This document shows positions 1-64,000 of a DNA stretch of 64,000 bases, piece after piece. Position 1 is the stretch's first letter. Each line of letters begins with the position of its first letter. The notes beneath the pieces were generated by a model. The model searched no databases. It was not told the DNA's origin and saw nothing but the letters and a program-made list of their open reading frames with translations. Source of the DNA: Pilatotrama ljubarskyi (taxonomy: Eukaryota > Basidiomycota > Agaricomycetes > Polyporales > Polyporaceae); assembly GCA_022385805.1 (NCBI GenBank), contig MU277709.1:134640-198639 (forward strand), given 5' to 3'. The position numbers were made by a program, and so were the translations under genes.

Positions 1-2538
1 CACCCATACTCCGACCACCATATACGGCGCGCGGCCAGAGAACGGCGCGGCCCCCCTTGGCCTTCCAGTCTCACTCCGTGCCTGGCGCTGGCGGCCGCCT
101 ACGCGCTGCTCTTGTGCGTGTTCGCGGTTGGTAGCCTCACTTTACAGCGTCCGCGCTTTGGGAATCGCGTCTGCCGCCCGGGAGATTTCTGAGCCCGACG
201 AAGCAGCAGATGCACCGACCGCAACGACCGCACGGACGCCCTACTCAGATACTGTGGTTCGCATGACGCGCTGCACGCAGTGAAGCATCCGGCAGAAGTC
301 GAATAGACGCAGCGTTGCAGCAGCCGCGCGGTTCGGACACGACGATCGGCGACACGAACGCGCACACCCAAAGCCATGCGAGGCAAGCTCGTCCCAAGCC
401 AGGAAGCTCCATAACCCACCGACACGCACGCCGATCGAGGTCCGATGACGCGAATTGCTCCCCGGCAGCACGCACCTGCGCCTGCTAGTGCTGCAACGGG
501 CACGGGCACGGGGAGAACGACGTCGACGCGACGCGCGACTATTACCGTGGGTGGCCCCAGACCGCTCGGCGTACGCGCGCGTTCGCGAACGGAGCCCTCG
601 ACTCATCCGCGAACGCGCCAGCATGCCTGGAGCCGTCGGAGCTTGAAGCTTGTCAACAGAACCCCCTCCGGCTGCGCATGGGGCGAACTTTCCAGCTTCC
701 AGCGCGCGCACCTTGTCCTTGGGTCCAGTGTTCGTCGGCGAATGCCTGCAGTTCACACTGCCATTGTGTGTCTGCTCCCGTCGCGTCCGCGCCTTTCCGC
801 CGTTTCCGGGCGATGCGCACGGCCCACTGCGTCGGTCAGCGGCCGGGTGTCGACGACGATTCCATACGATTCGTGTGTCGTGGCGGCACAGTTTGGGACA
901 GAGCCCGATTCGAGGGAGTTGCCGTAGACGAAGGAGCGGGCGGTATGCAAGACGACTATTGCTGCTACTGCCTGAATGCACCGAATCCTCGGGCCGACGC
1001 ATTGGTCCCGAGCCTGTGAGAGCGCGGCCGCCGCCTGCAACATTGACTTTGTTTCCCTATCTCCAGATGGACTGCAAATACTGGCAGCGGAGCAGCGCTT
1101 AGCGCCGCCATCTCCGACTCTCCGACCGCCGTCGTTTCGGTAGGACACGCCTGTCTTGTGCAGCACAGTGACAATAATGCAGCTTCCGCTGCTGATACAA
1201 TATCACTTGACGACATACGCTGAACGTCAGGGGCGGATGGGTCAAAGTGTCCAGCTGATGTGAACAGCACAGATTGCACGATACAGGCGTGGAGGAGTAC
1301 GCCAAGCCGCAGACGTGGCCTGTCGCGGAAGAAGCACCCCCTGGATCACAAAAAGTCAGCTGCGATGACCTATGTCCCGGTGGAGACGAATCCATCACCT
1401 TCGCCTCGACGCGTTTTCCCAACGGATGGAGATTTACGGTACGGGCTTTCCTGATGCATCACGCTGAACGCGACGTCGGTTCTGATCGACCCTTCAGTGT
1501 CCGTCGTGCACCACGTCTAGGTACCTGCGATAGACGGAGACGGGCACCAGGCCCCGCCGACCTGGCCGACGGTCCTGTGACAAGCGACGAACAAGATCAA
1601 TGCACAGCAAAGATGAATGATCGTCGAGAGAGCTCCAACTCCGTACCTCGTCCTCTCATCTCCAATAGCTCCGAGCACTCTGCGAACATCCGCCCGCGTT
1701 TGGCGAGCGCGCGTGCCCGCCGCAGCGCTCGGGCGGTGATTATCCAGCCTCTTGTCAAACAAGCTTCGAATTTACGTTGCGAGCTTCGCGCGCGGATTGG
1801 TCGGAAGGAGGCTGCAGGTGTACAGCCGAACTGAGGGCATCTGCCACTAGTGGGGAACGTCCGAGTCAGCGCTGCGATGGAGCATAGCGGGCGTGAGCTG
1901 AGCTTGCCAGTCGTATAGGCTCGGGCTATAGCCTATAGGTGCCGAAGACGTACAAACCCTCAAGTTCGGTTATATGATGCGTGTAGGATGGGCATTGCCC
2001 GGTACGTTCCCCCATTGTCCTGCGGTACGTCAGCTGACAGGTAACGGGTGTTTCATGGCCACGCTGTGGACGTAGCCGGTGCCCCGGTAGGATACTGAGA
2101 AGCAGCTGACGGCGAGTAGGCTGGCCGTCTGCACTTCGCGAGGGTACTGCGGTTTGAGGACGAGTGAGGAAATGCGCATACAGGGAGGGTGCGAGTATGT
2201 AGCGCGAAGCGTGAGGAGTTGTGGTAGAAGAAGGCAAACAAGCGTCGGCTGCGATACGAGCGCGGCACGTCGCGTCCTCGGTTCACCTCCTGACCCTGGC
2301 AGCCGTGACCCCTAACGCGAACGGGCCACGCGTGATCAGCCAGGGTGTGCTCTGGCATAGATACGTCTACATATTGCACGATTCAGCGTAGCGCTCATTT
2401 TCTCGTCGAGATGAGTTCATACTAGGGCGACATACAAAGACGATCATGAAGTTGAATAGGACCTTTCGGGTGCCCCGCTGTCACTGCTTCATTTCGGTAC
2501 AAGAAACCAAGCGGCCGCTCCCCAGTCTACTTTCCGCC
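1..2538. other. Gene-poor GC-rich sequence, no supported gene
   Basis: No recognisable gene. Open frames of up to about 250 codons occur on both strands at once (for example around 241-1002 minus and 445-927 plus), but they are Arg/Ser/Pro/Ala-rich, match no family I recognise and lack a coherent exon structure. I read them as chance open frames in GC-rich DNA. No tRNA or clear repeat was seen here. Confidence 0.55.
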
Positions 2539-2759
2539 CTATTTCTGTGAAGTGCAGCCTCCCGAGCTGGTGTACCGGCTGTAGCCGCTGCCGCTGTTGT
2601 AGTAGGTCGACCCGTTCGAGTTCTGGTAGTAGTAGCTCCCGTCGCTTCAGAAGAGCGTCAACGACGTTCGATACGGTGTCATCAGGCAAGGACGCACTTG
2701 TTGCTGTAGTGGTAGGAATGCCCGCCGCTCTCACCGACGCGGTGGTCATAGGAGTTCCC
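2539..2759 (-). pseudogene. Tyr/Gly/Ser/Asn-rich small protein, 3' exons of a relic or partial gene
   Basis: Two exons can be read on the minus strand, 2759-2698 and 2644-2539, joined by a 53-nt GT-AG intron. They encode about 55 residues ending at TAG (2539-2541). The core is Tyr-rich, with the stretches DGSYYYQNSNGSTYY and NSGSGYSRYTSSGG, a style I associate with small uncharacterised basidiomycete proteins; no function is known to me. Immediately upstream of the GGG codon at 2759 is an in-frame TAG, which is either the end of an upstream intron (...gatag) or a disabling stop. I found no convincing first exon, so I call it a partial or decayed copy. A related Tyr-rich gene lies at 7339-7657. 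Confidence 0.4.
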
Positions 2760-2762
2760 CTA

Positions 2763-5522
2763 TCGGTCACGACACTGTGCGCCCGGTACATGGCGAAAAG
2801 TACCATTTTATTCCTGGGGGTCAAAATGGTGAATTTACCCGAGTCAACGGCATGTTATCACCCATTCGGAACTATTGGCGCCAGTGTACTTTGACTACTT
2901 TTGCCGGTGACAGAAACAGTGATTTTGAGCCTTATTTTGCCGGAAATCACCACCTGGGTTGAGCGGTACAAACATAGTGACTATCCACCATTTTCTGATT
3001 GATTTCCGCTGGCGCACATGAAGCAGTGATTCTCATCCATTCATCGTGGTATTCACCACATAAGTAGCATGGTACTGTATCAACTCGGATTTATTTGAGA
3101 TACTGTTACATAGCGCAGACATAGCTAAGCATGCCATGGCGGCGGGCGGAGATGAGCAAAGTAGGCAGAAGAGAACAGGTCATCACGAATACAGATAGGG
3201 AATGCTGACGTAGGCCAAGGGGTATGTTGCATGGCAGGGCGCACAGGTGCAGAGAGCGAGCACAAGGCAGCACGAGCACTCCAGGAGAGCATCAGGACTT
3301 CAAGCGACAGCGAAGCGTGAGCAGGCAGGGACCGAAGTAGGCATAGGATCATTTCAAGTCCGCGGAGACGTCGATGAGGGAGCACTGATGAGAGATCGCG
3401 GAGACAAAGTAGCGCAAGAGCCAGGAGGAGAGCCGGAGAGAAGCAGTACAATCTTGATTGACGAGGCAGCCGGCACGCTTGGTCTCACAAGACGTACTCA
3501 GGAGACAAGCCGACTAAGAGGGGCCTAAGGTGCATATGTAATGGATCGATGGTTTCGATAGCGGGCACAGAAAGAAGCTGCTGCCGCCACAAGAGTGTAC
3601 AGCACCAACAGGGAGCCGGTGTGAGCACAAACAAGCGTCCAGAACATACCAGGAGCCAGCAAGTGACCGTATCAGATATCCACCAGCACGTACCATGGCG
3701 CAGCGGCGAGCACCGTCGAACGTCTCAGCACGGGAGCGACGACCAGAGTTGAGCACAATAATCGGGGAGTCTGAGTAACACCTGGAGCCGTGCCTGCACT
3801 AGGAGCCAAGAAGACGAGAGAACTAGGCAACGACGACGAGAACGGCCGAGTGCAGAGAGACGACGTTGACGAAGAAGAAAACGTTAAGTCAGGACGGCGG
3901 ACGCGGTCGCCAGGCAAGCTCCGTTGCTGTTATTTGGGCATGTTTGGTTTGAAGGCGGAGTTACTCCGGCGCTACAGCGTGTCGCAACCTCGGTGTTTAT
4001 CACCATTTTATTGCACTCATCTACGATTGGTTATGTTCACCATAAAAATCCACACCCCCAGTTAATCCCCACTTTGTGTGGTGATCGGCGCTTTCCACCA
4101 GATAAGGTCGTAGTGCCCACCACTTCTGAGGCGCACAGTGCGAGGTGCACATCGGTTATGGCGCAGAGACAAACGGTAAGAGCGAAGAGTAGTATATACC
4201 TGGCTGTTCACGCCACGGGACGTAACATGATAAGACTCTCCGGTGTAAGAGTTCTTGGGCATAGTGTGCAAGCGGTAGATGGTGGAAGTCCAGGTTAGAC
4301 GTTAGACGAGCTAGTGCGTCATACAGCTCTGTGGAGATTGTACAGTGTGAAGGTCACACGGCGTTTCAGCAGATAACTGGGGGAATTTCATCCCGTCGTC
4401 GACGAATATTCATCCAATTGCGTTGAATTTCACCCGTGAACGGTTGAACGGAACGATTGAAATGTCAGCCGTTAAATGTCCGGTTTCAGCGGGTCAAATG
4501 AGCGGTCCCTAACGGAGGTTGAACACCGGATGAAGATGAATTGAGGCTGATTTCCGGTAGGTTTTCATCTGATGCAGCTCAGCAATGGATCCCGGTCTGG
4601 CAGACAGCACACACGTAGACAGATCAAGCAAATGCATTACAGCACGCCAACCGACGCCGTTACAGACTACGTACGGTACAACAAGAGAGGTACTATCAAA
4701 CATGGCACGAGAAGGCTCCAGCTACAGATGTCACGGGCCGGCGCCCGACTCCGGACGAGAATGCGTGACGAAAGCGATGTATTCCGGACAAGATATACAA
4801 GGCGCGAGACGAGGGGGAGCCCGAGCACCGACGCCGTGAGGCGGAAGGGCGGGGTGGCATTGGTTCGTCAAAGAGAGCAGGCGCGTATCGTAACGCGTAA
4901 GTACAAGAACCCGGATACGGTAAGTCACGTGTAACGAGGCCGTTACAACAGACTTTGTGGCCGTGAGTTCCCTGACATTTATTCCCTGAGATGCTGTTCC
5001 AATGGTCGCATGGGGAGCTTACCTGCATTAAAAAGCTGCATATTGACTCGCCAATGTGAGCTTCAGTTGGTTCGAAAGGGCCCTGCACGCCTAGGGTCCC
5101 TACTTTGGTGAGAAAATTGAAGCCATCACTGAACATACCGGAATCACCAGTCTGACAGTCGCAGAGAGATACAGGCAGTATCGACAGAGTCAGGTAGTGA
5201 ATCGAGCAGGACACAGGATCATTGCGCAGCGCCAGCCCTAAGAGAACAGGTCGTGGTGGTCGACGAGAGCAAGAAACCATGACGCAGAGCACCCGTTGGT
5301 GGGCCTTGTCAAGGCCAAGTGCCGGTACTCCATTTGACCCCACAGAGACTCCAGCTGACGTCGAAAAGTCTAAGTCACTCAGGTTGAATAGAAGCCATGG
5401 TGGGGTTGAAACTGGCCGTCTCAAAATCAAGCGATGCTCATCCGTTATCCACTTTTCACCCGCAAAAGGCTGAAATGGTATAAGTTACCCGAGCGCTGTG
5501 TAAGCGCCGGTTGACTTCTACA
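2763..5522. other. Repeat-like degenerate DNA with no supported gene
   Basis: The stretch is AT-richer than the genes and contains many short GGTGA/TCACC words at 2820-3100 and 3960-4110. Strand composition is skewed: 3120-3960 and 4570-4920 are purine-rich on the plus strand (many GAG/GAC/AGA words), as in eroded retroelement or transposon coding DNA, but no reverse transcriptase, integrase or transposase motif can be read. The segment 4380-4560 has repeated GAATTTCA/TTGAA words. No gene is supported. Confidence 0.4.
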
Positions 5523-6432
5523 NNNNNNNNNNNNNNNNNNNNNNNNNNNNNNNNNNNNNNNNNNNNNNNNNNNNNNNNNNNNNNNNNNNNNNNNNNNNNN
5601 NNNNNNNNNNNNNNNNNNNNNNNNNNNNNNNNNNNNNNNNNNNNNNNNNNNNNNNNNNNNNNNNNNNNNNNNNNNNNNNNNNNNNNNNNNNNNNNNNNNN
5701 NNNNNNNNNNNNNNNNNNNNNNNNNNNNNNNNNNNNNNNNNNNNNNNNNNNNNNNNNNNNNNNNNNNNNNNNNNNNNNNNNNNNNNNNNNNNNNNNNNNN
5801 NNNNNNNNNNNNNNNNNNNNNNNNNNNNNNNNNNNNNNNNNNNNNNNNNNNNNNNNNNNNNNNNNNNNNNNNNNNNNNNNNNNNNNNNNNNNNNNNNNNN
5901 NNNNNNNNNNNNNNNNNNNNNNNNNNNNNNNNNNNNNNNNNNNNNNNNNNNNNNNNNNNNNNNNNNNNNNNNNNNNNNNNNNNNNNNNNNNNNNNNNNNN
6001 NNNNNNNNNNNNNNNNNNNNNNNNNNNNNNNNNNNNNNNNNNNNNNNNNNNNNNNNNNNNNNNNNNNNNNNNNNNNNNNNNNNNNNNNNNNNNNNNNNNN
6101 NNNNNNNNNNNNNNNNNNNNNNNNNNNNNNNNNNNNNNNNNNNNNNNNNNNNNNNNNNNNNNNNNNNNNNNNNNNNNNNNNNNNNNNNNNNNNNNNNNNN
6201 NNNNNNNNNNNNNNNNNNNNNNNNNNNNNNNNNNNNNNNNNNNNNNNNNNNNNNNNNNNNNNNNNNNNNNNNNNNNNNNNNNNNNNNNNNNNNNNNNNNN
6301 NNNNNNNNNNNNNNNNNNNNNNNNNNNNNNNNNNNNNNNNNNNNNNNNNNNNNNNNNNNNNNNNNNNNNNNNNNNNNNNNNNNNNNNNNNNNNNNNNNNN
6401 NNNNNNNNNNNNNNNNNNNNNNNNNNNNNNNN
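5523..6432. other. Assembly gap (910 N)
   Basis: A run of 910 undetermined bases, flanked on both sides by non-coding, repeat-like sequence. Any open frame drawn across it is an artefact. Confidence 0.99.
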
Positions 6433-7338
6433 AATGGCTAGAGAACCCAGACAGCACACATGATACTACTACACAGTGGTCTATTTATGATATAATGTGC
6501 TTACCTCGAGGGTACAGACCACCATGAATGTCATTGTTGCTCACCGGAAATAGAAGAGATACACTCTCACTGAAATTTGTGTCCTCTGGAGTTTCATTCC
6601 CCACCATGCCAGTCTCTTGAGGCTCACAAAAATCACACAACCAGAGACGGAGGGCGGTTACTCACCTTGGGCACCGTCGACCCATAGATTCCCGAGCCGC
6701 ATAGCAGCCAGCGAGTCCGATAGCGAGATACTGTACAAAAGACGACGAGAATGAGAGCATGATCTCAGAAAGAGAAGACGGTGGTTGCAGCGAGAGGAGT
6801 GCAGTGGGGGAGTTGCTGCCAGGGTTGGGGACGTGAAGACGGTGCAGTGGTGCGTGCGGAGCACCATGACGTGCTCCAAATCAGTTTAGGGCCGGCTGCT
6901 ACAGACTTCAAGCTGTGCTCAAGTGCGCCCTTTTGCATGTCTAGAATTTGAGCTTGTAGCACTACACTGGTTGGGATTGACCTGCCGGTTCGCTGGTTCC
7001 AAATGCTACTTATGAAACCGATAGGCTAGATGAGCTTTCAAGAATCAAACTCATGATTTTATGCAGGCAATGAAAGTTGCCAACGTCACGACACCCTGTT
7101 TGATGTTGTGTGACGTCACGTGGCTGAAAGCTACGGTGCGCTACCATAGAGCTATGTAGAAGATGTAGAAAGGGCATATCTACGTCGGCTACATAAGAAC
7201 CCCATTCTCTACTGACATATATGATTTTTCCTGATGTTGTACACAAACTTGAAGGTGAGGCCCCCCCTCTCAACTCGATGCTTCGAGTGATAAGACAGGA
7301 ATGAGTTACGGTTGCGCTGACCTGAAAGGCATTCAGTA
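6433..7338. other. No feature seen
   Basis: Mixed-composition sequence after the gap. Short open frames occur, but I see no conserved motif, repeat or splice pattern. Confidence 0.4.
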
Positions 7339-7657
7339 TCACGCTGCCTGTATGCCCTCCAGACTAGGAGTGAGTACGCACAGCTGTTGACCAGTATACA
7401 CCCACTTCCTGTCGCGGCCCTTCTCATAGACCTTACTGTCCCGGCTGATCAGACGCTCGTAGCTGCGGCTGTTCTCGTAGTAAGCAGAGCCGCCCGGGTA
7501 CTTGTTGTAGCTACTCCTGTTTCTGTAACCAGCTTATGAGGTACGTGGGCCTACTTGAGCGTTCACAGTCTACGTACGCGTTGTCATAATGGTATCCACC
7601 TCCACTGTTGGTGTACACACAGCACTCGAACTTGTTCCCCTGTGCGCCAGCCATCAT
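7339..7657 (-). CDS. Small Tyr/Ser/Asn-rich protein of unknown function
   Basis: Proposed two-exon gene: exon 1 7657-7578, 55-nt intron with a GTACGT donor and ACAG acceptor, exon 2 7522-7339, giving 87 residues. It starts MMAGAQGNKFECC and contains SGGGYHYDN and YNKYPGGSAYYENSRSYE, the same Tyr-Gly-Asn-Ser flavour as the relic at 2539-2759. I know of no function for this type of protein. There is no signal peptide or membrane segment; the low-complexity aromatic/polar composition would suit a disordered protein. Summed exon length is divisible by three and the splice sites are consensus, but the surroundings are repeat-rich, so it may be a decaying copy. Confidence 0.42.
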
Positions 7658-8238
7658 GTTCCAGGTGCCGCCAGAATGAAGCAGACTGGAATATGTACTA
7701 TAGCGTTGACAATTTGGGTGACAATGATGTAGTACTTGCCGCGGAAAGGCTCGAGCTCGTTCGCCATGCTGGTACTCAGGTGAAGGTGCGACAAGGGCAA
7801 TGATATGAGCAAGAGGTTAAGGAGGAATCTGGGGCATTCCAGAGCATGCAGCGGCTTCCGTCATACTGTCCATGTGATACCCAAGAACAACAAGACCATG
7901 AGCAAGTGGCGGCCTAGCATGAGAAGCTGCAAGCCTATGTATGGGCAGACATGATAGCACAAGAAGGAGATGCTGCACTACGCACAGATGCGCGAGGGGA
8001 ACACCGGGGCAAAACAAGCACAAATAATGTGTTGTGCCCAGCGCCGCACCTGGGACCATGTCAATGTCCACTATTTAATATTCATCAGTACCACTCGGTG
8101 TGCTCGAACTCTGTCAATCCACGCAACATTGGCTGGTGGCTTCAATGTCTTGCTGCTCTCTCTCAGAGAATAACATAGAACAAGTCAACGTGTCTGACAT
8201 GGCCCCACAGTATGCATTCAGAGGTGTTAGCGCCCGTG
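7658..8238. other. No feature seen
   Basis: No gene, repeat or RNA recognised between the small Tyr-rich gene and the TCCGA-rich block. Confidence 0.35.
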
Positions 8239-8240
8239 CG

Positions 8241-8859
8241 GACCCTTCCGGTCTGGCGCCTTTCGGAACCTGATCGGTCCGATTGGACTCCGAGGCTCGC
8301 TCCGATACTCGTCGTCATCATCGGCAATGAGACTAACCCGCGCCGTACTCCATGCGATCTGACCTCCAAGCTCCCCTCCGCAGTTACTCCTTACAAACCC
8401 GAATCTCACTCACTTCTTACTATATAAGCTTCGGATTCTATAGGGTAGCTCTTGAGTTCAGATATCTCGTTAACCACTTGATCTGCTGGTACAACTCTTC
8501 GGTCCCCTGTTCTTTACCCATTTGTTATCCTCCAGAATAACATTCCGTCCTCCAATCTCGGGTCCGATCCGATTCCGACTGCAGTCCGATCACACTCTGA
8601 CCTCCGACACTACTAAGACAAGCCCTTCGTGACTTGTCCTCTGGTAACCAGCACTTATGTCATCGACTTCTACTGCCGGTCTCCGACCGGCCTCCGACAT
8701 TAGTCCGCTTTCGGTCCAATTACATAATAGTACATTTCTCCGTAAATTAGAGGACTCCGTCGACTCTCGAAGCACGTTACTAATAGTTTCGCGAGTCCTC
8801 TACATTACTCCCATACTGTGCGTACTCCAACCGGGTTCTGATCAGACCCTTCCGGTCTG
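8241..8859. repeat. TCCGA-rich block bounded by 15-bp direct repeats
   Basis: The 15-mer GACCCTTCCGGTCTG occurs at 8241-8255 and again, exactly, at 8845-8859. Between them the sequence is pyrimidine-biased on the plus strand and strewn with TCCGA/CTCCGAC words, with one TATATAAG at about 8421-8428. There is no coding capacity of interest. It could be a remnant LTR or promoter-like part of a retroelement, or a decayed minisatellite; neither is proven. Confidence 0.4.
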
Positions 8860-8938
8860 ATATCTGCCTTCCATCTTCCGGCCTCCGGGACTCCAGTCTT
8901 ACCCCCGCACGGTACCTAACAAGAGGTCACGGTGACGA

Positions 8939-9120
8939 TGTCGCAAATTTCCTAGACACCTTATAAGGGAAACACAATTATGAAGGATTATGAGCCGCTG
9001 ATGAGCTGCTGATGAACCCCACTGGGACAGCCTATCATTGCTTATAAGCGGCGTATGAACCATTGAAATCTAACGTTTTCCTGATAAGCCTCTTAGAAGG
9101 CGTCTAGGAAATTTGCGACA
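8939..9120. mobile_element. MITE-like element, 182 bp with 19-bp perfect terminal inverted repeats
   Basis: The left end reads TGTCGCAAATTTCCTAGAC (8939-8957) and the right end (9102-9120) is its exact reverse complement. Similarity continues inward, with TTATAAGG on the left facing an imperfect counterpart (TTCTAAGAGG) on the right. Size, AT-rich centre and lack of coding capacity fit a non-autonomous miniature inverted-repeat element. I could not find a convincing target-site duplication: the left flank ends GGTGACGA and the right begins GACTCGGA. The superfamily is therefore unassigned. Confidence 0.75.
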
Positions 9121-10239
9121 GACTCGGATGTGGCACTGGAGCAGTCGTTTGGCTCGCTCGCTGACCATCGTACGTGCTCAGTTTTGTGCTGGAAATCAGG
9201 CAAATATATGCTAGAATGCATTATGTGAGGCAGTAAAGGTACGAGCTAACATGCGCTGAGGTTTCACATCTTTTGCTCATGTGCATACATGCAGTCCACC
9301 GGACCCGGACCTTGCTCAGGCCAAAATGTCGTCGATGAGAAGGTTCGTCACCGTTTGAGCAAAAATACCATCATATATCACGGGGAAGCTCGGCTTCTAC
9401 CCGTAGCCGTTGGAAGTCTTGGTGAGAGAATCCCAGAGGATCAAGGGAGCTCGTACTAATAGTACGTCATGATTTTGACTAAGTATGCATTCGAAGAGCT
9501 AGCTTCGGACGTGGTGCACATGACGAGTGCGGGCCTTGTTGCGGGGATCGCAGAGCAGAGCAATGTGAGTCGAAGGTATCTCTCTACATCCTGGACATGA
9601 AGCTCGCACTTTACCCTGCAGCCTACCTAGTCATGCTGGACAGATTGATCGAGCACCTAATAAACAATCTGCAAACGATCTGCAGTGGCAAGTTAGTGAT
9701 TTGCCCTGGTGGCGTGTTGCTCCCGTGTTTTTCATTTGGCTTGCAGCCAACGATGCTGCACCATGTCTCGATACAAGCTCCTTCTGAGCAAAGCAACAGG
9801 TCCCCAGGCGGAGGTGCGGGTACTACTCCGGGTTCATCGTCTTCATCTTAGGCCTTTCAGATGACTTTAATTAATAGGGCGCTCACAAAAGAGGTCACTC
9901 TCACTGGGAAGATGTACATTGTCTTAATGGGCATGCCGCGCTGTTGGATATCATTGGTCGCTGGTCGCCCATATTACCCAGGACTTGCCCTGAGGATCCT
10001 CCGTCCTGAATTGACGTCCTCGCCTGCATTCCACTGTGGCTGCTATGCTGCCCGTGCCTCCAGTAACAAGCAATACAGGCTCGAAGTACGCATTGACCGG
10101 CCCTGGTGACACTGTCGAAATCTGGATAGCAAGCAAACACATGGAATGTGGAACGGGTGCATTACAGCACCTGCCTTTCCCGATGATGCGACCCCACTCC
10201 GCGCACGAGGCCGCGGAGCACCAAAACCGCTCCCTTCGC
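9121..10239. other. No supported gene
   Basis: Open frames such as 9597-9851 plus are unsupported. A small palindrome GTACTAATAGTAC occurs at about 9452. Nothing else is recognised. Confidence 0.35.
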
Positions 10240-10276
10240 GCATCTTCGCAGTTCTTCGCAGTCCTTCGCACAGTTC

Positions 10277-10348
10277 CGCAGGCCTTCGCAGCTTCGCAGG
10301 CCTTCGCAGCTTCGCAGGCCTTCGCAGCTTCGCAGGCCTTCGCAACTT
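10277..10348. repeat. 18-bp tandem repeat, four copies
   Basis: Four head-to-tail copies of CGCAGGCCTTCGCAGCTT occupy 10277-10294, 10295-10312, 10313-10330 and 10331-10348; the last copy has one change (AACTT). Each 18-mer looks like a doubled 9-mer, and looser CTTCGCAGT-type copies extend upstream to about 10240. The unit is a multiple of three, so it creates Ala/Gln/Ser/Phe repeats in a chance open frame, but no real gene is supported. Confidence 0.85.
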
Positions 10349-13235
10349 CGCAGCCTCCGCAACGGATCACAAAGTCCCGCGAGGGACTCGACGTGCAGCC
10401 ATTGCGCAGAACCCGGTAGGTGACCAGGCGTTGGGGAGCGAAGTCCTTCGCACCAGCCTGCCCTGAAGATGCCCCCGACGCTAGGTCCGTGCGTTCGCAG
10501 TCGGCTCGGCAGCGCGAAGGTCCGGTCCGGCGTCACATGCGTAGCGCGCCATTTTGGCACTGATGTAAAATACTCGCGCTTCGCAGCGCAGCAATCCAGA
10601 TTCCGTTCCTCCCCCTCGAGAGCAGAGATCTCACTGAGCCCTAACTGTGTCCGCGTTCGTGTTCCCCTTGCGTTTACTACTTCGCCGCGTCGAGTTTCTT
10701 ATTGAGCATTTTGCCTTCCTCTTCACTGTTCGCGTCTTACACTGAGTTGCTGTTGAACACTGCGTAGCTGCGAAGAATCACCGAGTCCCTCCGCGTCCGC
10801 GTTGAGCCCGACAAGACTGCGAAGAGCGTACCGAGTACCCGCGAAGACCCGCGAACGGTTGCGAACACCTGCGAAGAACTCTGTCCGCTCCGATCCGCTG
10901 CTGCATCGTGATGTTCGCCTCAAGGGCACCCCGGCCGAACCGCTACATCTCCTGATCCCGCCATCTACCTCAGCTCAGCTCGTCAGAGGCCTCGACCTAC
11001 AAAGGCTCTCGGCCTCAACCTCACAGCTTCAGGGTAGATTTGGCACATCACCGAGCGACGCGCGGGAGAAGAGCTGCACCATCAAAGCTCATGAAGGGCG
11101 GCCCTGCTCTTCGCGGACATCGAGACGGCCATAATGGAGGTCGTGCACTAAATTGATGCGGCACCACGTGCGAGTCGGTGACGGATTGCGGCGCAACGTC
11201 CAGAGGTCGTGCTGCGGAGAAGTAGCTGGAGTGTGACCGCTGGAGATTGTGTCCCAAACATCTACGACAGTTGAAGTGCTGTGCGAGCGAGTGCGGTCCT
11301 GAGAAGGATGTGCGTCATTCCTTCCCAGTCTCGCAAGGATTCGCTTTTATGCTTGCCACTGTCCAACCATGTCTCCCCTTTGGATAGCTCGGTGGCTTTG
11401 GCAGCGTCCGCACGTTGATTGATACTAGCAGCTGCACCTCATCGAAGCCAAGAGCAGAATGCCCAACTTCTGCGGAGGGGCAGCCACATGCAGACAGGCA
11501 CACCACGTGCTCGACCCGCAACGACGGCGACTTCTGGACATTTAGTGTTGTCCGAGCGCGTGCACTCATGCTTCTCTGCACCGCAGAAGGTGGAATTCAC
11601 CTATGAGCATAGCGCGGTTTCTACGCAGATAGGTGCCTGCTGGGGGTGATGTCATGGCAGTTCTTTAGTGCCTTTATTGGCGTACAACATCAGGCTTTGA
11701 GCCATCCTTCTCGCGAGATCACGACCTATGGGTGCGCTGACAGCCACAGAGTCTAGCAGGAAGGATACAGAGCCGATAGCACAGAAGGCTGACAAAGGCC
11801 AGACAGAACGTCAGACTAGGGCATTGGATCCGGTACGAGTCTTTGCATCACTGAGAAACGCGACGCCCCCTCCTCGCAGCCCCATCTCCGGTAATTCAAG
11901 TATCGCGAGAGCTAGAAGCAGACGAGCGGTTCGACGGAAAGTTGCGAACACGCGCTCCCCGCGCTGCTCTCGGCCGGCTTCCGGTGGGCACGTCCAAGAC
12001 CTTTTTCCCGGGGGCGGCGCCCTCTGCGACGGCTGCCAAGTCCCAACGCTGGTCTGACAGATCGCGACCGGAGCGGTGCGCAGCGGATCGATGAGAGGTG
12101 GGGAGCGACGAGGGAGTGCGGGGAGGGCTCGTCGATACCCAAATCCTGACGACTTGCGGCGAATGATGGGATGATGGCCACTCGGTGCCGGGGATTGTGC
12201 GACTTCAGCGCTGTCTGTCTCACGGGGCAGTGCGTGGCTTCTCATGCTCGCCCAATATGTCTCATCTTCAACCACGATGAAAGGCAAGCATAGCTGGAAG
12301 GGAGAGTGCAGGAGTGGAGGTCGTAAAGAAAGCTTAGGTGATGTGGAAATACTTGTCCCCGGTGGCTGAAAGTTGAGAATAGAGCACACGATGGGTTGGC
12401 GCCGTGGTGGAGGTGAGTAAACACATGACACGCGATCGAAACTGCTATAGATCTCGCTTGAATCTCACGCGCATGTCAGATAATTGCACCCATCCGGCAT
12501 TGGTTTCTCCTATGAGGTGAATAGTACATAACCTTGCCTTGAGGCAAGCATCAGCGCTGATGTGCAGCTGCAGTACGTATGAATGTGCAAAGAATTCACA
12601 CAGCTTCCCGCTGTCGTGACTTGACGCAAAGAAGAGGACGACGCTCGGGGCGCTGCGCACAGGGGCCTGCATCCAAACATGGAGGCGAGATGATCGGGGG
12701 ATCTGTACCCGGTACTCGCTCAGAAGGGCAACGCAGGCCCGGCTGATTCGGATAGCTCCCTCCTGAACTCATGGTCCTCATGTCCTCCAAACACAATAAG
12801 CCCAAGGCGCCCTCCCGTCTTGTCTGTGCGCCGCATGCACTAGCTTTGCTCTCCCTCCTACCACCATCGCGACCTGCGAACCCTCCTTTCCGCCTCTCGA
12901 CGCCCACTTTCCACTGCAGGGCCGCGAGCGCACCGCTGACACCGCTACTCTGAGTGATTCCGCGCTGCATCTCCACTTTCGGCGGCAAGGGTATCTCTTG
13001 CCATTCGCGGTATGTTCAAGCCCTTACTATCCAAGTTAGTCTTCACTCATCCACCCACGCCCAGCCGTACAGCCCACCCATAGCACCGCCCACCTGACGT
13101 TTCGGCCTTCCGCGCTGCAAATTTAGTGTTTGCTCTCAGAAGACCTGCGGACTGCCCGGGGAATGGCTAACATCAACCTGGTCGGGGAATTCATCGTACG
13201 CTCCTTGTTCTTGAACGGCGACGTCCACATTGCTC
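10349..13235. other. No supported gene; upstream region of the PX-PB1 gene at its right end
   Basis: Contains further GCGAA/CGCGAA words (10800-10880) related in style to the tandem repeat. The largest open frame (11811-12431 minus, 206 codons) is Ser/Pro/Arg-rich with no recognised domain or coherent introns. The last 200 bases have C-rich ACCCACGCCCA-type stretches, as expected for a fungal promoter. Confidence 0.4.
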
Positions 13236-16148
13236 ATGGCCTATCAGGCAGGTGCTGGCACTGGGGCTCTCGGTGGCCCGCCTTCGGGGCATGTACGTAC
13301 ACGGCACTATCAGTCCGCGATAGCGTGTCAGCTGAGACGTTTGGCAGAACTACAAGCGCGCTGTGTACCGCCCACCTCCGAAGGAGTTCACCGTTGAGGT
13401 ACTACAGCCCACGAAGTTCGGTGAGCACTCACACGACCTGAAATGGGAGCGCCTTCCTCATGCCCGGCTCAGGTAGTGGATACTGCTATGGAATGCGCAT
13501 AACCTCTCTTCAGACTGAGGCGTCGGACGCACGGTCGACGAAGTCAGTCGCATCCTTCTCGGAGTATGAGATATGGCGAAGATGGGAGGACTGCCTATGG
13601 TTCCAAGAGATATTGGAAGGAGAGTACGCTCTGATGGCGCGTCAGAAACGCGCACGATTGCAGGCCGGCAAGGGCGTGAAGAAGAACGGGGTGTACATCC
13701 ACTCCGACCAAGCTGCCTCCTTCGAGTCGCTTCCACCAGGCCCGGACGCAAACATGATCGCCAAGGACATTCACGCCATTATTCCGCGGCTGACGAAGAA
13801 GGGGACGCTCTTCCGGGCAAGCCAGGCCACCATAGAACAGCGAGGGCGGGAGTTCGAGGCGATGATCAACGGGCTCTTCAAGGAAGACGTACCCACGCTG
13901 ATGAGGGAGCTGCGGGACTCGCGGGTTTGTCGCGACTTCTTCGGTTACTGGCGGCGCGACCTCGACCACGACCGCAAACGGGGGAAGGCACGTCCGTCGT
14001 CGGGTGGGGACGGCGAAGCGAATCACAGCGCGACCGCTCGCAACTCCGTCGCGAGCAGCGCATTCTCAATGTATTTCTCGGCGTCGAACATCTCCCTGCA
14101 GGTTCCTGGCGGCTTCTCCGACTTACCTCCGAGCCCAGGTCTCCACACCTTCAACGAATCATCACGACCGAGTTCCATGTTGAGGGATGACGAGCCGCGC
14201 CGACGATCGACGGGAAAATCCCCTGCTTCCTATGCGGCGTCCGACTCCTCCGCTTCAACAGCGAGTATCGCGAGCTCTTCTCGGCACCCGGGGTCAGCTC
14301 CCCATAACATGACCTTCTTTGTTTCTGAGCGAGGATCCCTCGCTCTCGCGCTCCCCGAAGACGACGCGCAAGCCGAGTACATCAACAGTCCACTTTCTGC
14401 TCCCGCCCGCGTGCAGCCCGTAGCATGGTCTCGGGACGGGTCACGCCCTTTTCCTTCCGAAGAGGACATTGGGTCGCCAAGGAACATTGCCTATGCTCCC
14501 GAAATCAGCAAGCCTCGGCCAGAGGCTTCCGCCGATTTCCACCATGGTTTACAGGCGCTCCCCGAGGACAGCGAGCTTGTGTCGGACCTGTCGCATTCTG
14601 CGCACTCAGAGATCGAGGAGGTGTCCCGCGTACTCCTTCGACGGCAGCGCAACAATTCGTGTCCCGACCGGGCGAATCGCAACTGCCTCGTCTTCCCGCC
14701 CGACGCTCCACGTAGTGCGGGTGCGACGACTAGGGAGTTTGCCACAATAGATGCCCTTCACGTTGAGACAGACCCTCGCGGGATGCATCTCCTACGCGAC
14801 CAGCGCGGGCTGCCCCAGTCCACGCGCGACCCGCGAACGCCGGGAACGGCGTCCAACTCGTCCCGCACCTCGTCGATGGTCTTCTCGAGCTTCTCGGCCG
14901 ACGTTTCGAGCCGGTCGTCATGGCGCACCTCCATGGCGTCCATGACGTCCGAAACGAGCTTCGCCCCGAGTTTCACCTCCAGCTTTGCCAACGGATCGTG
15001 CGCCGACTTCGGACGCCCGCCTGTCTCCTCGAGCGAGTCGCTCTACTCTGTGGCGCCCACAGCCTCAGTGGTCTCAATACCTGAACTGCCCGGGGACGGT
15101 CGCGAGACCGCCCTGGGCCACCATCAGCACAGGGAGTCGGTGACAACGATTGGGTCGATGTTATCCGACTTTTCCATCGACTCGTCTATCCTGCCGCGCA
15201 GCCTGACGCCACCTCCGAGCGGACTACTGCGGCGCTCGCTCTCGGCGGGGTCTCGTGTCGCGCCGAGCATTACGTCTGGAATGGGCATGCCGGCGTCGGA
15301 AGAGTTTTGGTACGAGCAGCAGGAGGACCTGATTGACGCGTACTTCTACGGTGAGTACTGCTTTCATACTCCTTGCGCTGCCCCCTTTCCCCCGCCTGCG
15401 GACTCTGGACTCCGTCTATGCGGCAATTCGTAAATCGTTTGCTGACTTTGCTGCATGTGCCTGTATAGATCCCGGCATCCACGCACCCCCAGTTCGTCCT
15501 GAAGAACCGCCCCGCACGCCCGAGCGGAAGCTCCAGCACGAACCGTTTCACAAGGAGGTCGCCTCTCCAGATCGCTTCCCCAAACCGTTCCGCGACCGCC
15601 CACCGGGCCAATTCCACCTTCCCTGGTCCCCACAGGACTCCTCGCGTCCCCCCACTCCTTCTCCGGCCTCTCCAGCGTCACCCGCGTCTCCTTTCCCGTC
15701 ATCTGGGTCGTTTGCGCAGCATCCCTCTGTCCCCGCCCCCGTACCGACGGGTGCCAGCCCGCCTCCCACCACCCCGAATAGTCCTACAGGCACTGAGAGC
15801 CTCACGCTCAAGGCGGTATTGCACGAGAGCATTGTCCTTTTGCGCGTCTCCCGCACTTGGCCACTCCTCGAGGTCCGCGAACGCTTGCGTGAGAAACTCG
15901 CAGTACAGGAAGGCGTAAAGCTCTTGCCTTCGTTCGTCATCGGCTGGGCGCCCCCAGTACCCGCCAGGGCAGCCGGAGGCCTGCTCGCGCTGAGGGGGCG
16001 TCCCCGCTCGAACTCCGCCTCGAGCGCCGGATCGCTGAGCCCGGCGTCGCTGCGCTACGTGTACACGGAGCAGGACTGGCAAGCCGCGCTCGCGGCATGC
16101 GCTAGCGGGAAGATGACAGTTCGACTCTTCAACGCACAACCTATCTGA
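13236..16148 (+). CDS. PX and PB1 domain protein (probable membrane/polarity scaffold)
   Basis: Exons 13236-13292, 13348-13420, 13473-15350 and 15469-16148 encode 895 residues; introns are 55, 52 and 118 nt with consensus sites. The start codon gives MAYQAGAGTG before a short first exon. Residues of about 31-190 form a PX-like fold: EFTVEVLQP, then RRWEDCLWFQEIL (matching the PX RRYxDFxWL phosphoinositide-binding strand/helix) and a C-terminal LRDSRVCRDFFGYW. The middle 500 residues are Ser/Pro-rich and probably disordered. The last 110 residues resemble PB1 (LKAVLHESIVLLRVSR...; ...YVYTEQDWQAALAAC near the end, the acidic OPCA-like part). PX plus PB1 is the combination seen in Bem1/Scd2 and p40phox, which link phosphoinositide membranes to polarity or NADPH-oxidase partners. 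No SH3 domain is visible here, so it is not a plain Bem1 orthologue. Partner and role are inference. Confidence 0.85.
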
Positions 16149-16649
16149 GCTGCCTCGCAGCTCTCCACTACTTCGCCGAATCGCGCTTTCTGCGACACTT
16201 GACCTCCGCCCTCTCGGGCTTCACGACCTCTCATGATTTTGCAAACGTTCCAGATCACGCGTCTTCGCGTTCCTCTGGATACCTCCATTCATATCTGCGC
16301 TACTCCCTTTCGGTGCTTCGACGCCTTCACCTCTCTGACAGGATTTGGCCACGCCTTGTACCCTGTTGTATCCTCCTCGCTCGGAGCGAAGATATCCCGT
16401 CATAACCCTCTCCGTTACCCCTTCGAAGTTACTCCCTGTATTCCTGGGTATCCTGTTTTCAAACCGGCGTCGCGCACCCGGTGTCTTATGTATGTGCAAA
16501 AGTAGGACGTATATAGTTATAGACGGCCGCCAACGTTGTAGGCTAGGATAGCTAGCGATAGCAATGCCAGAACTTGAAACGGAACACTTCCCCTATCGCG
16601 CGATCCCACGACATCATGATCTTATATAGCAATCGCGGACACCGGCGGG
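16149..16649. other. Convergent intergenic region
   Basis: The 3' flanks of the PX-PB1 gene (plus) and the Arp10-like gene (minus). AT-richer; no gene or repeat seen. Confidence 0.6.
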
Positions 16650-18910
16650 CTACCCTGCGACTGACTGGGCCTGCAGCGCCGGAGGTACCGCCGCAGAGGG
16701 CGGGCGCGGTGCCGGAGGCGCGCCGACAGGCAGCGGCGTTCGCGTCCAGTCCGGGAGGATGCTCTTAGGCGATGCAGTGGGTCGTGGAGGTGAGTCGTCC
16801 ATCGAGACGTCTCCGTCGTCCGGCTGCGCCTCCGCCTCGTCCCACTTCTCGCGCTGCACTTCGACACCTCCTGTCTTCAATGCCCTGGCGGATAGACAGG
16901 GCGTCAGCACGCACATCTGCAATAGCGACGCGAGGAGGAACGGCAGGTGAGACTCACCCTGCGAGCGACCCTCCGACCCAAGCCATCATTGCCGGAGTGA
17001 ACGCGGGAGCCTTACCCGCATTTGCAGCAGCATTCGCACTCGCCGGGGGTGGAGGCGCGGGGTTGTTCAGGATCGCGAAGTACGGTAGGAGCGGCCGCAG
17101 CGCTGCATATCGGTCGTACGTCGCGGGGCGCGTGCGGCCTGACCGCGTGGGCGACGCGGCAGCGGAGTGCGAAGATGTACGGGTGACGGCGCGGACCAGC
17201 TCTGCTTGCAGCCGGGGGATGAAGCCCGGGAGCATGGGCGTCCCGCCTACGACAAGAATTGTGGAGGCTAGGGTCTTTCTAAGGTCGACTGGAACCTGCG
17301 CCTTCGTTGAGCTAGGAAGTCTCAGCAAGATGGTCTGATCTTACCTTGAGTAGACAGTCGAGGATCACTTCGGCGACGCTGCTCTCATCGACATCCCCTC
17401 CCTCAAACAGCACCTCTGCGGCGCGTTCCCTGATCCACCCAGGAATGATCAACGTACCCCTCCCGGTACCCGTCTGCTGCGCCGGCGGCGGATCGACGCG
17501 CATATGGATGTCCGTCGCGGTCGAGTGCCGGCCGTACATCGTCGCAAGCGCCTGCACGCTGCTCTGGCCCGCGTGCGACGCGTCCCCGGCCATGCCCGCG
17601 AGCTGCGAGTGCGAGACGACGGAGTAGCCGGACGACGCGGCGTGCGCGGACGAGAAGCTGCTCTCCACGTCCGCCGAGACGCGCGAGAACTCGGACTCGG
17701 ACAGTGCGGGGTCGCTCGGGGGCAGGTCGAGCTCGGAACCACCCCCTGGTGAGGACGCGCGCTGTGCTCCAGAGGCAGCGTCCGCGTCGAGGGGCTCACC
17801 GACGAAGCAGCAGCGCGTCTTGATCTCATCGATGACTTTGTCGGTGAGCACGTCTTGCGGGACGCGTACGGAGCGCGAGGCGGCCGGGATGTTCATGGCA
17901 GCGCTGAGGGAGGTCGCTGGTGGTATGTAGGTGCCGAACATCAATAGGAGGGCTTTTATATGTGAGGATAGTCGCGCGCCGGCTAGTGGTGTTGTGCGTA
18001 GATGAGGGTATAGAGGACGGAAGGAGAACATCTGGAGGCGCGCTGAGCAATACATTCAGGCCCGGGCTAAGTGGTGCTTACGGGGAGAACGGTTGTCTCT
18101 AGGTGGCCGCAGTCTAAGACAAGGCCTGTTACGCGACCTGCGGCAAGGAGAGCAAGTAGGTGACTTGACGCGAAGGATATCGATGGCACCTTTTATGCAT
18201 CGTCAGCGCCGCACCCTACGCGCATATAGCCACCAAGAAAAGTCGCGTTGGTGGAGGACCGCAATCTGCATCTCCTGCCTCATCAAGCGGTACGTGAGGA
18301 ATTGGACTGAGATATCCAATCTACACTCCCGCTACCCGAAAACCAGGGACAGAGTGCGCAATCCGGGAATGCGGGCGTCGGCACCACATACCTGCAGATT
18401 GTTGAACAGTATCCGTGCCATGATCTCCTTTATGTGCAAGGGCAGCAGTGGATGCTCGACTAGGATGACCTTGCGCGACTTGGGGTCGGTCAAAAGAGAA
18501 CTTCAATCACAGTGAGGGGATGGCTTGACGACTGAGTTGCAGACGTACTTGTGGAACACCGAGCGCAGACACGCCTGCAGCTTCGCCTCGAGCACCCTGT
18601 CCTCCTCGTCCCTGTCGGCGGGCTTGGACGCGCGGTTCAAGGTCCACAAAGAGCGACCGCTCTCGCTGTCCGCGAGGAAGACGTCGCGAGGTTTGCCTTC
18701 ACCGCTGAAGCCTACCTTCCACACGCGCGAGCCCGGATCGAGGATGATGCGGTCCTCAGTTCCATATAGTGAATGTCGGCGGGTGGTTTGATAGTGAGGA
18801 GATGACTGGACAATATGCGATGATCCGACACGCGTAGTCTGCGGAGTAGCAAGGGGGGTACCAGTCTCATGCGAGGCTTGCCGACGAGGTGTGGAAGGTA
18901 CCGCAGACAT
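16650..18910 (-). CDS. ARP10: Actin-related protein, Arp10-like (dynactin pointed-end subunit)
   Basis: Six exons on the minus strand, 18910-18549, 18500-18392, 18189-18082, 18031-17345, 17295-16958 and 16884-16650, give 612 residues. Actin-fold landmarks are present: YGTEDRIILDPGSRVWKVGFSG near the N-terminus split as DRIILDPGS then VGFSGE (phosphate-1 region), VPSISFASSHLLALLAAGR followed by GLVLDCGHLETTVLP (phosphate-2 region), PLYPHLRTTPLAG, and STILVVGGTPMLPGF (adenosine/late core). These patterns are those of fungal Arp10, the counterpart of animal Arp11 in the dynactin pointed-end complex that helps dynein carry cargo. The protein is longer than yeast Arp10 because of a Ser-rich insert (about 17450-17800) and an Ala/Pro-rich tail. 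Intron 2 is 202 nt, long for this locus. It is divergent from the GT17 gene. Confidence 0.85.
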
Positions 18911-19497
18911 GGCTAGCGGTCAACGAAGCACGCGCAGCGACCGAGACAAGTGCGCCGCGACACAAGCTGAGCTCGACAAAGACCAAAACAAACAGCCAAA
19001 GCTGTAGGATGTGGCACGGGATGAACGCAGTGATATAGTGGTATGGCAACGGGCGAGAGAGAGCACTCAGAAGACGGTCCTACGCGGTGGCGGAGAGCTC
19101 GTAGGATGAGTGTAGAACAAGCGCCCGTGCCTCCCTTTCTGGCGCCCACCGACGCGCTGCCCACAATGGCAACCGTCGGGCGCGGAATTGATGCGCCACC
19201 CGATCGTGTTTCTTGGCACTGCACTCCGCACTCGATGATCGTCTTGTAGTAATTCTCTCTGGGATGACCTCTGGCTATACGTCCGCATTCCGTGTACACT
19301 CAAAGCTAGGCAAAGGTGCATAGATGGGCACGTCCCAGTATCATAAATGAGGAGATCATGCTGCGAGGTAATCAGCCGTGGCGCCAATTTAGAGTGTACA
19401 GCTTCGGCGAGGATGCCAGGTCTTGGCGACGGGCTACCCGCGCAGTGACCCGCTCCTTTGCTCCGAGCCACCATCTCCTCCAGCTGTACTTTATGCC
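18911..19497. promoter_or_regulatory. Shared divergent promoter region of Arp10-like and GT17 genes
   Basis: A 587-bp interval between two divergent start codons (18910 minus, 19498 plus). It must contain both promoters; I see no clear TATA box or other diagnostic motif. Confidence 0.5.
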
Positions 19498-20896
19498 ATG
19501 CTTGTTCGTCGTCGCTCCTTCGTTGGCTTCGCTCTCATAGTAGCTGTCATCTTCGTGCTCTCTTACACGGTCGCGACAAGGTGCGTCTCTACTCCAGCGA
19601 CATGCAGAGCCGCAGATGTCCATGTGTACTGGAGAGCATCTCGCACCCTTGATGATTTATCCTTGACCCATCGTGTGCCGTCTTGCATGTCGCTATGCAC
19701 CCGTTACCTCGCGCGGCGATTGACACGCAATCGCCAGCCTCCGCATCCGCAACTTCCTCTCCTACTCCACACGCCCGCTCTGGGACAAGCCCCTCGGCCC
19801 ACACACCACGCTCTCGCACTACTACGCCGAAGGCGTCAAGTTCGATGAGCACCTCTGCAGGCTGCACGGCTGGGGGCTCCGTGCGTCCCCGCCCGAAGTC
19901 TGGGACGCCGTGCTCTTCAGCTCCGAGCTCGACCTGCTCGAGATCCGCATGCACGAGCTCGCGCCCGTCGTCTCCAAGTTCTTCGTCGTCGAGGCCGACC
20001 GCACCTTCACCGGCCGCCCGAAGACCCTCACCTTCGCCGAGCACGGCGAGCGCTTTTCTCAATTCGCAGACAAACTCGTCCATTCCGTCTTCCACGGGCG
20101 CGTGCTCAAACCGGGTGAGTCGCCCTTCGTGAACGAGGCCGCGCAGCGGAATCATATGAACGACCTCCTGCGCGCGCACATGAGCGGCGACGCAGAACCT
20201 CCTCTCGTCATCTTCTCGGACGTGGACGAGATCCCGTCGGCGCACACAATCAAGCTCCTGCAGGCGTGCGAGGCCCCAAGCCCGATTCACCTGCAGATGC
20301 GCGAGTACCTGTACTCCTTCGAGTGGCCCGCGGGCGAGGGCAGCTGGCGCGCGCAGGTGCACCGGCTCGGCGCGGACGGGAGCGGGTACAACCACGGCCA
20401 GGTCGCGGAGTGGAAGCTCGCGGACTCTGGGTGGCATTGTAGCTTTTGCTTCAGACATCTGCACGAGTTCGCAGACAAGATGAGCGGTGGGTGTTCTTCG
20501 ACGAGTGTCAGGCGAGGGAGTTGATCACGACCCAGGTTACTCGCACGCTGACCGAGTGACGGACCCGTCGCTGCTCGAGCCTGCGAGGATACAGCAAGTG
20601 ATTTGTGAAGGGAAGGACATCTTCGGGATGCTACCAGAAGCGTACCGCGTACGTCTTCCGCCGTTCTTCCCGCCCATACGCTGGACCTGACCCGCGATCT
20701 ATCTCTAGTGGAAGGACCTTCTGTCTCTCATGGACAAGGATGCGTAAGTCTATTCTTTGATTCATGCGTCTCATATGGGTCCTGACCAACAAGACGGGAC
20801 AGGACGCCGTCGGCGGTACATGTTCCCCGGCACCTTATCGAGAACAGCGACCGTTTCCGGTTCCTCCTCCCTGGAGGGTGCATACGAGAGTCGTGA
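19498..20896 (+). CDS. Glycosyltransferase family 17 protein (beta-1,4-GlcNAc-transferase-like), type II membrane
   Basis: Exons 19498-19580, 19738-20486, 20536-20648, 20709-20743 and 20803-20896 encode 357 residues. The N-terminus ([11 protein letters not shown], then about 17 hydrophobic residues) is a short cytosolic tail and signal anchor, placing the catalytic domain in the Golgi lumen. The body matches GT17: [32 protein letters not shown], the metal-binding style FSDVDEIPS, then [19 protein letters not shown] and [13 protein letters not shown]. In animals the family (MGAT3) adds the bisecting GlcNAc to N-glycans; the acceptor in fungi is not established. The 35-nt exon 4 is unusually small but keeps the frame. 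Confidence 0.88.
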
Positions 20897-21208
20897 ACCA
20901 GACTCGCTCGAACTCGCTGCCTAGGATACGTCTTGCACTCTACGCTCGAAGTGGCCCCGCAAACGACTGCTCGAGCACATCACGCTGCTTTTCCCGTCTC
21001 CAGCAGGATCGACTCCGGATCTAGTCACGACCCATGCACCCTGTACCAATATCAATACCTTGTCCCTGTATACCTACCGCACTTACCGTTACCCTCTCCA
21101 TGCTTAATTTATTCGCTCGAATTCGCAGACCCCGTTCCTCGCTCACATTACGCACATAGGACATACAACACAGATACACCAACGCCAAGTCCCAGAGGCA
21201 AGCTTGAC
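20897..21208. other. Convergent intergenic region
   Basis: The 3' flanks of the GT17 gene and the nucleoporin gene. Nothing else seen. Confidence 0.6.
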
Positions 21209-23075
21209 TCACTTCGCGCTGAGACTCTCGAGCCCGAGGTCGCTGAAATCGCTCCCGCGGTCGAGCTCGTTGAAGGGGTCGCGCATGCTCCCGGTCTTCG
21301 CGCGCCAGAGCTGTGTGTAGAGCGTGCGGAGCTTCTGCAGCTCTGCGTCAACCGCTGCTGCCTTCGCCGCGAGCGCCATGAATGTCGCGTGTTGCGCTTC
21401 GAGTGTGGACACAATCGCTAGAGATAAGAGAACACGGTAGTTTGTGTGCATTCGCGGTGGAAAGACAGAAAGAGATTTACCTTGGGGCGTGTGCTGTGGT
21501 TGAGAGGCCGCTGACGAGAGCTTCCGCTCAATGTGCTGTGTAGCAAGCAGATGAGCTGTTGTTTGCCACGAACATGCGACGGCTATGCGAACCTCGATCG
21601 TGGTTTTATACCACCTCAGACGCTCCTTCATCTCCTCCGTCACACGGTTGAAGAACCTGTCCAGATCAGAGTGCGCGTCAGAAGCCCGTCGCTAGGCATC
21701 TGAAGAAACATGTTGCAACGCACTCGAGCGGGAAGTTCGCGTAGGTCTTCAGGTACTGCCCGTTCTGTTGGGGGTTGCGGAAGCCCTCAATGATGCGCGT
21801 CGCGACGATCGTGTCTTGCACGGTCTGATCGACCTTGTGCTTGAGGTCTTTCGTGTGCTGCACATCCGAGGTCAATACGGAGATCGCTCCAGTGAGTTCC
21901 TGCGGTGAGCGCGGGCAATCATCAGCCTGGTGAGACATCGGGAGGAATTTGGCGGAGGAACATGCCTTGTGAACATTCCGGATTTCTTCTTGACCCTTGA
22001 TAGCTTCGTCACCGAGCTTACGCTGTTTGAGGTCGTTGCATATCTGCACGCGTCCCTGGATGAAAGAACTGTGATCGCTCAGCCGACAGGACTTCACGAC
22101 GTGGTCTGCACGAAGCAGTGCCTTACTCGATGTTTTCGAATGTCCTCTTCACTTCATCCGGGAGATCGTTGAATTTCGTAGACTTTGTGAACAGTGGCGC
22201 GCCTGGTTGCTGCTGGCTGTTTCATAACGAACGCCATCAATGCGTGCACAGGACATAACACCTGTGTGGACCTACACTTGCCTAACGATAGCTGAGCGCG
22301 TTTGTAGGAAGCCAGACGCGAAGATAGACTTACTGCTGCTGTGCCCCCGGTCTCCCCCACAATGAGTTCCCCGCCTGCGCACCCGCCGTAGAGCCACCGA
22401 ATAACGATGGCTGAGTATTCTGTGACTGCTGGAACGCGTTCGATTGTCCCAGCGACCCAAACCCTCCTCCAAACGCTCCTTGCTGCTGCTGCCCCTGCTG
22501 CCCTTGCTGGTTTTGCGTCGTATTGCCGAAGAGCGAGCCAGTAGTGCCTGTGCCAAACAGAGGTCTCTGCTGCTGTTGCTGCTGCCCACCGAACAAACCG
22601 CCCGCGGGTTGCTGCTGCTGCTGCTGACCCTGCTGTTGCTGTTGTGGCTGTCCAAATGTGCTACCGAACAGGGATGACCCTTGTTGAGGCTGTTGTTGTT
22701 GTTGTTGCTGCTGCTGTTGCTGAGGCTGGCCGAAGGTGCTGCCGAAGAGCGAGGACCCTTGCTGTTGCTGCTGCGGTTGTGGGTTTTGGCCTAGGGTCGA
22801 TCCAAACAGGGAAGAGCCTTGGTTCTGGTTCTGGCCTTGTGGCTGGCCAAAGGCACCGAACGCCGACGTGCCAGCTTGCTGCTGCTGTGGTTGTTGTTGC
22901 TGCTGCTGGGTGTTTCCGAAGAGCGAGTTACCCTGTTGCGGCTGGGTGGTGCTCTGCCCAAAGAGGGACGTGCCTTGCTGTCCAGCAGGTTTCGCGCCAA
23001 ATATTGAGCTATCCTCACGCGTTAGGTTGAACAAATGTGAAGTTCAGATACGTTCTGAACATACTTGAAGGCCAT
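21209..23075 (-). CDS. NUP57: FG-repeat nucleoporin, Nup54/Nup57 family
   Basis: Eight exons, 23075-23065, 23008-22334, 22216-22127, 22068-21966, 21899-21724, 21656-21593, 21535-21481 and 21417-21209, give 460 residues. Exon 1 is only 11 nt (MAFN...). Residues of about 5-228 are a Gln-rich region with many GLFG-like units (SLFGQ, SLFGN, SLFGST), the permeability-barrier type. Then comes the Nup54 core: LFTKSTKFNDLPDEVKRTFE, IQGRVQICNDLKQRKLG, TVQDTIVATRIIEGFRNPQQ, and a C-terminal coiled coil. In the pore this protein forms the central channel trimer with the Nup62 and Nup58 homologues. The intron at 21900-21965 is best read as GC-AG (AAG|GCATGT...CGCAG); since it is 66 nt with no stop it could also be retained. 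The intron at 21536-21592 uses a weak GTTCGC donor. Confidence 0.9.
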
Positions 23076-26000
23076 GATACCAGATAGAACCCTCCGAGCC
23101 TAGGGTCGCCTGAGATATTGCTTCTACACAAGCCTGTGTCTGTTATAGGTTTGAAGCCTCTCGTAAGAAGTATACAGGACGAAACGGAGCAGCCAGACAG
23201 GCAAGGCGGAGGTGGTGGCGGGACGAACAAGAGAGGCCTTGTCCAGGTACGCGCGCTTCGATGCGGGCGTTCACCACGTGACTTGAGCGCTTCTTTGAAC
23301 TGCTACTGTCTGCTAGACACCGGCGCTTCGACTTCATCTCGTTGCTTTCGGACTCCTCGATGACTCCGTCCTTCGTCTGACAGAACATAAGTCTGTCATC
23401 TCAACCTCTTGTTGCTGTCTTGACTGTGCTCATATGCTTGTGTGTCTTATTTCGGGCGCGCTGGGCTAGAATGGAAGCCGTTTCGTGGCATCGCCGTCTC
23501 GATATTGTGTACAGTATGCTGCTTCCGTCTCTACCGAACTATAATCAAGAGACCCTGCCTCTGCATAACAGACACTCCTCGACGAGCTTCTTGGCGAGCT
23601 TACCACGTATTATGGTACCGCGCCGCAACAATCGGACACTCCGAAGTTCTGCCACCGTGCCACGCGCACATCCGCGACGCCGCGACGCACCTGCACCGCA
23701 TTAACCGCACAACTCGTCTGGCTAAACCTCTCTTCCACCACTCCGGGCCTAACGGCGCTGCCATAGTTGCCGGTTGTCTGTATGTACATACACAGGCATA
23801 CACGTCCTCGCGCGTCCCGCCCCCGCGTCCGTCGCAGGGTTGCGACCTGGAATGCCGGACGGAGCGGTGAGTGCCGTCACCCTTCGTGTCGCGTTGCATC
23901 ACTCGAGTCGCTTTGGCTCAAGCTCAACCTCCCGCTCTTGTTTCACCGGGCAGCAATCGTGGCCCGTCCTGCGACCTGCCAGGGCGATCGTGCAGTTGTG
24001 GGCGGTTGTGGGCGCAGCTGTGCCACCGTTACCACCAGACCTTCAACCAGGACCGCAAGTGTCAGATGATGGCAGTGGTGGTGCAACAGCTGCACTGTGT
24101 CCGGGCGTCCTGCATCCGGGTTTCACGCGCAGGCCGGGTGTGGGCACGTTGCCGGTCTCGCCGGTGCGTGTACGACGCCGTTGCGCTCTGGTGGTCGAGA
24201 GCAGCTGTACCTTACAGGGAGAGGTGCGCGTGATAGCAGGGTGACGCAGCCCGTGCTTCACTGTGCTGTTGCCAGTCCTACAGCGCCATGGTCCAGTGCG
24301 CATGATCCGGACCAGACCTCACAACCGTCCCAATTGAGTAAAGCGTCGGAGATCGGGGCACCTGCAGTTGTTCCCAGTCAGTGTTCAGCCCTCTCGCGCC
24401 GAGTTGCCTTGCGCGGGTGTATATGACGCGTCGTCCGCTGCCGCCCTGCCGTTGATGAACTCGATACAAACCACAGCGCCAGTATGTCGACCGATCGGCA
24501 GCCACGGTGTCGCGGAGGTATCACACAGCACTTCGCCTCTGTGCACTGGTGTCCGATGGTGGCACTCGTACCCGTCGGACTCGCAGCTGCACCCAGCCCC
24601 TAGTCTCTCCATGGTCTTGAGATGTCTAGCGTGTATAATTCGCGCTCTTTAGTCACCATCTATAGTTCTGCTCCGTCTCCTCGGAGAGCCCTTCAAATCT
24701 ACTGCGGCGCGCCCTGCCCCGCACCCACGTTAGTCCGCGTGCGCTCGCCGCTCCAGACTCGGGGATCGATGGCGTGGCAACGTCTCGGGAGTGTCTCATT
24801 CATGCTTATGCTTAATTCCCTGCGATGCCTAATAGGCAGTGCAGGAGCTGCCGTCATCCCGACCGCTCGCTCTATACCTATGCTGCGTGACGGCACCGGT
24901 GTCTACTGCGCCATTTTACCCAGAGGCTTTGTCGTCGAATGGGCATGGTGCGCAGTCTGAGTGCGTTCCTGCTGAGGCCGAGGTGCATCGTTAACGACGT
25001 TGGTGGGTGAAGTATCGTTGCTACCTGATTATCCTTGTTATCACGCTGACCGGAAGGGGATAGCTGCGATTCGATCGTGTCATCGACGATGCTGGAAGGC
25101 TACAGTGCTCGCCTGTGGTGAGAAATACCGCGGTGCCCCGAGGAATGTATGGGTTCGCCTTCCTGGCGGCTATCCTTCCACAAGAGCGGTGAGAAGGACA
25201 ACACAGGTTCGCGCTACCCTCGAAACGGCTTATCCAGCGAGGGTTGGGAACACAGGACACCGGCCTCCCTCTCCGTTCCTCTAACCCTGCACGGCGTGTC
25301 CAGCGGTGAGCACATCCCCCGACGTTCGGGTAGGGCCGTAATCCGTCGCCCGATTCGCTCACAAATACACCGGGTGCGCTCGATGCAAACGGATTTACTG
25401 CAACTTCCGCCGCTCGTCGTGGGTCGCGGCAGCGCTGAACCTTCAGAGCCTACCGTGACCCTGCCCATTCCGGGATGGTGGTCAGGTCGCGGGTGCGAAG
25501 CTGCGCGCAGGATGTACACTGAGGACCGGCGGAGGGAGGAGTTTACCCAGTATCCCCCCGGTTGCGAGTCGGTCGAGGGCGAGCGAGAAAATAGCCTGCT
25601 TCTCGCCGCCCCCGGCCCAGTCCATGCCAGCGTCGAGATATGAATGTCGGTGAGACCGCGGACCGGTTCAATGACAGCTCGACGTGGCTAATGCAGTACA
25701 CAGTACCGACGGTTCGAGGCTTGAACGACCTCGCCGTGTCGGGCGGAATTACTGTGGTCTTAGGTCCTGCATATGATTGGACCTGTCCGTCGTCGACAGT
25801 TCGCCGTCGATCGTTGACTATCGCACCATGGGCCGCCAGTGGACCGTCGACCGTGCAGAGTTGATGTGCTTATTCGGAAGTTGTGACTTCCAGGCCCAAC
25901 GGAAGCGATCAAGAAAGATGTCCGGTCACGACTCGCAGCGTCCGCGTCATCGACTGCGAGCACTGGCAGACGACAATCACCGCCGCTTCAGTTCCCCCGT

Positions 26001-27461
26001 CGGACGACTACACATCATCCCGCAGTTTGTGTGTGCGTTCCGTTCTCGGCGGGCCCCGCCTCCCTAGCTAGCTTGATGCTAGTTATACAGGGGGTGTGGC
26101 GGCCTAGCCTTGAGCTTGATACCGCCTATGCCAGTCACCTGCCGTGAGCACAATAAGCCTTGGACACTGATTTAGTCAGTGACGGCGCAGGACGTCACCG
26201 TGTGTGTTTGGATCACAGCAGGAGGGTACACTGCACGTGGCCCGCCGCCATGACATCCCATGCTGACTCAAGGCCTCCGAGAAAGCTGTGTGATCGTGCG
26301 ACGCTGGGTGTCGTTTGGGGCCAATTGCTTGACTAGTCTCAGCCGTGACTCTGAGTCTGCTGGCCTGCTAGGTTGCAGTGACTGTTATGCAATGACTGTG
26401 CACGAGGAAATCGGAGGAGAACGATGCAACCCCGTCTGATCGGCAAACATCGTCTGTCTGAGCAACAGTGTGGAGGTATTTGCGCCGCGGATCTTCGAGG
26501 GATCACCTAAGGCGATTGGATGTGCGTAAACCTCGCATTCCTGGTGGAATTCAGCTGTTTGGCGAGACGGAGCCATCCTGGTCTGAAACGAATTGGACTG
26601 AGTCGACGCCGAGCTGCTGGCTCGTGCAGCGCGAACCAGGTGCGAAGGCGGGCGCCACGTGGCCGGGAACCATGCGCGGTGCCGGCGACTCACGCGCGTC
26701 GAAGTTGCGCGTTGCAGGGGCGCGCCACGCGATGCAACGTGCACACAACCTCCTCACCGCCAGCAACCCGCCTGTGCGCGCACCCGACAGGCCCTCGCTC
26801 GTCCACCCGCTGCCCGACAGCCTTCTGCCTCGCACTCCCGCGAAGCACGCGGTGGCTTGGCGGGGAGCTAGAAGCGAGCCTTGACGGCGTGAGATTAGGC
26901 AGAGACATGGCGAGATCGCACTGGATCTCGTTGCGGTCATGCCGGCTCGCGCCTCGAGCTGTATAGCCCACCTGTTTCCTGTTTCACCGTCGCACCTGCC
27001 GTCTGCTCATCACGTTTTGCGGTCGTCATACCCGCCGGCCCCCGCGGCTCTAATGTTTTGGATTATCGGCGCCTTTACCAAATTTCTCTGCGACGTGCTC
27101 CTTGGTCTTCGCTCAAACATCTACCCGTCCTCTATCCGTCGCTTCCTGTCCTGCTGCACTCTGTGCGGAGCAGCGCGGAGTTGGAAGGCATGGGATGGAT
27201 ACCGTGCCTTTCTTGCTCGGGGGCAACGGAGCGACGGTCTCTGCCTGCCTGGTATGTCAAACCAAGACCCGTCGAGATGGTCGAGTCTCCTGTTTGCGGG
27301 CTACGACCAGTCATCTTGGCCGCGGCCCAAAATGATGATGCAGCTGTCCGCAGCCCCGGGTCCCCGGGACGCGCTGCTGCGGTCCGTATACTGTATGTCA
27401 AGTAATCAACCTCCGCGACCAGTCAGTCATCGTCAGCATCACTCAGAGCCTTCAGCTGCCA
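23076..27461. other. 4.4 kb without a recognisable gene
   Basis: GC-rich sequence with scattered open frames on both strands (for example 23774-24244 plus and 25149-25643 plus) rich in Arg, Ser, Pro and Val. No conserved domain, credible splice pattern, tRNA or repeat array was recognised. The position beside the 8.5-kb mobile element and the random-looking composition suggest old, decayed insertion DNA. Confidence 0.45.
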
Positions 27462-27467
27462 GGAACG
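27462..27467. repeat. Target-site duplication, left copy (GGAACG)
   Basis: GGAACG directly abuts the left terminus (TACGGTTGCC) of the inverted-repeat unit. An identical hexamer abuts the right terminus at 35961-35966. Confidence 0.8.
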
Positions 27468-27870
27468 TACGGTTGCCGAGCAGGCTCAGCTTGTCACTCG
27501 CACCCGTCGACCGTCGACCGTCGGCCAGCGGTCTCGAATGTTGATGCGAGCGGCTCTTCTCAGCTTTTCCGAGCCTATTTGTACATGTTTGTACCGACCG
27601 CTCCGGGTCGCTTGATCATGAGACTCTCGTCACTCCGACCAACCACGTCTTCCACTCTGGCTGAGCTCAGGTTTTCCGGAAAAGGGCCCAAAAATCCAAA
27701 GCATTGCATGAGCCCGCCATGGTGCGTCAGCGCTAGCATCGGAGTTGTTGCGCTCGAATTTGAGGGCGGCGTCGTGTGCTACCATATTAGGAAACGTGCC
27801 GGTAGCAGGCAGAACGCCCAAAGCGGTAATACGCGTGGCCGAGACGCGCATACCGTATACGTTGTACGCC
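27468..27870 (+). repeat. Left terminal inverted repeat of the 8.5-kb element
   Basis: Bases 27468-27845 are an exact reverse complement of 35583-35960. The first mismatch (C against T) is at 27846, followed by a 7-bp indel near 27852; similarity then ends at about 27870. Inside, 27504-27524 carries three tandem CCGTCGA-type heptamers, also present in the right copy, which could be enzyme-binding sites. The open frame running through the repeat is not a gene. Confidence 0.92.
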
Positions 27871-28419
27871 GCGGGGCAAGTACGGCGTGTGCATGCTGTT
27901 CATCCTGCTTCAACTCCTGAAAGTCTTTCCTCCTGCTGCATTGTTGTCTAACGATCTCACGTCCAGTATTCCGGCTGCTGCTGTACCATTACATCTTTCG
28001 GATGAGTTACCCAGTTTCTGGGAGACAACGGGAGCCTCACACTCCAGGGGAAGTTAAGGGCCTGCACGGGCACGACAGGTGAGCAATTCTGCACGAAGTT
28101 CAAGGGCCCCTTAGCGATGTTGATACCACCTCTGCCAACCTCGAGTATCTCAGCGCCTCTGTATCTCCTGGCATTGCTGTTCAGGCTGATCACGGCCTGC
28201 TCTGTCAAAGCGACGGCATTGTTGGCCCTCTGGCGTAGGTCCACTCATCCCAGCATACGTGCGCATCTCATCGCTGTCTGCAGTTCTGCAACTATCCATG
28301 CAGGGATCTCTTCGAGCAGGCGAGAGAGCAAGATCTGCCGCCTGCACGATCCACCCTCCCTCCTGATCCCAGCGCCCCATTCTTTGGCAACTCACAACTC
28401 CAGAGGCGTGTCGACCACG
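27871..28419. other. Unassigned DNA inside the element
   Basis: A minus-strand open frame at 27957-28244 encodes 95 residues with no recognised motif. No promoter or repeat is identifiable. It may be captured or decayed sequence. Confidence 0.35.
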
Positions 28420-29783
28420 GCCACGACGATGTACAGAAGCCCCCTTACACGATCGCGAACACTGCGGGCAGAGGGCATTGTCAGAGAAGACGGCCTAAGT
28501 CAGTACCCTTTAGTCAATATCGTCACAGCGGCGCAAGTGCTTACAACGAATTCCCTAGACGGATGCCATCCACACCAACAGCCTGATCGAGCACGACACC
28601 CATAACCTGTACGGCACGATGATGTCGACGGCAACGCACAACGCGATGCTGGCACGCAGCCCAGGGCAGCGCACGCTCGTCATCACGCGCTCCACGTTTG
28701 CAGGCGCAGGCACGCGCGTCGGCAAGTGGCTCGGCGACAACTTCAGCCAGTGGGACCATCTCCAGCAGTCCCTCTCCGGCATTCTCGGAATGGCGGGCGT
28801 GTACCACGTTCCGATGGTCGGCGCAGACATCTGCGGATACGGTGCGTGCATCGTTTTGTCACCCTGGGTCCAGGGAGGCAGGATCGGGCCCTGACTGCTG
28901 CGCCAGCGGAGAACATGACGGAGGCGCTCATGGTGGGCGCGTTCTATCCATTCATGGGCAACGTAGGTCCAATCTCTGTTTGCCCGCCCACCCGCACTGA
29001 TCACCACCAAAAATGCGCAGCATAATGCGGACATGTCTATCAGCCAGGAGTTCCACCGCTGGCCGACTGTCGCGCAGACGGCGCGCAATGCGCTCGACAT
29101 CCGCTACCGCCTTCCACCAGGCGCACGTCGACGGGACGCCCGTGCTCAACCCGCCCTGGTACAAGTTCCCGCAGGATGCGAACACGTTCCGGATGGACAC
29201 GCAGTTCTTCTACAGCGACTCGATCCTTGTCTCGCCCGTGCTCGAGGAGAATGCGACGAGCGTGGATGCGTACTACCCCGACAAGGTGTTCTACGACTTC
29301 CACGACCTCGTGCGGAGGTACGTCAAGGGCGGCGGCGTGGTGCACCTCTCGGACGTCAACTTCACGTCCATTCCGGTCGCGGTCAAGGGTGGCGCCGTCC
29401 TGCCCCTCCGCCAGAAGAGTGCGATGACGACGACGGAGCTGCGCAAGAACAACTTCGAGCTTGTCGTCGCCCCTGCCCTGGACGGGACTGCGTCGGGCTC
29501 GCTGTACCTCGACGACAGCGTCTCCATCACCCCGAAGACCAAGAGGAGCATGTCGTTCGCGTTCAAGAACAAGAAGCTTACCGTCAAGGGGACCTTTGGT
29601 CATCCCACGGGCGTGGACGTCGCCCACGTGAGATTCGCGGGCGTGAACAGCGCACCGCATACTGTGAAGGTTCACGGGAAGGCAGTTGGGAAGGCCGCCT
29701 TTGCGTACGACTCTGAGAAGGGCGTCGTGGACGTGACGTTGAAGACTCCGTTCAACAAGGGTTTCAGTGTGGAGTACCAATGA
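28420..29783 (+). pseudogene. GH31 alpha-glucosidase, truncated and frameshifted relic
   Basis: Only the C-terminal half of a GH31 enzyme can be read. Matching parts in order are PPYTIAN (28440), [42 protein letters not shown] (with the acid/base Asp of GDN), GAFYPFMGN, SISQEFHRWPTVAQ, ALDIRYRL, then AFHQAHVDGTPVLN, FFYSDSILVSPV and the beta-sandwich tail to a stop at 29783. The N-terminal half, including the nucleophile motif (WxDMNE), is absent. After GADICGY the conserved TTETLCARW segment is missing and the usual RNH is GNH. At about 29108 the reading frame shifts: family knowledge predicts a LDYFYT segment that is lost between two CCGCCTT-like words, consistent with a 23-nt deletion. Functional enzymes of this family hydrolyse terminal alpha-glucosides; this copy cannot. 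It lies inside the mobile element. Confidence 0.85.
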
Positions 29784-30035
29784 GCACATTCTTACCTGTA
29801 GTTCAGACGTTTGGAATGCATGGGCACCTTTCGAGCTAGTACAGCGCTCCGAGGTGTCGGCGACGCCTGAGGGGACTTCAATACAAAGCCCAGCATGGGC
29901 GTCTCACTCTTTGCTCTGTCGCACTCTTTGCTCGTCACACTCTTTGCTCGTCATCTCTACCTGCACCGATGGCCACAATCATCTTGCTGCCCTTGTGACT
30001 CCCCTACTGGCATATCTGACTCGCTGAACTCCACC

Positions 30036-31748
30036 ATGAAATCTGAAGAGTTTCTTGAGGGCAGTACTAGTGACGACATCCCCTCAGATGTCCCAGAGGA
30101 CTCGGCTGGTACCAACACGAAGAAATACCATGCACCAAACCCGTCTGGTAGAAACCAGTATATTGACTGTCGTATGTTCTCATGTGCTCCCTTACATGGA
30201 GGCGTACATTCTCACCATGCTTACGGAATGGATAGCATCTAAGGATGATCCTCGTGTGGAAGAGGCATTGAGGGACTACCATCGTCGTAACATCACGGAC
30301 AAGAGGATAATCAGCAAGCTACTATGGGCTGAACATAAAATCAAGATGTCGTGCGTTGTCACGCCATACACTTCCTGCTGTAGGGAAAGCTGATTGTCTT
30401 CCTCTCGCTAGTGCTTCGACCGTTACGAGGCGCCGCAAGGACCTTGGCTTGAAAGGCAGTGGCGCGAACACCAAAGAGCTGCCTGACTGCGAGAAGCGTC
30501 AGCTCATTCTTGACCAGATGGCTAAGAACCCCACACGGGGCATCGGTCCAAGACGCATGAAGGAGAAGATTGCTGAGGAGACGGGGCAACATTTAACACG
30601 GTGCGTGTCTTGCTTCAAACTTGTAGAACGTTGACTGGTATGAACATGTCACAGAGACTATATCTCGAAGGAAATGCATCTGCAGGACCCCGAAGGCTTC
30701 AAGGTACGGCATCCAACAAGTAAGAAGAAGTTCCGCCTTGCGCTCGTCACACTTGGTCCCGACTATGAGTGGAGTTGTGATGGGCACGATAAGCTGGCAA
30801 GCATCGGCTTTCCTGTATGGGGTATACGTGATGTTTGGAGCGGGCGGTGGTTAGGCTTATGGGTGGTGCCCAACAATCGTTTGAAGGTGACGGTCGCATA
30901 CCTGTATCTGAGTCTTCTGCATCGACTTGGCGGTGAGTGAGCCAGTGCAAGGTTCATTCTGGCATTCTGTGCTCAACGGTGATACATGCTCAAAGGTATG
31001 CCTGTTCAGACGACGACAGACTGTGGTAGTGAGACTGGGGCTGTCTATGGATTTGCGAATATGTTACGGTAAGATATAGGGCAATGATGGGGATTGAGAT
31101 GACTGCAGTGGCTGACTGTTGGCAACACGATGCGTTGTCTTTACAGACAGGAATTTGCACCGAACCTTCCGATATCTGAGCTGCCTGCCCATCGCTTTCT
31201 GCGCAGCATTGAGAACACCACAATTGAGCGTGGCTGGCTCCGTCTCCGGCTGGAATGGGGCAACGATGTCAGGCTCTTTTGGGATGCTGGACAGGATATC
31301 TACGATGAGAATAACTCAGACCACTAGTACGTGCACCAGATAGCATGGCGATGGCCATGATATTAGCTTGCTCATATTCCTTTATAGCAATCTATGTCGT
31401 TGGTTATGGCCAAAGCTCATCCAGCAAGAGCTCGACAAGCTTCGGGACAGCCTGAACAACCACAAGCCTCGCCGCGATAAGTCAAAGCTCAACCCAACAG
31501 GTGTCGCTCCAAACGTAGCCTATGCGCTGTGCCACGAGTATGGTGCTCAGAGGTGCCTTCAGCCTGTTGACCGTGAACTGATTGCTCAGCTCATGGAAGA
31601 CCTTGGAGGCGAAGAATTGATCCGCTTTGTGAGCGCTGAGTACAGCACTCGAGCTGCGAACGTGTACGAGAAGCTCGGCATTCAGGAGTTGACCTTTGAG
31701 AATGTCTGGGACGTCTTCTCTAGTATGTTACCACATATGTATGAGTGA
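30036..31748 (+). CDS. DDE integrase-core protein, candidate transposase
   Basis: Seven exons, 30036-30171, 30236-30350, 30412-30600, 30655-30932, 30996-31068, 31147-31326 and 31388-31748, encode 443 residues in one consistent frame. Residues of about 35-130 contain NPSGRNQY and a DNA-binding-like helical region (ALRDYHRRNITDKRIISKLL, then STVTRRRKDLGL). The catalytic core has the DDE pattern: D189 in SCDGHDKL, D248 in TTTDCGSETG and E291 in ENTTIERGW, embedded in GFPVWGIRDVWSGRWLGLW. This is the putative integrase-core family widespread in Agaricomycetes and related to retroviral-type integrases. It lies within an element with matching TIRs, so it probably cuts and joins those ends; that assignment is inference. 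It converges on the alpha-kinase gene, with 189 bp between the stop codons. The final exon could end slightly differently if a GTATGT at 31721 is a donor. Confidence 0.85.
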
Positions 31749-31937
31749 TGCATATAAATCAGGAATTATAGTTTCTCGCATGGCCATGCTGCATAGTACC
31801 AAGTTACCTACCAAAGCAGTGATGCCACCATGGACCATACTAGTCCGAGTCGGTCATAGCCATGGGATAAAATACGACTCAGTTCACCGTGATACAGAAT
31901 GTATGGGTAAAATACTACTACGATTTGTGCTAGAAAA

Positions 31938-34694
31938 TCAGTCAATATGGATGATATCCTTCACCTCAAGCCTCCGACGCTTGGGGTCAGGTACTGCATC
32001 CTTGATACCGGCATTAAGGGTCGAAGCTATAGGTGCCTTACGGCGGGTGCCAGCTCGAGCGGCTTTCTTGCCCTCAGAGACGAGCCCGAGTTCACGACAG
32101 AATGCATTACACCTGTGTTGAGAGATGAACGTGTTGATGCCGTTCTCTCCGCCATCCCAAGGACCGGTCTGGATGTCGCCCGGCCAGCCGCTACAATGAG
32201 ATATGAACATAGTAAGCATATGATAACCAGAACTTGGGAAGTTTCCTACATACACCGTGTGTGCTTGAGGATCTATGAATATCGCCTCATTATTCTTAAC
32301 AAATCCTATGTACAATATGAGACATTCGCCAAGGGTTAGAGAACGTCGCACTCACCCTGCAGGTCCACAAACACACAGGTATGATCTGAGTCGACTAGCA
32401 CATGATGTGCAAATGCGTCGACAGTCTGGCCCAGTACAGAATCATCATTGTCCCCGATCTCAAACGTTCCCGAAAATTTGTGCTCCTTGTAGCCCTCTGA
32501 CTGCCGGATGAGCGGAGAAGCAAGAAGGGTTCGATAAAGCAGCGCACGGCTCTCTATGGTATCTTCACTGCCAGACGCCTCATGAGAAGGGAGATTGCTC
32601 TCACTGATCTCACCAATGAACGCGCCTGCGTGATTGAAGCGAATTCCTGCGCGAGGACACCACGTTAGAGGGGATACAATCAGCAACCAACTGTTGCGAG
32701 GGTAAGAGAACCAGAACTCACTGGCAAGCCTAGATTCAATGCCATACTCGCGAGCCCGGCGATAGAAGGAATCAACAAAGAACTGGCCGAGCGCGAGGAG
32801 TTTCAACTCTCCGTATAACATATCTCTATTCTCGCTCTCCGTGAACCTGTAGCTGCCTATCGAGTTGCCTTGAAGGACAGCATACGGCTTTCCTTGATAC
32901 ATTCCCTGGTGTCCACGATGATATAAGCATGTACAGGTGAATATTGAGCGCAGATGCACTTACCATGAAGGCGTACTTCGATGCTCCGCTCCCGAGATAA
33001 CCCCCTTCGCGCTTCTCCATGCCCTTGTACTTTTGCCAGTCCTTCGCGATCAGTATCGCCTCGTCACAGGTGTTTACGAGGCTGATCTGCGCGGTGTCGT
33101 CGGTGAAGCAGGTGACACGCCGGAATCTGAACTCGCAGTACTGAATGGGTATGGCAGAGGGAGGCCGAAAGGACGCGCAGTACTGTGATGTTAACTTGGG
33201 CGTAGTGGACGACACCGCCCTGGTTGTGGCACTACTGCGCAGCCCCTCTGGACGGGGCATCAGTCATTGCTACGTGGGTGATACATGGAAGAGAACGTAC
33301 CGGCACCAGCGAGTCTTGACTTCTTTGACTTGATGCGCGACGTAACGCTGCGAGCGGACTTCTTCGGCTTCTCTGGCAGGACATCGAGATAGACTATGTC
33401 ATCATCTGACTAGAGTGGTCCATGTGTGAAGTCAGAACGTCAGAGGTGCGGCAGCTACGAGAGAATGACCTACTGAGTTATCATCATTGCGCGTGCTACA
33501 GTATACAGTAACCTGTAGTCGGATTTGCTTCTGCGCGATGTCGTTGTCACTAAGGAGATTGAGGCGTTTGACACGTTCGAACGTTTGAACCACTGTCTCG
33601 TTGTTGATGACGTCCCGGTTTCCGAGTGCATGTCGGGCACCGCCGTTGCCACCCTTGCATATGATCCAGCTGGTGTTCGACCTGACGGGGTGTGAGGAGT
33701 GTTGAGTATGCTTGAAGCAAGGCAATCAGCGTACCTGATCCAGTCCGCATCGATGAGCGGGACGTCTGCCCGTGCTTCGGATGGCAACTCCTTGAATACC
33801 TTGTGGAGCTGATCGAGCATGTCGCTGAGTGCTTCATCTGTTGGTGTGGACGCCTTCGGCCGGCACGTAGTACAGACATTGTGGAGCTAGACATAGAGTC
33901 AGAACGGCAAACAGAGGTGTTAGTTCATGTCCGTGGATGCCAAGCTTGAACAACATAAGACACACCTTACGCGGTGGCGACCCAGCGGATAGGGCATAGT
34001 GGGCGGTGAGCTGGAATGTGATGAAATCGTACCCTCGTTGCTCCTTGAGCGCAGCCTTCTTCTCCTTGTAGTTCAGTGCCTTCTGAGATACCGCATCTGA
34101 CTTGGGGCCTTGCGTCAGACGGTGTTGAGACGCGAGCTGCTCGAACTCTCTCGCGCGGTCCTTGAGCCGCTGCAATTCCGTCGTGCCTGCTTCAATAGCT
34201 AAGTCCCATGTGCATTCCATCAAAGCGGAGGACTCACCTGATGCTTGACGAGTAGCACTCGTAGCGGACGACGGCATACCATTGTGTAGTGTCAATTCCC
34301 TCTCTTTGCAGGATCCGCATAACGGGTGCTTCAAAAATGGATAGACGCAGCCACAACCCTCGCACTGCGGCTCCCGCTATGGTCTGTGTGAGGGCAAGTA
34401 AGGAATGCTTCTTGGGATGCACGTACCTGATGTTGGTGTCTCTCCGCTTCAGAGGTGCTCTCGAGCTTCTTGCACCGCCCGCATATGCGCGTGTCCATGA
34501 ACTTGAAGCATTTCCCGCAACGTTCACACTGCTGCTGGAGACGGAGATCAGCAGATACTAATCATATAGTCCCTGAGCGGGGAGGAACTCACCTGCTCAT
34601 CTCGTGGATTGCCCTTGGACCTTGCATCACATGCTTCACAGACCCGGCCTTGTAGATTGGTGAAGAGGGAGCCACAACCACTACAGCACGGCAT
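31938..34694 (-). CDS. Alpha-type protein kinase with three N-terminal CxxC/CxxC modules
   Basis: Twelve exons (34694-34593, 34531-34427, 34376-34238, 34186-33966, 33886-33735, 33681-33513, 33409-33301, 33247-32964, 32905-32722, 32646-32356, 32305-32254, 32190-31938) give 686 residues with all phases consistent. Cysteine pairs at about 4/7-19/22, 36/39-51/54 and 74/77-89/92 form three modules with identical CxxC-x11-CxxC spacing, probably zinc-binding. A helical middle follows. The kinase domain (about 410-640) shows GGYLGSGASKYAF, YRFTESENRDMLYGELKLL, IRFNHAGAFIGEI, CVFVDLQG, FIDPQAHT and GENGINTFISQHRCNAFC, the alpha-kinase DLQG/DPQ/C-terminal zinc pattern. The tail is basic (PKRRRLE), a possible nuclear signal. 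Alpha-kinases phosphorylate Ser/Thr; substrates in mushrooms are unknown. An upstream exon starting at 34873 could add about 25 residues in frame. It is cargo of the mobile element. Confidence 0.87.
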
Positions 34695-35564
34695 TGAGAC
34701 TAGCACAAAGACACATGGAGAGCTAGTGAGCAGAGCACAGGTGACAAGATGAGGTTCACTCAGCGGTATGATAGCGGGGCAGGCAGACACCTACTGAGGT
34801 GCATCCGATACTTATTGGCACCCGTCGCGTAGCGCGGCGCCGCCAGAAGTATCCTGAAGCTCAACGGCGGCATGGCGAGCGGCAGCGGTCCGTGCAATTT
34901 GCGTGGGGTTGACCTAGAGACCCGCTCTGGCCGATCATGCCAGAAAATGAGCTCTGATATAAGACACAAAATGCCCGGTCAGCAGAGAGCATATTATCGC
35001 TGCCTGAAGCGGCACTCACCAGGGCAGGCACTTGTTACGCCAAGTTGTTCCTCCTGTTCTATGAGCAGATGAAACGCTGATTGAGGAGCGGGCCCTTTGA
35101 GGCTGTCATACGAGAGGTATGCGCAGAGTGCGGTGCGTACCGTTCGCGCTCCCTGATGTCACTAATATCTGAGTTGATGTCCGACGTGAAACAAGCGACC
35201 CGTAAGGGTCCATCTCACCAGAGATCTCGAGGATAGCGGCAGGCTCGTGTGTATGCTGGAGTGTACGTGGCCTGTGCTGACTGGCTTGAAAGATGATGCA
35301 CGAGTCTTTCAGTGCTCCTTCATGGCAACAGGCTGTAGAAACACCGGCAGGTAGATTGAGAGGAGTTGACCACTGCTTGGCATAGGCTCAAGTTACGACA
35401 AAAACCGAGTTCAAACAAACGGTTATGAACTGTGCGCCGCCACTTTTGCAAGCCTCAAGCTAAGACTTATGGGCAGGTAAAGCCTAGAATGCATGCATAC
35501 ACAGAGGGACGTTGCAGGATGAGATTGCTGCATTGTCATGAGTGGACAGGTCCAAGCTCACTCC
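34695..35564. other. Unassigned DNA between alpha-kinase gene and right TIR
   Basis: Holds the probable promoter and possible first exon (ATG at 34873) of the alpha-kinase gene. No other gene or repeat was recognised. Confidence 0.45.
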
Positions 35565-35960
35565 GGCGTACAACGTATGCACGTCTCGGCCACGCGTATT
35601 ACCGCTTTGGGCGTTCTGCCTGCTACCGGCACGTTTCCTAATATGGTAGCACACGACGCCGCCCTCAAATTCGAGCGCAACAACTCCGATGCTAGCGCTG
35701 ACGCACCATGGCGGGCTCATGCAATGCTTTGGATTTTTGGGCCCTTTTCCGGAAAACCTGAGCTCAGCCAGAGTGGAAGACGTGGTTGGTCGGAGTGACG
35801 AGAGTCTCATGATCAAGCGACCCGGAGCGGTCGGTACAAACATGTACAAATAGGCTCGGAAAAGCTGAGAAGAGCCGCTCGCATCAACATTCGAGACCGC
35901 TGGCCGACGGTCGACGGTCGACGGGTGCGAGTGACAAGCTGAGCCTGCTCGGCAACCGTA
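35565..35960 (-). repeat. Right terminal inverted repeat of the 8.5-kb element
   Basis: Reverse complement of 27468-27870; the outer 378 bp (35583-35960) are identical to the left copy. Compared with the left copy it lacks 7 bp near 35575. Confidence 0.92.
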
Positions 35961-35966
35961 GGAACG
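35961..35966. repeat. Target-site duplication, right copy (GGAACG)
   Basis: Identical to 27462-27467 and directly abuts the last base of the right TIR. Confidence 0.8.
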
Positions 35967-36280
35967 GGAGGGGCCAGCGGCTGAGTTGCTCTCCCGCGCG
36001 CCGTGACTCGAATCACTAGATCAAGCTGCTGCCCGAGCTTATTTTGTACACGGGCTATGAGGCTATCGCGTTTGGAGCCCTCCCGCTGGGCGGCGGAGCG
36101 TGGGGGTCTCGTCCTAATTGGGCGTCGTCGGATGGCGCTGAAACGCGAACGGGTATCCTGCGCCCCCACTGGCCCAGTCCTTACCGCTCTTGACCCTGAC
36201 CAGCCTGCTCATTGCCAGATTTGCGCATGCGCGCGGCAGAGATGGCCAAATTTCCTCGGCCTCGCGGACTGGCGGACTGC

Positions 36281-36286
36281 TATAAA
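36281..36286 (+). promoter_or_regulatory. Candidate TATA box (TATAAA) of the Zn2Cys6 gene
   Basis: TATAAAGACC lies 192 bp upstream of the ATG at 36478 and is followed by pyrimidine-rich sequence (36390-36420), a common fungal core-promoter layout. The mobile element ends 321 bp upstream of it. Confidence 0.5.
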
Positions 36287-36477
36287 GACCCCCGCTCCCA
36301 CACGCCGACCGCGGTCACCAGCTAACCTCGCAGCTCCTGTTCCACTAACCCCTTTCGGCGGGGCTCGACGTCCTGTTATAATAACCCTTTGTCTTCCCTT
36401 TCCTCCACCACTACTTATTCCCGCTTCGCGACTTCGCGCGGTTCTCTTCGCGTCGCGCTCCTAATCTACCATCTACC

Positions 36478-37060
36478 ATGGATGCCAGGGTACGTACTGC
36501 ATCCACATCAGCGACCGGGCCGGACCGACATGCTAACTCCCTGTCCCGTCAACAGTACAGCCAGTCTAATAGCTCCCGGAACGATGATTCGGATGGCGAG
36601 CAGTACACTCCTCGCACGCCGCGGCGCACGCCCATGGCGTGTACGTTCTGCCGCGGTGAGTCGCCCGCCCACATTATGGGTGACGAAATGATCGCTTACG
36701 CGTCCGGAAGCGCAGGTCGCAAACTGAAATGCGACGGGCGACCTATATGTGCCAACTGCAACCGCCGTGGTCTCGCATGCTCCTACGTCCCTGTGTGAGT
36801 AACCGTGTCTCTTGAAATTGCGAGAAGGGTCCTCATGTGTCCCTGTAGCTCCGCGCAGAGCCCCAGGCAATGAGCGCGACAGCCAGAGCCGTTTGGCCCC
36901 CGAAGCCACATCTTCCTCGAATGTGCGCCTCAACGCCACCAAGTTCGTTCATTCGTCCGTTCGTCCGCTCGCCCGCCTTGCAACAGGCGCCCGTCGTTGT
37001 GCATTGCTTGCTTTGAACCTTTCGTTCTGCTGTCGCTTTCCGGACTCTTCTCTTCTCTGA
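36478..37060 (+). CDS. Short Zn2Cys6 fungal-type DNA-binding protein
   Basis: Exons 36478-36489, 36556-36655, 36716-36794 and 36859-37060 encode 130 residues. The zinc cluster begins ACTFCRGRKLKCDGRP and continues ICANCNRRGLACSY, with all six cysteines in CX2CX6CX6CX2CX6C-type spacing; the basic RGRKLKCDGR linker is the DNA-contacting part. The N-terminus is Ser/Asp-rich (YSQSNSSRNDDSDGEQY) and TPRRTP lies just before the cluster. There is no middle homology region or long activation domain, so it is far shorter than Gal4-type activators; such small cluster proteins are common in mushrooms and could be competitors or partner-dependent regulators (inference). The last 40 residues are the least certain; a further intron near 36946 is possible. 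Confidence 0.78.
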
Positions 37061-37843
37061 TTCTCTCGTAGTATCTGCCTCTGCGACTCGGCCGCATCTC
37101 ACCCTCGTGGCTGTAGCTATGCCGAACCGTCTGTAGCTGTAGTCTCCGCTCCCATCATACGCCTACCGCTCTTAGTATACTTTCCGTTCCTCGAATCATG
37201 GGGCTGCACTAATCGTCAGCTAATCACCCTAGACGTCCGCGGCCCCTTGGACCCGCGCGCTGCGTCGCGCCTTATTTGCCCCCACTGGTTGCATCGACTG
37301 CTCGACTCCCCGTATTAGCGTCTCGTACTTATATAGCTGTATAGTGCCTGTTGATAATAAAATTGTGCCGTACATTCGTGCATACAGTACCACTGCCGGA
37401 AGCATCCAATATCTACCCAGCTCCGCGAGTATATCTGAGATCATCTTGTGAGGTATCCGTTCTGGGTTGAGCCAGTGGGGCTATGAGGCCTCCTTGGCTG
37501 CTGCCGCTGCATCGGTACCATGGGTGTGGTTAGAGCAGCGCCTTGTGGCGTGTATGTATGCCTAGGCCTGTGGTACTGGTTAAATCTCGAGATCTTGGCG
37601 CGTTTGATTTTTCACGAGTCAGGGTAGTGGTATCACAGGCTGGAAGTACAGGTAAAATGTATTTCTGAAGGACACAGCCGTCGCCGCACTCGTGCCACAG
37701 CGGCCATCCCAGGCTCTGATCAAGCCCATTGCAACCTGCGCGCGTCCTAGAATCCGTGGTGGTGATAGAACCTGACGCGAAGCACGGTATCTCAGCCCAC
37801 CATTCGCCGCGAGGTGATTCAAGAGAGCTAGATAAGCAGATGC
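37061..37843. other. Convergent intergenic region
   Basis: Lies between the 3' ends of the Zn2Cys6 gene and the arrestin-like gene. AT-richer with several short open frames, none supported. It may include an alternative terminal exon of either gene. Confidence 0.45.
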
Positions 37844-39576
37844 TCACCTCTGGTTCCCGTTCTCGAGATACCCCATCGCGGTGTTGTAGTCTCCCTCCTC
37901 CGGATTGACGTAGCCGGGCGGGGCGTACGACCGCGGGACGACGCCCGGCGCGTTCGCGCTGGTGATAGTGATCCGCTCTGTCAGGAGCGGCTCACCGGCG
38001 GGCGTCGCGGTTGCGAACCCCGGCGCCTGAAATGGCAGGAGGACGAGCATGTACTGCGGCCGCGCGCACGTCAATCAGGGGGACCAGCAGCGTCGGCGGC
38101 GGTAGCAGTAGCATGATTTCATGAACAGCGGTTGTTCCCCTCGTCAGCCAAGTATGACAGCGACAAGCGACAGCGCGACGGAGAGAAGAGGCGTACCCGG
38201 AGTGAGAACCGCGGGAAGACGAAGCCGAGCTTAAGGGCCTTCTTAACCTCGAGCTCGCCGTTGAGGACGCGCGTGCCTTGGCGCGGCGCGCCCTCGTCGG
38301 ACGGCCAGAAGAACGCGGTGCCGACGCTGTCCCTGAAGACATTGTTGCTCCGCCCGCTCGGCTCGTCCTGTATGGCGAGCGACCCTACGAGGCGCATCCG
38401 GACGAGGTGCATTCGGACGGCGGAAGGCGTCGACAGTAGGTCGAGAGCTTGCCCGTCGCTCCCCGAGAGCGTGACAATAAGCGGGATGGGGCTCCCGAGG
38501 GCGTAGGTGAGCTGTGTCAATTGTCAATATTTTCTTTTCCTCCGTCCTTGGCGGCTGCACAGTCAAGGCGCACAAGACGATACTTACAGGTGTCGAGATG
38601 GCGATCTGTGTGACGTGGGTGATCAGCGACACGGCCGTAAAGCGCGGCGGAATATACGTACTGTACACTGCAGTTCGACTTGTCGCGCTCCGAAGATGGT
38701 CCCTGCTATGCTGACAGAAGGCAATACTTTCCAGCCCTCTGGGTCGCCCTCGGGACCTATCAGGGCGGTGCCTTCCCTGTATGCCAGCTGTCGGAGAGGA
38801 GACGGCGGGTCGGCTCGTATTATCGGCATATACACGAAGCTCGTTGCCAGACTAAAAGCAGGCATGTGTTGTCAGCGCCCGTGGACATAATACGGGGCGT
38901 ACGTCTGATTGACGCGAAATGCGCTCTTGCGGACTGTGACGACCAGCTTGTAGTCGATGTATGCCGGACTTGCGCGTTCGGAGAATGTTGGCGGAAGAGG
39001 ATAGACTTGCTGCGGCTGCTTTCCTCTGCCACGCTCGGACACACTGCACTCGCTCGGTAGCATTATTGTGAACGGCCAAGACTGCTTGCCCGTAGGTTTG
39101 GACGGCGCAGATTTGGCATCCCAGAGTTGAGAGGAGACGTCTAGGAATTTAATCTCGTCCTGTCCTACGGCGGTCACTCCTGCCGTTGCCTGTCGATGTA
39201 GTAGCCCAAGCACCAAACAGCGTCAGCTCGCTCGCAAAGTAAACATCCAAACCTCGCCAGTGCATTAGACGGCGCAAAGACCTGTTAGGCCTGATTGGCG
39301 GGAGGTGGGACCCACCGATATCAACACGCCCTTCGCGCCTTCAGCCATATCAAGATCCACCTCAACGGTGCCTGAAATGGTATCGCGTTCGAAGAACAGC
39401 GGGAGCTGCCTCGCTTCCTTGGACCGGCTCTTCACGATCAACCAGAGCCACGGGCGGCCCTTACTGTCCTCCAGCTGGTAACGGTGTTCCGCGAAATCCG
39501 GGGAACGCGCCACGTAGCTTGGCGGATCTGCCTCGGTGTGCGCGACGCTAGATGACCTCCTCGCCTTCATCGACAT
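37844..39576 (-). CDS. Arrestin-like N-terminal domain protein
   Basis: Five exons, 39576-39316, 39189-38903, 38851-38662, 38511-38197 and 38053-37844, encode 420 residues. The N-terminal part carries a beta-sandwich pattern (PLFFERDTISGTVEVDLD, GVLISATAGVTAVGQDEIKFLDVSSQLWD) followed by WPFTIMLPS and PAYIDYKLVVTVRK, typical of fungal alpha-arrestin-like proteins. The second half has SIAGTIFGARQVELQC, then ALGSPIPLIVTLSG and a final strand set. Fungal arrestins recruit ubiquitin ligases to membrane transporters; I see no clear PPxY motif (only PPSY near residue 18 and PPGY near the C-terminus), so that role is unproven, though both PPxY-type tetrads are worth noting. Introns of 126, 150 and 143 nt are long for this genome. 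Confidence 0.8.
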
Positions 39577-40233
39577 CTGAAGCAGGGTCTATGCAAAATT
39601 CTGGGAGACGGCGTCGAGTAGGTTCGGGTCGGAGTGGTCAGATGGAGAGCAAGAGTGACGAAGCCAATATTAGAGAGCTGTTCCCGCAAAACGACATGGT
39701 GAGAGTCTGTCGGACGAAGAGGATATATGGACGCATGCGATACTGTATATTGTTATCGGAGCGCATGTGCTCCAGCGGCTCGTGTGCGTGCCATATGCAC
39801 CCGCTGCGCCGCCCAAGACATGTGCCCTCGCAGATGCAGCAGCCACGGGCGTGTCCCAGGCGTATGCAGCATCTGCCGCTGCGGCTCCTCCGTACAAGGC
39901 AAAGCACGCGTTGAGAGGCGTGCAGGACATTGAATGCGGTCGCCTGCAGGCCCCTGTTTCAGGACGGGTGCATGTGGTAGGAAGGAGAGAAGTGCAGCTG
40001 GATGGCAGGCGCTTGACGGTAAGAAGGTTTGCGCGCAGCGTGCGTGGGCTTGCGGGCTCGCTCTCTTCTCTCATACCCTCATCCGCGCTCTACATCCGGG
40101 CAACTTTGTCTCATGCTCTCGGCATCGTGGGCGTAACGGGACACGTCTTAGTGCACTCGGATTAGTTAAGCAACTTTCGGCCTATCAGACGCGACGTACC
40201 GGCCACGCACCTGCCAGCGGAAGACGCACAACC
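39577..40233. other. Divergent intergenic region
   Basis: Promoters of the arrestin-like gene (minus) and the first tandem paralogue (plus) must lie here. Open frames in it are unsupported; no TATA box or repeat was recognised. Confidence 0.45.
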
Positions 40234-41648
40234 ATGCAGGTCCTCAGACTCGCGCACGCGATGCGTGACGTTTCGCGTTTGGCCGCCAGGAGATGCGATG
40301 GTTGGAAGAGGACACCTCCGGTAGCATGGACCCCTGTGCGCGGGATGTCTGAGTCGAGCCAACAGGATGTATGTGGGGCTTGCCATTGTACGCGTTGTGA
40401 TGCTGATTCTTCCGGCGTGTCTTGAAGCCCGAGCCTACTTCGAAGCCCGAGCCTACCTCGGGGCCCGAGCTTACCTCGAAGCCCGAGAACAAGCGGCCTA
40501 TTCCAGACTATGATGGACAGTCATTAGTACTCCCATGGACAGTGCGTTCGCTACGCCCACATAATCTGACTCCGGAGGACTACCTCGACCTCTCGAACGC
40601 TCGCGCACTCGCAGTGGACCCAACCGCAACAGCAGAGACCAATGCGGAGGGCGACAGCCCAAAGCCCTTGCCACCCTTCATCACTTATGGCTTCAGGAAG
40701 CCGTTCACATTCACTCACTTCCCGGTGAACACGCGCGGATTCTTCTACTACTGCCATCACGAACACGTCCCACTCGGCGGCTCTATCCGTTTCCGCGTCA
40801 TGCAGGACGCGGACCCCAAGCGCTTTCGCTACGGACAAGACCTGCTTAACGAGTATGGAACCCCTTGGGAGCTATCGCTACCAGCGATCTTCCACTTGAA
40901 GCGGTATACGTTGCTGTGGAACGCCCTACGCAGGGATAGGGTCCACTCGTACGAGCTCCTCAAGGAGAATTCGGGAATATTGAAGAGCACTCGCGTGGTT
41001 GACATCAGGTTTGAGGAACAGCTCATACGCGGCGTCGTACAGCCATTTTACGTGGACCTGGCCGACGGGCCATCGCAGAAGATCCATTTCGTCGGAGCAG
41101 ACTCTCTACACTTCACTCGGGCGAACAGATTCTTCGTATCGTTACCTCCCTCCGAGGCGGATCACAAGAGACAGTGGTTGCGCAACCGCTGGCCTTTTTT
41201 AGGTACGTGGTCCCGATGAGACTTTGCGCGTCCGGCAGCTAATTGTCTATGATAGCGGGACAACTTCTGTGTCGGTTTGAGCTCATCGGGCCCCACAAGG
41301 ATGACCCTGAGCCGTCTCTTGTGATCCGCGTCCTTCGGATCATCGAGCCCGTACGCATGGTGGATCGTCGAGAGAACATCCTCAAGGTGGACGTACCCTT
41401 CGTACCCGGAAGCCTTATCACCGTGGGTGGTGGTGCTCAACCGCTCATAGTTGGGGAAGACGAGCTACCACAAGGGGTCGACATTAAGTGGGCCTTCGTG
41501 CGCCGCTATCGGAAGGAGTTTAGCAGAGTTGCGCGCGAGATACACCAGATGAAGATGAGGTGCGCAACATTTGATCGCTTGTTCCTACCCCTGGTTAAGC
41601 ACTAATCAATGACGCGTCGATTGTAGGAAGCGAGCTGCTCACAACTGA
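40234..41648 (+). CDS. Conserved protein of unknown function, tandem paralogue 1, mitochondrial-type leader
   Basis: Exons 40234-40368, 40428-41202, 41256-41559 and 41627-41648 encode 411 residues. The first 35 residues (MQVLRLAHAMRDVSRLAARR...) are basic, hydroxylated and free of acids except one, like a mitochondrial presequence. A short Pro/Glu/Lys/Thr/Ser repeat (PEPTSKPEPTSGPELTSKPE) follows. The core includes LTPEDYLDLSNARAL, THFPVNTRGFFYYCHHEHVP, GSIRFRVMQDADPKRFRYGQD, NEYGTPWELSLPAIF and, after an intron, AGQLLCRFELIGP with VIRVLRIIEPVR. I do not recognise the family. It shares order, motifs and two intron positions with the gene at 42449-43813. Reading through the last donor would instead end at 41605. 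Confidence 0.75.
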
Positions 41649-42448
41649 AAAAATTTAGGCTGCCGAGAGTGCTGCAAGAGAATAGCATAGTACAGTAGCA
41701 ATCGATATTGAGCACCTTGACAGTGGGCGCGGCTCTCATGCTGGATAAGTAATCAGCAGCTGGATCGAGCTATAGGTGCATCTGCCGATTAGAAAATGAC
41801 ACACAGTAGATATAGTTTCTAGTGACCCTAGGGACACGTAGAACGGAACATCTAGAGCATGTGCCTCATCCTGATGTGGGTTCACGTACGCGCGCCGTAC
41901 TGTATGTGACATGCGAACCGCGACGAACGGTGGTGCGGCATGTCCGGGCGCTTATGCAACCGTGAACGCAGTACTGGGAGAACTGGTAGTAGCGTCAAAC
42001 TCTGCAGCTGGAAACTGTACCGGCGAATCAGAGAAGCCAATGCGCCTCTCCGGCATCGCTAGCGGAAGCGGGCGCTGTGAATGATCCAAAGAGAGGTCGC
42101 TAGAGAGGTCGAAGTTAGCTCATGCGCCCAGTGCGAATTCCTGTCATGAAGTGATCTTCCTCGGAGGACACAGGCTACCAAGCGCTCGTGCAAACATGCG
42201 CAAACGAAAACGGTCGATTCGGGTAACACGCCAGGCAATGAATTATGATATTGCTGGCGTGCCACTGCCAGCGTGCTCTAGCATCAAGTTCCCCGTGGCC
42301 AGGTTGGTACAACATTGCTATCATACTATTGTGAACAGACACTTACAACTGTCTGCCGTAGGGTCAAGAATTTACCCAGTGGGTTGCATACACAGCGCGC
42401 AGAGGATTGCACACTCCGAGGTCTAGTTCTACTACTCAAGCACGCCGC
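41649..42448. other. Spacer between the tandem paralogues
   Basis: 800 bp, AT-richer than the genes. Holds the promoter of paralogue 2. No gene or repeat recognised. Confidence 0.5.
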
Positions 42449-43813
42449 ATGAGTATGCTGCATCATTTGCTAGAGCACGGCGTCCGACCGTGGACCCTCA
42501 CGAACTCCCGCGTGTGGGCTACAAGAACGCACTGCAGTGCTTCGTTCAGGAATCCCCGAGAGCCAACACGATTGCATGTGCGTTCAAGTTGCCGCCGATT
42601 CTCCACCGAGGACCAGCAGTGGAAATTACGAGTGAGTGGCCAACGCGCGTGCTGCTTCACTCAGCACCTACTGAAAAATTGACGCAATGAATCACAGGCG
42701 GCAGTACCTCCGAAGTTTTCTGCCGAGGGCCAGCCTCGTGCGAGGCGGCTGGACCTGCGTACCCTAGATCCCGCGAAACTATCGCCGAGGGACTATGTCG
42801 ACCTGTCCGGGCTGTCCGGCTACGTGGTCGACCGACAAGCGGAAGGGCCTCCCAGACTCAAGGACGGAACGCTCTCAAATATCAACTACGATAGCCTGAA
42901 AAAGAAAACCGCGGACGGTGGCTACACGTTCCATGACGCACCCTTTCCGGCCAACTCTCAAGGATTTCTTTACTTCCGCGCTCGCCCTCACGCCGAGGTG
43001 GCCGGCTCGGTACGCTTCCGGGTGACCCAGGGCCGCGATCCGGAATACTTTGCTCATGGAGAAGACCTGCTGACCGTGTTCGGAAAGCCGTGGCAAATCC
43101 CTTTGGTCACCATAGCGTCCTCACCGCGATGCGTCGTCCTGCGGAAGTATCTGGAGAGGGACGCACTCGTCACGTTCGAAGCATTGGAACAATGCGAGAA
43201 ACTCGCGCGGACGTCCGAACCGGTGAATCTGACGGCGACGTCGCAGGTCGTCTGCGAGGTCGAGGAGCCCTTCCACATCAATCTTCGCGCGTCCAGAGGA
43301 CGGATCTTTGTCGCCGGAGATCACAGGCTCTACCACCTGCTGCCGAGGGACATCTTCCTGAGAGACCCTCGAAATCATCCCGAGTGGCCTTACGAAGGTA
43401 TGCTGCTTTGTATGTCCTGAGAGGCTCTAGAGCTCATCGGTATGCGTAGCTGGTGTTCTTGTCTGCCAACTCGAATTCTTCGGGGAAAAGGATCTGGCCA
43501 TTGGCCTGCGTGTTCTTCGAATCGCCGAACCCGTGCGTCTGCAGGCTGACATGCGAGAAGGCCATTCATCTTTTATCGTGGACGACCCGAGAGAAGGAGA
43601 GCTGCTCTGCGTAGAGGGCATGCCACGCAGCCTGTTTGCCGGAACTGCTGGCGCTACTGTCAAGGCGGTTTTGGCACGCCGCACCTATCTCAAACTTCAG
43701 GCCCTTGAGGAGGACATGGAAACGCCTCGGGAGGTACGGCTGCTTTCTTCTCCTGCGTCTGGAAGTTCTGATGCACGAAGCAGGTAGCGGAGCTAGGAGA
43801 TGCCGGTCGATAG
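42449..43813 (+). CDS. Conserved protein of unknown function, tandem paralogue 2, mitochondrial-type leader
   Basis: Exons 42449-42631, 42698-43397, 43450-43733 and 43784-43813 encode 398 residues. The leader of about 50 residues is Arg/Ser-rich and ends LHVRSSCRRFSTEDQQ; the R-x-F-S-T style matches a mitochondrial cleavage site. The core mirrors paralogue 1: LSPRDYVDLSGL against LTPEDYLDLSNA, FPANSQGFLYFRARPHAEVAG, GSVRFRVTQGRDPEYFAHGED, TVFGKPWQIPLV, and AGVLVCQLEFFG with GLRVLRIAEPVR. The intron before AG(V/Q)L is at the same place in both copies, so they arose by gene duplication. Function unknown to me. Chosen start is the first ATG in frame (ATGAGTATG). Confidence 0.75.
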
Positions 43814-44399
43814 ACGCAGATGACGAGACTCATACCCTCGCAGGGCCTACAGTGTGTTGTATCTCAGGGCATCCATACAGCGAGCTGGCGCATAGTTAGT
43901 ATACCAGAAGCCTTTGAGGACAGGCGAGTTATGGTCTATGCTGCCCTTGTGCTCAATGGCGCGCATCCGAAACTGCTGTACTACGCCTGTGAGCTCTTGC
44001 GTTCCAGAGAAGGGGTAACTGCGCCATGTCATTCCGCTTACAAGGCCTGGCTACGAATCCCGAGTCCGGCCTACATGGTGCCGCTCGCTTCGTTCGCATT
44101 TTGTATGAAGTGCTATCCTACTTTGCAAGGTGTGTAACCGTAAGCAGTGAAGCGTTGTCTGAGCCACAAACCCATATCTGTGGTTAAGGTTTATTGACAC
44201 ATGTTTGCCAACTGCCGGGCAGCGGAGAGCCGCGTCCCGGACTCCCGGAACCGGTCTCCAGCCGTTCCCCGGTGCAATGGCTGTCGGGGCAGGCACTCGC
44301 ACTCGCTGCGAGTATGCTCCTGCCTCCACGTCCCCTTTTTGACCTCCTCCTCTGCCCGTCGCTCTCGTGAATAACAGGCTGTCTCAACGTTGAGGAACG
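43814..44399. other. Intergenic; promoter of the carrier gene
   Basis: No gene recognised. The 150 bp before the ATG at 44400 are C/T-rich (CTCCTCCTCTGCCCGTC), as usual for fungal 5' leaders. Confidence 0.5.
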
Positions 44400-46048
44400 A
44401 TGTCGAAGCCGACGCAGCTTACGCCATTCGGCTTTGCGCTCGCGGGGGCGTTGGGAGCCTGCTTCAGTAACGCGTGAGTAGCATCCTTATCCATCGACCC
44501 ATATATACACAAGATGTGTTCGTGCACGGTACGCCCAAGACACCACTCCGGAGTACCTAGAAGGTAGAGAGCAATATATTGCGCTGTGCTACGCTGTAGC
44601 CCACAAAGCTATATCGCGAACGGCAGCCACAAGGATGATTCCGGGCGCGACGTGGGGAGTGCCCATCCATAGCCGCGCATTCGCATTCCTCCCTCTAGGG
44701 TTTCAGCTGCTTGACCTGTGTATCCCTGTTGACCGAAGCTTTGCTAACTCCGCTTTGCAGAGTCGTGTATCCTCTAGATATGTGCGCGTCCCCAGAACAC
44801 TCTGCGAAGGGCATCACGTCCTGACGGCTCACTCAGCGTAAAGACGCGTATACAAGCTACGACAGTTGATTCCAATGCGTCCGACAAGGAGAAACTGAGC
44901 ATCGTCGGTGTCCTCCTGCGTATACTCAAGGAAGAAGGCATCTCGGGCTATTACAAGGGGTTCATGGCCACCATGCTCAACACCTTCTCCATGCGTGAGT
45001 ACAGAGCGCCTCATACCCCCCCGCGCGTCATCCGCATTTCGCGTGCGCTGACTTCGATCATAGAGTACGCGTATTTCTTCTTCTATTCCTTCGTGCGCAC
45101 GTCGTATATCAAGCGACTCGCCGCAAAACGACCAGCGGGAAGCGCCTCAGTGCCCCTCAGCACGGCGGCAGAGCTCGCACTTGGCGCAGTCGCAGGCGCG
45201 CTCGCGCAGATATTCACGATTCCCGTCGCGGTGATCGCCACGCGCCAGCAGATCGGCCGGGCCTTCGACAGACCAGCGCTGAAGAAGACTCCCGGTGCGG
45301 CGCCCGCTGACAGCGAGAAAGCGGAGAAGGCAAAGGAGGAAGAGGAAGACGAGTACGACGACTCGTTCTTGGGGGTCGCGAAGGAGATCATCGCGGAGGA
45401 AGGCGTGACGGGCCTATGGCTAGGTCTCAAGCCCGGTCTGGTGCTCACCGTGAACCCGGCGATCACGTACGGGTTGTACGAGCGCGTGAAGAGCGTGATG
45501 CTCCTCGCGAAGGGCGAGACCAATGCCAACGCGAAGCTGAGTCCGTGGATGGCATTCACCGTGGGCGCGCTGAGCAAGGCGCTCGCAACTGTCGTACGTG
45601 TCACCCTGCTGTACGGCGTGGAATCACTCTTGACGATCCACGCGTCTGCTCATGTGCATAGGTCACGTACCCGTATATCATGGCGAAGGTACGTATCCAG
45701 GCGCGGTCCGCGGATATTGAGGAGGCGCAGGAGGAACACATCCCGCTCCCGCAACATAACAAGCCGCACCACAAGGGGACCCATCACGTTGGTGCGCTCA
45801 CTGTCCTTGCGCGTATATGGCGGCGCAACGGTTTCGTTGGCTGGTATCAGGTGCGCTTATACCTGCCCTTTGCTGAGTAGTAGTAAATCTCGCGGAACGC
45901 TGACGGATTGGACGCACAGGGTATGAGTGCGCAGCTGGTCAAGGCTGTGATCACGCAGGCGCTGCTGTTCATGTCGAAGGACCAGTTCGAGCACTGGGCA
46001 TTGGCGATCATGGTGCTATTCTATCGTCTACGGGGCGCGAAACCGTGA
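44400..46048 (+). CDS. ANT1: Peroxisomal adenine-nucleotide carrier (SLC25; PMP47/Ant1 type)
   Basis: Exons 44400-44473, 44761-44781, 44837-44994, 45064-45593, 45662-45850 and 45920-46048 encode 366 residues; exon 2 is only 21 nt. Three carrier repeats are visible. The first has the classic PxDxxK signature (YPLDIVKTRIQ), the second a relaxed form (IPVAVIATRQQ), the third YPYIMAKVRIQ. The order and the QYAYFFFYSFVR and GLWLGLKPGLVLTVNPAITYG blocks match PMP47/SLC25A17-type carriers, which exchange ATP for AMP across the peroxisomal membrane and support fatty-acid activation and beta-oxidation there. An acidic matrix loop (AEKAKEEEEDEYDD) separates repeat 2 halves. Substrate assignment is by family; a mitochondrial location cannot be excluded. 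Confidence 0.87.
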
Positions 46049-46447
46049 TGAAGCATGCTGCAATCTACTTCAACAGCATAATAGAAGCTTGTCCGTCCGC
46101 GATGCAACCCTTTCCTTAGTGTGATGCTGGCCGTTCGACCTCGCCCAGGTGGTAGAGGCGCCTGGGCCTTGGGTGTAGTACAGGACATAAATGTGCAGCC
46201 CTGCCGCAGAGGCCTGCAGAAGCTTCCTTACACCTTGAAGTCGCGAAGCCAGTTCAAATTACCCATTGAAACCAGCTCATATGACCGCGTAGGGGCATCC
46301 GACACCCACTGGCGTTTAAGCGACGGGCAACAACGTGTCTCCTTAAGAAGTGGGTGCTGGTATTGGTGAGAAATGCCAAGCTGGACTGCTCTATATGCGA
46401 TACAATGTACGAGGAGATATATAGCCGAGCGCTGTAGTCAATAACCA
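46049..46447. other. Convergent intergenic region
   Basis: The 3' flanks of the carrier gene and the Atg15 gene; nothing else seen. Confidence 0.6.
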
Positions 46448-47994
46448 TCATTTGGACGGTGGGTAGTCCCCGAAGTCCCAGCTATAGCATTCCTGTTCAC
46501 ATCGTGAGCACTCCCACGGCACACATGCTTGGTAGAGCCTATACTCACCACACAGTCCTCCTCCGGCTTCGCCTCCGGCACCTCCCGCCCGACCTCGAGA
46601 CTCGGCGGCCACGGGTTCGCGAGCAGCTTCTCGATCACGTTCACAATCGTATGCGTTCGGATGTCTACCGCCCAGGAGAGGTTCGACACGGTGTCGTATA
46701 CGATAGATTTCCCCAGGTGGCACTTGCTCTCCATTGCGTATCCGCCCAGGGCACAGGAGGAGAGCACGCCGTTGCAGGTCCCCATCGCGATGGGGTCGGC
46801 GGTGTGATATACGTGGGTGATGGGTTGAACTGCAGGCTGCGTGCTCAGGTCAGCGGGGATCTGCGTTGCGGGAAATGGGGGAGCTTGGCTCACCGGAGAG
46901 GGTAAGTGTAGTCTCCCCGCTGCCATCTTCTCCCCAGGGGATTCGATGGCGACTGTCGGGGCGCCGAAGGTTGCTCCGAGAAGGGACGCGAGCGCGCCGC
47001 CTAGTGAGTGTCCTACCATCCAAATGTTCGAATGAGGGTATAGGTATGTGAGATTGTTGTACAGATTCTGCAGCTACTGTCAACGACCTGTAGCAGCAGA
47101 GGCGGCCTCAGCCACTCACAGTTCCAATAGGATAGAATAGACTATCGTCCGTTAGGGCCTTCTCCAGGCAGGTCTGGTCACATTTCCATCCACCACGATA
47201 GCAACCGCACACGGTCGTCCACGTCCAATCTACGCGAGCGCAGCAGCAGCTGAATAAGAGATTGTCGTTGAACTTGTCCTTCTTGGATGTCGGTCCGCCT
47301 CCACCAATGAAAGCGGCGGATGTGCCCTTGATAGATAATACAACCGTAGAGTTGTCGGGCGTCGCAAAGACATGCCCTCGGAAGCCGTCACCGTCAGGCT
47401 CCCATCCAAATGGATAGCTCTGAGGGTTATCGTCAGCTAGGTAACTCAAGCGACGGGCGTGACATGGATGGAGAGAGCGTCCTCGCCTCACGGTGACATC
47501 CTGCAGCAGCTGAGCAAACGAGGGAGAAAGGTACTCACGACATTCCAGGTACCACCCAAGTCATACCACCCGTCCTCTCCTGGCTCCAGGTACGCATTAT
47601 TCGTCATCTTTGCCAGGAGGAGCAGCGTCTCTCTTGACTCTACATCCGGTCCATCCACTTCAATCTCATCCCAGTCTATGGCCTCATTCTCCAGGAAGCG
47701 CATGGACCGTGTCCGCGCGCGGTGGAATGCGTCGATGGATCTCGGCTTGTGCGTTTTCACGCGCCGTCGTCCGAGAGTATATGTTGATGGTTCTCCCGTC
47801 ATTGCTAGTGCATCTACGTCGGACTTCCTGACATCGTGGAAGAGCACGCGGGCGTCGGGCGAGACAGCATGGAAATGGCGCAGCTCAAACTGGAGAGGAG
47901 CCGGTTGCGTGTGGTGTCCAGGGTTCGCCAGACGGTCATGAACGAAGGAGGCCAGGTAGGAGGCAAGCACGCTTGTCACCGTCGAGAAGAGCAT
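46448..47994 (-). CDS. ATG15: Autophagic phospholipase Atg15
   Basis: Exons 47994-47539, 47419-47120, 47067-46549 and 46492-46448 encode 439 residues. The N-terminus ([18 protein letters not shown]) is a hydrophobic signal-anchor. The lipase core shows [32 protein letters not shown], a Cys-rich loop ([21 protein letters not shown]), the nucleophile elbow [13 protein letters not shown] and [14 protein letters not shown], then [16 protein letters not shown] with the catalytic Asp and [15 protein letters not shown] with the likely His. The end, [11 protein letters not shown], is the usual Atg15 C-terminal cysteine motif. Atg15 travels through the multivesicular-body route to the vacuole and breaks down autophagic-body membranes. 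Length and motif order are normal, and all phases agree. Confidence 0.92.
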
Positions 47995-48308
47995 GGAGGA
48001 ATGTGAGCATGCCGAGTGAGATGGGAGTCAGAGATAGAGATGCCTGAGGTCGACCCAGCATGTGCTGAGGCGAACTGGCGGTGGCTGAACAACGCAGGCG
48101 GCACTACTGTCGTCACTCCTTCCGGCGCCCTCTCGAATACACTGCGCGGCTCAGCGGTCCGCGTACTCACTCCCTTCGAGATGCATCCATTCAAGGTGCG
48201 ATGGCGATGGCTTGGTCGCATAGCCAGGTGACCACGCCAAAGTCGGCGCAAGAAAGGTGAGTAGACGACAGTGCTCCTGGATTAGAGTTCCCATTATGCC
48301 CCAAGTCT
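47995..48308. other. Intergenic region upstream of Atg15 and downstream of the ABC gene
   Basis: 314 bp containing the Atg15 promoter and the 3' flank of the ABCC gene. No element recognised. Confidence 0.5.
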
Positions 48309-51300
48309 CTAACCTAATCTACTCTCCGATGTAGCCTGGTACACCCTTCGGTCCGTACTTGCCCGACACATCTCCCTGAAGATGCTGCCAGGCTTTTGGA
48401 GTAACATGCTGGGCGTGTCAAACTCCAGTATTTCTCCTGCGCCCAGAACCATGATCCGGTCGTAGTCGAGGACCGTTCTAAGGCGGTGGGCGATCGTGAT
48501 GACTATCGCACCGGCAAACTCTTCCCGGATCGTACGTTGTATCTGCAAGTCGAGGTTCAGTCGAGTGAGCCCTGAGGAGTGGCCGGTCTGTAATCTACCT
48601 GATCGTCCAGGTCCGTGTCGATCTGCGAAGTCGCCTCGTCGAGGATCACGACATTGCTGCGGCGCAGGATTGCACGGGCCATGGCCACAAGTTGGCGTTC
48701 ACCCGCACTGAGCGACCCTGTCTGGCCGATTGGCATGTCGAGAGAAATATGAGAAGGCGATACCTGGGAACCCTGCATCGAGCCCTTCAAGATGGTGGTG
48801 AGGTGACATCGTTCGAGGACGTCCCAGCACTCCTGGTCGGAATGCTCATCGAATGGGTCCAGATTGCTCCTTAGAGTACCGGAGAAGAGGGAAACATCTT
48901 GGCTGATAATGGTCTGTACCCCGTGGGTGAATTTTCGGGGAACGTACTAGGTACGAAGAGACATACGATACGGCTCCTGAGGTCCTCCAGGCCAATTGTG
49001 GTGATGTCTATCCCATCAATGCTACATGTAAACGATTAGACAAAGTCATGCGAACCGACATATAGCACTGCTCACATTATATGTCCTCCGGCTGGTTCGA
49101 CAATCCTCAAGAGCGACATAGCGAGCGTCGACTTCCCCGAACCAGTGCGTCCGACCTAACGGATCATACCCTTCACTTTCCGACACTCACAGGGAACCTG
49201 AGGGCACTCACAACAGCGACCTTCTCCGTTGGCTTTACACAGAATGATAGGCCTTTGAGGACCGCAGGCAAGTGTGGCGCATACCGCACCACGAGATCCT
49301 GCACGATCAGCTCCCCATTGCTTGTCGGCCAAGCAGCCGGAGGCCGCTTCTCTTCTATGACGGCGGGTGCCTCCTGCGGCACTTCGAGGTACTCGACGAT
49401 ACGCTCGACCGAGTTAAAGTCGAGCTCGACTTGCGCGAGTACCCTGACGCGATCAGGCATGAATATCACATATAGTACGGATCTCAGAATCGTCACGTAC
49501 CTGACGAGCTGCCGTGAAGCCTCCGCGAAGATGCCTGCTTGGACGATCACTAGGGCTGCATATCCGGACGAGACGGAGCTCCAGAGGGCGAAAAGCGTAG
49601 TCAAGAAGACGACCACCGATCCAAGGCCTGCGAAGATTCCTCAATCATCATCAAAGGAGACGGTGAAGCACGACGCCAAAGACGGACAATCGTATCGCCA
49701 ATTCAGCCACCCTGCTATCAGCCACTGCCGGAATGTGTCAGTCGGACGCCCGAAGGAGGGAGAAGCTCTGTCTCAATACTAACATAGACGTGGTCGAACG
49801 TTTGGAATCTGTCGACGCGCTTGTAGAACCTGTCCTGGTACCGCTCCTCCATGCCGAACGCGCGAACGTGTGGCAGGCCGCGCAGGAGTTCGTCGAATCC
49901 AGCAAACGCGGGTGACAGAGACACAGATTCCAAGCGCCGCAGGTCCCTAGATGCCCTCACGTACGACGGGGCCAGACGTATGTACAGCCAAGCAATGAAG
50001 AGCGCGAAGGGCGCGAACGAAGGCACGACGGAGATGATCACCGAGAACGAAATTCCGAAATTGAGCATCCCGGAGAGCGCGGCCCTCATGGACGCATGCA
50101 AGGCATGGTCGACGGTGTTGATGTCCGAAGTGAAGCGGTTGAGGATGCGGCCGATGGGAGTGACGTCGAAGAAGCGCGCCGGAGCCCGGGAGAGTCGCTT
50201 CAGCATCGAGAGGAACAGCAAGCGAGAAGCCTGCAGGCTGGCGTAGTAGCCAAGAGAGATGAAGGCGAGGACAGAGAGGGCTCCTGCGATCGAGATGTAG
50301 AGGTAGATCATGAGCCAGGGTTTGACGTCCACATCGGGAGGCGGAAGCCTCTCGAGAACCCCTTGCAAGCCGGTGGCGAAAGCCTTGATGATCGACTCAT
50401 CGTGCTCGTACGCTTCGCCCCATTGCGCCAGGAAAAACTGCATACGGTGAGATTCCGTCCCTCGGTCCGCAGAGACACCACGGCTGCACTGACCTGGAAG
50501 CCGACATTGATGCAGCGGATGAGGACCATGAGCAGGAATGTGAGTATCCAAGAGAGGAGTCCTGCTGCTCGGATGTACGTGAAGTAGGTCCGGAGCGATA
50601 CGCGGCCCTCTGCGCGAGCCTCGTCATCGATCAATTTACCTCCGTTCTCTTGAATAGGCTTCGGTTCTTGCACAGGGGCGCTCAGATCGGCCTCGTTCTC
50701 TACGTTCGTGGCTGAGGAAGCCTCCGTCCTGGTCTCAGCCGCAGTATCCTCTTTCTCGACTAACCTGTCAAGTTCCCCCTGCTCGCGCAGCTCGGAAGTG
50801 GAGCCTTGGCGGAGGACCGAGCCCGCTGACAGCTCGATGAGGTAGGCTGCGATAGGTAAGCAGAGTGTGATATGATGAGTGACGAGGATGACCGTCCGGT
50901 TGCGGGCGAGATCTCCTGCCAGCGCTCTCTTGACGATGTGCTGAGCGGTGTGCAGGTCGACTGCGGCGAGTCTGTAGTTTCTCAGTCAGAGTGACATGGC
51001 CACACAACGAGGTACTTACGGGTCATCCAGGAGGATGCACTGCGAAGTATCACGTCAGCTCGTACATGTCAAGCGAAGGCGGTTGACGAACCTTCGCAGG
51101 AGAGTACAGAGCTCGAGCAAGTGCGATACGTGCCCGCTGTCCTCCTGACAGAGTGATACCCTTCTCGCCGATCTCTGATGCGCTTCCAGTCAACGAATGT
51201 CCCTACTGCTCAGCCGCGTGTGACCAACCCGTCATATCGCCAGCGGCAAAGATCTCGAAGTCCTTTTCGAGTGCGCAGGCATCTACCACGGCGCGGTACC

Positions 51301-54248
51301 GAGCTTCATCGTATCCGTATTTAGCACCGAAGATGATGTTGTCCCGTATGGTAGCGTGTTCAAGCCCTATATATATGATCAGTGAGGTGCTCGCCAACCA
51401 TCGAGTACCTGGATTACAAGGATTCTGCGCGCAATATGCAACCCGATGCCCTGCTTTGTTCAGTATGACTCGACCTGCCGTACAGTGCATCTCTGTGCCA
51501 CGTCTGTGAGTATGCTTCTACTTTTTCACACGGGCGCGGCTTACCTCCCAGCAACGCCACAAGGAGAGCACTCTTTCCCGACCCCGTCGGCCCGCTCACC
51601 AAAGTGAGCTTCCCCGGCGGAAACCTGATGTCAAGCGGACCAAGCGTGAAGCGGGAAGGGGCGTCCGTCGGCGCGACATCCCACTCGAAGGTCGCATGGT
51701 CGAAACCGATCTCTGCGTCGTTCGAGGAGGTAGGCTCCGGTGCCCTCTTGAGAGACGATGCCCAGTCCGGTACCTCAGGCTCGGCGAGGAATTTCTCGAT
51801 ACGCTGCATGCTGATATACGCTGTTTACTCTCGGCAGTCAGCCACTTTCTACGGTTCAGCTAGTGGGTCAGGGAATGACTTGCCATGCAAGAGCGCGAAG
51901 ACCTGGTCCGGGATCTCCGTCATCGGGCCCTGCAAGTAGGAGAAGAGCGCGATCGAGGTGAAGGCCTTCGCGACGGTCAACCTCTCGCCGGCGATGACGG
52001 TGTAACAGACAAATGTTCCGAGCGCCGTCGCGGATGGCATCCAGTTCCAGATGAAGTTGATGAAGACGTCAACGACGTTTTCCTTGACCTGCCAGCGCAG
52101 CTCAGTTTCACGAGCTTCGCGGACTCGTTGGCTCCAGCGGTACTCTATGTCACGTCAGTTAAGACGTTGCAGCAAGCATGCATGCGCACCCAGACTTACC
52201 CCAGCCGTAGAACTTGAGGAATCGTATGTTCTGCCAAAGCTCGTTGACGACGTTCATCCTGCGGTCAGAGGCTTTCCACAATTGGCGCATCAACTGTCCT
52301 CCGATTGAATCGGCTTCGCGCTCCCTGCATGGCGGCTCACAGCACTCACATGGACGTCGTACTTGGCCAGCGGGTAGTTGAGGACCCATACTACGAGGAC
52401 AATCGCTACCGCCATGAAAGCACTCCATCCAAGCACTCTGGACCAAGCGATTAGTACAAGTTTACTAGCGTGCACCTTTGCGCGCACCTGTACAGGAATA
52501 TCAAGGCGATGGTCAAGCGTACTGGGGCCAGAAAGAACCCAGAGAACCGCCAGAAGCGATAGGCCACGGCATATGCATCTCCCCTTGAGTATCCACCTGT
52601 CAGTCTCGCACGCTCTGGCGGTGTAAGGTGGTTGGTCGGACTCACTGCATGAGGTTCACGATTTTGCCTAGGTCCGCATTACCCTCATCGTCTTCGTCCT
52701 TCTTCGTCGTCTGCGCACCCAGATCACGTCTCTTCAGCGCCCTTGCGTTTCCGTACTTAGCAACACCTCCCATCCTCACTTGCACAGAACGTACTTGTAG
52801 TGCAGAGCGCAGAACAGCTGCCCTCGCGTCCGCTCGTAGCACCTACGCGTGAACCAGAGCTTGTTGATGTCGACCTGAGCGAAGGACAGGTGTGCCATGA
52901 AAGCGATTACTGCGAAGAGGTATGCGGTGTTCTTTGCCCATGGAGCCGGGTCGGACAAAGCCGTGAGGATGCGCTGGAGTGCATATGGCGGGATAAAGCC
53001 TGGACGGTGTAGCCAATAAGAAAAGGCCGAACGTGGACAAGTGGTGGATAGAGGGACGTACCAGCGGTCGCACTCCACGTCTCGAGCAGCACATCCAATA
53101 TGAGGTCGAGCGAGCTCGACACCAGTAGGTATCGCAATAGAGAGTGCGTAGGGTGCCTGCTCGCCAAGATTAGCCCAATACGCGCTCAATCAGATTACGA
53201 CCTCCACGCACTCAGAGGTGTACTGCAGGTACTTTGTGAATATGTTCTTGTGAGTGAAGAACGGCGAGAGCCTCCAGACGTCCTCCTCGTTCACAGTGCG
53301 CGTGTTCGAGATCTTGAAAAGCGGCTCGACAAAGGAGAACGTGGACCAGCTCCAGAGATTCGCGCTGTCCTCCGGCATGGTGTATGCGCTCGAGGGAGGC
53401 TGCGAGAGCACGCTTAGATGACAGCACCCTAAGGCCCGGATAAAGTGCGAACTGACCTCATGAGGCTTTGCGACATTTTCGGCAGGCCATACAGCCTGCA
53501 GCGGGTACGTGCCCGCCAACCATAGCAGCAGAGCGGGCACGCAGAGTTCGAGCGCGTCCAGCGCAATGACGCCCCAGCGCGTGTTCGCTCCCGTACAGTC
53601 TACCCACAGGTCGAACAGCGCGGCGACGATGCACGCAAAGTAGAAGCATATAAGCAGGTATGGCGGGGTCACCGGCGGCTTTGCGAGCACTCGCGCGAAC
53701 GCGAAGGTCTGTTGCCGTTCGCCAAACAGAATGGTATCAGCACTCCTGGCAAATGTTCTCTTGTCACGAATCATAGAACGCACCCATGCCAAGAAAGCCA
53801 CGCCAGCGCGCACGCTCCCCTCCCAATCTCCCACCTCCTCCTTGTACGCGAGTACGGCCAGCCAGCCCAAGCTCTCCACCGCCGCGCCGGCCGCGAGCGC
53901 GCGCGCCTTCCACGGCGCATTACCGAGGGGGCACGGTACGGGCTCCTCCGAGATATCCTCGAGGGTGAAAAAGTTGCGGAACGGCCGGGTGAGGGTGCGC
54001 GCGACGCGCCGGACGGGTGCGGGGTACGGGATCCGCGCGAGGATGTCGTAGGTCAGGGCGAGGAGCGCTGCTGCCGCTGGTAGAAGTGTAGTTACGACGA
54101 GGTCGAGGTGGGAGATGTTGAGGACGTCCCCGGGCGCGAGGTCCGCCAGCGGTTTTACGGTCAATGTCCGGGAGATTGTCGACGCTGCGGAGAGCGGAGA
54201 ACCATGGCTACCTTGATTGGTGAGGACAAAGGCATGCTGCTGCACCAT
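48309..54248 (-). CDS. ABC transporter, ABCC (MRP/Ybt1-like) full-length
   Basis: A long minus-strand gene of many short-intron exons encoding a full (TMD0)-TMD1-NBD1-TMD2-NBD2 transporter. The N-terminal part (54248 to about 53190) has several hydrophobic segments ([39 protein letters not shown]), as in ABCC TMD0, followed by [21 protein letters not shown]1 has Walker [12 protein letters not shown] (about 51575), signature [17 protein letters not shown] (51140) and Walker B CILLDD, with Asp where the catalytic Glu usually sits, a known ABCC feature. NBD2 has [15 protein letters not shown] (about 49120), signature [16 protein letters not shown], Walker [11 protein letters not shown] and the switch histidine in [10 protein letters not shown]. 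Such proteins export conjugates or bile-acid-like compounds at the vacuole or plasma membrane; substrate unknown. I chose the ATG at 54248; an upstream ATG at 54349 opens another frame and may mark an extra first exon. Confidence 0.85.
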
Positions 54249-55837
54249 CCTCGTCGCTGGATGCGCTCTAGGACGTCGCTGCTGCACACCGCGCGGAAGT
54301 CGGGGTCGGCGAGAACGTGGAGGGTGTTGGGAAAAGCGGCATTGATCATATTGGAGTCGCAACGAAGGATGGCTCTCTAGTCGCACGGCTCCGCGAGGCA
54401 GCGTCTCCGTTCTCCCCGTGCTGCCCGCGCGCTTGCCGCCGCGCATCAGCCTTGCGCATCCGATTCCTGCATTCGCGCATCCGCGACCACTCGAGCCCGA
54501 GCTTGAGGCGCATCTCGCTTTTTCAGGGGGATCGTCATGGCATTGCGCGTGGACTTTTATGTACAGCATACATAATGGAAGTCTATAGTCAATCTGCAGG
54601 TACAACGGCAGGCGCTCCGATCTCCCATTCACTCCTGATTGAGGAATCCGTAGCGTCATGGCTCTGGAGATGCAGAGATGTCGATGGAGCATCAGCGCCG
54701 GAAGAAGAAATCGGGTGCAGGAGAAACTCAGCGAAGGCCTTCGGGAATCGGAGGGAGAGAGAAGGAGCTTGCTAATGAGGGTCGAAGTCTGTATGTGGGA
54801 TGTTTTCTGACGTCAAAATTCTGCAGCGAGGACGGCAAGGTTGAACCTAGTCGAACACGCTGCAACGGAAATGCCATGTGCACTCGCTGTCGCATCCGGC
54901 AAAGGTGGAGGCAGAAGCTCGCTGAGGACAAAGAACTTCGGTGCGCTCGCGCTGGGCCAGGAATGAACCGTGCCGACCCGATTCCGCTGAAGACGATCCG
55001 CCGCTGCCTTGCCGGTGCATGTGAGAGCGGAACGGCGTTGACGTCAAGATAAGCTGTCGGAGTAGGACTGGGGACCCGGGGCGGCCGGCTTTGAGAGAAG
55101 GATGGCAACGTGTAGCTTGTCAAGCTCATCGGAGGAGAACTTGGTAGATTGAATGAGATAACGAGTTCAGCATACCCAAAGGCACAGGACAGATTGCTAG
55201 ACAGGCTTGACGTAGTCGACTGAGGTGTCTAGAGCTCTCCGGGTGGTACCTCGAGGACTGACCGCGGTCGAAGCATTTCCTAACGGCGTCGGAACGGCAT
55301 GGGGACAGGACGTCTGTACCTGAGTGTCAGGGCCTTCCGAGGCTCACCAAGCAGAAAAGACCTCGGATAGGCACGCTGTTGGGATTGCGCCGCCAGAAGA
55401 GGCCCGGGAATAGATGTGCGAGAGCACCGGACCAGAGCCAAGTGTGCCTTTGTCACCGCCAGAAAGCACGTTCGGATCCTAGAGGTGTCTGTTGCGTCTG
55501 ACACATCGAACAGCTGCCTGAACGAGGCTGCGCCTGAGAAGCTGTGATATGTCGGGCACTGGCTTGTGTGGCAGCCGGAGGTGAACGGTGGAACGAGAGA
55601 GCCATAAAGCGACGGTGCGGCGTGCGGGGGCGCGTCTGTGTGGGGAACCCGCATTCGATGCTCGATCTCGGAGGACTGCACTGTCCCTGGTTGCATGACA
55701 AGTTCTTGAGAAATAGATGGTCGCCGTGCGAGGCGGACGAGTGTGGCAGGATGGACGCCCAATGAAATGCGGGGAAGGGCGTGCCGTAACGGACAGAAGG
55801 GTCAGGTGAGGCGCGCGGGGTGACGCGCGTCGGCGAG
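54249..55837. other. Divergent intergenic region, no supported gene
   Basis: Lies between the ABCC start and the trehalase promoter. Open frames on both strands (for example 55453-56061 minus) are Arg/Ser/His-rich and unsupported. The unusual length (about 1.9 kb to the trehalase ATG) leaves room for an undetected small gene or the ABCC first exon at 54349. Confidence 0.4.
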
Positions 55838-55843
55838 TATAAA
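55838..55843 (+). promoter_or_regulatory. Candidate TATA box with adjacent AGGGG stress-element-like motif (trehalase)
   Basis: GTATAAAGGGGGCG places TATAAA 365 bp upstream of the trehalase ATG, overlapping an AGGGG core like the yeast stress-response element that acts on NTH1. A long CT tract (about 56097-56160) lies between it and the ATG, as in many strongly expressed fungal genes. Functional status is inference. Confidence 0.4.
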
Positions 55844-56202
55844 GGGGGCGACATGCGGAGAATGCAGGCTCCCGTCCATCGCCGTCGACGACGACGAGCA
55901 CGAGAGCGAGCACGACGCCGACGCCGCCGACGCCGGGGAGCGCGCGAAGCTGAGGGAGAGTTCGTGAACAGATTTACGGGCGCTAGAGATATCTGGGGCG
56001 CATCTTGCGTGGTTCGGCACGCGCTCCGATCCATCTCGCATAGACGCCACCGCCGTCGCACTCGCTCAAATCGTCACCTCCCCTTTCCTCATCACCGCTC
56101 TCTCTCTCTCTCATCCCATCTCCTGCCGCCCTATCCTTATACGCCTCTCTTTCTCTCGTCCACCTCCGTTCTCTCACAGCATACAGCCTACTCTATACCC
56201 CC

Positions 56203-59200
56203 ATGGCACCCGCACTCACCCACCCCGCCGGGGTCAACTTCATCGACGAGCAGCAACGCCCCGTGCACGCCGACGCCAGCACCTACTACGGCGGCGAGGA
56301 GCGCTTCAGCCGCGGCCGCACCTACAGCGCCGTACGTGTCCACCTCAGTTTCTCCGCCCTTTGTCCGCTGCGACTCACCGCGCGCCTGCGCTCGCGTCTT
56401 GCGTGATTGCTTGCAGTCCTTCGCCCATGGCTACAACCCCAAGCGGCCCCCCGCGTTTGGCGACGAGTGGCATCAACGCTCGCGCCGCATGTCCCACGAC
56501 GAGCCCAGCTCCGCGCCGCGCCGGTTCTTGATTGACGTCGAGGAGACCATCCGCCTCGTCCTCGAGCAGGAGGACACCGATGGCGACTTCCAGATCAGCG
56601 TCACGGATGCCGGCCCGAAGCTCATGGCCCTGGGCACCGCGACGAGCAACGGCTTTAAGAGCTTCGACATCCGGGTGAGTGTGCAGTTCCACCGCTCAAA
56701 CTCCCTCAGCGCAGGTCGGTGGCTTAGGCGGTCAATCGCCTCCCTCGACCTCAGGGCATAATTGCCAGGGGTTCATGCTCGTACTGCGGCCCCCGCACTC
56801 ACGGAACGCATATTTCCCGGCGTTGCGGGGCCGACAATCCTGGTCTGATTGACGCGGAGTATGAACTCTCAATAGCGGCCTTGTCGAGATGTCGAACCGA
56901 CAAAGACGCCCGCTCAGCCTTGACCGCGCAGACACTACCGCGCCGTTGTTTAGATATCGAACCATTCATTCGCAATCATACTGACTCTATCGATATGTAG
57001 GGAACGTACATGTTGTCGAATCTGCTGCAAGAGCTTGCGCTTGCGCGGGACCACGGACGCAAGCGAATTGTGCTGGATGAGGCGCGCCTGACCGAAAATC
57101 CCGTAGATCGCCTCTCGCGCATGATCAAGTACTCTTTCTGGAACGCGCTTACGCGACGTATCGACGGCGAGGGGCTCGAGATCATCTGCGCAGATCCCAA
57201 GAACCGGACAGGGCGTGTCAACCCGCGCATATACGTCCCGCACGGAGAGCCTGCAATGGCCGAGTACTACCGCCAGGTCGCGAAGGAGAAGCCGCATCTC
57301 AACCTGGACGTGCAGGTCCTGCCGCCAAAACCTGACGATCCTGTTTTCGTGAAGAGCCTGAACAACAAGCCGGGCATTTTGGCGCTTGCTATGCAAGAGG
57401 TTGATAACGGTAAGGGCCAGAAGGTACTAAAGGGTATCCCCTTCGTCGTGCCCGGCGCACGGTTCAATGAGGTTCGCGATCTCGTTCAGCCCTCTCAACT
57501 GACCAGCACTGACAACCCTTCTAGCTCTATAACTGGGACTCGTACTTTATCTCGTTGGGTCTGCTAGTGGATGGCTATGTCAACCTCGCGAAAGGCATGG
57601 TCGACCACTTCATCTTCGAGATTCAGCACTACGGCAAGATCCTCAACGGCTCGCGGAGCTACTATCTGTGCCGGACGCAGCCGCCGTTCCTCACAGACAT
57701 GGCGCTGCAGATCTACAATCAGCTCGACCGCTCGGACATGGAGGAGAACCGGAGGTGGCTGAAGCGCGCCATCCAGGCCGCGATCAAGGAGTACCACACG
57801 ATCTGGGTCGCGGAGCCGCGGATGGACCCCAAGACCGGCCTCTCGCGCTACCGGCCAGACGGTTTGGGAATCCCGCCCGAGACCGAGGCGACGCACTTCA
57901 CGCACATCCTCGAGCCGTACGCGGCGAAGCACGGGCTGTCGGTGCTCGAATTCAGCGAGCGGTACAACGAGGGAAGCATCAAGGAGCCGGAGCTGGACGA
58001 GTACTTCTTGCACGACCGCGCGGTGCGCGAGTCCGGTCACGACACGACGTACCGTTTCGAGAAGCGGTGCGCGAACCTGGGCACGATCGACCTCCAGGCG
58101 TTGCTGTATAAGTACGAGGTCGACATTGGGACGGCGATCCGCGAGGTGTTTGACGACGAGCTCGAGCTCGAGGAGGACTTTGCACTCGCGCCATTCCCGC
58201 CGACGCCCGAGGCGTACAAGGATACGAGCAGGTGGGAGCGCTCGACGAGCCGCGTGCAGAAGAGCGAGGAGTGGTTCCGCCGCGCGGAGTGGCGCAAGGG
58301 CGTCATCGACAAATACTGCTGGAATGAGAGCAAGGCGCTGTACTTTGACTACGACACTGTGCAAGAGAAGCAGAGCTTGTACGAGAGCGTGACTGCGTTC
58401 TGGACGCTCTGGGCAGGTTGTGCGAGCGAAGAGCAGTGCTGGAAGCTCATGTGAGTAATGGCCGTGTGTCTTCTGAGCCTGCAGCAATGAGCTGACGCGT
58501 TCGGCAGTTCGCACTCGCTCAAGAAATTCGAGGTGCTCGGCGGCCTCGTGTCTGGAACAGAGGAGTCTCGCGGCAAAATCTCGCTCGACCGTCCGAACCG
58601 GCAGTGGGACTACCCGTACGCATGGTATGTATATGAAGAGGACGCCTCCGTGGATATTGCTCACTCTCGCCATGCAGGCCTCCACACCAGATCATGGCTT
58701 GGGTAGGACTGGAGCGGTATGGATACCTCGAGGACGCCCAGCGCTTGGCGTACAGGTTCCTGTACATGTACGTCCCTTCAGTGCTCCGTTCCCTTCGCCG
58801 TACCTAACCGAACGCCTTAGGATGACTACCGCTTTTGTGGACTTCAACGGTGTTGTACCGGAGAAGGTGAGCATGCAAGGAAGCCAATTACATCTTGTAC
58901 GGATGCTGACACGTACGACTACGTAGTTCGATGCGGTTAAGCTCTCTCACCTCGTGGATGCCGAGTACGGTAACCAGGGAATCGACTTCAAGATGGTGCC
59001 CAGGGAAGGCTTCGGCTGGATGAACGGTAAGGCTCGAACTCCGGTCCATGCTATCATTCCATGTTCTGACGCGTCGTGTTCGCAGCCGCGTACCAAGTGG
59101 GCTTGACCTACCTCTCCACTGGAATGCGTCGTGCTATCGCCACTTGCACCAGCCCCGAGGTGTTCTTCGGCAGCGCTGTCAACGCTCAACCAGCGCACTC

Positions 59201-59369
59201 TTCCCAGGCATACGCGGCGGCGACGAACGACCCGCTGGGTCTGGCTATGGACACGCTCAAGCTGTCCTCGCCAGTTATGCAGCCAGCCAGATTGGCCGAT
59301 TCCCAGTTTTCGGATGCCCGGGACTCGGATGACCAGCAGGACAGGGCCGCGCGATCTGCATCGCAATGA
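56203..59369 (+). CDS. NTH1: Neutral trehalase, GH37
   Basis: Exons 56203-56331, 56417-56674, 57001-57471, 57525-58450, 58508-58624, 58678-58767, 58821-58866, 58927-59026 and 59086-59369 encode 806 residues. It hydrolyses cytosolic trehalose to two glucoses. A PKA/14-3-3-like site RSRRMSHDE (Ser about 69) precedes the calcium-binding loop [14 protein letters not shown] (about 97-110), the regulatory layout of yeast Nth1. Catalytic landmarks are [15 protein letters not shown] (trehalase signature 1 with Ala for the usual second Gly), [15 protein letters not shown] (acid Asp), [16 protein letters not shown] (signature 2) and EGFGWMN (catalytic Glu). Intron 2 is 326 nt, far longer than the rest, and intron 3 has a GTTCGC donor. 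The C-terminal 70 residues after FFGSAVNAQ are extra compared with yeast and look disordered. Confidence 0.93.
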
Positions 59370-59742
59370 ATGGCACTCCTCTTTGTACGGTCTGACACCC
59401 TTTACGACATCCGCCACGTCGACTCGGTTCCGGCGCCGTCATGTAAAATAATTCAGCGCTCCCGCCGCACCTAATCCCGCCACGAGCGATGTCCAAACTT
59501 CAACCTCTCCCTCTCAAGACTCGACTACCTGGAATCCATCCCTGCTCTTCCGACGGACTTCTACCTCGACATCTCTTCTTCCTCTCACGTTCTCTCGCCC
59601 ACGTCGTCACTCTCGTAGCTCATTCATGACGATAGAGTCTAGAGCTCTCCTCATCGCGCTAGTACAGTTCTCTCAGTGTATAACATCTCCGATACAGCCA
59701 TCGCAGCCATAACGATGTAGATAGTCGCCGTTCTCGTCCTCG
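59370..59742. other. 3' flank of trehalase up to the assembly gap
   Basis: C/T-rich sequence with no recognised gene. The CT-rich part at 59500-59620 could be the promoter of a plus-strand gene hidden in the gap. Confidence 0.35.
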
Positions 59743-60622
59743 NNNNNNNNNNNNNNNNNNNNNNNNNNNNNNNNNNNNNNNNNNNNNNNNNNNNNNNNNN
59801 NNNNNNNNNNNNNNNNNNNNNNNNNNNNNNNNNNNNNNNNNNNNNNNNNNNNNNNNNNNNNNNNNNNNNNNNNNNNNNNNNNNNNNNNNNNNNNNNNNNN
59901 NNNNNNNNNNNNNNNNNNNNNNNNNNNNNNNNNNNNNNNNNNNNNNNNNNNNNNNNNNNNNNNNNNNNNNNNNNNNNNNNNNNNNNNNNNNNNNNNNNNN
60001 NNNNNNNNNNNNNNNNNNNNNNNNNNNNNNNNNNNNNNNNNNNNNNNNNNNNNNNNNNNNNNNNNNNNNNNNNNNNNNNNNNNNNNNNNNNNNNNNNNNN
60101 NNNNNNNNNNNNNNNNNNNNNNNNNNNNNNNNNNNNNNNNNNNNNNNNNNNNNNNNNNNNNNNNNNNNNNNNNNNNNNNNNNNNNNNNNNNNNNNNNNNN
60201 NNNNNNNNNNNNNNNNNNNNNNNNNNNNNNNNNNNNNNNNNNNNNNNNNNNNNNNNNNNNNNNNNNNNNNNNNNNNNNNNNNNNNNNNNNNNNNNNNNNN
60301 NNNNNNNNNNNNNNNNNNNNNNNNNNNNNNNNNNNNNNNNNNNNNNNNNNNNNNNNNNNNNNNNNNNNNNNNNNNNNNNNNNNNNNNNNNNNNNNNNNNN
60401 NNNNNNNNNNNNNNNNNNNNNNNNNNNNNNNNNNNNNNNNNNNNNNNNNNNNNNNNNNNNNNNNNNNNNNNNNNNNNNNNNNNNNNNNNNNNNNNNNNNN
60501 NNNNNNNNNNNNNNNNNNNNNNNNNNNNNNNNNNNNNNNNNNNNNNNNNNNNNNNNNNNNNNNNNNNNNNNNNNNNNNNNNNNNNNNNNNNNNNNNNNNN
60601 NNNNNNNNNNNNNNNNNNNNNN
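59743..60622. other. Assembly gap (880 N)
   Basis: A run of 880 undetermined bases. Open frames across it are artefacts. Confidence 0.99.
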
Positions 60623-60880
60623 TTCCGGTCGTCATCGCAATTGCTCTTTCTCCACAGCAGACCTACATACAATAACCATGGGTGTGAATTTCCTGTGTCT
60701 CCGCCGATCGCGGCTGTGCCGCTTGAGATCTTGAGAAGTAGCATGCGCAGCTGTCAATCAGAGGCTCGCCTCGTCTCCTTGAGGACACATGTCGTATCGA
60801 ATGCACAGGCCTATGCCGGCGTCCTAACATCTTGTTTCGTGCCCTCAGAGAGCTCTATTACTTGACCTTAAACTACGGCT

Positions 60881-62065
60881 ATGGCATATACCCCACAGCA
60901 GCATGATGTGGTATCCGGAGAGCAGTACCGCTATGCTCTGGCGAACTTCGTACGTCCGCGAGGCGAACTTGACTTGCCTGTATCCTGCAGCCGCTAACGC
61001 CATAGTTCACAGCGCATTGCCCACGAGAAAGTCGAAGAGCAGCGACTGCAGCTGCAAGAGCAAGAGAAGCAGGTCGCCCTGCTGCGTGCGCGCATCGCGC
61101 TCCTCGAGGGGACGAACCATGCCCACTTCGGCGTGAGCAAGCTCAACGGGAACTCCGTTGACGATTTCTCCATCAAGGTGGCGTTGATTCTGGCGTATGG
61201 AGTGACTCGACGTGTTCATCAGACTCTTGCTGCGTAGAATGCAGCTTCAGGGCTCGAGAGGCAGATCAACCGCTGGGCGGCGGATGTGGCCCGCAATCCG
61301 CCAGTCCCCTTGAACGCGATCCGCCAGGCCGCTCTCATAGATGTCTTCGATGACAACCCCGCAGAACTCGGGCCTCAACCACCGAACGCTACAGGCATCC
61401 AGGTCCAGAGCTTGCTACGGCACGCCGCGTCCAAGACCATCGCGGAAGGCATCGTCAACTGCCTCATAATCACGGACTCTCCTGAGGCTAACATCCAGCT
61501 GACGCGGATACACGAGCACATCTTTTCCCGTAGGTCGCATCCAGACAGCCCTCAGCCAGCTGATCAATGTCTGCTCGCAGGAGACCCGACCGTCGCGGCT
61601 GTGTGGCGCCGCCAGACGTTCTCCGCTGCGGTCGAGACGTGCTCCCTCGACATGTCCCTCTTCTTCCTTTCCGAGCACATGCCCAACCTCACCAAGCTGC
61701 TCAACATCGAGGCCGACAAGACGACCCTCGGCGGTGCGGTCATTCAGGTGCTCGAGGCAGCCTACGAGTTCTCGCGCATGCTGCATAGCGCGCCATCGAG
61801 TTCGGGTGGCACCGTCGACGCTTTCTATCGGGCGTTCGTGCCTGACGTTGGAAGCACGATGAATCCAGGGCACATCGAGCTCGTGAAGCGATGTCTGACG
61901 ACGGAGCGAGGAGAGCCGGACCGGGTGGGAGCGACCATCTTCCCTGGACTGGTGAAGGTTACTCGTGGCATGGGTGGCCAGACGGCGGACAACATGCAGA
62001 CAGTTGTGAAGAGGGCACAGGTGATATGCGAGTGCGCACTGCTAGGAGTTGCTCAAGCTCCTTGA
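60881..62065 (+). CDS. Coiled-coil protein of unknown function, conserved in basidiomycetes by style
   Basis: Exons 60881-60949, 61013-61177, 61238-61529 and 61581-62065 encode 336 residues. The start MAYTPQQHDVVSGEQYRYAL leads into a clear heptad coiled coil (KVEEQRLQLQEQEKQVALLR, about residues 25-65), then SVDDFSIKNAASGLERQINRWAADV and a helical domain with SKTIAEGIVNCLII, ETCSLDMSLFFLSEHMPNLT and a C-terminal GQTADNMQTVVKRAQV. I do not recognise a named domain. There is no signal peptide or membrane segment, so a cytosolic or nuclear scaffold role is plausible but unproven. Exon lengths sum to a whole number of codons. A GTGATA at 62022 might be one more donor, which would change only the last 15 residues. 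Confidence 0.75.
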
Positions 62066-62212
62066 TGAGCGTTTGGTGCTCGCAAGGGGTTCCGATGGGA
62101 TGACTATGAGGACAGCTTACCAAAGTTCACTTGTACCAGGAGACGCGAAACGGGCGGGGAAGTGTCTGTACGGGATGCTATGCTGTAATCTACTAATGAC
62201 ATTATGTAGAGT

Positions 62213-64000
62213 CTAGTCCTGCACGACGAGGAGGGACGCAAGTGTCGCTTCTGTTTCAACGACCTGCAAAGGAACGTGTCAGCGACCGTCGGATGCGCAA
62301 GATTATGACAACTGACCTCCAATGCCTGCTGCACCTCCAAGCGCCGGCGCGCCGCATCCAGCCAGTCACTGAGCAACACCTTCGCAGGGCCCTTGAGCTG
62401 ATTGAGCTCCCGCGCGGCGCTATCCAGATCCTTCTCGTTCAGGTAGTACTCCGCCCGCGCAAGCACGCTCAGTACATCATCACCCTCGACCAAGCCGTGT
62501 CTCTGGAAGCGGAAACTCGAGAACAGGTTGGAAGCGAGGTACGAGAGAACGCCAGCGTTCTGGTCGGGGACCAGCGCGACGCTGGCAACACGGGGCGAGA
62601 CCGAAGACGTGAACCACGTGGTGAGGTCCGCGAGAGGCTCAACACCAACATCAGGGACCTCAGACGCCTCGAGAGACTGGAGGGCAGTGGAGACAACCGG
62701 GTCCTCGCGGGCGGCAGCGACACGGCGGAGAGCACGGAGCTCTTCGCGGAAAGGCTTCCGCTCGGGAGCATCGACAGCATGATGGACGGCGCGAAGGGCG
62801 GACCAGAGAGCGTGCACACGGATGTTCTCGTCGAGATACGCGGAATTGTCTAGCGCGACACGTTCAAGGCGCTTGAGGTTCGTCGCGATCTCGTCGAGCT
62901 TCGCGAGGCGGCCACCGCGCTCTTGCTCGACGCGCATCTTGATTTCGCGGATCCAGCGGCGCTGGAGCTCAATGCCCTGCGCGATTACCTCCGTTCGTAG
63001 CCTATCGAGTCACCGCTCAGATTATGCCAGCGTACCGTGGGGATGTACCTACCGCTCGTTGATGATCTCGCTCTGGGTCTGCAGCTCGCGGTCAAGCTTT
63101 TGGCGGTACTCCTGGATCAGCTTCGCGCGCTCCTGCTCGAAGAATTTCCTAAAGTTCTCCTCTTGGCTATCCAACTTGTCCTGCGCTTGCATCTCGAGCT
63201 CCATCAGAGACTGCATGCACTCGCGTGCTTGCTCGTCGAGCGATGCCTCGAGTTTTTTGCGCTCCGTCTCCCTGACCTCATCGATGCGGGTAGCCAGTTG
63301 CGTGAGGTCAACCTTCGCCGTGTCGAGAATGTCGCGTGCCTTGTCGGCGGCGGTTGGGTTCGTGTTGAGGTAGGAGGCGAGGTCGTCGATGACGGTGGCC
63401 AGCTGCGCAATGACCGGTTCGGAAGCGCTGAACTCGGCGACAGCAGGCGCAACCAGGGGTAGTGGGTCCGGTGCAGGAGCAGGCGCGGCAGGCTCAGATT
63501 TCACCGGTTCAGGCTTCGACTCGGGCACAGGCTTAGATTCGCGCTTGGGAGGGGCCGGGCGAGAGTAACCGGGGGGCGGCTCGAAGCCAACAGGCAGGGG
63601 AGCATCGTAGATGGTGGACGGCATTGTGCTCTCCTTCGCGTCGTTGTCGCGTGGGGGAGTCGCATCCGGAGGAGACCCCGCGGGCTGTTCTGGAGTAGTC
63701 GTTGCGTCAGGGAGGATGTCGATCGGCTTGCCCGCGAGCGCAGCCTCAGCCTTGCGGACGAGCTCCTCTACACCCTCAGAGAACTGCACGGACTGGTGCT
63801 TGGCGATGGTAGCAGCCTTGGCCCCCTTATCGTAGATGGTGGACTCGCTCTTCTCGACGGTGGTCTTGACGTTCTGAGAGATGGACTTCAGCCTGTCGCG
63901 CCCTTCCTGGACGGCGTGTGACGCGGACTCCTTCGTCTTCTCGTAGACCTCCTTCGCCTTGTCCGGGTTGAGCTTGGCCATGACCTGGTCGAAGAACTCT
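62213..64000 (-). CDS. MIC60: MICOS subunit MIC60 (mitofilin), 3' part; 5' end beyond the window
   Basis: Minus-strand exons 64000(partial)-63053, 63001-62317 and 62263-62213 are visible; introns are 51 and 53 nt. The readable part begins EFFDQVMAKLNPDKAKEVYE, passes a Pro/Lys/Glu-rich linker (63450-63660), then a long coiled coil (about 63420-62840, with KLEASLDEQARECMQSLMEL and FRKFFEQERAKLIQEYRQKL) and ends in the mitofilin domain: VHALWSALRAVHHAVD, FREELRALRRVA, VLSVLARAEYYLNEKDLDSA, ARRRLEVQQALE and the final VVETEATLASLLVVQD. MIC60 sits in the inner mitochondrial membrane and builds crista junctions. The targeting peptide and membrane anchor lie outside the window, so they cannot be checked. 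Confidence 0.93.

Follow-up and report, generated by a model that had tools for sequence, protein, structure and literature searches.

The 64,000-nucleotide stretch of Pilatotrama ljubarskyi DNA that we analyzed (the window) contains a single unit of 8,493 bp which, by published structural descriptions, is very probably a cut-and-paste transposon of the DNA superfamily IS3EU, autonomous by its appearance. Between long terminal inverted repeats (TIRs) flanked by a 6-bp target site duplication (TSD), it carries an integrase-type transposase gene, an alpha-kinase gene on the opposite strand and a frameshifted part of a GH31 alpha-glucosidase gene. The type of element is known, and the unusual part is the picked-up piece of a host gene.

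Ends and genes of the element

The left TIR (27468-27846, + strand) begins with TACGG and the right TIR (35582-35960, - strand) ends with CCGTA, and the two match exactly over 379 bp. A previous reading, made from the sequence only, had reported 27468-27845 as the exact reverse complement of 35583-35960; this is correct, and the exact match is one base longer. Beyond it, the repeat continues imperfectly to about 27871 on the left side, giving a match of 394 nt at 99% or 404 columns at 98%. Direct sequence comparison also confirmed that the hexamer GGAACG abuts both outer ends (27462-27467 and 35961-35966), as previously read; the TIR match stops at this duplication and shows no outward extension past it. 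We also scanned the DNA around the integrase for 6-bp direct repeats adjoining 16-bp inverted ends with up to three mismatches. The scan returned 14 pairs, namely the GGAACG outer pair and 13 pairs inside the TIRs, and TA ends and a non-palindromic hexamer were seen in the outer pair alone. The 13 inner pairs sit at palindromic hexamers, where any inverted repeat must yield such pairs. Ten shuffles of the window in 5-base blocks gave a mean of 0 end pairs.

In the genome searched (33.1 Mb in 173 contigs), a 601-base query containing the left TIR had no match outside the two ends of the window element. Besides its own position, the 7.8-kb interior hit a single GH31 locus and a stretch of 65 bases at the inner margin of the right TIR, and one full copy of the element was found. 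A check for other TIR copies or many solo TIRs, proposed in the previous reading and run here genome-wide, thus located near-full-length TIRs at the window element only. An empty site, sought with the joined flanks in this assembly, which may hold one haplotype, was not found. Sites resembling the TIR start occur at C11:379579 (two mismatches in 23) and C117:59909 (three in 23), with about the first 25 bp shared, and a reversed-pattern control returned 0 sites. These are perhaps termini that belong to another related family. Neither site yielded a partner end: C117 runs out at the end of its contig, and 7,733 N lie within the C11 region that was fetched. The two sites also share some internal similarity, and the C11 site follows a poly-C run.

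The transposase gene (30036-31748, + strand) was identified by Pfam and by protein match, and has seven exons (30036-30171, 30236-30350, 30412-30600, 30655-30932, 30996-31068, 31147-31326 and 31388-31748). This model was picked by its splice sites from 240 frame-compatible models. The spliced frame is intact, and the resulting 443-aa protein shows 100% identity, from end to end, with the annotated P. ljubarskyi protein BV20DRAFT_949050, in agreement with the intact DDE integrase-core protein that had been read from the sequence. Its match to PF24764 (rva_4) scores 33 bits, the cut-off being 26, and D189, D248 and E291 occupy columns conserved in at least 90% of a 59-sequence alignment, composed of the window protein and 58 sequences picked from 120 listed of the 169 relatives found. 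The predicted structure has a retroviral-integrase-type core, and sharing such a core does not single out IS3EU. A sequence comparison with solved structures gave three matches (E-values of 0.3 to 1), the first two of which are pieces of sigma-54 (RpoN) at profile positions 30-80; this is a hint, and no more, of a putative N-terminal helix-turn-helix. The named relatives among the matches listed are from species that we take to be Agaricomycetes. Scans of viral contigs and prokaryotic genomes confirmed no relatives, and a comparison with NCBIfam gave nothing useful.

The alpha-kinase gene (31938-34694, - strand), which has N-terminal cysteine-pair motifs, was identified by Pfam (PF02816) and by the annotated protein P0121 (BV20DRAFT_1054383; 637 aa), which scores 61.6 bits with PF02816. 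The annotated protein begins within the second exon of our model, and the first exon, at 34694-34593, is our own proposal. A rough splice of the gene showed 88% identity to the annotated protein over 93% of its length, with the differences mainly at exon joins. The transposase and alpha-kinase genes lie tail to tail with 189 bases between them, and about 0.9 kb from the alpha-kinase to the right TIR has no assigned gene. In total, under 2 kb between the TIRs has no assigned gene, and only GH31, rva_4 and alpha-kinase reached the Pfam cut-off over the scanned pieces and spliced proteins of the element. The gene content given by the previous reading was right as to the integrase, and missed both the alpha-kinase (31938-34694) and the GH31 fragment (28225-29784).

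The captured glucosidase fragment and the age of the element

The GH31 fragment (+ strand; 1.56 kb; PF21365, E-value 1.6e-21) represents the 3' part of an alpha-glucosidase gene, and showed 85% DNA identity to a locus of the same genome (C8:24090-25689) over 1,612 columns, with 64 gap columns in nine gaps. The similarity is unbroken across the presumed introns and stops just past the stop codon. Given that the 5' part is missing, that the frame is shifted and that the C-terminal coding region has a 23-base gap, the fragment as read is not a working gene. We propose that an ancestral form of the element, within this fungal lineage, would have taken up the piece as DNA together with its introns, perhaps through template switching during gap repair, and that the piece would now be a dead passenger.

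The piece also bears on the possibility that the element, together with its GH31 fragment, came into this fungus by recent horizontal transfer, which would agree with the one copy found and with the identical TIRs. We consider such a transfer improbable, because the fragment is nearest to the gene of its own genome (275 of 314 aligned residues, 87.6%), whereas the best of 35 other-species proteins, drawn from 120 listed of the 1,598 found, reached 78.7%. In a 16-row tree, moreover, the fragment and the C8 gene were joined with a support of 90/96, which is below the starred threshold of the program.

In the same tree, the branch of the captured copy is 0.12 and that of the C8 gene 0.021, and the pairwise dN and dS between the two are 0.066 and 0.267, respectively. 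This ratio is lower than a pure pseudogene gives, so that pure neutral decay since the fragment left the C8 gene was rejected. Part of the divergence therefore accumulated under constraint; probably either some of it arose before capture or the donor was a paralogue since lost, and a diverged allele is another possible donor. Relative to the C8 gene, the fragment shows 40 changes of CpG to TpG or CpA, against 16 such changes in the opposite direction, and this loss of CpG is compatible with past cytosine methylation of the element.

The TIRs showed 0 differences in 379 positions, so that by the rule of three they have diverged by at most about 0.8%. Identical TIRs date the last homogenization of the ends and not the arrival of the element. 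The element had previously been called young; the identity of its ends stands, and a recent arrival does not follow from it because the captured fragment is far more diverged. At the DNA level, this fragment is 15% diverged from the nearest relative that was found, so that the element has probably resided in this fungal lineage for a long time.

Pack-type DNA transposons and Helitrons carry host gene fragments inside the transposon, and a Helitron study in Pleurotus reportedly belongs with the work on gene-capturing transposons. The carrier described here differs from these in also having its own intact, IS3EU-like transposase, and would represent a case of host-gene capture by a transposon of the IS3EU kind.

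A second element and other integrase-type loci

A unit of 11,766 bp was found at C57:32687-44452. Its 63-bp TIRs are perfect, its ends read TACTG..CAGTA, its duplication is GTGGTG and it contains a 10-base N gap. It has an alpha-kinase (C57:35781-36293) and, on the opposite strand as in the window element, a transposase related to that of the window but diverged from it, which matches in three colinear pieces (E-values of 7e-10, 2.8e-7 and 1.5e-5) and whose corresponding motifs, on visual inspection, hold D, D and E. The kinase matched PF02816 at 29.7 bits over a stretch with one in-frame TGA, which may mark an intron, and a profile of the window kinase did not detect it; the relation is remote. 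About 3.5 kb from the transposase to the right end has no assigned gene, and three ORFs scanned there had no Pfam match. The first 24 bases of the C57 ends also occur at C21:253748 with one mismatch, and this site diverges after about 30 bases. Judged by its arrangement of ends and genes, the C57 unit is a second, diverged element of the same architecture and of IS3EU type.

A genome search with PF02816 (E-values up to 0.1) gave three matches at two loci, as a lower bound, and both of these loci sit inside the window element and the C57 element, respectively. In Trametes coccinea, relatives of the transposase and of the alpha-kinase apparently share a contig. The other two of the four alpha-kinase matches, both from Suillus, had no apparent shared contig among the 120 listed integrase relatives. 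Because the pairing recurs in two diverged elements, in the TET+ IS3EU families described below and, apparently, in T. coccinea, we argue that the alpha-kinase would belong to the element rather than being a chance passenger.

Further rva_4 loci above the cut-off are C101:78572-79133, C34:236764-237349 and C15:430402-431096, with 66-69% DNA likeness where aligned, and weaker matches are also present on C17, C169 and C129. A TA-ended pair of TIRs and duplications was found neither at the first three loci, within fetched DNA of 5.1-9.8 kb on each side, nor around a weak rva_4 locus on C49. The C101 scan returned one pair (69281-82245) with three mismatches and without TA ends, where ten shuffles averaged 0.0; shuffles for the C15 scan averaged 0.4. 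This suggests that an rva_4 gene need not occupy a visible transposon, and the C101, C34 and C15 loci could represent genes that were domesticated, elements that have decayed or elements whose ends differ. Absences and counts from these genome searches are weak, because the PF24764 search missed the intron-split transposase of the window itself.

Relation to IS3EU and other transposons

According to the passages that describe the superfamily in Kojima and Bao (2023, PMC10045372), IS3EU elements have TA..TA termini and usually 6-bp TSDs. For rust-fungus TET+ IS3EU, the corresponding passages of Kojima (2025, PMC12730594) give a 6-bp TSD, TIRs longer than 30 bp and TAYGG..CCRTA ends, and in all TET+ IS3EU families a TET gene lies between a transposase and an alpha-kinase that are oppositely oriented. 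The duplications of both our elements have this length (GGAACG in the window, GTGGTG on C57), their TIRs of 379 and 63 bp exceed 30 bp, and in both the transposase and the alpha-kinase are oppositely oriented (+ and -, respectively, in the window). The TACGG..CCGTA termini of the window element conform to both the TA..TA and the TAYGG..CCRTA patterns, whereas the C57 ends conform to TA..TA and not to TAYGG.

The window element does not fit the TET+ subset, as no TET/JBP gene was detected and only 189 bases separate its transposase and alpha-kinase; the presence of TET/JBP defines that subset alone and not IS3EU. A genome search for TET/JBP (PF12851) at an E-value of 0.1 gave no match, although intron-split genes can escape such a search. 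Compared with the rust and Tuber TET+ elements, the window element thus differs in having no TET/JBP detected, in its 379-bp TIRs, in its GH31 fragment and in its polypore host. The IS3EU design of transposase and alpha-kinase therefore occurs in a polypore without detected TET/JBP, which suggests that the standing partner in IS3EU is the kinase and not the dioxygenase.

The sequence-only reading, in which one DNA transposon driven by an integrase has long TIRs and a duplication of 6 bp, is thus supported. Its further proposal of a separate and possibly undescribed family has to be given up, because the 6-bp TSD, the TACGG..CCGTA ends, the TIRs longer than 30 bp and the opposite alpha-kinase are all features of fungal IS3EU already published in the relevant parts of PMC12730594. 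On these structural features, the window element is very probably a new member of the known IS3EU superfamily and not a new family.

Maverick/Polinton elements resemble the window element in their 6-bp TSD, long TIRs and integrase-type enzyme. They are larger, and their hallmark genes encode a DNA polymerase, capsid, ATPase and protease. No polymerase, ATPase, protease or capsid gene was seen in the scanned stretches of the element, so that a Polinton was rejected, as it had been in the previous reading. Ginger1 and Ginger2 were ruled out by the 6-bp duplication, given their 4-bp or 4-5-bp TSDs (PMC10045372, passages on these groups). GingerRoot is grouped with IS3EU at 99% bootstrap in the same source, and is like the window element in its 6-bp TSD, mostly TA..TA ends and integrase-type transposase; it differs in having been characterized from a clubmoss, and the passages on it (PMC10045372) name no alpha-kinase as its partner. 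IS3EU repeats have been reported in Ganoderma leucocontextum (PMC8955403, in its account of repeats), and IS3EU in polypores is therefore not new. The term does not occur in the main text of PMC10799480, as far as that text was available. Kojima (2025) was the only literature found that joins IS3EU and alpha-kinase, and, among the matches listed, nothing beyond it described a pairing of alpha-kinase and transposon in Agaricomycetes or Basidiomycota.

Several observations fit the IS3EU assignment less well. The C57 ends depart from TAYGG and its kinase reached only 29.7 bits through one TGA; the C101, C34 and C15 loci have no TA-ended pair in the fetched DNA; and the linkage in T. coccinea is an apparent shared contig only, with neither Suillus kinase so linked among the listed relatives. 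A separate integrase-driven superfamily that converged on 6-bp duplications and TA ends could be considered in view of the modest rva_4 match (33 bits against 26), of window TIRs that are very long compared with the 63 bp of the C57 element, and of a likeness to IS3EU that is drawn from structural descriptions. However, several published IS3EU features coincide here, including the unusual, oppositely oriented alpha-kinase, and we regard such convergence as quite unlikely. It is more improbable still that a host locus, with an integrase-derived gene and an alpha-kinase, was bracketed by chance by two inverted non-autonomous copies: rva_4 genes without visible TIRs do occur in this genome, but the shared non-palindromic hexamer adjoins the outer ends only, no further near-full-length TIR copy was found and C57 holds a second element of the same build.

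We propose that the transposase would bind the TACGG ends and excise the element, and that strand transfer into a target with a 6-bp stagger, followed by host fill-in, would leave the 6-bp duplication. Such cut-and-paste movement is what we infer for the window element, of which this assembly holds one full copy and yielded no empty site. The alpha-kinase, as a guess, might be a standing accessory gene of fungal IS3EU, and might phosphorylate the transposase or a host factor, thereby aiding transposition or escape from silencing. A wider notion, to which we give rather less than even credence, is that the polypore alpha-kinase family is cargo of IS3EU and not a set of host kinases, and that IS3EU also captures host genes as DNA. 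If this speculation is true, then IS3EU is a gene-capturing, kinase-bearing transposon lineage of mushrooms. The window element is in any case a warning that some of the alpha-kinases assigned to the host in mushroom genomes may belong to transposons. As to the insertion site, an ORF at 36385-36798 of the window, about 0.4 kb from the right end, showed a weak Zn2Cys6 match (Zn_clus, 20.1 bits; cut-off 21), and the insertion may therefore be close to the promoter of a regulator gene.
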